This document shows positions 1 through 64,000 of a stretch of 64,000 bases of DNA, piece after piece. The notes beneath the pieces were generated by a model that worked only from the letters and a program-made list of their open reading frames with translations, was not told where the DNA came from and ran no database searches. Each line of letters begins with the position of its first letter. Position 1 is the stretch's first letter. A program made the translations under genes and the position numbers. The DNA is from Craspedostauros australis (lineage: Eukaryota > Bacillariophyta > Bacillariophyceae > Mastogloiales > Achnanthaceae), in the NCBI GenBank assembly GCA_026770025.1, contig JAMXDE010000043.1:539436-603435 (forward strand). Reading direction: 5' to 3'.

Positions 1-642
1 GCAGCAGAGAGCAAGGCACTGGCGTTCGGCAAAGCCATCGCAGACGGACAACAACATCTACCATCCGATCACACCACAGCGCTACAAGACCAGACCGCGG
101 AAACAGAACATCCACCACTTGCAGTGCCAGGCTGGGCAAGCAAAACAACGCGCAAACCAGCGGAACTACCAGAATACATCGCGGACAAATTGAAGGACAT
201 CAGTGAAGCGTCCGCGAAGGACCCGAAAAACAGACCGTCCGAACACGAAGCACACGAGCAATTGATGGACGACAACAGGACCAAAACTGACTGGTACGTA
301 CAACTGCACGCAAATCCCATGCGCGTGAAAGCGTCGCTGTCTGCAGCGTACAACGCCAAACAATGCAAGGAAAAGAAGGAGGCTGCCCTCATCAAGACGG
401 AAACCACCACCAACCCAACAGGCAACACAACAGCAACAGCAACAGCATCTGCAATTGTGGCGACCCGCGATGCGCCAGCTGAAACACAGGAGGAACGAAG
501 AGAGGAGGAGTTGCAGAGAGAAGAAGAGGAGCTGGATCATCAGATGTGGTGTGATGCTGACACACTGAAGGCCAACACAGAAAGTGAGGCTGTGTTGGAT
601 GATGGGACAGAAAATTGTGATGGGCACGTACTGCCGCGATAA
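1..642 (+). CDS. C-terminal fragment of DDE-type transposase (copy 1)
   Basis: The frame is open from base 1 and encodes the last 213 residues of a protein matching the end of the 1182-residue transposase at 38,728-42,276. Visible parts are a linker with a PGWASKTTR motif, a helical Lys/Glu-rich block (ADKLKDISEASAKDPKN), a conserved block with TDWYVQLHANPMRVK, a Thr/Ala-rich low-complexity stretch and an acidic tail rich in EE and REEE that could form a coiled coil. No catalytic residue lies in this part. The sister copy ends at a slightly different point because of small indels near the stop. Whether this copy is intact upstream cannot be seen. Confidence 0.8.
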   Translation, partial: AAESKALAFGKAIADGQQHLPSDHTTALQDQTAETEHPPLAVPGWASKTTRKPAELPEYIADKLKDISEASAKDPKNRPSEHEAHEQLMDDNRTKTDWYVQLHANPMRVKASLSAAYNAKQCKEKKEAALIKTETTTNPTGNTTATATASAIVATRDAPAETQEERREEELQREEEELDHQMWCDADTLKANTESEAVLDDGTENCDGHVLPR

Positions 643-1629
643 CACTAGTTGTGGAGTTTTGTGGGCGGCAGACCATGCTACTAAAACGAGTCTAGAGGCC
701 ATCCAAAAAGCACATCCAATATCTGCTTGTCATGCTATATCTCAACACCACATCGTTTTAAATTAAATCTAAACATTGCGCTCAGATGCCTGGCTATCTT
801 TTAATCAGAATATCAAAGTTAAATGAGTATAGAAAATATTTTGGAAATCATGTTGGTTTGCTGTGTTTGTGTGGTGGATTCGGAAAAAAATGCTGATGCC
901 ACAATGTTGCCCTCCAATGAGCACACATGATCATCATCATCATCCTTGTATTTCAGCAAAATGTGCATACCATTCGCTCTGCATACCCCCCAGCTACCCA
1001 CTCCATGAAGGCTGGCCACAGACATTGGCTCTGCATGCAGCAATGCAGCCACACACTGAAACAGAGCGATTGCCAAAAACGTTTTCAATCCGGATGCGGT
1101 ATGGATACGGATCCATACCTCATCCATACGATCCTTTCAGCCCCTCCAAGCACTCCTCGTGCATTCCCACACTCCATGGCGACACGCGGATGCATCCAGA
1201 ATGGGCTGGGAGTGCATGGATGACGTGATACACCTCCAGATGATGATGTGGTGGTGCATTTTTTGCTCCAACCAAACATGACCATTCTGCAGATATGGTC
1301 GGCTGCAGCCTCTTTCAGACAACTTCAGCAGAGCATACTTCACGACGTGCATCTTCAATTGATGCCGCACGCATCTTGTATGGGGGCCTTGGAGATTGAG
1401 GGGCGTCGTCCCATCGCTCCTCGCAGCCAAAGCCACGCGACCAGTGCCGCGCAAGCCTCAACCAAAACTCCTCAGAACCACCTTTTCCTCCGCGCGGAGA
1501 CCTTCCCGGTGCTCCGCGAGCCTCAAACTTCGAGGGTGCCTTCGTCTTGGCCTTCCTGAGGCGTCTTGCGTATCCGTAGGCGCTGATATGGCCTGTGTGT
1601 GGCACACACAGGCCAAAACCAACGAGCCG

Positions 1630-1680
1630 ATTTGGGGCCAAATTGTGATCGTATTTCTGGGGCCTACGACGGCCCCAAAT
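1630..1680. repeat. GC-rich hairpin in the transposon 3' region
   Basis: ATTTGGGGCC and its complement GGCCCCAAAT are 31 bases apart, and inside them TGGGGCC-TACGAC-GGCCCCA forms a tighter hairpin with a 6-base loop. The same structure is kept in copy 2 near 43,290-43,340 although nearby bases differ. A role as RNA 3'-end or transposase signal is possible but not shown. Confidence 0.6.
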
Positions 1681-2309
1681 CAACCCCTCTTCCCGCCTCC
1701 GTTCGTCCACCCACCAAACGTTGCGTGGAGGTGACGTCGATGTTCTTGTATCTTGAATTGGCCGGCTGGTTGTTGCGGCGCCAAGCATACCGTTGGATGG
1801 CCATTGTGGTATTTTTTTGGTGTTGCTCCACTTCCATGTTGGTGTGTCGAGTTTGCCACTCTCGGCCAGCCTCACATGTTGGGGGATGTGGAGATTTACC
1901 AACAATTGTACCGACTGTCCAAAAAGACCACGACACAAAACACTCGAGGAGTACCAACCCCACTCAACCACTTCGCCACGACGAAGCAGACCTGATGATG
2001 TTGTGCATCGTGATATCATTGGTGTTTCATGACGAAGTATCCAATTTCGTGACGTCGATGACGGATTGGACAAGCACATGGTGTAAGTAACGTAAACGTG
2101 GATTAACCGCTTCCCCCAACATTCTACAACTAGTGCTATCGTGGATGGACTGTTGGATGGCCTCATCCGAACACCTGAAAAAGAGACTAAACAATTCAAA
2201 ATCGGAACACAGTCGCTGAAACAAAGAACAGCAAAGGGTTAAATTGGATCGATGTAGTCGTAAGCAAGAGGCCGAAACACGAAAGAGATCGAAAATTGCG
2301 CATATCCAT

Positions 2310-2459
2310 CGGTCCATAAAACTTAAAGTAGGATCTGATTCAAAAATGTAATGGTTAATTATTTGTATTAGACCTACAAGGATTACGAATATGTGCTTGG
2401 TTAGTTTGTAGGAGAGAAAATTTCTGGAGGTCCATTTCAAAGTGCAGGTCGACTCACTG
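2310..2459. repeat. Terminal inverted repeat of DDE transposon copy 1
   Basis: Reading inward from 2459 this matches the ends at 38,077-38,226 and 43,972-44,121: an outer GTCGACCTGCACTTTG-like block, then a CATATTCGTA-like block, a CCATTACATTTTTG block and a block resembling CCTATTTTAAGTTTTATGG. The segment just inside the tip (GAAATGGACCTCC) matches the repeat at 14,412 better than copy 2. Confidence 0.8.
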
Positions 2460-2981
2460 ATCGGGCTCGTATAGAATGGTCTGCACGACAACTCGATCGA
2501 CGGAATTTTGTTGTGAACCAGATTATGATCGCACGCTCTGAATCCATTAAAGACACATGCTCTATTATTCGCCCTCGTGTTGTTTCAGCCACAAGCACTC
2601 CGCCTCGGTTGCGTTGTGACCGTACGGCGACAGAAACTTCGACCAATGCGATCCATAAAGCTCGTTGCGCTCGCCCTCAGCATCGTCGTGGATCGCCCAC
2701 AGACAACTGCGAAAAAACTCAATCGGCGGCGTCTTTTGCGCTTAACGTCAATTGGCTGAGTCACGGAAGTTTTATATTTATTGTTGTTGGGAAAGCTTCA
2801 ATAACAAATTCAGATGTCGCATTCAACACCAGGATAAGAACAGAGAGTCATAAGTGCATAAATGCGTGTCCATCTATTGCCAATAGGTCATTTATAGTTG
2901 CCACCGGTTAATTGTGCTCAACCAGAAAAGATTTGCCACTGGGCGCGTTACTGACGAAGAATCGCATAGGAAGGCAACCTG
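2460..2981. other. Intergenic, nothing recognised
   Basis: Small open frames occur on both strands but none has a recognisable domain. A Met codon near 2647 starts a short hydrophobic signal-like stretch (MRSIKLVALALSIVV), but the frame closes within 40 residues and no convincing continuation was found. Confidence 0.4.
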
Positions 2982-4281
2982 GTGTGCGAAGTGATAGCAA
3001 CAGCAACAGCAACAGCAACAGGAACAGCAGCCACGCCAAAACCAAGACAAGGGGACGTCGAGCCAAAAGATGAAGAGCAGCAAGGATTTGCAGAACTGAG
3101 GATGAACTCACAGTCCACGCAAATACAAAGCAAGAACAAACCTCACAACACCACCAGCAATACCACCAGCAACACCACCAGCAACCCAATCAGCAACCCA
3201 ATCAGCAACATGCATCGCGGCAACCCCAACAACCTCAACAACGGCAACAACCAAGGAGGTAAGAGCACAGCGAGCCTGCCATATCTGTTTGCCAAGGAGA
3301 TACAACAGTCAGACGAGAGGGAGCAAGAATGCGCATACATGGTTCGACTGCGGTTTTCAAACAGATCTAATACCGCAACAACTGCACTCTTGCTCAACAA
3401 TTTTGATTCTCTCCTTTTCTTGCTCCCTGCGCGCTGATTCATTTGCATCCATATGACCATGCAACAGCACCCCCACCAGGAGGTCTGCCACTGCCTCCAC
3501 CCCATGGCGCGCCAGCAGCACCAGTAGCACCAGTAGCAGCACAGCCACAAGCAGTAGCCAACCAGAACCAAGGAGCCGTCGACCGTTTCGCCCGTCACCA
3601 GGATGAAAATGGCGACATCTCACAAGCGGAGGTTGACGAGGCATTGATCGCCGACGCCAACGGTGAGTATCGACGCTTGTATTAAATTGTACCTACGAGA
3701 GTGTACGTGAAGAACGAAGATTGGAGCGCATCACGCAAGTCTTCCTTGTGTTGTTCCTCTCATCTTTCTCTCGCCGTTCTCTCATTTCCATGCTTCCTTT
3801 CCATTGCAACCATACTTTCACACAACCCTCTCTGCCATCGATGGCTCGTCGCTTGCTCTCGCTGCCTGTAAGGAGGATTCTTCTACTCCTGAGGAAACTT
3901 CCTGTGCTGTTGTTGTCGCTCGATTTTGAATGTGTTGATACCACAGGCTCGTCATCGTGGACGACTCTCCACAATGTGTCCGAAGAAGATCGCTGCAGGA
4001 CTTTTCAGAGATCCGATCAGCGTTGGCAAGGATGGGAACGACGCATTGGCAGCCTCACCTGGACTTGCCGGGACCTGGCGCCACGCCCAATTGGAGATTT
4101 TGACAGACAGCAACGACGGCTTGCCAAAGAAGATCGAGTGCTCCGGCAGGACGACCGACGGAGCCACTGCAATTGGCACATGGTGTATGTGCCGTATTGC
4201 TTTTTCGGATTCTGCTCAAAAGCAGCTGGACCAGACAGTTGCGATAGCGGCAGCAGTTGCAGGTGGCTCTACGTTAGTTAA
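2982..4281 (+). CDS. Doubtful multi-exon gene for a disordered Asn/Pro/Ala-rich protein
   Basis: Not recognised. A frame opening at 2982 encodes a low-complexity protein rich in Ala/Thr and then in Asn/Thr/Ser repeats (TTSN, NPIS). A donor (GTAAGA) follows near 3260, and an acceptor after CAACAG near 3470 joins in frame to a Pro/Ala-rich stretch ending in HQDENGDISQAEVDEA, which resembles an EF-hand loop but lacks the normal spacing. A donor GTGAGT follows at about 3663 and an acceptor CCACAG at about 3947. The joined frame stays open to 4281, but another frame downstream looks more protein-like (AGLFRDPISVGKDGNDA), so the last exon may be shifted or the gene broken. The start codon is uncertain. 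It could be a decayed gene or chance. Confidence 0.3.
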
Positions 4282-5356
4282 TTTGACGATGCAGTTGCAC
4301 AATTATCATACATGTCACACAGTGCTTGCACTCACCAAGACGTTTTATTGCACGAGTAGTATACTCTGCATGATGCAAGCAGCACCACTTCTATCAGGTG
4401 AATGTAAATCAAATCGTCTCTGGATGGATTTGTGAGTTGAGAGTTGAGAGTTGCAAATCCATGCGCGCATAATGGTAGATTACTTGACTACGACTACGGT
4501 ATGACGAAGTTGCCGTGGTAGCCAGGCTCCGCGTCGCAGTTCAGCTTGTGCTTCCATAGTCGCACCTCATCTTGCGCTGCCATAGTGCCCTTCGTGGCCT
4601 GGATGCGAAGATTTGGTGGTGCAAAAACCAACTCCGACACAGACGTTGGGTTCAGGAAGCGAGGCCAGAGGCGTATGCAACGATGACGACATCACAGGAG
4701 CGAAATCAGCAAGCGCAGCCACAGCAAGAGCGTTAGGATACCGTCGGAGGGACACCAAAGTTGTCGCTGACACACGAGTGCGACTATGCTCTTATGCTTG
4801 CGATCCATCTTGCACGCATTTTGTTGCTCCGTGAGAAGCTCTCCTGTCGCAGTTCTCCTGTCGCAGTTCTCGAGCAGACAGAGCGACCGAAATACCCCTG
4901 AGAAATCGTCCTTTGAGAAACGTCATTCTTCGTCAGCAAGTATGCGCAAGTAAGAAGGTAAGAAGGTACTATGCAGGCGCATAAGTCTCCGAGGCCACCC
5001 TGGACGAGTGAGAAGCCTCTCTGTACCCATGTTTGTCGATTTTGCATCACATCTGCACGGAGGCCTCCGCATCTCTTGCCCTTCTCGATTGATGGCGCGA
5101 GTGTGACCATGCGTTTTGGAATCGAATGTGTCAAGCAAGCTTTGCGGGCAACGAAATGGTTACTGCGAAAAAACCAAATTGCCGCTGACCCCAATATCTT
5201 GTTGAAGATCTTCCAAGACACACAACAACCACCCATCAATCCAAACCCATCAACGCAACCCGTGAGGAAGGAAGCCGCAGTTGGCGACAGCCCTAATAAT
5301 TCGAGTGGGACGGTCCATAGCTCGTACTCCTCTGCTGTTATATTATTCTATTCGCG
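4282..5356. other. Intergenic region upstream of the methyltransferase gene
   Basis: Several short frames overlap on both strands without recognisable domains. Near 4842-4870 a 14-base unit (CTCCTGTCGCAGTT) occurs twice in tandem. The last 150 bases before the methyltransferase start probably contain its promoter, but no clear TATA or initiator was identified. Confidence 0.4.
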
Positions 5357-6469
5357 ATGAGAACGAGGACGATGGCTTTGCCATATGCGATGTGCTGGAT
5401 AGCCAGAAGGACCGCAGGATTCTCTAGCACACAGCCATCATGCAGATTGTCGCATCGACTGGCATCCCATGGGATGACCACCAGATATTCGACACCATCG
5501 CTGCGCAAGACACGTACGAGGCTGTGGCAGTCCACGACCGTGCGAGAAGCGCTGCAATCGTCGATGGAAATCTTGCAGACACGCGATGTCCCGGAGCCGA
5601 CGGAATCGGCCATCCATATCCTCTCCAAGGTGCTGCAATTGGATTGGGAGACGGGATGGAGACAGCTGTTGCAGATCTCCCAACAATCACCGTTGCATGC
5701 AACGCAGGGACTGGCCGATCAATGCATGACCGACGCGCAGATTGCGCAATTCGATGCGCTGCTGCGGCGGCGCTACGAACATCACGAACCGATTCAGTAC
5801 ATCGTGGGACAATGGGATTTCTTGGATCACACCTTCGAGATCCGACCGCCGCTGTTGTGCCCGCGACCCGAAACGGAGGAGCTCGTGCTGCATGCGCTGC
5901 GTGATGTGCAAGCGCCTGCCAAAATCCTGGATGTCGGTTGCGGCACGGGATGCATCGGGATTTCGATCGCGGCCCAGTTGGACGATTGCACGGTCGTCGC
6001 CATCGATCCCGAAGGCGTGGCCATTGCGACGTCCAACGCCAACGCGCAACGCATTCTGGGGGATGCGCAGTCGTATCGCACCGTGCAATGTGCGGCCGCG
6101 GAATTGGACGGCGATGACGTGCCGTTCGATATGGTGGTCAGCAATCCACCCTACATCCCGACCAAGGACATGGCGACGCTGGAGAGCACGGTCGTGGCGC
6201 ACGAAAGTCCATCCGCGTTGTGCGGCGGCGCGGATGGTTTGGATGTTGTTCGGGATATCGTGGCGCAGTTGCCCAGATGGTGTCGCACGGGTGCCATCTG
6301 TTGGATGGAGGTGGATCCCACGCATCCAAGCATGATCGAGGAATGGTTGTCTGCACCATCGTCAGCGTCATCGTCATCGTCGGCGGGTGATGTGGTATGG
6401 GAAGAGTCCGTCCAAGACATGTTCGGGCTGGATCGATTTGTCAAGTTGCGGGTTGTGAATGGGCGGTGA
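5357..6469 (+). CDS. PrmC/HemK-type release factor glutamine methyltransferase, organellar
   Basis: Transfers a methyl group from S-adenosylmethionine to the glutamine of the GGQ motif in class I peptide release factors. The 370-residue protein has an N-terminal extension of about 60-70 residues rich in Arg, Ser and Thr and poor in acids, as expected for an organelle presequence. A helical PrmC N-domain follows, with PIQYIVGQWDF and PRPETEELV as in bacterial PrmC. The SAM-binding motif ILDVGCGTGCIG spans residues 190-201, and the catalytic NPPY is at 263-266. The C-terminus holds a Ser-rich insert (SSASSSSS) before the final strand. Without the extension the length is normal for PrmC. The first Met was chosen because it gives the whole presequence; Met6 is an alternative. 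Mitochondrion versus plastid cannot be decided from sequence. It converges with the HSP90 gene. Confidence 0.9.
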   Translation: MRTRTMALPYAMCWIARRTAGFSSTQPSCRLSHRLASHGMTTRYSTPSLRKTRTRLWQSTTVREALQSSMEILQTRDVPEPTESAIHILSKVLQLDWETGWRQLLQISQQSPLHATQGLADQCMTDAQIAQFDALLRRRYEHHEPIQYIVGQWDFLDHTFEIRPPLLCPRPETEELVLHALRDVQAPAKILDVGCGTGCIGISIAAQLDDCTVVAIDPEGVAIATSNANAQRILGDAQSYRTVQCAAAELDGDDVPFDMVVSNPPYIPTKDMATLESTVVAHESPSALCGGADGLDVVRDIVAQLPRWCRTGAICWMEVDPTHPSMIEEWLSAPSSASSSSSAGDVVWEESVQDMFGLDRFVKLRVVNGR

Positions 6470-6888
6470 TGACAAAAAGTACCATTGCGCTCACGCTTCT
6501 GCTCTCTCCAATCAGCAGATGATGCAGTGGAGTGATGGTGGAGCTCGCACGCTATTATTCCAAAGATCACGGATACTCGTGCTGGTAGACTGCAAAACCC
6601 TATCACTCTATTCATAATTGTAGCGCTACCTACCTGCAAGTACTTGCCTACCTACCTGATCATTGAACTTGTGTTCCTCTACCTAATTGTACGAAGGCTG
6701 AGCTTTCTCCCCAATTCTTGTGTTTTCACGGGTGGAGGTGCGTGCGTAGAATTCTGGACACGCAATAACCTCAGCGACTGCAGCACCGTCATGTTCGTTT
6801 TTGTTTCCATTTCGCACATACCATACATCCAATTCGATCCATTCCTAATCCTACTTCTACTCTTGTTGCTGTCGCTGTTGCCGCTTGA
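6470..6888. other. Spacer between convergent genes
   Basis: Holds the 3' ends of the methyltransferase (+) and HSP90 (-) genes. An inverted repeat built of CTACCTACCTGCAAG and TACTTGCCTACCTACC at about 6627-6656 could fold as a hairpin in either 3' UTR. No coding signal seen. Confidence 0.5.
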
Positions 6889-9375
6889 TTACGAGATGAC
6901 CTCAACCTCCTTTGGCTTGTCGTCGTCGTCATCGTTGTCGGAAGCAGGCTTCTTCTTGGGCTCCTCCTCCTCCTCCTTCGCCGCAACGATTTCGGCTTCT
7001 GGCACGGCTTCGTCGGCATTGTTCGACATGAGCCCCATGACACGCTGCGCGAAGCTCTTCATGTTGGAGACCTCGTATCCCGAAGTCATACCCGCCACGT
7101 CGTACAGGAGCATGGCGAAATCCTGCGTGGCCGGACTCTCCTTGTCGGCCTTGATCATGGCATCCAAATCGCGAATGATGGGATGGTTGGCATTGATCTC
7201 CATCACGGCCTTGGTCAGTTTGCCCATGGGTAGGTCGTTGTCGCCGGACGCCACGGCCTGCGCGCGCATGTACCGTTGCATGGTGGGGCTCATACCGAAC
7301 GCGCCCTGCACCAAGGCAGCGGGCGAATCCGTCAGGTCCGTCGACACGGTGACCTTCTGGACCTTGTCGGACAGAAGAGTTTCGAGGAATTCGATGACGC
7401 TGATGAATTCGCGGTTGAGATCCTCCTTCTGCTTCTTGGCCTCGTCACCCTCCTCCTCGTCGACCTTGAGATTCTCCTTGGCGGCATCGACCACGTCGAT
7501 GTCCTTGAAGTTGCGCAGCGATTCAAACATGATTTCGTCGAGCGGTTCGGTCGCGAAGAGGACTTCGAATCCACGCGACGTGAGCTTCTCCACGACGGGG
7601 GACATGGCGGCGCCATCGCGGCCCTCGCCGGTGACGAAGTAGATCTGCTTCTGATTTTCGGGCATGTTCTCGACGTACTTGTCGAGGCTGGTGTACTCCT
7701 CGCCGGACTTGGAGCTGTAGAATCGCAGCAGAGGAGCAATGTCGTCGCGGTGCTTGTCGCCCTCGACGATGCCGACCTTCATGTACTTGCCGAAGTTGTT
7801 CCAGAAGAGGACGTACTGGGCGCCGTCGTCGTCGGCCTCGGCAATGTCGCGGATCATGTCGAGGGACTTGCGCACGAGGCGCTTGTTGATGATGCTGAGG
7901 ACCTTGGACTTTTGGAGGATCTCACGCGAGACGTTGAGCGGGAGGTCGTTGGAGTCGACGACTCCGCGCACGAACTTGAGCCATCGCGGCATGAGGTCTT
8001 CGAACTGGTCGTTGATGAAGACGCGCTTGACGTAGAGGCGAATGTTGCGCGAATTTTCATCGAACATGTCCTTGGACAGCTCGAAGGGGAGCGAGCCTGG
8101 GATGTAGAGGATGGACTTGCATTCTACCTGTCCCTCGAGGACGAAGTGGGTGTGCTTCAAGGGGTCGTCGAAGGAATTCTTGAAGGCGGATTTGTAGAAG
8201 TTCTTGTACTCGTCCTCCGTGACTTCGCGTGGGGATCGCAGCCAGATCGGCTTTTGCGTGTTGACGCGCTCGAAGGCCTCGGTGGTTTCCGGGACGGTCT
8301 TCATCTTTGGCTCCTCGCCTTCGGCAAGGTCCTTGTTGGCCTCCTCGTCTGGAACCTTCTTGTACTCCGTGGTCTCCTTCCAGACGGAGATGGGGAATTC
8401 GATGAATTCTGAATATCGCTGCAGCAGCGTCTCGATCTCGTTGGTGTCCACGTACTCGGCGGCGTCGTCGCGCATGTGCAGAACGAGCTTGGTCCCGCTG
8501 TTGCTCTCGATGATGTCGTCGCCCTCAATCTCCTCGATGGTGTAGGACGACTCCGCCTCGGAGATCCAACGGTAGGTCTTGGCCCCGTCCTGCATGGACT
8601 TGGTGATGACCTCGACCTTGTCGGCCACGAGGTATGCCGAGTAGAATCCCACGCCGAACTGTCCAATGAGGTTGACGTCGGCCGTGCCGTCGCCAAGGGC
8701 CTCGGCGAAGGCGCGCGTTCCGGATTGCGCAATCTTTCCCAGGTTGTTCATGAGCTCGTCCTTCGTCATGCCGACGCCACTGTCCTCGATGGTGATCGTG
8801 TTGTCCTCCGCGTTGGTCTTGATCTTGATTTCCGGCGGCGCGGCCGCGGCCTCGTCGGTGATGGAGAGGAAGCGCTTCTTGTCGCAGGCATCGGCGGCGT
8901 TGGAGATGAGCTCGCGCAGGAAGATGTCGCGGTCGGAGTAGAGGGAGTTGATGATGAGGTCCATGACTCGGCCGACGTCGCTCTGCGGGGTTGTAGAATG
9001 CAATTCAATACAACAGAGCACGTGTTGTTGAAATCAAGTATGGTAGAATATTATATAATATTTGGAGAAAACAGAACGGAATGGAATGCAATGGAAACGC
9101 ATGGAAATGTTAGATACGATAGTGAAGCACACAGATGTGAACAATCGTCAACACTCTCGAGCAGCACCAATCGCATGACGATACGAAACCCAACGCACCG
9201 TGAATTCGTACTTCTCTGGCGCCGCAGTGGCATCGAGGGAGACGAGGGAATGCCTCTCAGCATGCTGCAGATTGGGCTGAAAGGCGACCGAGCCGGTGCG
9301 CGATCGGAAGGCGGGTGCGAAGGCAGCAGTGGTGGCCGCCGTGGCCAAGACGAGCGCTGCGGATGTGAACTTCAT
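6889..9375 (-). CDS. HSP90C: Plastid-targeted HSP90 chaperone, two exons
   Basis: ATP-dependent chaperone predicted to act in the plastid stroma. Exon 1 (9375-9199) and exon 2 (8982-6889) join in frame across a 216-nt GT-AG intron (donor GTGCGT, acceptor CCCCGCAG) to give 756 residues. Exon 1 encodes a signal peptide (MKFTSAALVLATAATTA) then AFAP, the bipartite import signal of complex red plastids, and the start of the mature protein (PEKYEF). Exon 2 carries the GHKL ATPase domain (SLYSDRDIFLRELISNAADA, DSGVGM, GQFGVGFYSAY), the middle domain (SREILQKSK region) and the dimerisation domain. The charged linker is short, and the C-terminus lacks MEEVD and KDEL, excluding cytosolic and ER forms. 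A Met near 9021 lies in the intron and would lose the targeting signal. Confidence 0.93.
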
Positions 9376-9997
9376 GGTCGTGCAAGGGCAGTTATGAGTT
9401 GCGATTGGATTTTATGAAGCACTCTGGATTGATTGGTTTGTTTCGTTGGTTGTGAACTGGTCCGAAGCCTTTTTGTTTGTCTCGTCAACACTTCGTCGTG
9501 TGGATTTTCGTCGGTTGTTTGATTGCTTGATTGATGGCTGGCTGCCGATGCATCTGGGTTTGGTGATGTGCGGCGAAAGAAAGTCTTCGGAAAAGATCCA
9601 ACAAGGATTGGGAAAGATGCCTTCCACGTGTAACTGTTCTTTGCTGACGTCATCTCAGGTGGTTGACTCAACGGAACGATGCAAAGAAGCGAATCGAAAT
9701 TCGTGTTGTTTTGTTGTGGCGGTTGCTGTGTTGTTTTGTTGTTTTGTTGTGACGAGAGGCTCTTTTCTGTGTTTCATGGAGAACGTGCAGAGCGATCAGC
9801 CATGTCTCTCTGCTGCAATTGCTCATACTTCTTTGTTCCCAACTGTCTTCTGATCCCATCTGACCACCAATACGCATTATCATACGACCTCCGTTTGGAA
9901 AGAAGTCAAACAAAGAGACTGCCTTCATCACATTCAACACAGACTCGTATCAGAGTGAGCAACCGACACAACACACTCCATATAGAAGAGCTCGAAG
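9376..9997. promoter_or_regulatory. Divergent promoter region between HSP90 and ISCA2
   Basis: About 620 bases separate the two divergent starts, so both promoters should lie here. The stretch has T-rich repeats (TTGTTTTGTTGTTTTG near 9730-9750). I looked for heat-shock elements and found only isolated GAA/TTC blocks without the regular 5-bp spacing. Confidence 0.45.
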
Positions 9998-10804
9998 ATG
10001 ACAACAGGCATGACTCGTATTTCGTTGGCAGCATCGAAGCCTGCAGCTCTGGGACAACGATTGGGTGCTGTTCTGTGCTCTCGTCCTGCATCCTTGTCAC
10101 CATTGACAAGCATCAGAGCAGCAGCAGCACGAACAACAACAACAACAGCCATGCCAATCAGGCAGCAGCACACGGCATCCACCATCCAACAACCATGGAG
10201 GATCACCGCCAATCAGGCAATTCAATCAAGGCGCCATCCCCTCGCATTCACACGCAGATCCATGGTGCAGATCACGCAAACGAAGGTCTCTCAGTTGTCG
10301 CCAGATGCTTCTATCGCCAGCGAACCAACTGTGACGAACACTAGCAGCAACATCAATGACAGCGCTGACAACAACAACAACAACAACAACACTACGACCG
10401 AATTCCTGCAACAGTACGAACTAGTATCGCAGGAGATACTGACGGTCACGGAAAGTTGCTTGAAACAGATCGAGGTCTTGATTCAGAAACAGCCACAAAC
10501 GGGCCACTACTTGCGCGTCTACGTCGACGCCGGCGGCTGCTCCGGCTTCGAATACAAATTCGAATTGTGCCACGACGACCTCGAGGACGACGACATCGTC
10601 GTGGCCACAAAACGAGATGGTGCCACGCGGCTCGTCGTCGATGAGACCTCCCTCAACTTCCTGCGCGGCAGCACCATCGATTACGTGCGCGAGATGATCC
10701 GCTCCAGCTTCGTCGTGTCGCATAATCCACAATCGGAATCGGCCTGCGGATGCGGCTCGTCGTTCGCCGTCAAGAACTTTGGCTCCAATCCGGCTTTGGA
10801 TTGA
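9998..10804 (+). CDS. ISCA2: ISCA2-like A-type iron-sulfur cluster assembly protein, mitochondrial
   Basis: Predicted A-type carrier in late mitochondrial Fe-S assembly, acting in [4Fe-4S] maturation with ISCA1 and IBA57 in known systems. The protein has 268 residues. The first ~80 are rich in Arg, Ser, Ala and Thr with almost no acids, a typical presequence; a low-complexity segment follows, including a run of Asn near 125-132 that is variable in such proteins. The conserved HesB/IscA domain covers about 145-268 and carries the three ligand cysteines: C181 in DAGGCSGFEY, and C250 and C252 in SACGCGSSF. The C-terminal cysteine pair and the GGCSGF context match ISCA2 rather than ISCA1, though this is from memory of the family. 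No intron is needed. Confidence 0.9.
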   Translation: MTTGMTRISLAASKPAALGQRLGAVLCSRPASLSPLTSIRAAAARTTTTTAMPIRQQHTASTIQQPWRITANQAIQSRRHPLAFTRRSMVQITQTKVSQLSPDASIASEPTVTNTSSNINDSADNNNNNNNTTTEFLQQYELVSQEILTVTESCLKQIEVLIQKQPQTGHYLRVYVDAGGCSGFEYKFELCHDDLEDDDIVVATKRDGATRLVVDETSLNFLRGSTIDYVREMIRSSFVVSHNPQSESACGCGSSFAVKNFGSNPALD

Positions 10805-10851
10805 AGCGGTTTACGTTTATAATACTATTGCGTCCCGCAGTCTTTCGTAGT

Positions 10852-11295
10852 CTAACATTGTTTCGCAGCACGATTCTTGGACGCCGTCAGCAGTTGCTCT
10901 TGCGCGCGTTCCATCTCTTCGAGTTCTGATTTGGAAGGCTTTCGCTTCGAGCGTTTGGAGGGTTTCTGAGATGATGATGATGATTTGCGTTTGGCAATCG
11001 TCGTAGTTGTCTCAACCGCGGCCTGATGAGCTTGCTGAAATAAAGATTGAAAGTCCGGCAACGACGCGAAGGCTTTGTGCAGATCTTCAATCGAAATTGC
11101 CCGGTTGGTATCTTCCTCATCGCAGTACGTGACCAACCGCTTGGCGACGATCTGCAAGAACGAGAGATGCAGTATGCGCAAGGTTTGGACGGAGGCGTCC
11201 GTGAAGGCCACGTCCTCCGAACACTTCTGCAACGATTCCCAAAACACCGGCGCGTTGATGCAAAAGTGTGTTGGCGGTGATCGTTTGGCGGACAT
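10852..11295 (-). CDS. Small basic protein, possible histone-fold
   Basis: Not firmly recognised. The 147-residue product starts at the Met of MSAKRSPP; upstream in-frame codons run through the tRNA gene, so this Met is the natural start. Residues 10-85 form an alternating helical pattern (FWESLQKCSEDVAF, SVQTLRILHLSFLQIVAKRLVTYC, ISIEDLHKAFASL) that resembles three helices with a long central one, as in histone-fold TAF or CENP subunits. The tail is Lys/Arg/Ser-rich (KRKSSSSSQKPSKRSKRK), a likely nuclear localisation signal. The gene converges with ISCA2, leaving 47 bases between the stops, and begins about 155 bases downstream of the tRNA gene on the same strand. A chromatin or transcription role is inference only. 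Confidence 0.6.
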   Translation of the reverse strand: MSAKRSPPTHFCINAPVFWESLQKCSEDVAFTDASVQTLRILHLSFLQIVAKRLVTYCDEEDTNRAISIEDLHKAFASLPDFQSLFQQAHQAAVETTTTIAKRKSSSSSQKPSKRSKRKPSKSELEEMERAQEQLLTASKNRAAKQC

Positions 11296-11440
11296 GGTTT
11301 GTGTTTGGCGCTGTGGGATGGAGAGTGGTGTGGCGATAGCGCTTGTTCGGGTCTGTGCTGTGCTCTCTTGTTGTGCTTGGATTTGTGGCAGCAAAACGAG
11401 AACAACGAGCAAATCGCCACAACATGCAGCTGCGCAAAAC

Positions 11441-11445
11441 AAAAA
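11441..11445 (-). terminator. Pol III terminator after the permuted tRNA
   Basis: A run of five T on the minus strand begins five nt after A37, the last base of the 5' half, and a T4 run follows one base later. A terminator here ends the transcript just after the second-placed 5' half, as expected if the permuted unit is the real transcription unit. Confidence 0.75.
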
Positions 11446-11467
11446 GAAGTCGTAGTCAGACGCCTTG

Positions 11468-11478
11468 CCGTTGGGCCA
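11468..11478 (-). promoter_or_regulatory. Pol III A box in the 5' half of the permuted tRNA
   Basis: TGGCCCAACGG (tRNA positions 8-19) fits the A-box consensus. Because the gene is permuted it lies downstream of the B box, the reverse of the normal order. Confidence 0.75.
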
Positions 11479-11501
11479 ACAGGTCTCCAGAAACCTGCCC
11501 G

Positions 11502-11512
11502 GGATTCGAACC
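11502..11512 (-). promoter_or_regulatory. Pol III B box in the 3' half of the permuted tRNA
   Basis: GGTTCGAATCC matches the B-box consensus GGTTCGANTCC exactly. It sits 5' of the A box, about 24 bases away in reversed order. Confidence 0.8.
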
Positions 11513-11680
11513 CGGAATCTTCTGATGTCAAGTTCTGCCAACATTGCATCAATCAATGTTTCTAATCTCTTGCCAAATATGTCCATAATTTCATTTGGTT
11601 GAATGTGTTGACGCCTGCAGTGGAAACATGGCAACGAGGTAACCACAGAATGTAAAGAACATCGAGCAGACGACGAGTAC

Positions 11681-13030
11681 CTACATACGCAAGGATTCAC
11701 CCTTCTTCAGCGTCTCCAGGAACATGGCCTCCATCCGCGATGCCAACGACTTGGCTTCCAGCATGCCCACATGCACGCAGGCCACATTGGACCAGTACCG
11801 ATGCCGATAGTGCTTCTGCCAGCAGCCCGTGATCCTCCAGATATTCCCATTCGTCCCGGGCCAGTAGCACACGTAGCCGTGTCCTTGCAACATATCGATC
11901 GCGTCCCGCAACCTCTGCGTCTTCCATTTACCTTTCCAATTGTACTCAAATTCCAGGTACTGCACCTGCTGCTGTGCCAGCAATTTCTGTCCACCCAACA
12001 GCACATCCAGATCGTATCCTTCCACGTCGATGCTGAGGAAATCGATCGTGCTGCTGGCGTCGCCGGTCATATACGACAGCGTTCCGACGTAGTCATCCAA
12101 AGTGTAGACCGGTATTTCGCTGCACAGTTTCACATCCTTGCCGTTTGCGTGAAGCTGCTGCTGCCGACGGCAATGATGCTCGAAATCCTTCAATCCACCC
12201 GATTCCGCACCCAGCAAGAACCGATCCGAGACCTGCATCGTGCCGCGATCCATGGCAAACGCTGCCTGCTCCAATATGAAGTCGTTGTTCCACTGCAGAT
12301 GCAGCTTGGAACGGTACAGTTTCTCGAACGTCGCCGACACGGGCTCAAAACAGTACACGGTGGCTGGTCGGACCGACGTCGCCTGCACGTCGACTTGCGC
12401 CTTGTCGAACTGCGCGCAACTGCTGCCGGCAAAGCCCGATGCGTTATGTTGTTGCGCCGTTTGCGATTCCGACGATAACAGCGCGGATTTCCACACGTCG
12501 ACATCGTACTTGGCATTCTGGCTGCCCATGCGCAATGCATTGACGGCATCGATGCCTTTGTTGCATCCGACAAAGAAGCTGACAAAGTGATCGTGCGATG
12601 CCGTCGTCGAGTACTCGGGTTGCAGCCACCGCATCGAATCGGGACAGCTCGTGGCACGCGAGAAGGAGCAGTTGCTGGTCCAGGGGAACTTCTTGTGCTT
12701 CTTGCAGTCCAATTCGGGCAGTTGCACGGAGAGGATCTCCATCTGTTCGGCTGTGCAATTGGGATGATGCGTCGCGATTTCCAGTTGTGGGTCCAGTCTT
12801 CGATTGATGGTGCTGGCGGATGCCGCTGTCAACGCATTCTGCGGATGTGTCTTTGGCAATGAATGGAAGGATCCATCCCTCTTCATCATGCCTATTGCGG
12901 ACGGCTGTGATTGCAACACGGATGCGTGTTTGTTCAGGTGATGGGAAAGGAAGATCGGGCTCAACGTGACGAACGCAATGGCCATCACGAGCAGCACCCG
13001 CACGGGCCGGATCGTCCTGGTCCTCCTCAT
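11681..13030 (-). CDS. FkbM-family methyltransferase, type II membrane protein
   Basis: SAM-dependent O-methyltransferase-like protein, probably acting in the Golgi or secretory lumen on a glycan; the substrate is unknown. The 449-residue protein starts MRRTRTIRPVR followed by a hydrophobic anchor (VLLVMAIAFVTLSPIF, about 13-28), giving a short basic cytosolic tail and a lumenal body. The lumenal stem has several cysteines (CTAEQ, DCKKHK, NCSFSRATSCPD), suggesting disulfides. The FkbM domain covers about 150-380, with TVYCFEPV where the family usually has an acidic SAM-binding turn, and the hallmark FLSIDVEGYDLDVLLGG near residues 330-346. A Trp/Tyr-rich region with two Cys follows. No intron is needed. 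The stop lies about 155 bases from the start of the tRNA 3' half, and the gene is transcribed toward it. Confidence 0.8.
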   Translation of the reverse strand: MRRTRTIRPVRVLLVMAIAFVTLSPIFLSHHLNKHASVLQSQPSAIGMMKRDGSFHSLPKTHPQNALTAASASTINRRLDPQLEIATHHPNCTAEQMEILSVQLPELDCKKHKKFPWTSNCSFSRATSCPDSMRWLQPEYSTTASHDHFVSFFVGCNKGIDAVNALRMGSQNAKYDVDVWKSALLSSESQTAQQHNASGFAGSSCAQFDKAQVDVQATSVRPATVYCFEPVSATFEKLYRSKLHLQWNNDFILEQAAFAMDRGTMQVSDRFLLGAESGGLKDFEHHCRRQQQLHANGKDVKLCSEIPVYTLDDYVGTLSYMTGDASSTIDFLSIDVEGYDLDVLLGGQKLLAQQQVQYLEFEYNWKGKWKTQRLRDAIDMLQGHGYVCYWPGTNGNIWRITGCWQKHYRHRYWSNVACVHVGMLEAKSLASRMEAMFLETLKKGESLRM

Positions 13031-13513
13031 TCTCTAGAGATGCCGTTCGTCTTGTTGTCAATGGTGTGTGTGCAGATATATATGGTTGGAGCTTGGGACA
13101 ATGATGATGAAGTTGGCAGAGTGCTATCACCGACATCTCGTGAGTCGCCTCCCATCATCTGTTTCTGTGATTCGGCAGATACGCGCAAAAGATGATTGTT
13201 GGCATCGTGGAATTCGTTCGTGACTGGTTGTTGTTCCCGAATCACTCGCAAAACCGCCAAACCAATCACCAACGTCACCCTTTCATCGTTCCTCCCAACT
13301 TCATTCATGTTCCACTAGCTACCGACGAGTTCCCGAAGATGCCTGTCAAGTAAAGAGGTGCTTCTAATGTTACATTATAGAATTGCTCCACGCTTCGCTT
13401 GCGACCACGTGTTGTCTCGGTTGTTGAATTGTCGACGCTCCTTTCTTCAGAGCGTAGTGGAATGCCGTCTCCACTTCACTCCACTCCGGACAGTCGTATG
13501 CGCCTGCCTACTC
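13031..13513. other. Intergenic, nothing recognised
   Basis: Contains the promoter of the FkbM gene and the 3' flank of the membrane-protein gene. Only short overlapping frames without domains are seen. Confidence 0.4.
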
Positions 13514-14128
13514 CTATTTATGGTACTGGTAAGTGGAGGTGCTCTCGCCGTTGCCACCGATGCCGTTGCGGGCCGCCTCCCGGTTCTTCTGCTCCAAGTA
13601 CAGAACGCGAGACATCATGGGCAACAACCCGATGCTGGCACTGGTACCAACAAACAGGAACCAGGCGACGATGTTCATGTCGAGCTCGCGCGCCTTGGGA
13701 AGGATGAAGACCCACGAGACACACAGGCAGTACAGCAGATCGTACCAGATCTGGTGTCCCACGAAGTTGCTCGTGTGCTCCGAAAAGAACGTCGCGACGC
13801 CCTCCTGCATCACGGCGTACACGGTGAAGCCGAGGAAGAAGACGAAGACCCCGAACGGGAGTTGCCATGGCAGGTTGTACGGATCGGAAACACCGAACGT
13901 GGTGTGCGCCATGAAGACGAACGCAAAGGCTGATGTTACGGAATAAGTGGTGAGGGCATAGCGCATCGATGGAAGTTGAAACAGTGAAGCAGAAAAAGTG
14001 GTGGCAGAGTGAGTGAATTGAATTGATGCGGAGAGAGTCTTTGTTGATGTTGCTGAGAACAAGCCGTGTGATCCGAATGAGCACTCACCGTACATAACGA
14101 GAGGCATAACTTGGAGGTAGTCTGTCAT
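13514..14128 (-). CDS. Small polytopic membrane protein, two exons
   Basis: Function not recognised. Exon 1 (14128-14089) and exon 2 (13929-13514) join across a 159-nt intron (donor GTGAGT, acceptor CATCAG) to give 151 residues. The joined N-terminus MTDYLQVMPLVMYAFAFVFM runs into a helix; further hydrophobic segments are WQLPFGVFVFFLGFTVYAVM, IWYDLLYCLCVSWVFIL and MNIVAWFLFVGTSASIGLLPM, so about four membrane spans. The tail is hydrophilic (EQKNREAARNGIGGNGES). The intron is a multiple of three and has no stop, so unspliced RNA would also be translated with about 53 extra residues; the splice sites are strong and splicing joins hydrophobic sequence smoothly, so I favour it. The pattern of paired WYD and LPKARELD suggests a conserved algal family, but I cannot name it. 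Confidence 0.65.
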   Translation of the reverse strand: MTDYLQVMPLVMYGECSFGSHGLFSATSTKTLSASIQFTHSATTFSASLFQLPSMRYALTTYSVTSAFAFVFMAHTTFGVSDPYNLPWQLPFGVFVFFLGFTVYAVMQEGVATFFSEHTSNFVGHQIWYDLLYCLCVSWVFILPKARELDMNIVAWFLFVGTSASIGLLPMMSRVLYLEQKNREAARNGIGGNGESTSTYQYHK

Positions 14129-14411
14129 GGTTGTCGTTGTTGTTGCTGATGCTGTTGGCTTGATGTCGATCTTGACCTTGATTTCGTTTTATGAGCTTGA
14201 GTTGTGTGTGAGGATTGTGATGTTTGGGATCAATTTGTGAGGATGCTTCCTGTTGCTTTTGTTGTTGCGGTTCGTTCGTGTTTCTGGAGAAGGTACGGTA
14301 AATTACGGAATCAAGCGTTTGTATTCTTATTGCTATCGCTGTGAGTTACAAACACTATTTATGTATCTGCCTTGACTCCCTGGATGCGCCCCCAACTTTG
14401 GGAGCCCCTCG
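14129..14411. other. Intergenic before the repeat cluster
   Basis: Promoter side of the membrane-protein gene, rich in GTT repeats. At 14,374-14,419 GACTCCCT and AGGGAGTC form an imperfect inverted repeat that touches the next repeat. Confidence 0.4.
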
Positions 14412-14672
14412 AGGGAGTCCACCCGCACTTTGAAATGGACCTCCTAACTTACAATCTCGGATATCCGTAAGGAATTTTTTGTGTGGGCGTTTTCGTATAT
14501 GACCCACGTCAGCCAATGACCGTACGACCACGGCAGGATTTTGAAAAAATGGGCTCCTATGGAGACTAAAATTTAACCATGTATAATTTAACACATTGGT
14601 AATAAGGGAAAGGTGCTAGACAGTGAGTCCGGGCATTGGTTATAAAGTTATGAGGTGGTGAAAATGGCCAAG
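14412..14672. mobile_element. Non-autonomous repeat; empty site for the piggyBac-like insertion
   Basis: Bases 14,500-14,556 match, in reverse complement, 37,986-38,047, and bases 14,557-14,665 match, in reverse complement, 34,842-34,939, which flank the piggyBac-like element. Here the two flanks are joined directly (TAGTCTCCATAGGAGCCC when read on the minus strand). The outer left part (14,412-14,443, GAGTCCACCCGCACTTTG) resembles the tip of the large DDE transposon. It has no coding capacity, so it looks like a MITE. The right boundary is set only by loss of similarity. Confidence 0.75.
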
Positions 14673-15859
14673 CTATCTCTAATAGGGCCTTTGTGAGTGC
14701 GTTTTTCGCGTTGTTCCTCGTCTTGCAAGTTTTTGTCAATGAGACTGATTCGGTACATTTCTGGTTGGTTCACGGATCCGAGACCCTCTTGAACTCGATT
14801 TTGGGCCAAACATTCGTGAATGAAACGTACTCACGGGCAGACGACATAATTTTGCGACACACTCAACGTCGCGAAACAAAGCAGCCACCGTGCACAACTG
14901 CTCCAAGTGCTTCAGCTGCTCTTCCAACGCTCATCTTTGTTTGGGTTGGCTCAATATAGTGCATGGGGGAGGAATAACCGCTCCTGCACGAGTGGTGGCC
15001 CAGTCTATGCCCCACTCAAAGAGCACGGCGATGATGGAGAGTGGCGTTGGCATCATCACCCCAGTGGATGACCCTGTTGGACTGTTGGGAATGCCCTTGT
15101 TCACGTTGTACGATCCCAGTGGTTCAATCCAACCCTTGTTGAAGAAACTGTCTCCAGTATCTGAAGTGGATCATTTTTGAAGCATACAATGAGATGCAGT
15201 CTGCTGGATTGAAGTGAGTGTGCTGGGGAAGAAGCAATCGCGGAGCCCATCCGATCGTCATCAATCCAAAGCGAGAGTGATCATTTCGAATATCGGCTCG
15301 CGCAATCCCCAAAACGTCCTTCTTCATGTATGGCAAAATTGTACGTAATTATTCCTACTGAGTGATGTGAACGTTTCAATTTCAAATTTGAAATTTCCAG
15401 ATTGTTCTCATCTTTTGTCATTGACATTCGTTAAACGTCACTATCAAATTGTGTTGTCCAATCATTTCGTCTCATCATCATGACGTATACACACGTACAT
15501 ACGGACAGACAGTGTTTTGTTCCCGCAAAGCCTCAAAACCAAACAAATCCAACACATCGTTTGGCGAGAGGTGTTGAGTGCACCAACACATTCGCCCCAA
15601 TAACACCGTTAGCAACAGATATAAGAAAAACAAACGCAATTACGTCCACCACAGCAAGTCAACCAGGGGCGCAGGTCAACATTGTCACCAACAACGACGC
15701 CATTGTGGCCATCGACCATATGCTCAATGTGTGCTGAGTAGAGGAACACTGCGCAGTTTGGTATCGACAGCGTTGTCAACGACCATGAGACACTGTCATG
15801 GCATGAACACACCAGTGAAGCCATCCACCAAACTACTCCACTAATGCATGCCACAGCAT
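14673..15859. other. Intergenic, probably decayed retroelement sequence
   Basis: No intact gene. The region directly precedes a recognisable integrase fragment and may be older parts of the same copia element, but no protein similarity to gag or protease can be claimed from reading it. Confidence 0.35.
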
Positions 15860-16330
15860 CATCAGCGGGCTTCTCTTCTCAAGTGGCCTATCGCCGCAAT
15901 ACATGCAATGCTGTGTGGCATTCCATGTATTTGAAGAAGCGACTATGGCACTCGCCTGTTGCCACATGCCACATGAGGCCTACCATGGTAGAGTCCCGAT
16001 TGTGTACACCTACGGGCTCTTGGCTCCAGGATGTTTGCGCGCAAACCTGGACAGCCAAGGGCAAAGCTGCATCGGCACTCCTGTGATGGCGTTTTCCTGG
16101 GATACACTGCTACAGCGTCCAACATTGAGTAGAACGACGTATCCACGGGCCAAGTGAAAACAACGGCCCATTTCACCATTGACAAGGCTCACTACAACGC
16201 TCAGGAGCGATCGCCAGGGCCGCAGCTCCTGTACAACCTTGTCCTTCAGGAACATCAACCCGATGCAGTTGCCATCCCGGCTGTGCTTCCTATCCTGCAA
16301 CACGAGCTCCATCCCGTGACTGCGTCAAGA
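15860..16330 (+). pseudogene. Fragment of a Ty1/copia integrase
   Basis: Several frames together give RLWHS, then ARKPGQPRAKL, DGVFLGYTAT, and KAHYNAQERSPGPQLLYN. These line up with the decayed copia near 56.5-56.8 kb (RLWHSI, CKPGHPAAKL, DSIFVGHTAT, EAHFSVHERLPGPQLLLN), so it is the C-terminal integrase region of a related element. It is interrupted by stops and frame changes, and nothing recognisable of the RT follows before the solo LTR. Confidence 0.7.
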
Positions 16331-16540
16331 TTGCAGCGCGCATGCCTTTGCCACTTGGAGAGCTTGCGAACATCCCCACGCATGCGTCAGCGGCCATCCT
16401 GCATACGACTGTCCCTTCTGATCCAGATTCAGTCCTGGGGTCCATTTTATCGGTGATTCGTTCGGCGTAAGTTTCCAATGCATCGTGTCCCTTTCCGGGA
16501 GCGATGACACCCTTGGGCTTGACCTCCAGATGGACAACAT

Positions 16541-17105
16541 TGTCGGAATGCGTGTACTCGGATGTGTATGCATCAGTCACACTTGCATGCCATCAAGAAT
16601 ATTTGGTGGCAGAATCACGACCCAAAACTAATGACGTCACAACGATACCACCACGATACCACGAGGATACTACGATACTACAATACCAGGATATCGCAAT
16701 ACCAGCGGATACCACAGTATCCAACACATGTGGTGTCACCTCAAGGCCTTACCTACCAGGTCTACAGAGAATGAAATATGTTTTTAATAATCCATCAGAT
16801 TCCATCAATCATCAGATTCAACAAAACCCGAGAACGAAACAACGACGAGACAACGAGAGAGAAACAACAACACGAAAATCAAGTCAACATCAACGAGCAA
16901 CAGGAGAGCAATGTGCATGGAGGTGCAAGAGTATTGCACCAGCAATGAGAGCAAGGAAGAGATGGATCAAGAGAGCATCTTGATCATCTCATTCCGCACA
17001 CTCGCTCATCAACAATCGATTCCAGTAACAGTAACAAGCAACGGAAACACTTTCAGCAAAGAGTGTTGACTACTACCGATTCTCCATGTGCAGAGCCTTC
17101 CAACA
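16541..17105 (+). repeat. Solo LTR of the copia family
   Basis: Begins TGTCGGAATG and ends CCTTCCAACA, matching the LTRs of the copia element at 23.4-31.3 kb read on the other strand. Shared blocks include the run of GATACCA-like repeats and the AGTGTTGACTACTACCGATTCTCC end. It is shorter (565 bp) because it holds few copies of the internal 17-bp repeat and has many substitutions, so it is old. No direct repeat is visible at its borders. Confidence 0.8.
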
Positions 17106-17130
17106 CACTCTCTCTCTCTCTCTCTCTCCA
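17106..17130. repeat. CT dinucleotide microsatellite
   Basis: About eleven CT units directly follow the solo LTR. Confidence 0.9.
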
Positions 17131-17911
17131 TGATATCACTGCGCGATACTATGTATTCGATATGTAATCAATCGTCCTGTCTCATATTGACCTACTACTT
17201 CATGCGGAGTTTTCAATGTCTTGCTTGAACTCCTCCTTTACATATCCATGATCTCCATGACGCCACAGTAATAGAATCTTTGGATTCTGTTCTGATGTGG
17301 AGTCAGCTGTTGATGTGGGGACACATGGCATCGTGTCAGTGCCAGCTGTCGTTCCATGCTCCTTCACATTCCATATTCCGTTGATGATGTAGATGGGAGG
17401 CAAAGGTATTGTCATTTTGGGTATAGTTGTGAAATATTTCGACCTGGACTTGATGTCACTTGTTTCTGTCGAATGGATGGACAGACCAAATATCTGATGC
17501 TCTCAGATAATGTTGTTCACCCATTGCCTTCCGAAATGGTGAACACATTGGCGCGCGTGAATTCGTGATGTGATTCACTCAATCACGCTTCATTGATGAC
17601 ACGAATGTTAGCGCCATTTGCACAGAGAGTACAAGAGAACAATGGGTGAGTAATGCACATACACCTATGCACATTCCGACACACAAACAACACAAAAACA
17701 AAGATGCGAAAGACTACTCTTTCCCATTCAGTGATGAAGGTGATTGTGCACGTCATGTTAGAATAACAAAGATAGCAGTTGGCAAACAATCCAGATCTAT
17801 TATGCAGAAAAGCATAGTCCGCGTGACCCTTCCACCGAGAAGACGTATGTAGGACCAGTACTAACAAATTTACGTAGAACGTGTACAATCACTACCAGAA
17901 CAAAAACACAG
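17131..17911. other. Non-coding, probably includes the 5' region of the LINE
   Basis: No gene recognised. The LINE probably starts somewhere here; its 5' end cannot be set without a second copy. Confidence 0.35.
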
Positions 17912-20259
17912 ATGATGGTGCGCACCGACGCAACAAACAGCTCTGGCAGAGCCAACCCAAAGCCATCCTGCACCCAGCAAAGGGCATCGGGACGACCAGG
18001 AAGAGGAGGCCGTCACAATGGTGACAACGACGGCGGAGGGCGAGGAGGAGGGGGTCGGAAACAGGCCCGGGAAGGAGCACGAAAGAAAGCGGCGAAAAAC
18101 ACCACCAACACGGGCGACAGCGGATGGATTTGGAGCCATGACCATGAGAAATCTTGGGGTGACATCCTCCGTGAGCGCAATTTGTTGACGCGAAACGCCG
18201 AACCCTTCACAACGGCCACAGGGGCGGAAGGCGCACTCGACGAAACCATCGCGCACACCAAAGCGAACACCGTGGATGGCGACACCGGAAAACGCTGGAG
18301 GAGTGGACGGACGTGTTTCAACGAGCATACGACAACAAGTTGCAACCTGACCAGAATATTAATCTGGTGGAGCTCATGATCCGGTTGGTGGCAACACCCA
18401 ACATCTTTCCCAACATGTGGAACGCAGGGCGGATCAAAGCCACACATGAGACGTCGGCGTGGATTGCGGCAAGGATCGTTTTCATGCACTCCAAAGGCAT
18501 CGAATTCGAAGACAAAGAGGAAACCACCACTTCCCCAAACCCGAAGAAGAAGAAGAAGCCATGCAAACCAAAACGCAAGGCGGTTGCATTCCTGCGGAAG
18601 ACGGCAAGGCAAGCCGATCTACCAAGTGTGAACGATGTGTTGAGTGACTTCAACAAAACCTTCTTCGATGTACGGCTTCCCATGGTCAGGGAATCCAATG
18701 ATCCCATTATTAACCAAGTCATCGCAAGCCTCAATGAAGTCAGAGCGTTCATCTTCCGGGCCGATTCGAAGGCTCGGGTCGTTGTGTGGCGACGAAGCAA
18801 GGAGATGAAACCATGGACGGCATCCGACGTGCCCTGGACCTCTCGCGAGACCGTCAAGCAGTTTGTAGAGAGCTTGTACGCACGTACGGGCTTCAACACG
18901 TACACAAAGATCTGGGTCGCACACAAGGCGGAGGCAAAAGTTTTCGAAGACGACGGTACACTTTGAGCATCAGCCATATCGTTCTCCAAGTTGGAAATCC
19001 AAGAGCACAACATCGTAACAGCAGGCTGGTTGTTCGGCAGTCACAGCACCACCAACAACAACGACCTGGCTGATGCCATCAACGAGGCGGAGGTTGTGAA
19101 AGGCAAATTTGCGGTGCAGTTGCGAATGAAGGAGATGCAGCTGGTCAGCAAAAGGAATCGACCAAAAGACACTAGCAACTTCAGAAACCGTCCTAGAGCC
19201 ACGCATGTGATGAGTGGGGAATCGAAAACCCACATGTGCAGGGTAGCAATGAAGGAACTCTTCAACAACCGCTCGGATACGGTCCGGGTGCTGGGAAAAC
19301 AGATGAGGTTTCTGCCAGACGCGTTGGACACGAGGTTCGAACATCCTCCATCGGAGCTCGCAAACTTGAGCAAGATGGCAGCACACCAGCGAGAATTCGA
19401 AAAGGTGATGAAGGTTCAAGGGGTTCACTCTATCCTACAGCTGGACGTCGAGATTCCGATCTGGAGGCTGACCCTACGCGAAGTGGTCATGAACCTTAGG
19501 TCTTTCGAGGATCCGGACTACGCCCTGTTCGTCTCAGTGGATACCAACAGAAACGATTGGACCCAGATGAACTTTGTGTTTCATCTGAAGCGACGAGTGG
19601 AGGCACACGAACTGATTTCGAAGCTACCTTTCTTTTGCTACAAGAAATTGGACTTCCGCTGCCAGGGATGGTTTACTCCATATGCGTGATCACAGAATGA
19701 GCACTACGAGGTAGATTGGGAGTCTGGATTGGTCCTCAGCCGGGAAGAACAAGAGATGGGGCAGATGGTGCAAGCCGGCCCTAAGTTCTTGAACCTTGAT
19801 GAACAAGAGGCGATGGGCATGTCTCCCACGGAGATGGGATGGGAAGGGTACGTGGACGATCAAGGCAATATGAAGCCGGTACCGTTGCTCCAGTTCGACG
19901 TGGAGTTGATCACAAACCCAAAAACCCAGAACGGGGACAATTACACCGTGGGTACATTCGCCACGGCATCCCCTGCTCAGCAAACCAGCCATGTGGCGCA
20001 CGTAATTGCGAACGCAGCCTCAAACAAGGCTGACAATCCGGAGGCATTCGTGTTGGATCCGAGAGCCAAAGTGGACTTTGATGTGGACCATCCAGCAACC
20101 ATCGCGGAGAAGGATGAAGAAGACGAGGGAGATGAAGATGATAGCTCAAACAGCACTGGGACGGACTCCAACGAGGCAGCCGTCGACGACATGGTCGTCA
20201 ACATGGACACAAGCTCCAAAAAATCTGACAGTGGTGATAGGGCCACAGTCCACGCGTAA
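17912..20259 (+). pseudogene. LINE ORF1 protein, broken
   Basis: The encoded protein begins with a Gly/Arg-rich basic stretch (RGGRHNGDNDGGG) typical of RNA-binding LINE ORF1 tails. The frame shifts near 18,300, then reads through a globular region (residues like SWGDILRERN, TAFIFRAD-type segments, KVFEDDGTL) to an in-frame TGA at 18,964-18,966, and a second in-frame TGA at 19,687-19,689. The final part is acidic (EKDEEDEGDEDDSSN). Apart from these three lesions the frame is long and coherent. I see no RRM or CCHC motif. Its place before an endonuclease-RT ORF defines it. Function inferred: RNA binding and RNP formation. Confidence 0.7.
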
Positions 20260-20672
20260 TCGCAAGAATGCCAAAGGACCAGCTACGCGCAAGCAATCGG
20301 CTGAGTCCGAGGACTCAGGCAGGATAAAGAGAGTCCAGGAAAGAGGAGGAGTGTGAGACCAGCGGAGATGACGGACTATAGTCAAAGGTAACAAAAAACA
20401 GAGAGGAGGAAGACCGAAAAATTTGCCAGTACCAACACTATCAATACAACAACGACAACAACAACGACAACAACAGCAGCAACAACGGCGATAAAATAGC
20501 AACAAAGACAACGACAACAACGACAACAACAACAACGACGACGACTCGACGAAAACGGCGAATACGTTGACAATAAGGGGATACCTGCACAGCCAGGAAA
20601 CCTCGGCACAACAGTGCACAGATCGATGCTCGGAAGAGGAAGACGGCACCAAACGGAGCTGTGACCCACATC
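20260..20672. other. Inter-ORF spacer of the LINE with CAA-rich low complexity
   Basis: Contains a long run of (CAACAACGA)-like repeats at about 20,440-20,560. No gene seen. Confidence 0.6.
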
Positions 20673-23422
20673 ATGAGCACGCAGGTAGCCGGAGTTCCGG
20701 CAAACGAGGAGGAAGCAAGTAGACTAAACAATGCTTGCGGCGACGGGATGGAGTCGAAGACCAACGACGAAGTCAGGGTGGTGTTCCAGAACGTGGCACA
20801 GATCCCCATATACGCTTATCAACAAAAGAACGAGGAAATCATGGCCTTCATACAGCGATCAAGACTCGATGTGCTGGCGATGGCTGAAACGAACCTGAGA
20901 TGGAATCATGTGAGACCCAGCGATCAGTGGGAAGAAAGGGTGCGAGGGAAGGTGAAAAGGACCAAGCATATTTTCTCGTATAACACCCATGAGCAGGGTC
21001 GCGACCCGAGACTATACGGAGGAACAGGAATTGTGCTAACGGAACAGACGGCCGCGAGGGCGTTTCTTTTTGGAGTGGATGACAGCGGCATGGGGAGATG
21101 GTCTTGGTGCAAGATCGAAGGCAAGAGACACAAGTCAGTGAGAGTGGTGTCGGCATACCGGCTGTGCAAATCCACGGATGGAGACACCACAGTGTGGAAC
21201 CAGCAGCTGCGAGCGTTGAGCAATCAGGGAAGGCACGAAGACCCACACAAAGCCTGGATTACAGACCTACAAGACCAAGTGAGGAGATGGAAGGAGGATG
21301 GGGACTCGATAGTGATTGGTGTCGACCTTAACGAAGATACCGAGCACGGACCAACCGTACAGGCTCTACGAGCGGTGGGACTGAAGAATTCGGTAACCGA
21401 CCGCATGGGGGACGACGCGCGGTGTTCTACACAACAGCGAAGCCTGACCAACACGCCCATCGATGCAATTTATGTGTCGGACGGACTCGAAGTGATACGG
21501 GCAGGCTACATGGCGTTTGGGGAGGCCATCCCGTCTGATCATCGAGCTATCTGGATCGACCTCAGCTTCAGCCAGATTTTGGGAGCCGGGGTGCAACGAG
21601 TACAATCCGCCCAGCCCAGAAGGTTAGTCCTCAGTAACCCAAAGGTGGTACAAAAATACAACGACGCGGTACTCGCAGAGTACGGAAAGCACCGCATTCA
21701 CCAGAGGGCCACGACTCTTCTTAAAACAGCGAAGACACAAGGATGGGAACTCAATGGGTCCCAGCGGAAGGCTTATGATGGCCTGCTAACCCAGGTGTAC
21801 CAAATCCGGCGATGTGCAGAGAAGAGGAGTAGGAAGTTGACTATGGGGGAAGTCTCATGGTCCTCGGAAGTGCAGAGCGCTCGGGATTGGGTGAAGTACT
21901 GGACTATCGAAGTCAAGTATTGGAAAGGGGTAAAAACCAGCTCGTCATTGAGAAAGCGCTTGAGGGCCCAATCAGGATGTGAGGCGGCAGGATCACTGGA
22001 GGAGGCGACATCCGCACAGACGGAAGCGTACAAGGCCTACTACAGAGTTCGGAAACAGCACCGACAGGCCTGGCAAGACCATCTAGTGGATTTGGCCAGG
22101 CAACGGCACGAAAGTCACCAACAGGACTATGAGACGGCCATCAAAATGCTCATGAACCAGGAACGACAGCGAGAACAGGCGAGCAGACTCCGAGCAGTGT
22201 TTGGGAAAGGGAAAGCGATGACTACCAAGGTTCTCTTCACGGACGAGGAAGGAGTCGTTGACGAATGTACGGAAAAATGTGACGTAGTGGAAGCGTGTAT
22301 CGTGGAGAACAAGCGAAGGTTCTCGCAGGCACGCGACACCCTGTGTATGTCAGGCAGAGGGAAGCAAACGATGGACAAGATCTGGAATCCGGATACGGCG
22401 AATCAGCTGTTGTATGCTGCAGGGAATCTTGACAAGTTTGACGACCCACTGTGGCAGCATCTCATGCAGGCCCTGGAACCGGTGGAGTTCAGCCAAGACG
22501 AGCTCACGGTAGAAGAACATGTAAAGGCGTGGAGAAAGCAGACAGAGCTTACCAACTCTGAGCCGAGCAATCCGCATTTCGGGCACTTCAAGTCTGCGGC
22601 AGCCGACGCCACCCTCGCGGAGGTGGACATGGTCATGCGTGAGATACCGTATCAAACCGGTCACTCTCCAAAAGAATGGCAGCGAGTTACCGACGTGGAG
22701 ATATTGAAGAAAGCACACATATTCAACATCGAAAAAATGCGGACCATCCAGCTGATGGACGCGCAGTTTAATCTCAACAACAAGAGGTTGGGACGACAGA
22801 TGATGGCCATGGCGGAAGAACGGCAATGGATTTCAGATTTCCAGTTTGGAAGCAGAAAGGGTCGATCAGCGGTCAGTGCGGCACTCAACAAGCGAGTGAG
22901 CATTGATGTTGGGAAACAAAAGAAGGTCCCTATCTGGTTCTGCTCGAATGATGCGAAATCATGCTACAATTGCATTGCCCCAAATTTCGCGGCGACTGTG
23001 ATGATGGCGGCTGGGGCCAACCCCTCGGCTACGAGGTGCATGTTCCGCACGCTCCGAGATGCAAGGCATCGCATCAGCACCGCGTTTGGGGTGTCCAGGC
23101 AATCCTATGGCAGTGGATCCAATTGCTGCATGCATGGAATTGGACAAGGCAATGGAGCTGGGCCCGCGATTTGGGCGGTCATCAGTTCGGTTATGTTCAA
23201 GGCTATGGAGAGCAGAGGGCACAAACAGACGATGGCCTACCCAAGTGGTGATGGCTCCTTTGATATCCTTGGGTCGGCCTTTGTCGATGACACTGACCTG
23301 GTCTTGCTAGGAAGTGACGAAGTGACGTCGTCAGACTTCACGGACATGGTCCGGGACTGGAGCGAGCTGCTGAAGATCACCGGGGGCGCTATCGTTCCGG
23401 CTAAGTCCGCGTGGTGGTTGAT
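20673..23422 (+). pseudogene. LINE ORF2, first part: endonuclease and reverse transcriptase
   Basis: Starts at the first Met (MSTQVAGVPANEEEA). Residues ~30-300 form an exonuclease-endonuclease-phosphatase domain: VVFQNVAQIP, LAMAETNLRW (catalytic Glu), VIGVDLNEDTE (Asp/Asn) and IPSDHRAIWIDL (the Ser-Asp-His signature). A long helical linker follows, then a reverse transcriptase with FGSRKGRSA, WFCSNDAKSCYN (first catalytic Asp), GIGQGNGAGPAIW, and SAFVDDTDLVLLG (the F/YVDD active site). The frame is open to the copia insertion at 23,422. With one copy of the target duplication removed, it continues at 31,348 without a shift, so this gene was open here when the copia arrived. Confidence 0.88.
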
Positions 23423-24055
23423 TGTTGGAAGGCTCCGCGCACAGAGAATCGGTAGTAGTCAACACTCTTTCTCAAAGTGTTTCTGTTACTGTTATTGCTA
23501 TTGATTGTTGATGAGCGAGTGTGGGGAATGAGATGATCAAGATGCTCTCTTGATCCATCTCTTCTTTGCTCTCATTGCTTGGTGCAATCCTCTTGCACCT
23601 CCATGCACATTGCTCTCATGTTGCTCGTTGATGTTGACTTGATTGTCAACATTGTCGTCTCTCTGGTTTTGTTGAATCTGATGATTGGTCGAATCTGATG
23701 ATTGATCGAATCTGATGATTGATCGAATCTGATGATTGATCGAATCCGATGATTGATCGAATCTGATGATTGATCGAATCCGATGATTGATCGAATCTGA
23801 TGGAATGTTCAAAACATATTTCATTCCTGTAGGCCTGGTAGGTAAGGTCTTGATGTGACATCACGTGTGGTGGATACTGTGGTATCCGCTGGTATCGCGG
23901 TATCCTGGCGCCGTAGTATCGCAGTGTTCTCATGGTACAGCGATGGTATCGCTGTGACGTCATAGTTTTGTGTCGTGATTCCGCCACCAAATAGTCTAGA
24001 TGATGGCAAGCAAGTGTGACTGATGCATACACATCCGAGTACACACATTCCGACA
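23423..24055 (-). repeat. 3' LTR of the copia element
   Basis: Holds a tandem array (23,674-23,802) of a 17-bp unit like GAATCTGATGATTGATC, about 7.6 copies. It differs from the other LTR by a few substitutions and one extra unit. Confidence 0.93.
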
Positions 24056-24074
24056 CCCTTCCTGTAGGCGTCAG

Positions 24075-27000
24075 TCATTCGCTGCTGTCGCCAGTGTATA
24101 GGTAGGTCTTCTCGTGCTCGCGCTGTAGCTCTGACTTGATGTTCTTCGTGAAGCCGTCGCTTCGATTGTTCTCTGACTTGACGAAGATGATTTCGATGAG
24201 CTTGTCATTCACCATGTTGCGGACGTAATGATGGCGTACGTCGATATGGCGAGAGCGTCGTGATGTTGAGGGATTCTTTGCAATGAAGATCGCTCCAACA
24301 TTGTCGACTCTCACAGTGATTGGAGTCTTCACTGGCACTCCCACACTCTCCAGGAGTTGCATCACAAAGAAGATCTCCTTCGCTGCTTCGGATAGCGCGA
24401 TGTACTCTGCCTCTGATGAACTGAGGGTCACTGCCTTCTGCGCCTTGGATCGCCAGAGGATAGGGACTTGACAGAGGTAGAGAATGAATCCGCCGACACT
24501 GATGCGAGTGTCCTTGTCTCCGGCGTATTCGCTGTCGCAGAACATCTCCATGTTCCATGGGCTGTTATCTGTCATGACAGGTTGAATCTTCAGGCCGTAG
24601 TGCTTCGTGTCGATGACGTATTTGATGATACGCCGCATCTCCTTGGTTGCAGCCTTGGTCGGTCCATCCAGTACCTTCGTCAGCTCTCTGACAGGATTGG
24701 CGATGTCGGGACGCGAATGCTTGATCAAGAATAGAAGCATTCCCACTCCCTTACGATAGTCAGCATGCTCTGCTGCGTCTACCTTCTGTAAACCGTTCTC
24801 TTCGGATGGGCGAACGATGCTCTGGCTTGGCGTCCCTGGCGTCGCGTAGCGCTGCATCTTCTCCACCTCTGCACCAAACTCGGTGATTAGGTTTCGGATC
24901 AGATGTGGCTGGCGTAGGACGGCTCTCGTCTTGTCTGCGTTGAGCTGGATGTTGCAGCTGAGGTAGTCACCCAAACCCTTCTCGATGGTGACCTTGAACT
25001 TGCTCTTCTGGATGTCGATCATGAATTGCTCGAGTGCCTTCTGGTGTCCGCAGCAGAAGCAGTCGTCGACGTAGATCGCCACGATGACTGTTTCGTTCTT
25101 CGTCTTGCGATGGAAGAGACACGGATCTGCCGCGCTCTGGTCGAACCGCATTCCCTTCAGCGTTGACACCAGCATCTTGTACCATTGGCGTGCGCTCTGG
25201 ACCAGCCCGTAGATTGGCTTGTGCAGCAGCAGTGCTTCATCCGGTGTGCTGTCCATTCCGCTTGGACAATTCATGTACACCTCTTCTTCGAGATCGCCGT
25301 ACAAGAATGCCGTGACGACGTCCACAAGTGCGCAGTCCATCTTCTGCAGCATCATGATCACCATCATCACACGGTACGTGACGTCGTGGATGACAGGCGA
25401 GTGGTGCTCTTGGTAGTCCACTCCTGCGATCTGCGAGTAGCCACACGCCACCAGACGCGCTCGATAGGTTCCATTGCGCTTTAGTTTAAACACCCATTTG
25501 CACTTGCAGCATCTGCGGTCTCTCGGAATGGATGAGCGCTTGATCTTGCTGTAGACGGATCGAGCATCCATCGAACTGAACTCTTTTGCGATGGCAGCTC
25601 TGTAGCCCTTCCGGTGTGTTGCATTCGGATGGTTGAATGCTTGATCGAAGGTTGATGGCTCGATGTGTGTCGATGTCTCTCCTGTCTCATCTTGGGTGGT
25701 TGCGCAGATCTCTGTCTCGAAATCGTCGGTACTGATTGCGTTGTTGCCGAATAGAGCATCTGTGACTGCGTTGGTGACGTCCGATGGAGGAGAATCGCTG
25801 TCTTCGTCGTCCGTGGCTTCGTCGTTCTCCTCATTCTCGTCGGTGGTGTCGTCATTGGTTTCGTCATCGTTGTTGGTCTCCTCGCTGCTGTGTTGATCGT
25901 GGTCTGTGTTGCTCTTGTCGTCGTTGGTGTCGCTTCCCCTATTGAAGACGGATAGGTTGGTAGTGAACCGCTTGCCTTCATGCTTCTCTTTCTTTCCTGG
26001 CTTGTTGTAGTTCGCAAGGTTGCGCAATTCGCTCTTTCCTTTCACGTTGGATGGCAGCGACGCACGCGACTTCGCATTCGTTTTTGCTTGATGCTTGCTT
26101 CGCTCGATGTATCGCTGTTGTCGTTCGCTGCGAGTGGTATCGCGCTTGCTTGGCCGTCGTGGGGGATCAGCAGTCGTGGTGCGACTAGCTTTCGAATCGT
26201 CGTTCGCTTCGTGCGAACGCTTGCGTGATGTTGGCGGAGTGCGGAGGATGCTTGGCGGGACACTCGGTGGGGCGACATCTTCAATGTCGGTCACTGTGTC
26301 GTCGTCGACAGGGATCGCGTCAACCTCTTCTTCGGACGCAGTCCCTTTGTCCATTGGTGTGGTCGCCGTCTCGCTCGCGAGACCTGGTGAGTCCTCCTTC
26401 GCACTCGTGTTGTTGTTGGTGTCGTCATCGTCCTCATCGTCGTCATCTGAGAGGACGTGGTAGGAGTTCGCGTCGGCGAATGACACAGAGCGCCGCTTTG
26501 GCTTGGTTCGAGCTGTGTGGGACGGCGCTGTCCCTTCCCTTCCGACCAGGATGAATCCGTCATCGTCGGTCTCCGTTGGGTGCTCGGCGTCGGTTGCGGC
26601 GATCTGACTCCCTTCCGGCTTCCCATCGTCCGTGCCGTAAGTCCAACCCTTGAAGTGCCCGTACGATCTGTTGAGCCACTTCACGTCTCTGGTGCAAACG
26701 ATGGACTTGGTGGATGGACGGTACATGTTGTAGACGCCGGATGCATGCTGTGGAGCATATCCGACGAACAACATCGCCTCGCCTCTGTTCTGGAGTTTCG
26801 CCGTCATGCCTCCATAGGCCGTCTTGACGACTCCGACTTCACCAAAGGTACGGAGTCCACTTGCATACTTCGGATCCTCTCCGAAGAATAGGCTGTGCGG
26901 CGACTTGGTCTGTCCCTTTGCCACAGTGATGTTGGCGACCGCGGTCGCGACGTTGGCTGCTGCAGCCCATAGACCATGTCTGTGCTCTTCGTTGAGCTGG

Positions 27001-30000
27001 GCGCCGTTCAGCATGGATCGCATCTTCGTGTACAAGTATGCAAACTTGCGCTCCACTCTGCCGTTCTGCTGTGGTGTGTTAGATGCCGTGTATTCGAATG
27101 TGACGTCGAATCCGGCCTCGAGCAGATGGACCTCGGATGCCTTGTTCTCTCCGCTGTTGTCGCCACGGAAGATGATTGGCTTGCCGTCCGTGTGTGCACG
27201 GATCTTCTGAAGGAATCGCTTCAGGAAGGCCGGTTGGTCACCCTTGTTGGTGAGGAAGATGCTCCAGCAGTAATCTGTGTGGTCGTCTACGATCAACACC
27301 CAGTACCGCTTGTTTCCGAAGCTCGTGTGCTTTGTGTAGCTGATGTCGATGAAGAATCGCTCGCATCGTCGCGATGCTCTTGCGATGGTCGCCTTCGGGA
27401 CGTTCTTCACTCGTGCGTTGGCGATGGCACAGTGCTTGCATGGCGGCATGGTGCCGACGATGTTCCATCCGTGGTGCAATGCAGTTCGTTGCATTGCTTC
27501 GAGTGGGGCGTGTCCCAACATGCGATGGAGTGTGGACGCGTTGATGCCCTTCGGTGGATCCGACGTGACGGCCGCAGCCGTGACGTCTGTGCGTGGCTTG
27601 ACTGCATGCATCTGCACGCCAGTCACGAAACCATTTCGCGTGCGGAACACTCGATCGAACACGATCTTGTTCCCGTTGCCGTTTGTGATGTCCATGATGA
27701 TACCATTGTTGCCGATCTGGTATCCATTCTCCAGCGCCTTGTTCGTTGAGAACAGATTCACCCACATTTTGGGTGCGAACTTCACGTCGTTCAGTCTGAT
27801 GGTGCGCTGTGTGTTATCGCGTTGCTTCACTCGGAGATAGATGGATCCCATCTTTGGTGAGTTGAGTTGTGTGTTGTCACCGACCTTCACGAAGGATTGG
27901 ATGTGGCGGACGTTGAACATCCCCTTGTCCGAATTCACAATGTGGCATGAGGCTCCACTGTCGGCGAGCCATGTGTGTTGATCGGGTGTGTCGGTGTGGT
28001 AGTTGGATGCACGAAAGCTCGTGCGATCCACAACCATGATTGCCAGCTCGTCGTCGTAGGAGGAATCGTCATCATCATCGGATGATTCGCTCGTGCTGCA
28101 ATCGCCCCAATCGATTGGAGGGCGTTGTTCTGCTTGCTGTGGCGGTTCCGGTCTTGCTTGTCGTGGTGGCTCAGGTCGCCTCTCCTGTGGTCGGTGGTGA
28201 AGGAGTGTCACCATGCATCCTCCGAGGACGAAGTGCCGCTCCATGATGCTCAGCGGTGGTTGGCGGTACTGTTCGAGGATCCTGTTGAGAATCATGCTGT
28301 TGGCCAGGATCTCCTCAATGGACAGAAGCTCTGCCCTGACAAACATTGTTGACACTCGTCCCACGAATGCCATCTGCACACGTCGATTGTTCGGGAACAG
28401 GTTGCAGGCCGCGTTGAGGATGGCGTTGCCGATCAGTTCGCGCTGTTTGATCTCGGCCGTGAAAGTTGGGTACGGCACAGTGTCATGCCTGCCGTGCGCT
28501 CCTCGTTGGTTGAAGAAGTCCGTGGGCCCAAAGCGTAGGCCGGTTGGGAGGATCACGTCTTCGTGGTTGTTGAAGACTCGTTGACCTTCTGGTCTGGGAG
28601 GACGGAATCTGTACCCGACGGCTGGTTGCCAGGTTGCGTCGCTGTCGTCATCTCCGTCGTCTTGAGCGATCTCTTCTTCGGCGGAGCCAGCGGCTGACGC
28701 CTCTTCGAAGAGATTGTCGTCCAGGAGCATGTCTTGCTCAATTGGGGGCTCCCCGGCTTCCTCCATGGCGAGGATATCGATATCCTCCTCGGGGTCTTCT
28801 TCTCGGTTGCCGTTGCTTGGCAAGTCGTGCGTGTTGAGGCAGTAATCGAAATCGAGATCAAAACGAGGCTCGTTGTCGAGCGTCACCTCGTGGATGATTG
28901 GTCCATCGTTGAGCCATTCTGGGATGCTCGTGTCGTCGTGGACCTCGTCTATTCCTGGATGGTGTTGGAAGGTATCAAAGAATAAATCATCGACGGCATA
29001 GGCGGTGTGAGTGTTCGTGGGTGTGTCGAGAGTGGTCATCACCATCTCGAATCTGTCATCGGTGCCGTCTTGTGCCGTGCTTCCTTGCTCTTCCTGTTTT
29101 CTCTTTTCGTTGAACTTTTTCTTCCTGCAGTCTGCCTCTCGATGTCCTGGGATGCCACAGTAATGGCACTTCCCACTGAAGCCGCTGCCTCGACCTCTTC
29201 CTCTGTTGCCGCGGTTGCCTTGATTGCCGCGCTGATCTCTTCGGTTGCCTCTGTTGTTGTAGCCTCCTCGTCGGCCATTGTTGGATTGATGGTTGTTGTT
29301 GTTGTCGGCCGCTTGCTTTCTGTCTGGACAATTCGCAGACCGATGGCCGTACTTTCCGCAGTTGTGGCAGTTGCCCTTGAATCCGCCTGTCGCAGCCATC
29401 GCCGCGTCGTCGCGCTTGCTGCCAGTATCCGCGAAGTCGTCCACGTACGCCTTTCCACCTTGGAGCTTGGAGTATCTGTAGTTCAGCACATTTCGGATGG
29501 CCTCGATTGTCACCTTCTCTGGACCCATCTGCAGTTGGTATTCGAAGTTGCTCACTTCGTCGTCGTAGTCCTTGCTGAGGCTGCTGAGCACTTGCATGAT
29601 CAGCTCTCTCTCACTGATCTCGTATTTCACCTCTTGGAGGCGAGCGCGGAGCAGCTCAAGCCGTGTGACGTAGATGTCGGGATCCGTATCCCTCGCCATG
29701 CGTTCCGTGTTGAACTGGCGCTTCAGCCGCAGCACCGTGGATGCATCGGTCGGCTGGTACTTCTCCTTCAGCATCTTCCATGCTGCCGCTGGGTTCCCCT
29801 CGGGGTGCTGCTCGTCGCAGCATTGGTTGATCAGCTGGATCGCCTGCTTTCCAGTTCCTTGCTCTGCATCCATCATCAGGATCAGATCGCTGAAGCAGTC
29901 CAGCGCCAGTTCGCGCGTCTCTTTGAGGGCCTCCCTCTTCTCTTCGTCGCTCTCTTTCTCGATGTCTCCTTTCGTCGGGATGGGCTTCTCTCCCATCATG

Positions 30001-30578
30001 ATGTCCTTGTATCGCTGCGTACGCGCGTACGCCTTGGCTTGCGATTCCCACGCATTGTAGTCTTCCTTCTTTCCGCTGAAGAGTGGGGCCTTGCGCCTCT
30101 TGTATGTGTCCTTTGTCATCTTCTTTCTCGTTGTTGCCTGCTTGCTTGTGTCTTGTGTGCCGCCTGTCGATTGGCTCTCTTCTCTCTCTTCTTCTCTCTC
30201 TGACTCTTCGTTGTCGTTCGACGCGAGGGGATCGATGCCGCTGTCTCTCTCTGACGCGCTACCCCTGCCTTCTGTCTCTTGTACTTCTGTCTTGTACGCT
30301 TCCACTTTGAACACTCGCTGTGATGGAGTCGATGTGGATGTCTCTGTTGATGCCAATGTCGGTCTTGGCTGGTCTCTCTGCCGCGTCTCTGCGCCGGCTC
30401 TTCGTGCAGCTTGCTCTGCTTCTGTCTCGATGATAGCTCCTTGCTGAGCTCTTGGTTGTTGGATGGGCGCACCCGCTCCTTCTCGCGTGAGGTTCAGAGT
30501 CTCGTCCTCGTCTCCCTCGGTCTCGTCCTCGATCACTGGTGTGAGAGGGAATGCAGTCTCCTCGGTTTCTTCGCTCAT
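24075..30578 (-). CDS. Copia gag-pol polyprotein
   Basis: Makes the capsid and enzymes for reverse transcription and integration. One open frame of 2167 residues. Order: acidic N-terminus; gag helices (~150-400); two CCHC knuckles, CHNCGKYGHRSANC (~403) and CHYCGIPGHREADC (~468); an unusually long acidic spacer (~500-860); aspartic protease with LADSGASCH (Asp873); the HRMLGH pre-integrase zinc motif (~1020); integrase core with FIDISY, FRGDNSGEN and QQNGRVERK giving the D-D-E triad; a second long Asp/Thr/Ser-rich spacer; reverse transcriptase with RARLVACGYSQ, DVVTAFLYGD and IYVDDCF (~1838); and RNase H with CDSEYAGD, SSSEAEYIAL and HIDVRHH. Order integrase-before-RT defines Ty1/copia. The start used is the first Met of the frame. 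All catalytic residues I can check are present, so it may be active. Confidence 0.95.
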   Translation of the reverse strand: MSEETEETAFPLTPVIEDETEGDEDETLNLTREGAGAPIQQPRAQQGAIIETEAEQAARRAGAETRQRDQPRPTLASTETSTSTPSQRVFKVEAYKTEVQETEGRGSASERDSGIDPLASNDNEESEREEEREESQSTGGTQDTSKQATTRKKMTKDTYKRRKAPLFSGKKEDYNAWESQAKAYARTQRYKDIMMGEKPIPTKGDIEKESDEEKREALKETRELALDCFSDLILMMDAEQGTGKQAIQLINQCCDEQHPEGNPAAAWKMLKEKYQPTDASTVLRLKRQFNTERMARDTDPDIYVTRLELLRARLQEVKYEISERELIMQVLSSLSKDYDDEVSNFEYQLQMGPEKVTIEAIRNVLNYRYSKLQGGKAYVDDFADTGSKRDDAAMAATGGFKGNCHNCGKYGHRSANCPDRKQAADNNNNHQSNNGRRGGYNNRGNRRDQRGNQGNRGNRGRGRGSGFSGKCHYCGIPGHREADCRKKKFNEKRKQEEQGSTAQDGTDDRFEMVMTTLDTPTNTHTAYAVDDLFFDTFQHHPGIDEVHDDTSIPEWLNDGPIIHEVTLDNEPRFDLDFDYCLNTHDLPSNGNREEDPEEDIDILAMEEAGEPPIEQDMLLDDNLFEEASAAGSAEEEIAQDDGDDDSDATWQPAVGYRFRPPRPEGQRVFNNHEDVILPTGLRFGPTDFFNQRGAHGRHDTVPYPTFTAEIKQRELIGNAILNAACNLFPNNRRVQMAFVGRVSTMFVRAELLSIEEILANSMILNRILEQYRQPPLSIMERHFVLGGCMVTLLHHRPQERRPEPPRQARPEPPQQAEQRPPIDWGDCSTSESSDDDDDSSYDDELAIMVVDRTSFRASNYHTDTPDQHTWLADSGASCHIVNSDKGMFNVRHIQSFVKVGDNTQLNSPKMGSIYLRVKQRDNTQRTIRLNDVKFAPKMWVNLFSTNKALENGYQIGNNGIIMDITNGNGNKIVFDRVFRTRNGFVTGVQMHAVKPRTDVTAAAVTSDPPKGINASTLHRMLGHAPLEAMQRTALHHGWNIVGTMPPCKHCAIANARVKNVPKATIARASRRCERFFIDISYTKHTSFGNKRYWVLIVDDHTDYCWSIFLTNKGDQPAFLKRFLQKIRAHTDGKPIIFRGDNSGENKASEVHLLEAGFDVTFEYTASNTPQQNGRVERKFAYLYTKMRSMLNGAQLNEEHRHGLWAAAANVATAVANITVAKGQTKSPHSLFFGEDPKYASGLRTFGEVGVVKTAYGGMTAKLQNRGEAMLFVGYAPQHASGVYNMYRPSTKSIVCTRDVKWLNRSYGHFKGWTYGTDDGKPEGSQIAATDAEHPTETDDDGFILVGREGTAPSHTARTKPKRRSVSFADANSYHVLSDDDDEDDDDTNNNTSAKEDSPGLASETATTPMDKGTASEEEVDAIPVDDDTVTDIEDVAPPSVPPSILRTPPTSRKRSHEANDDSKASRTTTADPPRRPSKRDTTRSERQQRYIERSKHQAKTNAKSRASLPSNVKGKSELRNLANYNKPGKKEKHEGKRFTTNLSVFNRGSDTNDDKSNTDHDQHSSEETNNDDETNDDTTDENEENDEATDDEDSDSPPSDVTNAVTDALFGNNAISTDDFETEICATTQDETGETSTHIEPSTFDQAFNHPNATHRKGYRAAIAKEFSSMDARSVYSKIKRSSIPRDRRCCKCKWVFKLKRNGTYRARLVACGYSQIAGVDYQEHHSPVIHDVTYRVMMVIMMLQKMDCALVDVVTAFLYGDLEEEVYMNCPSGMDSTPDEALLLHKPIYGLVQSARQWYKMLVSTLKGMRFDQSAADPCLFHRKTKNETVIVAIYVDDCFCCGHQKALEQFMIDIQKSKFKVTIEKGLGDYLSCNIQLNADKTRAVLRQPHLIRNLITEFGAEVEKMQRYATPGTPSQSIVRPSEENGLQKVDAAEHADYRKGVGMLLFLIKHSRPDIANPVRELTKVLDGPTKAATKEMRRIIKYVIDTKHYGLKIQPVMTDNSPWNMEMFCDSEYAGDKDTRISVGGFILYLCQVPILWRSKAQKAVTLSSSEAEYIALSEAAKEIFFVMQLLESVGVPVKTPITVRVDNVGAIFIAKNPSTSRRSRHIDVRHHYVRNMVNDKLIEIIFVKSENNRSDGFTKNIKSELQREHEKTYLYTGDSSE

Positions 30579-30725
30579 TCAGCGCTCGTTTCGCTTCTCG
30601 CCTTGTCCTCGATCACGCGCGTGAGAGGGTAAGCTAGCTCGTCTCTCGCTCGTCGCTCATGCAGCGTCTCTCGCTCTTCGATCTCTCCTTGCACAGGGCT
30701 TCCCTGGTGCTAACGTTTATAAACG

Positions 30726-31341
30726 TGTTGGAAGGCTCCGCGCACGGAGAATCGGTAGTAGTCAACACTCTTTCTCAAAGTGTTTCTGTTACTGTTATTG
30801 CTATTGATTGTTGATGAGCGAGTGTGGGGAATGAGATGATCAAGATGCTCTCTTGATCCATCTCTTCTTTGCTCTCATTGCTTGGTGCAATCCTCTTGCA
30901 CCTCCATGCACATTGCTCTCATGTTGCTTGTTGATGTTGACTTGATTGTCAACATTGTCGTCTCTCTGGTTTTGTTGAATCTGATGATTGGTCGAATCTG
31001 ATGATTGATCGAATCTGATGATTGATCGAATCCGATGATTGATCGAATCTGATGATTGATCGAATCCGATGATTGATCGAATCTGATGGAATGTTCAAAA
31101 CATATTTCATTCCTGTAGGCCTGGTAGGTAAGGTCTTGATGTGACATCACGTGTGGTGGATACTGTGGTATCCGCTGGTATCGCGGTATCCTGGCGCCGT
31201 AGTATCGCAGTGTTCTCATGGTACAGCGATGGTATCGCTGTGACGTCATAGTTTTGTGTCGTGATTCCGCCACCAAATAGTCTAGATGATGGCAAGCAAG
31301 TGTGACTGATGCATACACATCCGAGTACACACATTCCGACA
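30726..31341 (-). repeat. 5' LTR of the copia element
   Basis: Should carry the element promoter. The tandem array (30,977-31,088) has one unit fewer than the 3' LTR, explaining exactly the 17-bp length difference. Inside the element it is followed on the minus strand by the palindrome CGTTTATAAACG; no standard TGG-starting primer-binding site is seen directly after the LTR. Confidence 0.93.
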
Positions 31342-31347
31342 GTTGAT

Positions 31348-34072
31348 GACTCCACAATTCGAAGATGGACGGTGGAGGTGGAACGATGGGGACCTGAACG
31401 ATAGGATTGCCATCGCCGATGGGGAAGGGGTGGGCAGTGAAATACCACGCCAGCCTCTAGATCAACCCCTATTCACGCTTGGGGTGTTCCTATCATTTGA
31501 TGAGGGTGAGGAGCAACAGGTGCAAGCACTACGGAAGAAGGCAGAGGACTTTGCCGGAAAGATGCGACTCTCCAGTCTGTCTCCAGCGGACGCGAGATGT
31601 GCTCTTACCCTCCGGTTCATCAAGTCGATCGAATACGTTATGGGAATTACTCAGCTCACGGCAGCCCAATTGAGAAGAATCATGGCGCCAGCGCTGCTTG
31701 CAGCGTTGCCACAGATGGGGTGCTCGAGGACGTTCCCATGGGATCTCGTTTACGCTCCCGTCTCGCTCGGAGGATTAGGGGTGCCTAACCCGGTCCACCG
31801 GCAGTTGATACAACAGATACAACTTGCGTTCAGTGAAGTACACGGAGACACATCGACGGGTAGGATGCTACGGTGTTCGATTCAAGCGGTCAAGGCAGAG
31901 CCGAGAGTGGGAGGTTCACTGTTCGAGTACACGCTCGAGAGGGTGCACCATTGTGTGACACCCTGCTGGGTGAAAGGTCTGTGGAGACAGCTTCAGGACA
32001 CAGGGGTGAACATCATAGAGACCACGAAGTCTCTTGAGTTGCAGCGGGATGGGGATGAGTTCCTTATGTCCTGTTGGGTTCGAGATGGCTTGAAGGGGGC
32101 CGAACTGTATCACTTGAATATGTGCAGGATGAAGCTGGGGGTAGCTAGGATGTCGGATATTGTGGACGCGGCTGGTTCGTCACTGTCAATCGTCATCATG
32201 GAAGGGCAAGGGGCCCCAGCTCAAGTCAGCCAGTGGGCCAACCGGCCAGCGGAGTTGCCCAGCGGATGGTGGAAAGAGTGGCAGCGTTGGTGTAAGAGCC
32301 TGTGTTACCAAGGCCGATTGCTTCTGACAACCCTAGGGAGATGGCACTCGAGCGACGGAACGTGGCAGTGGTGGAAGTCAGCGATGACCGGTGAAATCTA
32401 CGACACAAGCACCCGTCCGATACGAGTGTACGTGCTCGTTCGACGACGGCGGACCCGCCTCGCCGCGTACCGCCAGCAAGGGACGGTGATAGCTCTCCCT
32501 ACTCTAGTGCATCGGGTGTCGGTGGTTGTTATAGCCAGAGGAATCAACTGGGATGGGCGTATTGGTCTGGACCGGGAGCCGGAAGGTGCCCCAGCGCCCT
32601 ATGATCCAGTGGAGGACTTGGGAGGAGATGCCACCTGGGAGCACATGCTGACGGCGGCGCGTAACCACAAGTTACTGCTGGTGAGCGACGGATCGTACAA
32701 ACGTGCACGAGGTACCTCATGTTCGATCATGTTCGACAAGGACACGGAAAAATACGTTGCGTGTAACTCCTTCGTGCCAGGGCCAGCATCGGTCCACAGC
32801 TCATACCGCAGCGAGTTAGCCGGGATATGGGCGTCTTTGGAGATGTTGGCAATGGTGCCAGGTCTTGACGAGGAGTGCTCGGTGACCATCGCTCTTGACG
32901 GACTACAGGCTATGCGCCAAGTGCAGGAGGAATTCATGAGCCCGGGCAAAAAGGACTGGAACATTCTCGTGGAGATCCGGCGTCTACGGCGAAGCATCCG
33001 TGCTAATCTGAAATGGGTGTGGGTGCAGGGACACCAGGACGACAAAGGAAGATCGCTTACTCAATTGGAACAGCTGAACGTTGAGTGCGACAAGCGAGCC
33101 AAGGCGTTCTGGGAAACGACGGTTCTCCGGCGGCGAGTCAAGCGCTGGCGGTCGGTGACGAATCGATGGACTTTGGTGATCAACAAGGAGCACTACTCGC
33201 ACGTGGGACAGCAGGAGGTATACAAGACCTTGCAATCCACGGCCACCCTGGCCTACTGGGCTAGGAAGTTTGGCTGGAGTATGGAGGACGCCCAAGGTGT
33301 TGGCTGGGAAGGTTATCAAGGTGCGCAGGCTGCTAAAGGCAATCGGGAGGTAGCGAAATTCGTGACCAAGTGGTCGTCCGGGTTCGTTGGAGTTGGTCGC
33401 AAGATGAAATAGATGGGACAGCAGGAGAGTGCAAAACGTTCCTTCTGCGGTTCTGAGGAGACTACAAAGCATGTTCTGCGGTGCAGAGAGCACGAAGACA
33501 CCTGGAACACCGCGACAGAAGCTCTGCTCGACAGGATGGTGTCCATCGGTACGGCTCCAAGGCTGGTGGCTAACATGCGTGTTGGCTTGGTTTGCTGGCG
33601 ACGCGGACAGGTCACATCCAGTCCTCAAGGCAGTGTCGGTTGGTACCCGCTAATGCTGGGCTTTCTACACAAAGAATGGCGACGACAACAGGCTCAATGG
33701 ATGGAGCGCAACGAGTGCCGGTTTCCTGACGATCTCGCGTTGATGAAGGAGGTGGTGCGATGGATCTGGAAGGTGCCATGGAGCGTTTGGGTGTCACGCA
33801 ACGAGAAAGTGCACGACGCTGATCAGAATCCGTCCCTGTCGGACCTTCGAAGACAGGTGCGGCGGATGACCAATGGAGTTAGCCAGGACATGACGGATTC
33901 AGAAATGGCCCTACTTCGAGAGGGGCATCTTATGGAATACGCAACGGAGTCGCAGATGCGACAGTGGATACTCAACATGACGGAAGTTCGAGCAAAGGTG
34001 TCGGCCTGGCAACGGGCGCGCACCATGGAGAACGAGAGAAGGTTTATGAGCAGCTGGCTCGGTCTGAAATGA
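31348..34072 (+). pseudogene. LINE ORF2, second part: thumb, RNase H and zinc region
   Basis: Continues the reverse transcriptase after the copia insertion. Near 32,690-33,070 it encodes an RNase H domain: LLVSDGSYKRARGTS (first Asp), SSYRSELAGIWASLEML (Glu), IALDGLQAM (Asp) and WVQGHQDDKG (the His/Asp end). An in-frame TAG at 33,410-33,412 stops it, but the same frame reads on to 34,072 with FCGSEETTKHVLRC, the usual C-terminal zinc motif after RNase H; the first cysteine of the knuckle seems replaced. The stop and zinc damage point to an inactive copy. Confidence 0.83.
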
Positions 34073-34200
34073 TTGGGGTATCCGACGGCTCGCTCGAAGC
34101 TTGGTCCTACGGGGCCGGTGGAGGCGAGGGTAAAGCCTACAGAGCACATTTATAATGTAATCCCTGAGTTATTATTATTATGCAGAAAGCAACATCATGC

Positions 34201-34841
34201 AGAGTAGAATAGTAGGGTGTGCGTAGAGTATGCAGTGCACATGATGTTGTGATGGATGTAGAGGAGTATGACACAAGGTCACTCAACAAAAACGCGCAGT
34301 GCAGAACGGAAAACAAAGCGAGAATCGAACCAGCGCAAAAGGATCGCATGAGCGACGAAAGACTCTCTGCCGTGTTGTGTGGCGACACGCGATGCAAAAC
34401 GTAAATACAGTGGACTTCATTTTCATCACACAACGAGCGTCCCAAATGCACACTTTCGAAACGGATTGGCAAACACGCTTCTGCGACCGAAAAAAACCGT
34501 GAGAATCAGTATCGATCTGAACCGGGTGGGACGAAGACATCAAATAAAAAGTCTGTCCAACCACTCGTGAACTTGACGATGTCACTCAACATGGAACATG
34601 CGACGTTGCCATGCACTGAACGACAAGAAGAATCACGTCATCACAGTTTCGACTCGAACTAACGCCCGTAACGTCGAAATGAGCACGTTTTTTTTGTTCC
34701 AAATCGAGCTTCCCACCAAGCAAAACACAAAGAAAGCGAAAATCAGATAGAAATGGGTGCCACGTGTCGTGACAGGAGCTCCCGAAAAAGCGAATTCTGG
34801 CCGCTTGCATCACGTTTTGCCTCTAAAACGCTAGGCTGACG
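34201..34841. other. Spacer between LINE and piggyBac-carrying repeat
   Basis: AT-rich in parts; short frames only. I see no domain or RNA gene. Confidence 0.4.
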
Positions 34842-34939
34842 CCATCATAACTTTATAACCAAAGGCTGGACTCACTGTATAGAACCTATTTCTTATTACC
34901 AATGTGTTAAAGTATATATGGTTAAATTTTAGTCTCTAT

Positions 34940-37900
34940 CCCTTCATGACCCAGGGCCTATAGTGAATCCAAATAGCAAAAAAATTTCACGGATTCTCCA
35001 TTTTGACGTCGACGTTTACGTGTAACATATCATTTTCTTCATACCTGAAGAAAGCTTGAGAGATGGGCGATCCAGCCATGTGTCGCTTTCGATGGGGTTG
35101 TTAGGATGCTTGTGTCGCAATCAGAGCCTGAACTACTCGTGAATCGTTTTTTGGCCAGCGGGACTGTCGCAAAAATTGATTCGGCGAGCCCGTCCCTCCC
35201 AATTTTGGTCTCTCCAACCCATTTTTGTCGTCACATCTCCCCTTCCCATCACATCATAAAATCAAAAGATCACAACATCACAACATCACATCATCACATC
35301 ACCACACTGATCATCCATCATGGTCAAGTTCACCCGTGCCAAGCGCAAGGAGCCACCTTCCACACCAACCAGCAGCCAGCCGTCCTTCTTCGCAGAGCCT
35401 GATCTCCCCTACACCAGCTCTCGTCCGCATGTGGTTTTCCTCAACGATTCTCCAAAGTTGAATTGGTCTCCTCCATGCAAATGGCTGCCTCTGGATTCAA
35501 CCACCCTCAGGGGCCTCGACGACAACCCGCCAACAACCAATCATTCATCAACCACCATGCACACCAATGGCAAGAGCAGCATCATCGTTCCACCTGCGGT
35601 GGATGGCAAAATCGATGCCAGCATCATCATTCCACCTGCAGTGGATCGCAAAATTGATGCCGGCATCGTCACACTACCTGCAGTGGATGGAACGAGCATC
35701 GTCAGCAATCCATCTGGCATTGCTGGGCGCATGGCCACACGCATGTCAACGCGTATGGCCACACAGATGGACACGGCATCCAATCAGAGCAACACTGCAT
35801 GCATCAAAACTGATGCCAGCCCATCGAATGAAACCATCACAACTGACTTTGCAATCACAGCTGACCCATCTGAAGGAAGCATTGGGAACCAGGAAAGCAT
35901 CGGCACCCGTGCAACAGTTGATGGCAGTCAGTACACCATCAACATGAACGGCAACCATCGAAGCAACTACACACCACTCCCTGTGGGCAATCACAAGCCC
36001 AAGTTCCGTGGACTACCAAATATTGCCACCACAATCGAGAGCATCTTGGAAATCTTCTTCCCTGAGACTCTTGTGGAGAGAATCCAGCTTCACACCAACC
36101 ATCATATTCGAAACAGTCGATCCAAGGCTGAACTGGTGACAGTATGTGAACTGTACATATTCCTTGCAATGTACTTCTACATGGGCTTCTTCGGCGCCCC
36201 TGCAAAGAGGGACTACTGGAGAGCTGCTTCCATTTCCGTTCCTTCTCACGAGCTCATGACATACATGACAAGATCACGATACCAAGTCATTTGGAATCAC
36301 ATCCATCTCACTGCAATGGCTGAACACTCGGATGGCCAGTCAGATTCTTCAATTGACAGCAGCGATACATCTGCAGACGATATGGATGATGATGTCTCTC
36401 CAACAGATCAGAGCCGCGGCACCAGATCATCATCGCAGACGGCCACAACTTCTGGAACGTCAGCTGATGCGTCAACATCTTCATCAACGCTATCCGACCT
36501 CTCTGACAATGTTGCCCCACATGGGTCCGAGAGCAGAGCAGCCTGCAAACCTGCACCACCACCACCTTCGATACCCCCTGTGATCATTTCCGATCGCTCA
36601 TGGTATGCCAAGGTCCAACTTCTGCTGGACCATACCAACTGGGTCTCTCAGAAGGTGTGCACAAAGCCAGGGTTTGCCTGCTCCATTGACGAGATGATGG
36701 TACGCTTCAAAGGCCGATCAAGCCAAACCCATCGCATGAAGCAAAAGCCCATCAAAGAAGGATACAAGTTCTTCGCGCTGTGCTGCTCTGCATCTGGGTT
36801 CATGTACCATATACTTCCTGCTGGAAGACTGGATAAGACAACGAAGATCAACAACACAGTGCAAGAGTTGATGTCTGTTCTTGATCCAAATTTGGGGCAC
36901 GTCGTGGCGATGGATAATCTTTTCACAACAAAGACTGTGATTGAGAACTCCAGGAGAATGGGGCTGGGAATTGTTGGCACTGCTCGGAATCGTCGTGGCT
37001 TCCCTCCGAAGGAGATGAAAGATATTGAGGATGGACGCTTCAATTCGCTGTATCTGTGGACACAATCTGATGATCATGTCATCACAAGATGGGTCGACAA
37101 CAATGTTGTCTTGATGGTCAGCACCATCCACTACGGAAATGAGACAGTGCAGAAGGATCGCCACAAGCCAAGGGAGACCCAGACGAACAAGTCTCACCTC
37201 AAACAAGTGTGGGGGAGCAATTGGAACGCGAGGATTCACATACCGAAGATGATTGACGACTACAATCACTGGATGGGAGGCGTGGACAAGTGCGATCAGT
37301 TCATCGCCTACTACAGACCGAATCTCCGATGCCGACGAGTGTGGATGCCCCTGATGTTTCACCTGCTGGACATCCTGAGGGTGAATGCCTGGATCGCCCA
37401 CAACATGCTGGTCGAAAAGGAGCATCAATTGGAGCACAAGGCATTTGGTTTGCAGATGATTGAACGGCTTGTTGCGAAAGGTGTCATGTATGAATCGAGG
37501 TTAACAAGGGCAAGGGCACAGGCAACCACACCATCAATCCCAGTGCCAAGATCGATCCGAACAGCATCGAGAATGAGCAGAAAGTCACCAAGGCTGAGTT
37601 TGAAGAGACTGACAGGAGAGTATCGCGACCACAAGGAGCTCATCGTAAGAGAAGGGTGCCAGCGGACCTGCACATACTGTGCGTTCTTGAAGGCGAAAGC
37701 AAAGAAAGACGGAAAGGCAGGGGTGAAACCGAAAAGAGTGAGAAGGATGTGCAACATCTGTGATGTCTACATCTGCAAGCAACACTGGGCTACATACCAT
37801 GGTCAGGATGAGGGCTGACGATTTTTTTTTACTAGTAAAACCGTGTGAATAAGAAGAATGGTTCCGAACTAGATTAAAAAAGAAAGCTTTCTGTCGTAGC

Positions 37901-37985
37901 TCCTGGTAGGGAAACCTCGTTCAAAATTTAACACGGGCCGAAAAAAAAGGATATAATGAACGCGTTGGACCCGGGTCGTTAAGGG
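34940..37985 (+). mobile_element. piggyBac-like DNA transposon
   Basis: The 3046-bp element begins CCCTTCATGACCC and ends GGGTCGTTAAGGG, imperfect inverted repeats of about 19 bp with the CCCTT tip usual for piggyBac. The borders come from comparison with the uninterrupted repeat at 14.56 kb. Flanking bases are ...CTAT and ATAG..., not the TTAA duplication typical of the family; comparison with the empty site suits a short AT duplication. Confidence 0.8.
35320..37818 (+). CDS. piggyBac-type transposase
   Basis: Cut-and-paste DDD transposase, 832 residues. The first ~215 residues are low complexity, with Ile/Pro/Ala/Asp repeats (IVPPAVDGKIDA, IIPPAVDRKIDA). The DDE_Tnp_1_7 domain runs from ~230 (LEIFFPETLVERI) to ~715 and is interrupted at ~340-425 by a Ser/Thr/Asp-rich insert. 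Motifs: SIDEMMVRFKGR with Asp457, AMDNLFTTK with Asp532, and HWMGGVDKCDQF with Asp656, the three expected acids; YYRPNLRCRRVWMPL follows as in the family. The C-terminus (~781-829) is a Cys/His-rich finger (CTYCAFLKAKAK, CNICDVYICKQHW) that binds subterminal DNA in known members. The frame is intact. Start chosen at the first Met, 380 bp inside the element. Confidence 0.93.
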   Translation: MVKFTRAKRKEPPSTPTSSQPSFFAEPDLPYTSSRPHVVFLNDSPKLNWSPPCKWLPLDSTTLRGLDDNPPTTNHSSTTMHTNGKSSIIVPPAVDGKIDASIIIPPAVDRKIDAGIVTLPAVDGTSIVSNPSGIAGRMATRMSTRMATQMDTASNQSNTACIKTDASPSNETITTDFAITADPSEGSIGNQESIGTRATVDGSQYTINMNGNHRSNYTPLPVGNHKPKFRGLPNIATTIESILEIFFPETLVERIQLHTNHHIRNSRSKAELVTVCELYIFLAMYFYMGFFGAPAKRDYWRAASISVPSHELMTYMTRSRYQVIWNHIHLTAMAEHSDGQSDSSIDSSDTSADDMDDDVSPTDQSRGTRSSSQTATTSGTSADASTSSSTLSDLSDNVAPHGSESRAACKPAPPPPSIPPVIISDRSWYAKVQLLLDHTNWVSQKVCTKPGFACSIDEMMVRFKGRSSQTHRMKQKPIKEGYKFFALCCSASGFMYHILPAGRLDKTTKINNTVQELMSVLDPNLGHVVAMDNLFTTKTVIENSRRMGLGIVGTARNRRGFPPKEMKDIEDGRFNSLYLWTQSDDHVITRWVDNNVVLMVSTIHYGNETVQKDRHKPRETQTNKSHLKQVWGSNWNARIHIPKMIDDYNHWMGGVDKCDQFIAYYRPNLRCRRVWMPLMFHLLDILRVNAWIAHNMLVEKEHQLEHKAFGLQMIERLVAKGVMYESRLTRARAQATTPSIPVPRSIRTASRMSRKSPRLSLKRLTGEYRDHKELIVREGCQRTCTYCAFLKAKAKKDGKAGVKPKRVRRMCNICDVYICKQHWATYHGQDEG

Positions 37986-38049
37986 ATAGGAGCCCATTTT
38001 TTCAAAATCCTGCCGTGGTCGTACGGTCATTGGCTGACGTGGGTCATAT

Positions 38050-38065
38050 GTCCTGAGGAGGACAT
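38050..38065. repeat. Palindromic border motif TGTCCTGAGGAGGACA
   Basis: Near-perfect palindrome between the truncated piggyBac-host repeat and the next transposon; further copies lie at 44,162, 49,241, 60,442, 60,470, 60,511 and 60,538. Confidence 0.7.
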
Positions 38066-38076
38066 TTATGAGCCGC

Positions 38077-38226
38077 CTTAGTGAGTCGACCTGCACTTTG
38101 TTACGGGACTCAAGAACATTTTTTCAGTAGATCCAAACCAAGCATATTATCGTATTCTCCTACCTCTCTTTATACATAATTAACCATTACATTTTTGGTA
38201 TAGATCCTATTTTAAGTTTTATGCAT
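38077..38226. repeat. Left terminal inverted repeat of the large DDE transposon
   Basis: Pairs with 43,972-44,121 at roughly 85 percent identity by eye, with a few small indels. Confidence 0.85.
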
Positions 38227-38727
38227 ATTCAAAGGTTTTCTGAAGTCGTATGGGTCGATCCCTGTGAAATTCCTAGTTGTTTTGCAGAAAGTTCGATCAT
38301 GTTCTCATGCATTTATCGTATGGTATCCAATCACGGAATAGACGCCGGGATTGTCGTTCGTTTGGTACGCGTTAAATACACGTTAGCATCTGCGACATGA
38401 TCTCACATTTTGCTCGTCACAAAACACAAAACACAAAACACATCACACATCACACATCACACATCATCGGCATCTGTTCACAAATTCAGGCATCATCGCC
38501 ACACTTGCGCTCCATTTCGCAACTTTCTTCGCCAATGTCATGTGTACTCTTTGTTGTGTTCCATGCTTGTGCTCGCCCTAGTAGTGTAGTAGTAGTAATA
38601 GTTGCTGTGGCTGTCAATGAATGGTGGCCTTTCATCCCATGCTCTCCTCTCCTCACTTCGTCTCAAACCTGTGCAGATCATCACATCCGACCAAATAACA
38701 ACTACACTCTCCACCAACAATTCCACC

Positions 38728-41700
38728 ATGTTTCCCTCTGCTGCTGCCAAGGCCCTCTCCAAGGATGGCAACCCCTCCCCCAGTAAGAAACCGCGTTCTC
38801 CTTACCCTGTATCTCCTCCCTTCGATTCGAAGGGGTTCCTGCTGCCAACTGCGGAGCAACTGTTGCCTGACAAGCCCTCTGCTACGTTGAAGAAGCCGAG
38901 CATCATCACGCAAGTGATCGATGTGAAGCCGATGCTCGCAGCAGATGGCAGCCTCGTCCCGAACAGTACGCATGCGCACGCTCGCGAGCTGCATGTGTAC
39001 GTTCACATCCTCGACAACAACGGAGGCGTCTTCGACGACTCCAATGTCAGGGTGCGTTCGGAGGGACGAGGTGTTGGCGATGGTACGTTGGTGAGCGTTA
39101 TCGTGAACGCGCCACCCCCGCCTGCTGCAGCTGATGTTGCACCACCTGCCGAGCCTGCCCCACTGGCGAGGCTCCCTCGTCGCTGCAATGCTGTTGTTGC
39201 TGGTGTCTACGCAGACACCTCCAATGACAGCGACACCACCTACGACGACAACGACAGGGGTGAACGAACGCGTGCCAGCAGGAACAGGAGAGGAGGTCAG
39301 TTCGGGTTTGATCCGGAAGAGGTGGGAAACTGGAGGCGCGATGCCATTGTTCGTGTCATGGCAGTGCTTGGATCTAACCTAGATCCTGAACTGTTGTACC
39401 ACATGCCCAAAACAGGATTCGTTCTTGACAGCAACGGTGATAGGACAACATGGTGGAACTTGACACGCGTGTGGGTCACTGTGGCTACTGCGCTCTGGGG
39501 TGTCTTGCTCCCTCGGGAGGAGTTGCCAACTCGTCAGATTAAACAGGTGGTGGAGTTTGTCCGCGCTCGCGTGGACCTGCCGCCGCCTGCACTCGGTTCA
39601 AATCTGTACACCCTGTGTGTGAGGGGGGAAAAGACAATTGCTAACGTGGCGAAAGCCGTTCTCGCTGCATCTACTTCATGCAACAACGTCACTGCAATCC
39701 TGTCTCGTCATGTGGAAATCATGCCGGAGGAACAACGTATTCGTGTCGCACCAGCACGCGCCACTAACACTAGGAGTCAACTAACAACGTTGCGACGCGC
39801 CTTCGACATATTCAGCCGTGGCGGAATCATTCCGCCCAAGGTTCTACAGTATCGTGTGCGTGCTTGCAACCTGTCTGGTGTGACGTCGTTTCTCATGACC
39901 ACCACTACGTACAAGGCAGGGTTGAGTCACACGGTACAGTTTGGAGGTGTCAAATTTGAAAATGTCCCCGTGTTCGATCGCGGAAGCACGACCATCGAAC
40001 AACTATTCGGCATGTACTCATCCACGACCAACAACCCAGTGGGAATGCCCGCTTTCACCCTCATCACTAACCTACTCACACGCAAAAGTAAGATCAAGAC
40101 GGGCCTCTCTTCCTTCGAGAGTTACTTCTGGATGGCGACAGAGAAACTCAAACAGGCAATTTCGCGCCTAGTAGACCTACTGAAGGCTAAGTATGAAACT
40201 GATGGGGAGGAACAAAACGATGCCAATGACAAGAGCGACAACCACAACGACGAGCCAGATGACGTCATCGCGCCACATGTGCGCACAGCCGATTCCCTCT
40301 TGCATGCACTCGAACTGCTTGTTGTGTTCCTCAAATGGGAATTCACCGCCTCCCACATGCAGCTTCAGTGTGACGATCCCATGCATTTGGCTGCGTTCGC
40401 ACTCACCACCAACAAGGAGAAGAAGAAGGCAACAACCACATCAACCAATCAACGCAAACCACGCACCAACAAGCACAAGCGCAAGAAGACCACCTCTGTC
40501 ACCAACGACACTCCAAACGTCACAAATGACAATTCTCCCACCACTACAAATGACCAACCCTGTAAAGTATGCAACCATTGTGGATCAGCAATGCGATTTG
40601 TGAATGATCGTTTTGTTCCTTTTGTCACAATGCTTAAGGACAACGAACTCGCAGAACACAAGGACGAATTGCAATCCATGCTTGCGGCGGCGCCGGGATT
40701 CGCCAACGAAATTGTTAACTACATGGCTCACAAAGTGCGTGCAAAAGTTCAATTCCGACAAATCGCCTTTTATCAATCCGAACTCAATGATAAGCCTGAA
40801 AGAGCCTATGTGGTACTTGACCATAAGCAAAAAATTCTACCGACAGGCCAAGGCGAAGCCCAACAAGAATATTGGGGGAAGAAGGGAATGTCACTGCTTG
40901 GGGCAATGGTCATCACATGTCGCAATGACATTTTTACTTATTGGTTCATCGACATTGTGGTCGATGGAAGACCGACACAAGACACTCTTCAAGTTGGTGG
41001 ACTGCTGGAGATCGTTCAAAAAAAGGTCAAAGACATTCACCCATCCGTGACTGAAATCATCTTACAGAGCGATAATGCGTGTTGTTTCGCCAGTCACGAG
41101 CACATCGCGCTCATCACGTCCAAACTCAACAAGAACCTTGTGACACGAAACGCGGCCAAAATCATCATGTGGATCTACACGGAGGCCCAAACCGGTAAGA
41201 GCATGCTGGACACCCACTTCGCGTACATCACCCGTGTACTGCGAAAATACGTGCAAAGTGGCAAGGACATCAAGACCCCTTTCCAACTCTTCCTCGCGCT
41301 CCAAGCCGGCAGCATCGCGGGTACCACCACGGTACTTGCCAACGCGTCGTCCCTCCAAGGCAACATCACGACGCTTCCTGGCGCACCAAAAAGACGATTC
41401 CGCGCGAATGGGCAACAGGTACGTCAAACTCACGAGGTGAAGTATGATGATGACCAGGCGCGGTTGGTGGCTGCATCTGGTATCACGGAAGACGTCGTTG
41501 TGAAGAGCGCTGAATGGGACGGCTGGATCATCAACCAGCTGGGCGTTGTGGATGTTCACACACACAAGTCCGACAAGCTGCCGATAACGTCCGAATCGTC
41601 CAGGAAGACGGACAAAACGCGCAAAATGGGGCGCACAGCAACAGAGAGCAAGGCGTTCGCGATTGGCAAAGCCCTCCAAGACGGACAACAACATCTACCA

Positions 41701-42276
41701 TCCGATCACACCACAGCACTACAAGACCAGACCGTGGAAACAGAACATCCACCACTTGCAGTGCCCGGCTGGGCAAGCAAAACAACACGGACCAACGCCA
41801 AACTACCAGACTACATCGCGGACAAGTTGAAGGACATCTGTGAAGCGTCCGCGAAGGACCCCAAAAACAGGCCATCGGAGCACGAAGCACATGAGAAACT
41901 GATGAACAACGCAAGAACCAAAACTGACTGGTACGTGCAACTGCACGCAAATCCCATGCGTGTCAAATCGTCGCTGTTTGCGGCGTACAGTGCCAAACAA
42001 CGCAAAGAAAAGAAGCAGGCTGCCCTCATCAAGACGGAAACCACCACAACACTGACCACCACCACCACCAACACAACAAGCAAAGCAACAGTAACAGCAT
42101 CTGCAATCGTGGCCATCAATAATGTGCCAGATGGAACAGAGGAGGAACGAATCGAAGAGGAGTTGCAGAGAGAGGAAGAGGAATTGGAGAATCAGAGGTG
42201 GTGTGATGCTCACACAGTGAAGGCGAATGCAGAAAGTGAGGCTGTGTTGGATGATGATGGCACGAAAATTTTGTGA
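38728..42276 (+). CDS. Transposase of the large DDE transposon
   Basis: 1182 residues from the Met of MFPSAAAKALSKDG; an in-frame extension upstream lacks a better start. The N-terminus is Pro/Ser/Ala-rich and probably disordered. A conserved helical region spans ~200-520. A Thr/Asn/Lys-rich linker precedes a zinc-like motif (CKVCNHCGSAMRF, Cys612/615/618). The putative RNase H-fold core follows: YWFIDIVVDG (Asp742), EIILQSDNACCF (Asp782) and WIYTEAQTGKSMLDTHF (Glu819, Asp828). The spacing and the EAQTGKSxxD motif do not match hAT, CACTA, piggyBac or Mutator as I know them; a KDZ-like relation is possible. The C-terminus is Lys/Glu-rich with an acidic coiled-coil tail. The frame is open, so the copy may be functional. 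Confidence 0.75.
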   Translation: MFPSAAAKALSKDGNPSPSKKPRSPYPVSPPFDSKGFLLPTAEQLLPDKPSATLKKPSIITQVIDVKPMLAADGSLVPNSTHAHARELHVYVHILDNNGGVFDDSNVRVRSEGRGVGDGTLVSVIVNAPPPPAAADVAPPAEPAPLARLPRRCNAVVAGVYADTSNDSDTTYDDNDRGERTRASRNRRGGQFGFDPEEVGNWRRDAIVRVMAVLGSNLDPELLYHMPKTGFVLDSNGDRTTWWNLTRVWVTVATALWGVLLPREELPTRQIKQVVEFVRARVDLPPPALGSNLYTLCVRGEKTIANVAKAVLAASTSCNNVTAILSRHVEIMPEEQRIRVAPARATNTRSQLTTLRRAFDIFSRGGIIPPKVLQYRVRACNLSGVTSFLMTTTTYKAGLSHTVQFGGVKFENVPVFDRGSTTIEQLFGMYSSTTNNPVGMPAFTLITNLLTRKSKIKTGLSSFESYFWMATEKLKQAISRLVDLLKAKYETDGEEQNDANDKSDNHNDEPDDVIAPHVRTADSLLHALELLVVFLKWEFTASHMQLQCDDPMHLAAFALTTNKEKKKATTTSTNQRKPRTNKHKRKKTTSVTNDTPNVTNDNSPTTTNDQPCKVCNHCGSAMRFVNDRFVPFVTMLKDNELAEHKDELQSMLAAAPGFANEIVNYMAHKVRAKVQFRQIAFYQSELNDKPERAYVVLDHKQKILPTGQGEAQQEYWGKKGMSLLGAMVITCRNDIFTYWFIDIVVDGRPTQDTLQVGGLLEIVQKKVKDIHPSVTEIILQSDNACCFASHEHIALITSKLNKNLVTRNAAKIIMWIYTEAQTGKSMLDTHFAYITRVLRKYVQSGKDIKTPFQLFLALQAGSIAGTTTVLANASSLQGNITTLPGAPKRRFRANGQQVRQTHEVKYDDDQARLVAASGITEDVVVKSAEWDGWIINQLGVVDVHTHKSDKLPITSESSRKTDKTRKMGRTATESKAFAIGKALQDGQQHLPSDHTTALQDQTVETEHPPLAVPGWASKTTRTNAKLPDYIADKLKDICEASAKDPKNRPSEHEAHEKLMNNARTKTDWYVQLHANPMRVKSSLFAAYSAKQRKEKKQAALIKTETTTTLTTTTTNTTSKATVTASAIVAINNVPDGTEEERIEEELQREEEELENQRWCDAHTVKANAESEAVLDDDGTKIL

Positions 42277-43971
42277 GGGGTGTGCATCGCCGCGATAACA
42301 CGAGTTGTGGAGTTTTGTGGGTGGCAGACCATGCTACTACAACGAGTCTAGAGGCCATCCAAAAAACACATCCAAATATCGGCTTATCATGCTATATCTC
42401 AACAACACATCGCTTAAAATTAAATCTAAACATTGCATTCAGACGGCTGGCTATCTGTTAATCAGAATATCGAAGTTAAATGAATATAGAACATATTTTG
42501 GAAGTCATGTTGGTTTGCTGTGTGTTGTGTGGTGGATTCGAGAAAAAATTGTTGATGCCACAATGTTGCCCTCCAATGAGCACACATGATCATCATCATC
42601 ATCCTTGTATTTCAGAAAAATGTGCATACCATTCGCTCTGCATACCTCCCAGCTATCCGCTCCATGAAGCATGGCCACAGATATTGGCTCTGCATGCAGC
42701 AATGCATCCACACACTGAAACAGAGCATTTTCGAAAAATCATTTTCGATGTGGATGCAGTTCAGATACGGATCCGTATCTCGTCCATACGATCCTTTCAC
42801 CCCCTCCAAGCGCTCCTCGTGCATTACCACACTCCATGGCGACACGCGGATGCATCCAGACTGGGCTGGGAGTGCATGGCCGACGTGATGCACCTCCATA
42901 TGATGATGTGGTGGTGCATTTATTGCTCCCACCAAACATGACCATTCCGCAGATATGGTTGGCTGCAGCGTCTTCCAGACAACTTGAGAAGAGCATGCTT
43001 CACGACGTGCATCTTCAATTGATGCCGCACGCATCTTGTATGGGTGGCTTGACGATTGAGGGGCGTCGTCCCATCGCCCCTCACCGCCAAAGCCACGCGA
43101 CCGGTGCTGCGCGAGCCCCAACCAAAACTCCTCAAAACCACCTTTGCCTCTGCGCGGACACCTTCCCGGTGCTCCGCGACCCTCAAACTTCGAGGGTGCC
43201 TTCATATTGGCCTTCTCGAGGCATCCTGCGCATCCATAGGCGCTGATATGGTCTGTGTGTGTCACACATTGGCCAAAACCAACCAGCCAATTTGGGGCCA
43301 AATTGTGATCGTATTTCTGGGGCCTACGACGGCCCCAAATCAACCCCTCTCCCCACCTCCGTTCGTCCACCCATCAAACGTTGCGTGGAGATGACGGCGA
43401 TGTGCTTGGATCTTGAATTGGTCGGCTGGTTGTTGCGGCGCCAAGCATACCGTTCGACGGCCATTGTGGTATTTTTTTGGTGTTGCTCCACTTCCATGTC
43501 GGTGTGTCGAGTTTGCCACTCTCAACCGGCCTCACATGTTGGGGGATGTGGAGATTTGCCTCCAATTGTACCGACTGTCCAAAAAGACCATGACACAAAA
43601 CACTCGAGGAGTACCAACCCCACTCAACCACTTCGCCACGACGAAGCAGACCTGATGATGTTGCGCATCGTGATATCATTGGTGTTTGATGACGAAGTAT
43701 CCAATTTCGTGACGTCGATGACGGATTGGACAAGCACATGATGGAATGAATGTAAACGCGTGTTCACCGCTTCCCCCAACATTCTACAACTAGTGCTATC
43801 GTGGATGGACTGTTGGATGGTATCATACGAACACCTGAAAAAGAGACTAAACAATTCAAAATCGGAACAACCTTGCTGAAACGAAGAACAGCAAAGGGTT
43901 AAATTGGATCGATGTAGTCGGTAGAAGACGGCCGAGTCCCTAAAGCAGTCTAAAAATGCGCACATTGTCGG
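42277..43971. other. Conserved non-coding right part of the large DDE transposon
   Basis: Similar to 643-2309 along its length, including the GC hairpin near 43,290-43,340. Open frames on the minus strand reach 252 codons here, but in copy 1 the corresponding frame is broken and divergence does not look codon-limited, so I do not call a gene. Confidence 0.6.
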
Positions 43972-44121
43972 GTCCATAAAACTTAAAATAGGATCTATCT
44001 CAAAAATGTAATGGTTAACTATTTATAAAGAGAGGTAGGAGAATACGAATATGTACGTTGTTTGGATATCTGAGACAAAAGTTCTGGAGTCCCGTAACAA
44101 AGTGCAGGTCGACTCACTAAG
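43972..44121. repeat. Right terminal inverted repeat of the large DDE transposon
   Basis: Inverted match of 38,077-38,226; the same segment is present in copy 1 at 2310-2459. Confidence 0.85.
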
Positions 44122-45119
44122 TGGGGTCTTATCGCTTCCTGTCGATGTTTTTCCCACAACTGTCCTGAGGAGGACAGGAGGATACGGAAAAGCACAGACC
44201 AGCGCGTCAAGTCTTGGAGCGTGTCTAAATTGTTAATTCTGACTTTCCAAAAAGGTCTGAAAATAGGGATATTTTTTGAGAGGAATACGCGAATTGTATT
44301 TTCCCAAAGGTGCGCTTGTCTGCGTATCATCAGTGCTGTACGCGTCACTCTGTGTGGTTTGTCTGTTGTGACAACAACTGTGTGTTCGTTGACACAGATT
44401 GGCGTGTGTGGTTCTTTTGATGACTTCAGCTGTTGTGGTGCTTGATCCACACAAGGTGCCTCTGTTCTGGTACACAGCCGGCAAGTGTCATTACACAAGG
44501 AGCGTTGGTAAATTGTTTGTTGAGTCGAAGTTGTCTCGCACCAAACCGCATCACACCACTCGCGTCACCAGGACAGCATGCACAGTCGTGTCGCATCGAA
44601 CAGGCACCGAAGCGTCTGTGCCATGAAGCACATTGGGACGGGTTCATTGGCAAGTTGGCGCTCTCACGCTGTTGGGTGGGAAGATTTGCGATTTGGTGGA
44701 TCTCTCTCTCTCTCTGTCACCACAACACAAACAATCGTGTGAGCGAGTTGTTGTCGCCGCGGTGGCGAGTTGATTGCCAATGACGGTTGTCGCTGTGACC
44801 CAGTCTTCGATTGATACGCATGCGCATAATGTCTGTTTCTTCTTCGCTTAAATCAATGAGCACAAGTGAGCTCTGGGCACATTTGATAGAACTTGCTTTT
44901 CGTCGCATACATGTCCTGAACCATAAATACCTGCATGCGATGACGTCCGATTGCCCATTCAGGACAAAAATGACAAAATACTGGCACCAGCATGGAGCAC
45001 AGCCTGCACTGGGCATGGTAGAACAGGATGGTGTCCATGTCTCCCCACGAAGACTGTTTCCAATGGGCATGACTGTGAATGTCGTGGACACTATACTGTT
45101 ATCAATTGCACAATTCTAC
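44122..45119. other. Spacer with palindrome; probable left part of the Harbinger-like element
   Basis: TGTCCTGAGGAGGACA at 44,162-44,177 is the complement of the copy at 49,241-49,256 on the other side of the Harbinger genes, so the two may mark element ends. No coding region is recognised. Confidence 0.4.
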
Positions 45120-46196
45120 TTAGTACTCGACCTGGAACATTGGGTACCCATTTTGCATTTCGAGCTGCGTGAGAACAGCAACTGCGTAGAAATAGTACTG
45201 ATGCTTCTCAAAGTCATGTCCGCGGAAAACGTTGCTCAGGACCTTGAATTTTTTCAGTCGCCCATTGACGGCCTCGTGGCGCGCCCGGACAACACTCTTT
45301 GCTCGCAATTCCGCCACTGAGCCAGCATCATCGGGGGTTCTGATGTGTCCGCTTTCTCCTCTGTAACCGCGATCCGCCTCCACAAGTTCGCCAGGAGCAA
45401 GGCGCTGTTTCATTTTCTTGCGAAAGATGACGATGTCACTGACAGATGCCTTGTAAGGCCCATGGATCCACACGATCTCCCCGGTTTGAATCGCAACTCC
45501 GACCTCGTATTTTAACCCTGGACCGTTAAACTTCTCGGAGTACCAGGACTTGTCAAACGGCTTCTGCTCGTAGATGCGCAGATCAGTACCATCAACAGAA
45601 ACCAAACACGATCTCCCTTTAGTGTTTTTGAAGCGATCTCCCCAACAAATCTGCCCGTTGAAAAATGGAGAATAGAGCAATGACAGACAACGGTCGTGGA
45701 ACTTGCATGTGAGAATTGCTGTGTGTGTGGCACACATGGTGAATGACATTGTCGTGCGAGGTGCTCTTCTCTGCCAGTACCAACGGTTCCGCGGAATCCC
45801 CACAGGACTAGTACGAGTAGAGTACACACAGAAGCGTGTCATCTGCACAGTAGCACTTACGATTTGGGTTTTGACCAATGCGATTGCTTTCACAACAGGG
45901 AAAACGTGATTGCGCACCGTTCTGTCAGTCACCTTGAGCTCGCTCGCGAGGTCCTCTTCTGTCATGTACTTCCGCATGAAACGCAGTGCCCACAACAAGT
46001 ACTTGGGGTGATTTGATTTTGGGGGTGGTGTCCACATACCCCAAAGAATGGAGCATATTGAGGGGCAACAACCAAAACGACGACGAAACACTGCTCGAAG
46101 CTCATCAACCTGCTTCGTTTGCAGTGCGTAGCGCTCATCAAACATGTTCAACGACAACTTGATGAAGTCCATCTCGACGCCTGTGAATCCCTTCAT
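45120..46196 (-). CDS. Harbinger/IS5-like DDE transposase, two exons
   Basis: Exon 1 (46,196-45,861) and exon 2 (45,650-45,120) join across a 210-nt intron (donor GTAAGT, acceptor GGGCAG) to 288 residues. Exon 1 has a helix-turn-helix (MTEEDLASELKVTDRTVRNHV, near 85-105). Exon 2 holds the DDE_Tnp_4 core: SCLVSVDGTDLRI (Asp132), ELVEADRGYRGE (Asp205) and RARHEAVNGRLKKF (Glu238), with SEKFNGPGLKYEV between, as in IS5/Harbinger enzymes. The intron has no stop and is a multiple of three, but its translation is unlike the family, so splicing is expected. The start MKGFTGVEMDF was chosen because upstream frame has no Met near it. All catalytic acids are present. Confidence 0.87.
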   Translation of the reverse strand: MKGFTGVEMDFIKLSLNMFDERYALQTKQVDELRAVFRRRFGCCPSICSILWGMWTPPPKSNHPKYLLWALRFMRKYMTEEDLASELKVTDRTVRNHVFPVVKAIALVKTQIVSATVQMTRFCVYSTRTSPVGIPRNRWYWQRRAPRTTMSFTMCATHTAILTCKFHDRCLSLLYSPFFNGQICWGDRFKNTKGRSCLVSVDGTDLRIYEQKPFDKSWYSEKFNGPGLKYEVGVAIQTGEIVWIHGPYKASVSDIVIFRKKMKQRLAPGELVEADRGYRGESGHIRTPDDAGSVAELRAKSVVRARHEAVNGRLKKFKVLSNVFRGHDFEKHQYYFYAVAVLTQLEMQNGYPMFQVEY

Positions 46197-47339
46197 GCTG
46201 ATGGCTTGTTGCAATGGATTGGTTGTTGTTGCTTTCGTGGTTGCTTCGTGTTGGCGCAGGTGCGTCGCTTGTGCGAGTTTCAGCAGAAAAGGTGGTGAGT
46301 TGTCGGCATGCTGGCTCGGCCCTCCCCCCTTCTGTTGCGCGTCCACTTCCGCCGCAAAAAACACCACACTCGCGCCGCGAGACAAACAACACGGTGATCA
46401 TTGTACGGTGACAGTTTCTCGCTGCCAACAGTCGGGGAATGCCAGTCAGGGCAGAATGACGGTTCGTTGTTGCTCGTTTCTCCACCAAATTCGTGGGACG
46501 TTCCAGATCCCACCAAGAGGAACCCATCGCGGTGGATTTTTTCGCCACAGAACAAGCCAGACGATTGTCGCACAAAATGGAACATCTTCGACATTCTCCG
46601 ACGACGTTGGCACACGTTCGAACATGTTGGAACATTTTTGACCTTTTTGGAACTCGTGAATGGATATTCCAGTCGTGTCGTGTGTTGCAATTTTCAGGGC
46701 TACGTACAAAAGTACTGCAGCACTCGTAGAGATGGTGATTCGATGAGCAGGCGTCAGTCGGCTTTTCCGGATGACGTCATCTCCGCACATTTTTGAACAT
46801 GTTGGAACATTCCCGAACTCTTTGTCACACCTCAGCTAAATCACGAACGTAGCGGAACATCACCGCCAATGCTCGCCACAAAATGAGAGCGGTCCCACAA
46901 AAACGGCTGAAAACAAAAACAAACTGATGATGATGGGCATCCCACCCCACACCTCCACTGATTGCTATCTTCATGCTGCATGATAAACACATCTAATAGT
47001 AACCTACTATTGTAAACATCAATGAATAAAATGAATGTTACAGCCGTTTTAGTTGCAAGGCTTTGTAGCGATGTTCGTTGGTTGACCATGACTGTCTTGA
47101 TCTGCCTCAAGTTGTGGTGCTCGTCGCTGTGTTTGAGTTGGTTGGGGCTGGTCTTTGCTGTTTGTTTGTGTAGGAACAGTACTGCACAAGTGTGGAGTTG
47201 TTGTTGATGATGATGATGATGTTGTTGTTGTTGTTGTTGTTGATGATGATGATGTTGCTGTGCGGTTGTTCGTGGTGGTGTCACTGCTGCTGTCGTTGTT
47301 GTCGTTTTTGCGGCTCATCCTCACAACAACCTCACAACA
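46197..47339. promoter_or_regulatory. Divergent intergenic region of the Harbinger-like element
   Basis: Contains repeated short motifs of the form GAACATGTTGGAACATTTTTGAAC around 46,610-46,645 and 46,785-46,815, possible binding sites for the partner protein. Next to the plus gene lies a GTT/GAT microsatellite (about 47,205-47,262). Confidence 0.5.
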
Positions 47340-49058
47340 ATGAACGACCAACACCCACCCGAACCAACAAAGAGCGCCTACTGGTCACGAGAAGGCGAGG
47401 ACGCTGGCTACCTCGTGCAACTGTTCCACAACAACACCTACGACGCCGCCACCTTCGACAAGTTCTGTTTGGATCACCGCAGTTGGCTGAGCAAGTACAA
47501 GAAGGAGACACTTCGGAAGAACTACGGAAAAGTCTGGGACCGCTACGTTCACTGGGGCAGAGATCCAACAAAGAGTAAGTATGCACCTGCCTTGTCACTG
47601 TCATTGCCATGGTCACAGTCTCGGTCACTGCCATTCACTTCATGCACACACACACTCACACCCATTGCAGCCTTCTCTCCTTCCTTTGGTCGCCGCTACG
47701 GATTGACACTCGCAAGCACCGAAACTGAGCGCCAGAGCATCGCTGGAGCAGTCGCAACAGACTTCGTCCCTGGACAATCACTTCGCCCACCACCCACCAG
47801 CCGCCGCAATTGGGAAAGCATCAACAGTCCCTCCAACACCAGTACCCGAGCTGGACGTGACTACTTTGGGAACACCGAACTCGAAAGTGACGACGGCGGA
47901 ATTGTGTTTTCTGAGGCAGAAGGCGAGCCCCAGCCATCCCCGACATCAAACAACACACGTCAAACCATGAAGTCAGCACCAAAGCAGGCTGCTACCAGCA
48001 AAAAGACCACCTTTGCAATGGATAGCCTAAAGAGTGCACTAAAGGAGGTGTCAGCTCCACCATCCATCCTCCTGCCAACTGACTACTTTGAAATTCCCAA
48101 TCAGACTGATCCTTCTCACCCAGCTGCATCCACTCTGTCTGCTTTTGGTGTTTTCACTGATGTGCTGAGTGGCATGGATCATGAGTGCGTGCAATTCTTC
48201 GTCGAGGGAGAAAACACCATTCGCATCGAGTACAAACTCCCCTCTGAATCTTTCCGCGCCCTCAATCGTCTTGGCAACTCGTTGAGCCGAATTGGTTTGG
48301 TCAGCAATGCACTGCAAACAACACTATCTAAGTACCACGGATCACTTGTGCCCTTCCCAGGCAGCCGCAACAGCAGGCTTCACATCCAACGTGTTGTATT
48401 GCCCCACACGATCCAACCGGACTTTCGCTCCGGTGATACTAATCGCTTGTTCCACCCTCTTCGCTTCAACGAATCCCCATGCATCCCCACCATCACTCGT
48501 CGCGGCACAAAGACGATGTATTGCTTGGTCATGGCAAAGCCGGACAAACTGGTGGAGTTCGTCTGCGACAACACGCGTGTCAAACAGTTCGACATGTACG
48601 AAGGGCCTGATTCCAATGATGACGATTCCGATGACAGTGACACTTCGGGAACAACAAACAAACAATCCTCTCGCAGAACCCGAGAATCCGGAAACCAGTC
48701 GAGCCGAATCAACAAGAAGCCAAGAACCAGAAGCGATTCGCGCCGACTTAACGCGGACATGATGGTGGCAGCCAAATTCCCAAGCAACATCAGCATGAAG
48801 AGCAACCGCAAGAAGGGTACCACCGCAAGTATCCGTAGTACCCGCAGCGACCACACTGGTAGTACCCGCCGCAGCAACCGCAGCAAGAGCAGTCACAGTG
48901 CCAACAGCAGCCGCAACAGGAAGAGCAACATGGCATACTACCACGATGATGGTACCGATAGTGACAGCAGCATTTTGTCCGAGGTGAGCACCATTGCAGA
49001 TGTCAATGAGCCAACAACCCCCAGCAACGACACCTTCTTCTCCTCCAATGAAGACTGA
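47340..49058 (+). CDS. Myb/SANT-like partner protein of the Harbinger element, two exons
   Basis: Exon 1 (47,340-47,574) and exon 2 (47,671-49,058) join across a 96-nt intron (donor GTAAGT, acceptor CATTGCAG) to 540 residues. Residues ~12-75 look like a SANT/trihelix domain (AYWSREGEDAGYLVQLF, FCLDHRSWLSKYKKETL, YGKVWDRYVHW), with Trp residues spaced as in Myb repeats. Harbinger elements carry such a protein to bring the transposase to DNA and into the nucleus. A middle block (~230-390) looks globular (DYFEIPNQTDPSHPAA, CVQFFVEGENTIRIEY) and is not recognised. The C-terminus is acidic then Arg/Ser-rich (SRRLNADMM, NRKSNMAYY), with possible nuclear localisation. The intron has no stop. The frame is intact. 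Confidence 0.68.
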   Translation: MNDQHPPEPTKSAYWSREGEDAGYLVQLFHNNTYDAATFDKFCLDHRSWLSKYKKETLRKNYGKVWDRYVHWGRDPTKSKYAPALSLSLPWSQSRSLPFTSCTHTLTPIAAFSPSFGRRYGLTLASTETERQSIAGAVATDFVPGQSLRPPPTSRRNWESINSPSNTSTRAGRDYFGNTELESDDGGIVFSEAEGEPQPSPTSNNTRQTMKSAPKQAATSKKTTFAMDSLKSALKEVSAPPSILLPTDYFEIPNQTDPSHPAASTLSAFGVFTDVLSGMDHECVQFFVEGENTIRIEYKLPSESFRALNRLGNSLSRIGLVSNALQTTLSKYHGSLVPFPGSRNSRLHIQRVVLPHTIQPDFRSGDTNRLFHPLRFNESPCIPTITRRGTKTMYCLVMAKPDKLVEFVCDNTRVKQFDMYEGPDSNDDDSDDSDTSGTTNKQSSRRTRESGNQSSRINKKPRTRSDSRRLNADMMVAAKFPSNISMKSNRKKGTTASIRSTRSDHTGSTRRSNRSKSSHSANSSRNRKSNMAYYHDDGTDSDSSILSEVSTIADVNEPTTPSNDTFFSSNED

Positions 49059-49224
49059 TGAGCTCGAATGACACAACACAGTAGCGAGCGCAGAATCTAC
49101 AAACTAAGCCTGCGCTCATGACCCGAACGGCTGTCCACCACGAAACAACCGTAACAATAATTAGCAGTAACAAATCACACACATTCCACAATCGTCTTGC
49201 CTGTGCGCCATTTTTCCGTGTGCC

Positions 49225-49375
49225 CCAGATAAATTATCTGTCCTCCTCAGGACATTTAATTTTGGCGTTTGACTGGCTGGAACACGTATCCACGACACAA
49301 AATATGAGTGTCACGACAATTCATCGCGTTGTTGGCTGGCGCCATCTGCTTCGTTCTTTTCTGTGCGCTTGTTCT
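49225..49375. repeat. Inverted repeat arm, pairs with 60,325-60,470
   Basis: ATTTAATTTTGGCGTTTGAC, then the blocks CACGTATCCACGACACAAA and ATTCATCGCGTTGTTGGCTG, recur in reverse complement at 60,325-60,455. It starts with the TGTCCTCCTCAGGACA palindrome. May be the end of a further transposon of about 11 kb or an independent short repeat. Confidence 0.75.
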
Positions 49376-49755
49376 TGGTGTTAGCGCACCTCCACTTGCA
49401 TCGCGGTACTTGCTTGTTCTAGTTTTGTCTCCTTCTGCGTCAACAAACCATTCTAATGTGTGTCTGCTGTCCGACAAGCTTGGCTACGTCTATTTTACAG
49501 TCTTTTCTTAGCGGATGCGTTTGCGTTTTGTGTTTAACTTGTCTTCCACTGCAACTACGTTCTACCCCATTTGCAATTCTTTCCTTCATTCGAGTTTCCG
49601 CCGCATCTCTTCATTACACTGCCAATGCAGATTTCTAGTGTATCTCTCTCTCTTTCGAGGTGGCTGTTTTGTTCAGACCTTTTCTTGTTGATTGTTGCAG
49701 CTGCTGCATCCGTTCTTTCATCTTTGTCTTCGTCATTGCTGTTATCATGCTTGTC
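49376..49755. other. Intergenic, nothing recognised
   Basis: T-rich sequence with short frames; no domain seen. Confidence 0.4.
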
Positions 49756-51380
49756 TCACTCTATGTTCGTAAACAATTCGGTGGACTCCGTCCTCGTGAC
49801 TCGGGGAGGATGTCCATCATGGCCGCTGTGGTATTCCCTGCCACCGCAAGCTGAATCTTGTTGGGAGACAGTGATTGCGGAATCGCTGTCACTTCCGTTT
49901 CTGTTTCGGTTGCAACTGCCACTGCCACTGCCATCGTGGTTGTTGTTGCCATCGCGGTGGCTGTTGATGTTGTCATTGCTATTGCCGCTGACAGTGCCAT
50001 TGCTGGTGTGGTAGTTTTGGAACATGAGGTCCGCAAGAGACCTCATATCAGCAGAGAGCCTATCTTGGGTGTAGCACAACTGAGAAGTCTCTCGCTCCAC
50101 GCTGTCATGATCCTCCTCCCAGCAGTGGCATGTATCGCGCATTTTCTGTTGCTGATTCAACATGTGCTGGATGAATTGGCTGTTGTTGCTGTTGTTGTTA
50201 TTGTCATTGCTACTGTCCCTGTCCTTGCTGCCATTTCTGTTGCCGTTTCCATTGCCGCTATTGTGGATGTGTGCACTTGCCTCCACAGCCGGTACTGCAA
50301 GGAGAGAAGCAGACCAGACCACCATGATTGGATGTAGTCCGGCTTGGGTGGGAGAAGGAGGCATTGGCACATGCATCCAATCTGCAAGCTTGTTTCGATT
50401 TTGTTCAGCCTGTTGAGGAGGCTTGCAGTGTTCTGTATCTTCTGTTCCATACTCACGCGTGGCTTCTTCTCAGGCTTCGTTGCGGTGGATGACATGCAGA
50501 AAGATGAGGCATTCTCTTCACTTCCTGCTGCCTTCTGTTTGCGCGCGGCTTTGCCAGCCTATTCCTTTGATATTGCAGGGCGCAGGGCGAGCATGTGGGA
50601 CCTTTCCTTGCTGGTGATGCTATTGCGTCCTTGAATTCTTTGCTCCAAGGTGACACAATCATTGGCGTAGTCCTTGCGCTCCTGTATCAGGGTGGTGAGC
50701 TCATCGAGCCACTGCTTCATATTCTCCGTCATGCCGCTGCAGCAAGGGGTGCGCTTCAGGAGTGTTTTGGTGAGCTCCAGGAAGTTATGGAATTGGTTGG
50801 CCAATGCGGATTCTTGTGGCATATTCAGCAACACCGTGGAGTTCTGTTGGTGTAGTTCGTTGCAGATGATTGTCCATGCTGTGCCAATGAGTGATATCCA
50901 TGGCTTGTTTGGAAGCCTGGTCATCACATTCATGGGGATTCTGTTGCATGGTTGCAGTATGTGCAGCCAAGGCAAGCAGTCCACCTTTCCCTTCAGTTTG
51001 TAGTACATTGGAGGGAAACGCTATGCGGCCTTGCCAACAGTGGTGATGGGATCAGGCCATGAAGTGGGCTGATTACTGTTGCTACCGACCGTCACAATTT
51101 TGAAGACTGAGGTAGGAGGAGCTGGCGGCTTCTTGCAATGGCATGCCCTCTTGTTGTTCGTCTGGTCCGTAGATGGCGGCGTTGTACAGGGTAAGCCATC
51201 AGTGACAGCCATAGTGCGGGATTCGTTGTTGTTGCATTCCGTGTAGGCAACACCTGCATCCTGAGGAGACTGCACCAACGTGAATGCATTGGGACACCAT
51301 GTGATGGTTGGTGGCTGCTTCACGTCGTCGGCGTAGGAAGGTGGTTGTATCGTGCAAGTGGATGGCGCGGGAGACTGCAC
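49756..51380 (-). pseudogene. Broken gene for an unknown Asn-rich, coiled-coil protein
   Basis: Three open stretches on the minus strand lie in one frame (51,380-51,021; 51,008-50,559; 50,495-50,157) with in-frame stops between, then coding-like sequence continues in another frame (50,376-49,756). Recognisable traits are a Cys-containing segment (CHCKKPPAPP), helical segments (ENMKQWLDELTTLIQERKD and EQKIQNTASLLNRLNKIE) typical of coiled coils, and long Asn/Ser/Gly repeats (NGNGNRNGS). No known domain. It could be the gene of the element bounded by the 49.2/60.3 kb inverted repeats, or a decayed host gene with introns that I cannot resolve. Confidence 0.35.
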
Positions 51381-52141
51381 TGCAGTCCCATCAGGATGGT
51401 CACTGTTGTTGTTGAGGCGAGGGGTGGAGAGATAATCGAAAGGCTGGGATGGATCAATGATGGAAGAATGTGGCTTGCTGTTGATTTGGCAAGAAGATGT
51501 ACAGTGGGGTGGGGTATGGATGAATTGGCTGTTGTAGGTGGGTGTGGATCAGAGGAAAGCATAAGCATAGAGTGGTGTGGATGATGCGGATGATGCAGAG
51601 GAAGCATGTGATGCAATGTAATCCCATGACATGGATGTGTTGCGGTGGTTCTCCTTGACGTCGTGGTTTGAAATGAAACGCAAATGAGATAGCCCAGCAA
51701 CAAGCATGGAGCAATGAAGACGACAAGAACAATAAAACAACGCAGAATAAAGCACCATGATTGGCTAATGTTCGGTTAACGCATGGAGCTGCTAGTTTGC
51801 TGGAACTGTGCAAGCTTAGAACATATCAGCTTGGAGCGCACGAACTTAAATCTATTCGGCTTGCGCCAAGGGAGAAGCTCTGATGCCACCCCTCGAAAGG
51901 TGTGGCTATCGGGCTGTGGCTCCCTTGCAGGCTTGCTTGTGAAGGGCTGAGCGGAGTGCGAGAGTCCTCTATCGCAACAACGAGAAATCAACCAAGCTTT
52001 TTAAAAATGGACACACAGTTACATGGCTCCGTTGATGAAAGAGGAAACATAACCAGGACACACAAGTTCCAGAACACAATTAGAGATCCCCCCAACACCC
52101 ATAAGTGACGCAACTGAAAGCAGATGTTGTAGAATGTAATA
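51381..52141. other. Intergenic, nothing recognised
   Basis: Probably the upstream side of the broken minus-strand gene. Short Pro/Ser/His-rich frames only. Confidence 0.35.
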
Positions 52142-52899
52142 TTCCTCCGTTCCGAAATGATTGCAACTTATCTTTTTTGCGACATGTGTTGAGACACCAA
52201 CGACGTCATCAAAAGTGGGGGGAGCGGTAACCAAATTGCCTGTTTTTAGTGACTCTTCCTTCCTTCGAAACTCGTGTGTTCGTCTCTCGTCTCTGGCGGT
52301 GACAGGTACCACGACAGCAGAATGCGATACCATCCTGTGTGTCACTCAGACAGGTTTTATCATCGATACGTTTGTCCCCTCCCTTCTGTTCGTGGATGTC
52401 TTCCCGCAATTCTGTGTCGTGACGTCACATCAGGCGTTCGAAAGCGTTCAAAATTGTTAATTTTCTCTTATTTTGGAGGATGCAGGCGGCAGAAGTTTGC
52501 CAAAATGCAGATTCTGACAGTGCGAATTGGTCGAAGTTAGCGTATTTTGCGTATTTTTGTTGAATTTGTTGTGTTCAACTTTTGCAAACTCGCTTGTTGG
52601 CATACGTACTTCCGTCTGATGACAGACGCTGATGGAGGCACACCAGCTGCCACAGAGATCATCACATCTCCGATACTCTAAATCTGCCAATAGTACCATC
52701 TCAAACACACCACACTCACACAATATTGAAAGGTTATGGCCTTTTCATGCTTCACACAAGTCTTTCATTACTTCCTCTCTTCCTAAGTGCTCTGGGACGT
52801 CACATTCTGTTGCATTCACAGTATCTTCCCTCAACCTCTTTGCCCCATACTCTCTGTTCTTGCTTCCTTCTTCCTTTCATCATGGCTGCCAACAACGAT

Positions 52900-55800
52900 A
52901 GTGTGGAGTGCATGCTCTTGTTGATGCCTGCCTCATCTCTGAGCAGCTCAGTTGGATGTGGTTTTCTCTCATGTGGGACGATAACAAGACCACCACCAAC
53001 CATGAATTCTACAATTTGCTCAACGGTGATGATTCCTTCTTCCATGCCCAATTGGTGCATTGGGGTGGCAGTCTTGTCCACAGCCATGGCATGTGGAAAG
53101 TGTGATTGTGGTTTCACACTTGTGGAGACAACAGCGACAATGACGATTGGGTCACCAACCTCCAGGCCTGCAAGTTCCACGATTTTCTATGCCACTCCAT
53201 CACTGTTCTGCATGTCTACAACATCACTCCATCAATGTGCACTGCACCACCATCAGTTTCCATGTTTGATGCAGTTGACGCCACCACTGACAGTGATGCC
53301 AGGTTTCCACAGCTCCTGCCAATGATGACGCCCCTGTTGATGAGGCTGCCAACAGTGGCTGTGCCAAACATGCCGATGCCATGCCCCCTGCGCTTTCTCC
53401 ATGAAGACAGTATTTTCTGTCCCTGGTGAGGACACCATTCCTTCCCAAGATCCATTTGAGCTCAGCAACATTGCTGGGTCTGGCGTTTCCTACACAGTGG
53501 CGAACTCCACCCTTGCCCTCTGTCAGCACAATTGCTACACTATTGGTGATGCCCTCGATTTGCTCTGTTTTGGTGCATCGCAGGTGCGGGATTGACAGCA
53601 GATCAAGCTTGCGGATGATACACTCGACTGAGTCTTCTTGTGGTATGCGCAGCTCCATGCTGCTGTGGCATTGGTGGATGTCCACTGTTGCTCATTGGAT
53701 TTGTTGTACCCCAGCACAGCAGTGATTCCCAGGAACGTCCATGGCTCTTGTGTCTTCTCCACGAGCTGCAAGCTGATAGACAAGCTCCAGGGCAAGGGAA
53801 TCATCACTCATGACCACCCTACTCTCCGGCTCAAGTATGCTAGCAGTATTGATGTCCTACAACACCAGCTCTCTGTGTACATGCTCCTCCACAAAGTGCT
53901 CACCAACGCTTTCGACACTGTGCAGCAGCATGTGAACTCTAAGCTGGCCTTTGAAGGCTCTGTCTCAAGTTTTGCTATGCAGCTGCTTGCCTTCCCGCAC
54001 ATCAAGGGACTTGTCTTCCGCCGCTCTGTCTCCAACCTCAACCTGAGTCCTATCTCTCTCGAGGGTCTGCATGAGCATGGGTACATGCTGGAGCATCACC
54101 ACACCATGCTGCGCACTGTGACATCGCCCAAGGCACTGCCTTTTCAATCTGCATGTCGAGCAGCTTGCCCAAGAAATTCTAGATCCCCCTGGCAGTGCTG
54201 TTTCACTCAAGGCCCACTGCACTCAAACCTGCAGTAGTTGTGGCGGACGAGGTGACCGACAGGACAACAGTTGGCCGCACAGGCGGCACAATACCTTCTA
54301 CAAGCCTAATCTGGACGCCCTCTGCGAAGCATGCTGCTGCATGGGATACAAGGCATGTACGTGCAAAGCCTTTGGGCGCACCACCCATCTCATGCACTTT
54401 ATGCAAGAGCATTCTGACGAGGCCAACAAGATTCACAAAAGCTATCACACCCACTTCGGTTGCAACAGGTCAAAGGCAGCTGCTCATGATAAAACGATAA
54501 TGAAAACGAGGTGAACTTACTGAACGCCGAAGGGTGATCAATCCGTGGTAGTGCAGTAGGTTGGTGAGTTTGATTGCAAGAGTGTGTCTTAGTCTTTAGA
54601 GCTGTACGAATCCAAATGAGACTTTCAATTGGATTGTGAGCATGTGATGTGCAGCATCCATTATAGTTGGATCTGCAACATCTCTATTAGTAGTAACATA
54701 GTGGAGCGTTGAGTCTCCGTACGTGCAATCATCGCGGTGTCGATGTTGCCATTTCCGAGAGGAGACATCAATTTCGTGACGGTCGGAGAGAGAGTTTGTT
54801 GTTCACTCTCTTCCGATCAATTTGGGGGAACAAGGTTCATCCAACGGTTTGACCCGATTGTCCGTTCAGGACAGGTCATGTCACGCCCATAAGTGGCGTG
54901 GGATGGCCCGATCGCCCAAACCCAAATTCAGCGGACACGCGACATCGTCTTAAGTAGAGCACGATTCGAGGGTGGGACCCCATCCCACCGACATCGAGTC
55001 ACGCTTCAATCCCGCTCAAACTCTGAGCAGTTGGTCATTTGATTAACTCGACTAAATCTTAACACGACTAATAGGAATACTAGTTTGAGCTAATAGCTCA
55101 TGCTCTACAGCACTTCAGGAACCATGGTGACAGTGACTTGTCTGATGCGATTCAGGATGCCCTCAAACACGATTTTGGTCCGCTGGTGAGGATCGAGTGC
55201 AATCCTTGGCGAACAGCATATTTTATCGCCAATCACTAGCAGGACATGGGGCAGGATATCCACTTGATGAAGTTCCCTCGTTCACACAGTCTGTCCCTCC
55301 AGAGATCACTCTGTCAAAGCTGGCCACCTTTGTAGTTGCTCACACTTGCGCTGTTCACTTGCCCCATCTTCTGGAAGTACGGTGCATGCATGAAACCCTA
55401 TAGACAATGTGGGGGAATGATATCCTTGCGCAAATGTCAGTGCTGTGCCTGACTGGTCTATCCTCCAAGACTATCAGTGGTACACCAATGTTTTTCCACT
55501 GGCTGCAGCCAATGCCAGTGCGACCTGTATGGTATGCCAGAGAGAAAGCACTCTCACCATTCCCAGCTTGTGCAGTGGAGTGATTTAGGCCAACACAATG
55601 CTCTGCCCTGATCTGGCTGAGACTTTGTCTTGTTGCAGGCCATTGTTCGCCAGCAGGACAATGACTTTGTGTGCTATGTGCTCCATGGCGGTCCATCAGG
55701 GTATGTTCTCTCCTTCCATGGCCACAGGTGTTCCATCGATGTGCCCACGCGTCGTTGCAACAGACTCTACTTCTTCAGTACCAATGATGATGTCAAGCTG

Positions 55801-58800
55801 ACTGCGTTCGCTGTCCAGCGTGCACTGCCTGCACTCAGCGCAGAGCTCTGGCATATGTGCCTGGGCTGCGCTGGTATGTCGCACATGAAGTGGCTCCATA
55901 TGCACTGTTCTGGTATTCCAGGCCCCCTCGCCACTGTGCACATCCAATGCAGCATTGTGCTACATGCAGCCAAGCCCAGTGTCAGACAGATCCTCAAGGA
56001 CCTTAAGATGGCAGCCCTGTCCCCTCCACTGGCGCAAGATTCCATGCTGACTACGGCTTCATGTGGTCGTCCGATTTTCAGTACGGACAGGAGTCGTCGC
56101 GCAACTCTGCCAAGTCGAACAGGTGGTGCAGCCTCTTGAAGGGTACACTCGTACTTTCTTGTCACTGATGCGTGCACTTGGTACACTTAGGGGTTCCCCT
56201 ACCAAGACCAGATCCCCACCTGTGGACATATTTGCCAACCTGCTTTGTGAGTTTGGTTGCAAGTATGGTTGCAAGGCAGTGATGGTCGACACTGGTGGCG
56301 AGCTTGCATGATCGAGTGCCTTCCAGGAGGTCGTCCGGTCTGTGGGATACACTCTCGAACCCACTGGGGCCAGATGCGCTTAGATGAATGGCAAGGTTGA
56401 GGGACTCAACCGCACCTTTGGTGTGATGGCCAGATCGCTGATGTACTCCTCAGGCCTGCATCCCAAGTTCCAGGTTCGTACCCTTGCACATGCAGTGTAT
56501 GCCAAGAATAGGCTTTGGCACTCCATCATTAACACCACTTCATACCAGCTTCCGCATGGCGTCAAGCCCAACCTGAACCACCTACAAGTCTTGGTTCCAG
56601 AGTGGTTGTGTGCAAGCCTGGCCATCCTGCTGCAAAGCTGGACATCCACACCTATGACAGCATCTTTGTTGGTCATACTGCCACACCCATGCTCCAGGAA
56701 TATTTCAACTTGGATTCGGGGCGTATCAAGACTGCTGGCAACCTGATCTTTGATGAGGCCCACTTCTCTGTCCATGAACGTCTGCCAGGACCACAACTTC
56801 TGCTCAACCTTGGGTTTCAACTGTCTCATGATGGCAATGGCATACATGGTTCAGGTGCTGAGAAAGCCAAGACGGATGGTCATACGCCTTCCTATCGAGT
56901 GCGCCAACTACAGTACGCATGACAATGACATGCTCCGTGCAACTGCAGCAGCATGCTCTGTTGACGGTGTTGACAGTGCCTACATCGTGCGCATGACTGT
57001 GGATCCCTACCAAAGGGCATTCCAACAGCGCATCCGCCTCTCCAGAAACTATCCAACTCCAGGGTTGGAATTTGTGTCTGATGAGCTCTGAGGGCACCTG
57101 CATCTCACACAATGCAAGCCAAGCTCGACTGCAGCGCGCATTCTGCGGTGGAGATCCTGGCTCAAGAGTGCCTACTTGCTGGCCTTCGGCGACCATGATA
57201 TCCGCTCGCTGCCGGATCTCACCCAGGCTGTACTGGATGCGAGCAACGTGGTCTTTGTATTCAACAATATTCGCAACTCCCTCACACAGCACGGTGTTCC
57301 ACAAATGTACTTTGACCAACTTGGACAAATCGGCTCCATCCTCGATCACATCTCACCAACTGCATGTCAAGTGGAGGCTGCTCCAAAGCTCACCTGGCGC
57401 AAACTGCTCCAGCGCGATGATTGAGATGAGGAGCAACAAGTCAAACTCAAGAAAATGGAGCAATATCATCACCAAGGCATGTTCTGCAAGCCCATTGAGG
57501 CACGACCAGGCACGGCAGTCTTCAACTGGGTTTGGTTTGGCGTCGTAAAGACACATGGGAGCAACTGTAAAAAGCTTGTGCCATTTGTGACGGGTCCACC
57601 TGGGGAGGCAATGTGCACATATTTGGTCACACATACGCTGCTACTCCTGACCTCACGGAGTTCCGCATCTTGGTGGCCATTACTGAAGTGCAAGGACTGC
57701 TCGTGTACGGAGCTGACATCGCGAATGCAGTCGCCACAGCGCCTGCCAGCGCACAACATCACTACATGCAAATCGATGATCAGTTTCACAGCTAGTGGAA
57801 GCACAATCATGACGTTGTTCTGGGTCAACACATGGTTGTGCCTGTTCTCAAGAATCTACAGGGCATCCTGAAGCACCGCTACAGTGGAGTCCACATACCA
57901 ATCAGCTACTAAAGGACATGGGGTTCACGCAACAACTCAAGCACCATGTTTGCACATTGGAAACCTTCACACCCACAATGCGTACATGCCCTGGCAGGTG
58001 GACAACTTTGCGGTGGCAACCAGGGATGAGACCTTTTACGAGGAGTTCTGTGACATGCTCGATGCTTGGCTGAACTATCCCATCACTTGGTACGGTTTGT
58101 TTGCACACTACATTAGGCTGGATCTCACTCAGGCCCGACGACATGTGAATGTGCACTGCTCCACATACACCAACAAGGTGCTCAAGTGACACAATTGGCA
58201 TGGATTGAAGTCTACACAACGCCTACCCATGCGCACAGACAATGGACAAGTGTGGCAATTGGATCAGGCAGTCTTACCCAACATGGAAGCCAAGTATTAT
58301 GGTCTGCAATCCAAGTCCTTCAGCTACCACTGAGCCATTGACAAGCTCATCTGGGCCATGGTTTCCTGTCACCCTGACATCTCCTTCCCTGTGGTGAAGC
58401 TGAGCCAAGTCTTGACGAACCCTGCACGTGTACACTACAAAGCCGTCAAATACCTCTTCAGGTATGTTGCATCCACCAGGGACTTTAGGATCACCTACTG
58501 GTGACAGTCTCCTGTTCCACAGCTTGCAGATGGGCCAGCACTGAAACAACTCTTGCCTGCCAACAACAAGCGCCACAGCCCGGCAGACCAGGTCACCATC
58601 CAACCATCCAGGCAACTTTCCTACATGTATACATGGACGCTGATTGGGGTGCCGATACAAGGCATTGTAAATCCACCAGAGGCATTGTGTTGCTTCTTGG
58701 CAGCCCCGCTGTTGCATGGAAAACCTGCGTCCAACCCACTGTTTCTCTCATTACCTCTAAAGCCGAGTTCATTGTCACCAGCAACAATGGCAAGATGGTG

Positions 58801-59055
58801 CTCTGGTTTCGGTCCATCCTGGACGAGATCAGCATGCGCCAACAGCATGCCATACTTATCTACAAGGACAACCGAGGTGCCAGAATGATGGCAAACACCA
58901 ACCAACCGCCAAGGAACTCCAGGCATATTGATATACACACATTTGCGGTCTGTGATTGGGTGGACAGAGATCTCATCCTCATCACCGATGTGTCATCCAA
59001 CCCCAATGCTTCGGATCTGTGCAACAAGCAGATGCCTGTGATTCTGTTCTTTTGA
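52900..59055 (+). pseudogene. Decayed Ty1/copia retrotransposon (gag-pol remnants)
   Basis: Many frameshifts and stops, but domains occur in copia order. Gag zinc region near 54,230-54,512 (CSSCGGRGDR, then LCEACCCMGYKACTCK); pre-integrase motif near 55,848 (LWHMCLGCAGMSHMKWLH); integrase with VMVDTGGELA near 56,285, NGKVEGLNRTFGVMARSLMY near 56,390, and GPQLLLN near 56,790; RT pieces YGADIANAVATAP near 57,705 and WQVDNFAVATRDE near 57,993; RNase H with DADWGADTRHCKSTRG near 58,636, ITSKAEFIVTS, and NSRHIDIHTFAV near 58,918, the frame ending at 59,055. The YVDD box is altered to VDNFAV. LTRs were not found. The family is related to the fragment at 15.9 kb and distinct from the intact copia at 23-31 kb. 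The 5' limit is approximate. Confidence 0.83.
54520..55150. other. Non-coding segment inside the decayed copia
   Basis: Lies between the gag zinc region and the pre-integrase region, where protease should be, but has no coding pattern. It contains short inverted repeats (GGGACCCCATCCC; TGTCACGCCCATAAGTGGCGTG) and may be an insertion such as a solo LTR or MITE. Confidence 0.4.
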
Positions 59056-60229
59056 CATACGGACCTACTCATGGGATGTATTCCATCATTCCACATTCGC
59101 CAGTGAATGCTGCCAGTGAAGTGCAGTGATCCCAGTCTTCTCTGTATGAAAGAGTGAATTGTTTCCGCTAGCTACCACAAGCATGGGGGTGTTGGCATCT
59201 GTGCACATGTACAATGACAGACATCATCAGCAGCAGCAACAGCTGACACAACCAACAACATCACAGCTCCGTGGTCATGAATCCACCATCAGCACCAAAT
59301 CATGCACACCGCACACTCACGATACTGACAAATTCAAACAACAATTGGACAACACTAGGAATTTTGCAGGAATAATGAACCATTTAATACAAATACAACA
59401 CGAGAATTGTACGATTCGGGAAATGGGTGAGTGTTGCAATCAGTCGGAAATCGCGTTTTCAAGGCGCAACCACAACAACAACACCAAAAATTGTGCTTCG
59501 AAACGTAAAAAATGGAAAAGAAAAATTCACAACACGACCAACGTGACGTGTTGGACAAACCCTTCGGAAGCCCGATGGCGTCATCAGTCAACAATAACTA
59601 TGGCATTGCATGAACCGACTATCATGATTGGCTAGTTAGTTCGTGGCGTTATGTCAATGCTCGTATTTGATGAGAACGCAATGATGTCTGCGACAGGTCA
59701 CGAAGACACCGATGTCCACAACACGAGGGGAGTTCTCATGTTTCCTTGCAAACAAATATCGATTGCGTACTTGTGAACACCAATATAATGTCAAATAGAA
59801 AATCGATGTTACGTGATTTTGTCATTGCGTCGTCCTTCGCATGTTGTACCACGTTGTATTTCGCCTGTGAAACTGGAGGATGATTTGGACTTACGGAACA
59901 GAGTGTGACGTCACGATAAGAATTAACCTTTCAGCCAATCGGACAAGTGAAAGCACACAAACCAACTCTTGCACAGTGTTTCAATGACAGAAACGCGGAG
60001 GCATGGCGCCGGACAAGCAGTCTAAATGTGGAGATGCTGTCCTCTGTTTGTATGGTACGTTTTACATGGTATCTACACACATTAGTATACCAATTATTGA
60101 TGGTACTCCGATGGGTACCGAAGGCCAACAAGGATGCGTCAGACCAGGGTGGGAGGCGACTGGGAAAAGGGTCTCCCGCAGCTCCCAAAGTTGGCCACTA
60201 CGACACAGCGTCGAACCGATGACAAAAAC
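59056..60229. other. Intergenic, 3' flank of the decayed copia
   Basis: Short frames only. No LTR could be identified by comparison within the window. Confidence 0.35.
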
Positions 60230-60324
60230 GATAAGTTGCAATCATTTCGGAACGGAGTAATATAATATAATAATATATAATAGAATAATATTCTGGAATA
60301 CTATTGAACAGATTGGCGTGCGGA

Positions 60325-60470
60325 TGTGCAGATGGCAAAAAAGAACGGAGCAGATGGCACCAGCCACAACGCGATGAATTGTAGCGACACTCATAATTTG
60401 TGTCGTGGATACGTGTTCCAACCAGTCAAACGCCAAAATTAAATGTCCTCAGGAGGACAGATAAGTTTTC
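60325..60470. repeat. Inverted repeat arm, pairs with 49,225-49,375
   Basis: Reverse complement of the 49.2-49.4 kb arm, ending in the TGTCCTCAGGAGGACA palindrome. Confidence 0.75.
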
Positions 60471-60554
60471 TGTCTTCCTGAGGACAGTTACGATGCATGT
60501 CAAAAATAAATGTCCTCAGGAGGACAGATAGCACTAAATGTCCTCCTGAGGACC
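60442..60554. repeat. Cluster of four TGTCCTC-type palindromes
   Basis: Near-identical 16-bp palindromes start at about 60,442, 60,470, 60,511 and 60,538, some in each central orientation (AG or CT between TGTCCTC and GAGGACA). Confidence 0.75.
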
Positions 60555-60680
60555 GAAACTTTCCTTACGGATATCCAAGCCAAAGCGCATATTCGTATTC
60601 TTAATGATCTCCTTATAAATACCGATCCATTACAGCTTTGAGGTTGGTCCTATTTTAAGTTGTATGGACTGATGGATGTG
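60555..60680. repeat. Solo end of a transposon related to the large DDE element
   Basis: Blocks GCATATTCGTATTC, CTTATAAAT, CCATTACA, GGTCCTATTTTAAGTT and ATGTGCGCATTTTT appear in the same order as in the inverted ends of the 38-44 kb element. It begins with TTCCTTACGGATATCC, which is also present in the repeat at 14,460. No transposase is near. Confidence 0.7.
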
Positions 60681-60985
60681 CGCATTTTTCGATCGCTTCC
60701 GGATCCGCCCACACGAACCAGAGGAGCGCGATCAACAGAAGGAAGCAAACACAGAGGCAAACACAAAGATACTTGCGCGCAAAGAGACAACAAGAACACC
60801 AAGCGAACACGACAACAAAACAACACCACACACCACCCAACCCCATACTCGGGCACATCAACAACACACATCGAATTGCCACTCATATTCATCACACAGT
60901 GTATGATACTCGTACGAATACAACCTATTGAAGACACCACCAACGATATCTCGACATAGGTAGCTCAGACTACGCATTTCTTCCA
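60681..60985. other. Short low-complexity stretch, nothing recognised
   Basis: An A/C-rich region with CACAACA-like runs; a Thr/Asn-rich frame is present but not protein-like. Confidence 0.4.
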
Positions 60986-61083
60986 CAGCCAATCCAACGC
61001 CAATCATCCAACGCCAATCATCCAACGCCAATCATCCAACGCCAATCATCCAACGCCAATCATCCAACGCCAATCATCCAACG
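60986..61083. repeat. 14-bp tandem array
   Basis: About seven copies of CCAACGCCAATCAT, nearly perfect, ending 35 bases before the ankyrin ORF start. It has no spacers of differing sequence, so it is not a CRISPR. Confidence 0.92.
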
Positions 61084-61118
61084 TCGATCGTTCATCAACC
61101 ATCCACCTTCCTCTCAAA

Positions 61119-61400
61119 ATGCCGAATGTCACGAACGAACAACTCCTTCACGCTGCCAAGGCAGGTGACTTGTCGGTGTTGAAGGAATGGAAGAAGCAGA
61201 GCAAGACGCAGAATGATAGAGTTGATGTCAACAAGCTTACAGACAGGATGGGTTCTACTCCCCTTCATGAAGCATGCTGCCGTGGCCAGCTGGAGTGTGT
61301 AAGGTACCTCATCGAATTATGTGGGGCAAACATCGACGCCAAAGCCGGCTTTGGTTTGACTCCCCTTCATTGGGCATATCAACATCTAGATCGAAATTAA
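61119..61400 (+). CDS. Short ankyrin-repeat protein (possibly first exon)
   Basis: 93 residues with two ankyrin repeats: one from MGSTPLHEACCRGQLECVRYL and one beginning at FGLTPLHWAYQHLD, preceded by NEQLLHAAKAGDLSVLKEW, which resembles a repeat cap. Such repeats bind proteins. The second repeat is cut off by a stop after HLDRN; the base context AAG|GTACCC right there could be a splice donor, so this may be exon 1 of a longer gene or a truncated copy. No downstream exon with ankyrin similarity was seen. The tandem array lies in its promoter or 5' UTR. Confidence 0.6.
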   Translation: MPNVTNEQLLHAAKAGDLSVLKEWKKQSKTQNDRVDVNKLTDRMGSTPLHEACCRGQLECVRYLIELCGANIDAKAGFGLTPLHWAYQHLDRN

Positions 61401-63687
61401 GGTACCCATCTCCCATGACTAGAACGTGATTCAATATTTTCTGATTCGACTCGATTTGAGAGTATAGTCGGATGAGTCTTGATACACGATTGAGATTCAG
61501 TCACTACTGTCATCGAATCTGACGTAGGCACTGACATCATCGATGACATCAGAGGATCGGTCATTGTGATCCTCGGAATCGAGATTATGTTTAGTCATGG
61601 TACGCTGACCTGTCTAGCCATGCCGAGTGCATCATTGAGCACGTAGCAACAACATTTAGGATCCAGAACAACATCGTCAGAGGTGATGCATGCACCTCGC
61701 CGACGTAGACGGATCAACCCTTATATAATCAAACAGAGATCAAGGCAGACAAGATCAGACAGAGATGAAGAAAGACCCAAAGGCGAGAATAACACGAGAT
61801 ATCGTGTAGATCAACATGCCATCTTGGGCAATGTTTTAGGAAAGACTGCGAGATACAACATGAGGTAATCAAGCAGCACGTTAGAAACCGTGCAATAGGC
61901 ACCATCATTAGAAATAGGAGATCATCATCTCATAATCCAACTCAATCATCAATTGAACACAACCTATTAGAACAACAACAAACACCAAACATCTCCAACT
62001 CCACCTGACGGATTGATCACCCTGGCGGCGTAGTAAGTGCAGTGTTTGGTGCTCTTTTTCCTGTGTGTAATTGCTGATTATCAGATTAACAGTCGCAAGC
62101 ATCTATCGTGAGAGTGAACGGATACTGAAGTGCTGCGCATGTCCTGGTGACATCACGCTGTCCCCTTCCCTTGATTCCGGCCCAAGAAAGGCCCAACGCG
62201 TCCGTGACGACGGACCAATTGCTCGTGTGTGCAGATTGCTACGTGCCGCCACACCCGCTTTGCCCTGCTAAAGTGCAGAAAGGCTCACCCGCTGTTGCGA
62301 ATATCGCAGGCGGAGTAATTTTCCTCAACAAACCAAGTTCCGCACCACTGCGTTACTTACGATAGCTGGTCAGCTAAAAGACAAAGGTATAAAAGCCCGT
62401 GAAGCAAGACACACGTAAACACTTGGCCTGGTCAGCATCGACAAAGGTGAAAGCCCGTGAAGCAAGACACACGTAAAAACTTGGAGCGGAAAGGCCCCTC
62501 TGAAACCTATCGGCAATCTCCCCGTGAGTTGTCGCGACCTGGTCAGTCGTTAACACTAAGTCTAAGCCGTACTTGAGATCGGTTAACGTCCAAAAGGGAC
62601 GCAGAGATAACTGCTAACCAGACTAGCGTCTGCCCTTGACTGGGGAAGAAACGTGATCGGTAGAGATACCGCGGATGCAACCCGTAAAGCTAGCATTGTG
62701 TTGATAGCAATATCACACAAGTGAGTCTAACGACACCGGAAGGCAGGTATACGCTGGACGAAAACGCGAGTGGTGGAACCAGGTGAATTAAAGCGACTGC
62801 TGGCACCTGGGGGGCACCGCGCTCATTAGCGTGCAAAACCCTGTTCGTATCAGGTACATCGGGCAAGCTGCTGCCAGATCTAAAACACGTATAGCAAGCT
62901 GATCCGTGGCACTCAAAGGAGGCACGGATTGGATCGAAGGTCCAACTGGGTGAAACCAAAGGTGCACCACATCCTGGTGGAGCACAGCTGAACAAGCGCA
63001 AGAATACAGCGTTCGGGGAGACGAAATCCGAACGGGCAAGGGCCATCCAACGCGCAATCCATCCGCGACGTTTCATCGTTTTCAAGACTAACAAACCGAC
63101 AACAATTCCATCAACAACGCCCATTTGCGCTCAGTCCACCTTCTGATTGGCTACGAATTCCTTCAGTTCGTACAATCACTGGCGCGTCATCACCGGCTCA
63201 CAACTCCTTCGCCATTCCAGTCATTCATCCGACTTCGGGTCGCGCGCCAACACATCGCCCAAACGGGAAATTCACACGGTCCTGACTGACGTTTTTCCAT
63301 CGGTCATCCTTCGCCTCGGGTTAAGCACGGTCATCTTCGCATTCATCGGTCGGGAAATTCACACGGTCCCGTCTGGCCTTCCATCCGTCGGTCAGTCACA
63401 ATTCGAGACATCACGCACGGATCAACGGCAGTCCACTCGTGACATCACGTTCCCGCTGACGCCTTCGCCATCACTGGCGCTTTGCATCCGGCACCACTTC
63501 CATTCCCGACGAATTCCGACAAGCGCAGAAATCCACCGTCACATCCCGGCGAACACTTCGACATCACAGCGGACGGCGCAGTCATTTCCAAGTGTGACCA
63601 CTTTCCTGGGAGCTGCGGGAAAATACTCGTCCGATAATAATAACAAATTGGACCAACGACCACGTCCTCGCAACACCCAGCTACACA
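61401..63687 (+). other. Probable LTR and leader of a retroelement
   Basis: No coding region. A TATA-like TTATATAATC lies at 61,721, followed by A-rich sequence, then a long structured leader before the gag-like start at 63,688. Direct repeats inside: a ~60-bp unit at 62,366-62,427 and 62,428-62,484 (CCCGTGAAGCAAGACACACG in both) and CGGGAAATTCACACGGTCC at about 63,269 and 63,350. The layout suggests a 5' LTR plus untranslated region, but only one end lies in the window, so LTR borders cannot be proven. Confidence 0.45.
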
Positions 63688-64000
63688 ATGTCCAACGCAA
63701 TCCCAATCAACGACACCATCCTGGCGCACGTCCTCAGCGTTCTCGGATATGACGACTCGTCTACCGAATGGCTTATCTTGCATACCGAAGAGATCCGAAC
63801 CATCATGGATTTCGCTTCGCTTCATCGCGAAGACATGCTTGACATGAACGCCACCATCGCGCGATCTGATCCGGAACCCGACTACGTAGCCCAACTGTCT
63901 AAGGTAGCAATCCGGAAATTCTCCAATGCCATTGGCTGGTTCAGTGTTCAACCTAGTCCCACTGTAGAGACATGGCGGGAACTCAACCCAGCTTCATACA
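63688..64000 (+). CDS. N-terminal part of a gag-like protein (cut by window edge)
   Basis: Opens with Met at 63,688 (MSNAIPINDTILAHVLSVLG) and stays open to the window end, 104 residues. The start resembles the SAM-domain-like N-termini seen in gag proteins of diatom retroelements, with a helical pattern (EWLILHTEEIRTIMDF and REDMLDMNATIA). I base the gag assignment on general appearance and on the leader before it, not on an enzymatic domain. A cellular gene is possible. Confidence 0.45.
   Translation, partial: MSNAIPINDTILAHVLSVLGYDDSSTEWLILHTEEIRTIMDFASLHREDMLDMNATIARSDPEPDYVAQLSKVAIRKFSNAIGWFSVQPSPTVETWRELNPASY

Follow-up and report, generated by a model that had tools for sequence, protein, structure and literature searches.

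A dispersed family of probable circularly permuted tRNA-Arg(ACG) genes in a diatom nuclear genome

Described permuted tRNA genes and the layout of the diatom locus

Circularly permuted tRNA genes have been described from several algae and from an archaeon (PMC3978253). The survey of Soma (2014) covers 34 permuted genes from six algae and one archaeon, with no Arg(ACG) gene and no diatom among them (PMC3978253), and later cases come from the nucleomorph of Amorphochlora (PMC4494063) and from Auxenochlorella (PMC12636532).

The locus reported here occupies positions 11450-11526 on the minus strand of the window, that is, of the whole 64-kb stretch of DNA that was analyzed, which lies within contig C41 of an assembly of 74.8 Mb in 90 contigs. 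It reads as a type II tRNA-Arg(ACG) gene permuted at 37/38, in which a 36-nt 3' half is followed by a 5-nt linker and a 36-nt 5' half (Table 1). The original prediction had placed it at exactly these coordinates with the halves in this order on the transcribed strand, and the split at 37/38 and the linker of five nucleotides that it proposed were read directly at the junction and at 11486-11490. It had described a single locus, however, and the gene is in fact one of five copies.

Among described permuted genes, the type II genes of the prasinophytes Ostreococcus and Micromonas and of the Bigelowiella natans nucleomorph share the 37/38 junction, mostly without an intron (PMC3978253). The Ser(AGA) and Ser(CGA) genes of B. 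natans have a 5-nt linker, as short as that of the diatom, and an AT-rich region lies upstream of some of these genes, as it does here (PMC3978253). In contrast, the tRNA species permuted in those genomes are Ser, Leu, Cys, iMet, Asn, and Arg(TCT) rather than Arg(ACG); nearly all of them are listed once per genome (Ser(CGA) of O. tauri twice, the type being different), whereas the diatom has five copies; and the genomes belong to the green lineage, unlike the 75-Mb transposon-bearing genome of the diatom (PMC3978253). Cyanidioschyzon merolae has in common with the diatom the order of the halves, an upstream TATA-like element, and a downstream T stretch (Soma 2007, 2013, via PMC3978253), and a circular intermediate of the kind expected in the diatom has been detected there (PMC3978253). 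In C. merolae 11 genes are permuted, with four junction types and some introns, and two of them encode the same tRNA, Gly CCC, whereas a single tRNA species is known to be permuted in the diatom, at the standard 37/38 junction only (PMC3978253). Thermofilum pendens likewise combines permuted order with very short linkers, of 1 and 7 nt (Chan 2011, via PMC3978253), but it is an archaeon, with the junction at 59/60 and with introns (PMC3978253). In the green alga Auxenochlorella UTEX 250-A, permuted genes were likewise found after a normal tRNA scan had proved incomplete (PMC12636532).

No permuted tRNA gene from a diatom appeared among the literature matches listed, which cover papers outside subscription and these in part. 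Since the kind has already been described in algae and an archaeon and no diatom case was found, permuted tRNA genes as such are known, and what looks new is the diatom lineage, the five-copy family, and its apparent role as sole supply; the expectation of a new or little-studied lineage holds within the literature searched. The diatom adds a lineage, together with a family in which leaders, linkers, and trailers can be compared inside one genome.

To score the permuted order independently, 11 nuclear tRNAs of this genome, none of them Arg(ACG), were permuted in silico at 37/38 and used to build a covariance model (R2). Over the 64-kb window and at E up to 10, R2 returned a single match, to 11450-11526 on the minus strand at full length, with 61 bits and an E-value of 7.4e-16; the E-values of the search tool are rough, and the margin is large. 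Conventional-order scans of the window gave no gene, either with ARAGORN or with Rfam at gathering scores, as expected for a permuted gene, and neither offered a better tRNA in normal order, the outcome that would have counted against the prediction. ARAGORN run without introns found nothing in any of the five permuted loci; run with introns, it read one copy (L002) as a tRNA-Trp interrupted by a 638-nt intron, a reading we take as spurious, and found nothing over the other four. Since the conventional scans used here overlook such genes, the tRNA sets of other diatoms may be incomplete in the same way.

Joined at 37/38, the halves give 72 nt with a predicted fold that has a 7-bp acceptor stem, 5-bp anticodon and T stems, and the anticodon ACG. 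U8, A14, G18G19, A21, and the TTCGAAT T loop were read directly, and all are present, as are the stem lengths that had been claimed. The description of each half as canonical throughout stands for the positions tested and needs correction at two others, since the D stem has 3 bp and the discriminator is U73. This U73 occurs in all five permuted genes and is unusual against the A73 of the nuclear Arg(TCG) and Arg(TCT) genes of the same genome. The acceptor stem contains two wobbles, G1-U72 and U7-G66. In the minimum-energy fold the D arm is a non-standard hairpin, pairing 10-12 with 17-19; the sequence also permits the standard 3-bp D stem (10-12 with 23-25), and it is this stem that R2 aligns, with 13-22 marked as non-standard. 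Despite the atypical U73 and this D arm, the joined halves form a canonical tRNA with the conserved elements.

Table 1. Features of the window, with positions counted from its first base
Feature	Position	Strand	Remark
Probable promoter region, AT-rich, at -21 to -70	11547..11596	-	AT peak at -40 to -31 across the five permuted genes
Leader base G(-3), counted from A38 and proposed to pair with C32 (anticodon-intron pair)	11529..11529	-	Sole invariant column among 100 leader positions in five copies
3' half, nt 38-73, transcribed first	11491..11526	-	Same sequence in 5/5 copies
B box, inside 3' half	11502-11512	-	
Linker CTGGA, 5 nt, between U73 and G1	11486..11490	-	Removal by tRNase Z and RNase P expected
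5' half, nt 1-37	11450..11485	-	Same sequence in 5/5 copies
A box, inside 5' half	about 11468-11478	-	
Anticodon ACG, inside 5' half	11451-11453	-	
T5 run, probable RNA polymerase III terminator	11441..11445	-	T run of at least 4 begins 3-7 nt past A37 in 5/5 copies
Transposon protein regions	20661-23504	+	
Transposon protein regions	24075-30578	-	
Transposon protein regions	35320-37818	+	
Transposon protein regions	45120-46385	-	

Five dispersed copies and the supply of tRNA-Arg(ACG)

The permuted sequence matches at least four further places in the assembly, on contigs C33, C14, C3, and C43, which gives five known loci on five contigs. At each of them the 3' half lies upstream of the 5' half, the arrangement that defines type II genes, in which the intervening acceptor-end sequence measures 1-74 nt in known cases. 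The linkers (CTGGA, GTGAT, CTGGT, CTCGGT, and GCGGAA; 5, 5, 5, 6, and 6 nt) differ in sequence, and the 60-nt flanks are unrelated, at 22-43% identity from copy to copy. Both 36-nt halves, by contrast, are 100% identical in 10 of 10 pairwise comparisons (72/72 bases). That the 72 tRNA bases stay identical next to wholly different leaders, linkers, and trailers suggests selection acting on the product, although a recent gene conversion confined to the tRNA parts may be the cause instead. The permuted order is borne out by the independent covariance model and by its recurrence at the four further loci, and it is backed as well by a terminator and by a G at -3 in all five copies. Taken together, the sequence evidence makes it very probable that the locus is a functional nuclear gene for tRNA-Arg(ACG), circularly permuted as type II, and that it belongs to a family of five dispersed copies.

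CGU and CGC codons need tRNA-Arg(ACG), in which A34 becomes inosine. In the genes counted, CGT and CGC make up 46 of the 98 Arg codons in four genes of the window and 24 of 30 in HSP90. The assembly was searched for a conventional tRNA-Arg(ACG), as the original prediction had proposed, and none was found by any of three routes. An RF00005 search of the genome, in which the best 63 candidates were scored, gave 28 tRNAs on contigs taken as organellar (C83, C89, and C90) and 35 nuclear ones; among these 35 there was no Arg(ACG), the nuclear Arg genes being two Arg(TCG) and one Arg(TCT). The mature 72-mer in conventional order, searched against the genome at E up to 1, matched only as separate halves, 10 in number, each of which lies in one of the five permuted loci. 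When an ACG anticodon arm was sought as one contiguous pattern, with at most 2 mismatches, the genome had 11 hits; 5 of them keep U33 and ACG, and none of these five is a tRNA by ARAGORN. One arm hit, TCTGACTCCGATTCAGA at C16, was ruled out as a conventional Arg(ACG), being a repeat with no tRNA by ARAGORN. As no contiguous Arg(ACG) was found, the five permuted genes probably supply the reader of CGU/CGC codons.

Divergent or unassembled conventional tRNA-Arg(ACG) genes might nevertheless coexist with real permuted genes, so that the permuted family would be a supplement. Since RF00005 scored the best candidates only and the arm pattern allowed up to 2 mismatches, a divergent conventional gene could be missed. 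Against this, the mature sequence has, at E up to 1, no match outside the five permuted loci, and the five U33-ACG arm hits are not tRNAs; we regard such coexistence as unlikely. A more far-reaching reading, which we hold to be likely, is that this diatom obtains its whole supply of the CGU/CGC tRNA from permuted genes that form a dispersed and multiplying family, by way of an obligatory circular RNA. A genome that is large, bears transposons, and belongs to a secondary red-plastid lineage would then depend for an essential and heavily used tRNA on genes that multiply as units and are held in place by the endonuclease's requirement for a C32:G(-3) pair. If this is true, permuted tRNA genes can spread as units, and the case speaks against two ideas, that they are a feature of reduced genomes and that they guard against mobile elements. 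Should there be no other Arg(ACG) genes, CGU/CGC would be expected to go unread once the circular route is blocked.

A second possibility is that the loci are out of use, being pseudogenes or what survives of a tandem tRNA-Arg array after loss of the outer halves. Conventional arrays do present the halves in this order at their junctions: a gapped Arg(ACG) pattern searched in GTDB genomes matched 11 records, all bacterial, of which 9 contain three complete tRNA-Arg(ACG) genes; in the other 2, a 3' half precedes one complete gene. Scored with R2 over 56 loci, the five permuted loci reached 56-61.7 bits and the best per bacterial record 45.8-60.7 bits, with 41.6 bits for an adjacent organellar tRNA pair and at most 32.5 bits for conventional nuclear genes. 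Because the bacterial tandem records score near the permuted loci, R2 alone cannot separate a permuted gene from a tandem junction, and it is the flanks that do so. Within about 1.5 kb of all five loci there is no extra 5' half upstream, no 3' half downstream, and no complete tRNA gene beside the junction of the kind a conventional array would have. Moreover, 72/72 bases, the terminator, and G(-3) are kept at five loci with unrelated flanks, and no other Arg(ACG) gene was found (RF00005 best 63, 72-mer, and arm pattern). Decayed remnants are thus very improbable, and tandem duplication is a likely historical origin of the permuted gene. The two bacterial records with a single complete gene, L070 (2648-2729) and L075 (236-317), are from Bacteroidia, and in each a fragment resembling the 3' half of tRNA-Arg immediately precedes the one complete tRNA-Arg(ACG); the other nine are three-gene sets. 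Two gapped permuted-Arg patterns had no match in IMG/VR.

It is still less probable that the stretch encodes a tRNA-like regulatory RNA of, for example, the YrlA kind (Y RNA-like, RF02553), whose body resembles a permuted tRNA and has T-arm-like, acceptor-like, and D-arm-like hairpins in the same order. YrlA gave the best E-value for the stretch in a permissive Rfam scan (20.5 bits, E 0.05), far from the gathering score of 69 that marks membership, and such an RNA would not account for a complete tRNA with anticodon ACG and splice geometry in five identical copies, in a genome in which no other CGU/CGC reader was found. An assembly or chimera artifact can practically be dismissed, since one read-derived locus could in principle be misjoined but five contigs share the junction with different linkers and flanks, so that the error would need to recur fivefold; the assembly error considered in the original prediction is therefore very unlikely.

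Transcription, splice junction, and proposed maturation

To compare transcription signals, the AT fraction was taken in ten-base bins upstream of A38 in the five permuted genes and upstream of nucleotide 1 in the 35 conventional nuclear tRNA genes. Both sets peak in the same bin, -40 to -31, at 0.88 and 0.70, respectively. This common peak suggests that transcription most likely begins before the 3' half, using the usual upstream signal of tRNA genes. The AT-rich element upstream and the T stretch downstream, with no T run in any linker, correspond to the pattern of type II genes. As in other permuted genes, the internal B box comes before the A box (PMC3978253). A TFIIIC B-block domain (PF04182) had no match in the genome, in a search by exon fragments that is a weak test.

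Across the five copies, a single one of the 100 positions before A38 is invariant, G(-3). Chance alone would give about 0.8 invariant column per 100 leader positions, counting any base, so the existence of one such column alone proves little. The chance of an invariant base at the predicted position with the identity that pairs with C32 is about 2.5e-4, given the composition of the leaders. In the structure of human TSEN with pre-tRNA-Arg, the anticodon-intron stem begins with C32:G50 and is followed by a 3-base bulge, C51-A52-A53, at the 3' splice site (PMC10539383). C32 and G(-3) of the diatom share this geometry, with A38 as the last base of the bulge. Because the geometry matches that of the human TSEN substrate, the leader resembles an intron's 3' end, and G(-3), as proposed partner in the anticodon-intron pair, is likely to reflect a splicing constraint on the leader. 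The C32:G(-3) pair is possible in 5/5 copies; folding of leader, gene, and trailer together gave no bulge-helix-bulge at the junction that was consistent over the five copies.

The genome encodes the catalytic domain of the tRNA splicing endonuclease (tRNA_int_endo, PF01974), with a match above the cutoff at C12:988390 (43.7 bits). A second match at C14:1262852 has 25.2 bits, below the cutoff of 27, and the region of the catalytic Y and H motifs was recognized by eye in both translations. The N-terminal domain of Sen54 (PF12928) had no match in this genome, and no control genome matched either. For the ligase, the RtcB type (PF01139) had 0 matches in this genome and matched in 9 of 14 control genomes, and the Trl1 type (PF09511) had 0 matches in this genome and likewise 0 in the control genomes.

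On the model of other permuted genes, RNA polymerase III would start upstream of the 3' half, at an AT-rich element of the same kind as in normal tRNA genes, and stop in the T run past the 5' half. In the resulting precursor, the leader would stand for the 3' end of an intron and the trailer for its 5' end. Cleavage at 37/38 would fall to the tRNA splicing endonuclease, for which the mature body and the C32:G(-3) pair would serve as guides, and a ligase would join A37 to A38 to form a circle. RNase P and tRNase Z would then remove the 5-6-nt linker, and after CCA addition and conversion of A34 to inosine the product could be charged and would read CGU/CGC (and CGA). We infer this course, from transcription through cutting, circle formation, ligation, and linker removal to charging, by analogy with the known systems.

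Host genome and its other tRNAs

The organism is very probably a diatom, in agreement with the original prediction, which is backed by a plastid psbV and by the silicic acid transporter family. The best solved-structure matches of psbV are 8iwh, 6jlu, 6j3y, and 7vd5, which we take to be diatom photosystem II, and the genome combines a red-lineage plastid with diatom-like proteins and silicic acid transporters. The transporter family (PF03842) has 88 matches in the genome, allelic contigs being counted together; 32 of them lie above 760 bits, 28 of these 32 without an internal stop, and L081 (C11:710408-712021) is an example. Silicic acid transporters are usually few in diatoms, and the family looks like a large expansion. 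The transposon proteins of the window (Table 1) comprise a reverse transcriptase with an endonuclease domain, a copia-type polyprotein in an open frame of 2167 codons, a DDE_Tnp_1_7 transposase, and a DDE_Tnp_4 transposase.

Other tRNAs were sought with ten plant-type probes. Phe (5 places), Asp (6), Gly(GCC) (5), and Leu (2) were found contiguous; Glu, Val, Pro, Cys, Gln, and initiator Met had no match in this genome at E up to 1. A pattern for the initiator-Met-type anticodon arm with up to 1 mismatch had 5 hits, three with a broken stem. ARAGORN finds no tRNA in the exact hit (C9) or in the one whose stem is paired (C26). With this probe and pattern, no initiator tRNA-Met gene was located in either order, and the gene may be divergent, disrupted, or permuted. 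Permuted initiator tRNA-Met genes are described from C. merolae, Micromonas, and T. pendens (PMC3978253). Among the organellar contigs, C83 (79,752 bases) encodes mitochondrial-type proteins recognized by eye as cytochrome b, cox3, and nad-like. C89 has the same 13 tRNA matches as C83 at shifted positions and is therefore probably a second copy or a rotated form of it.
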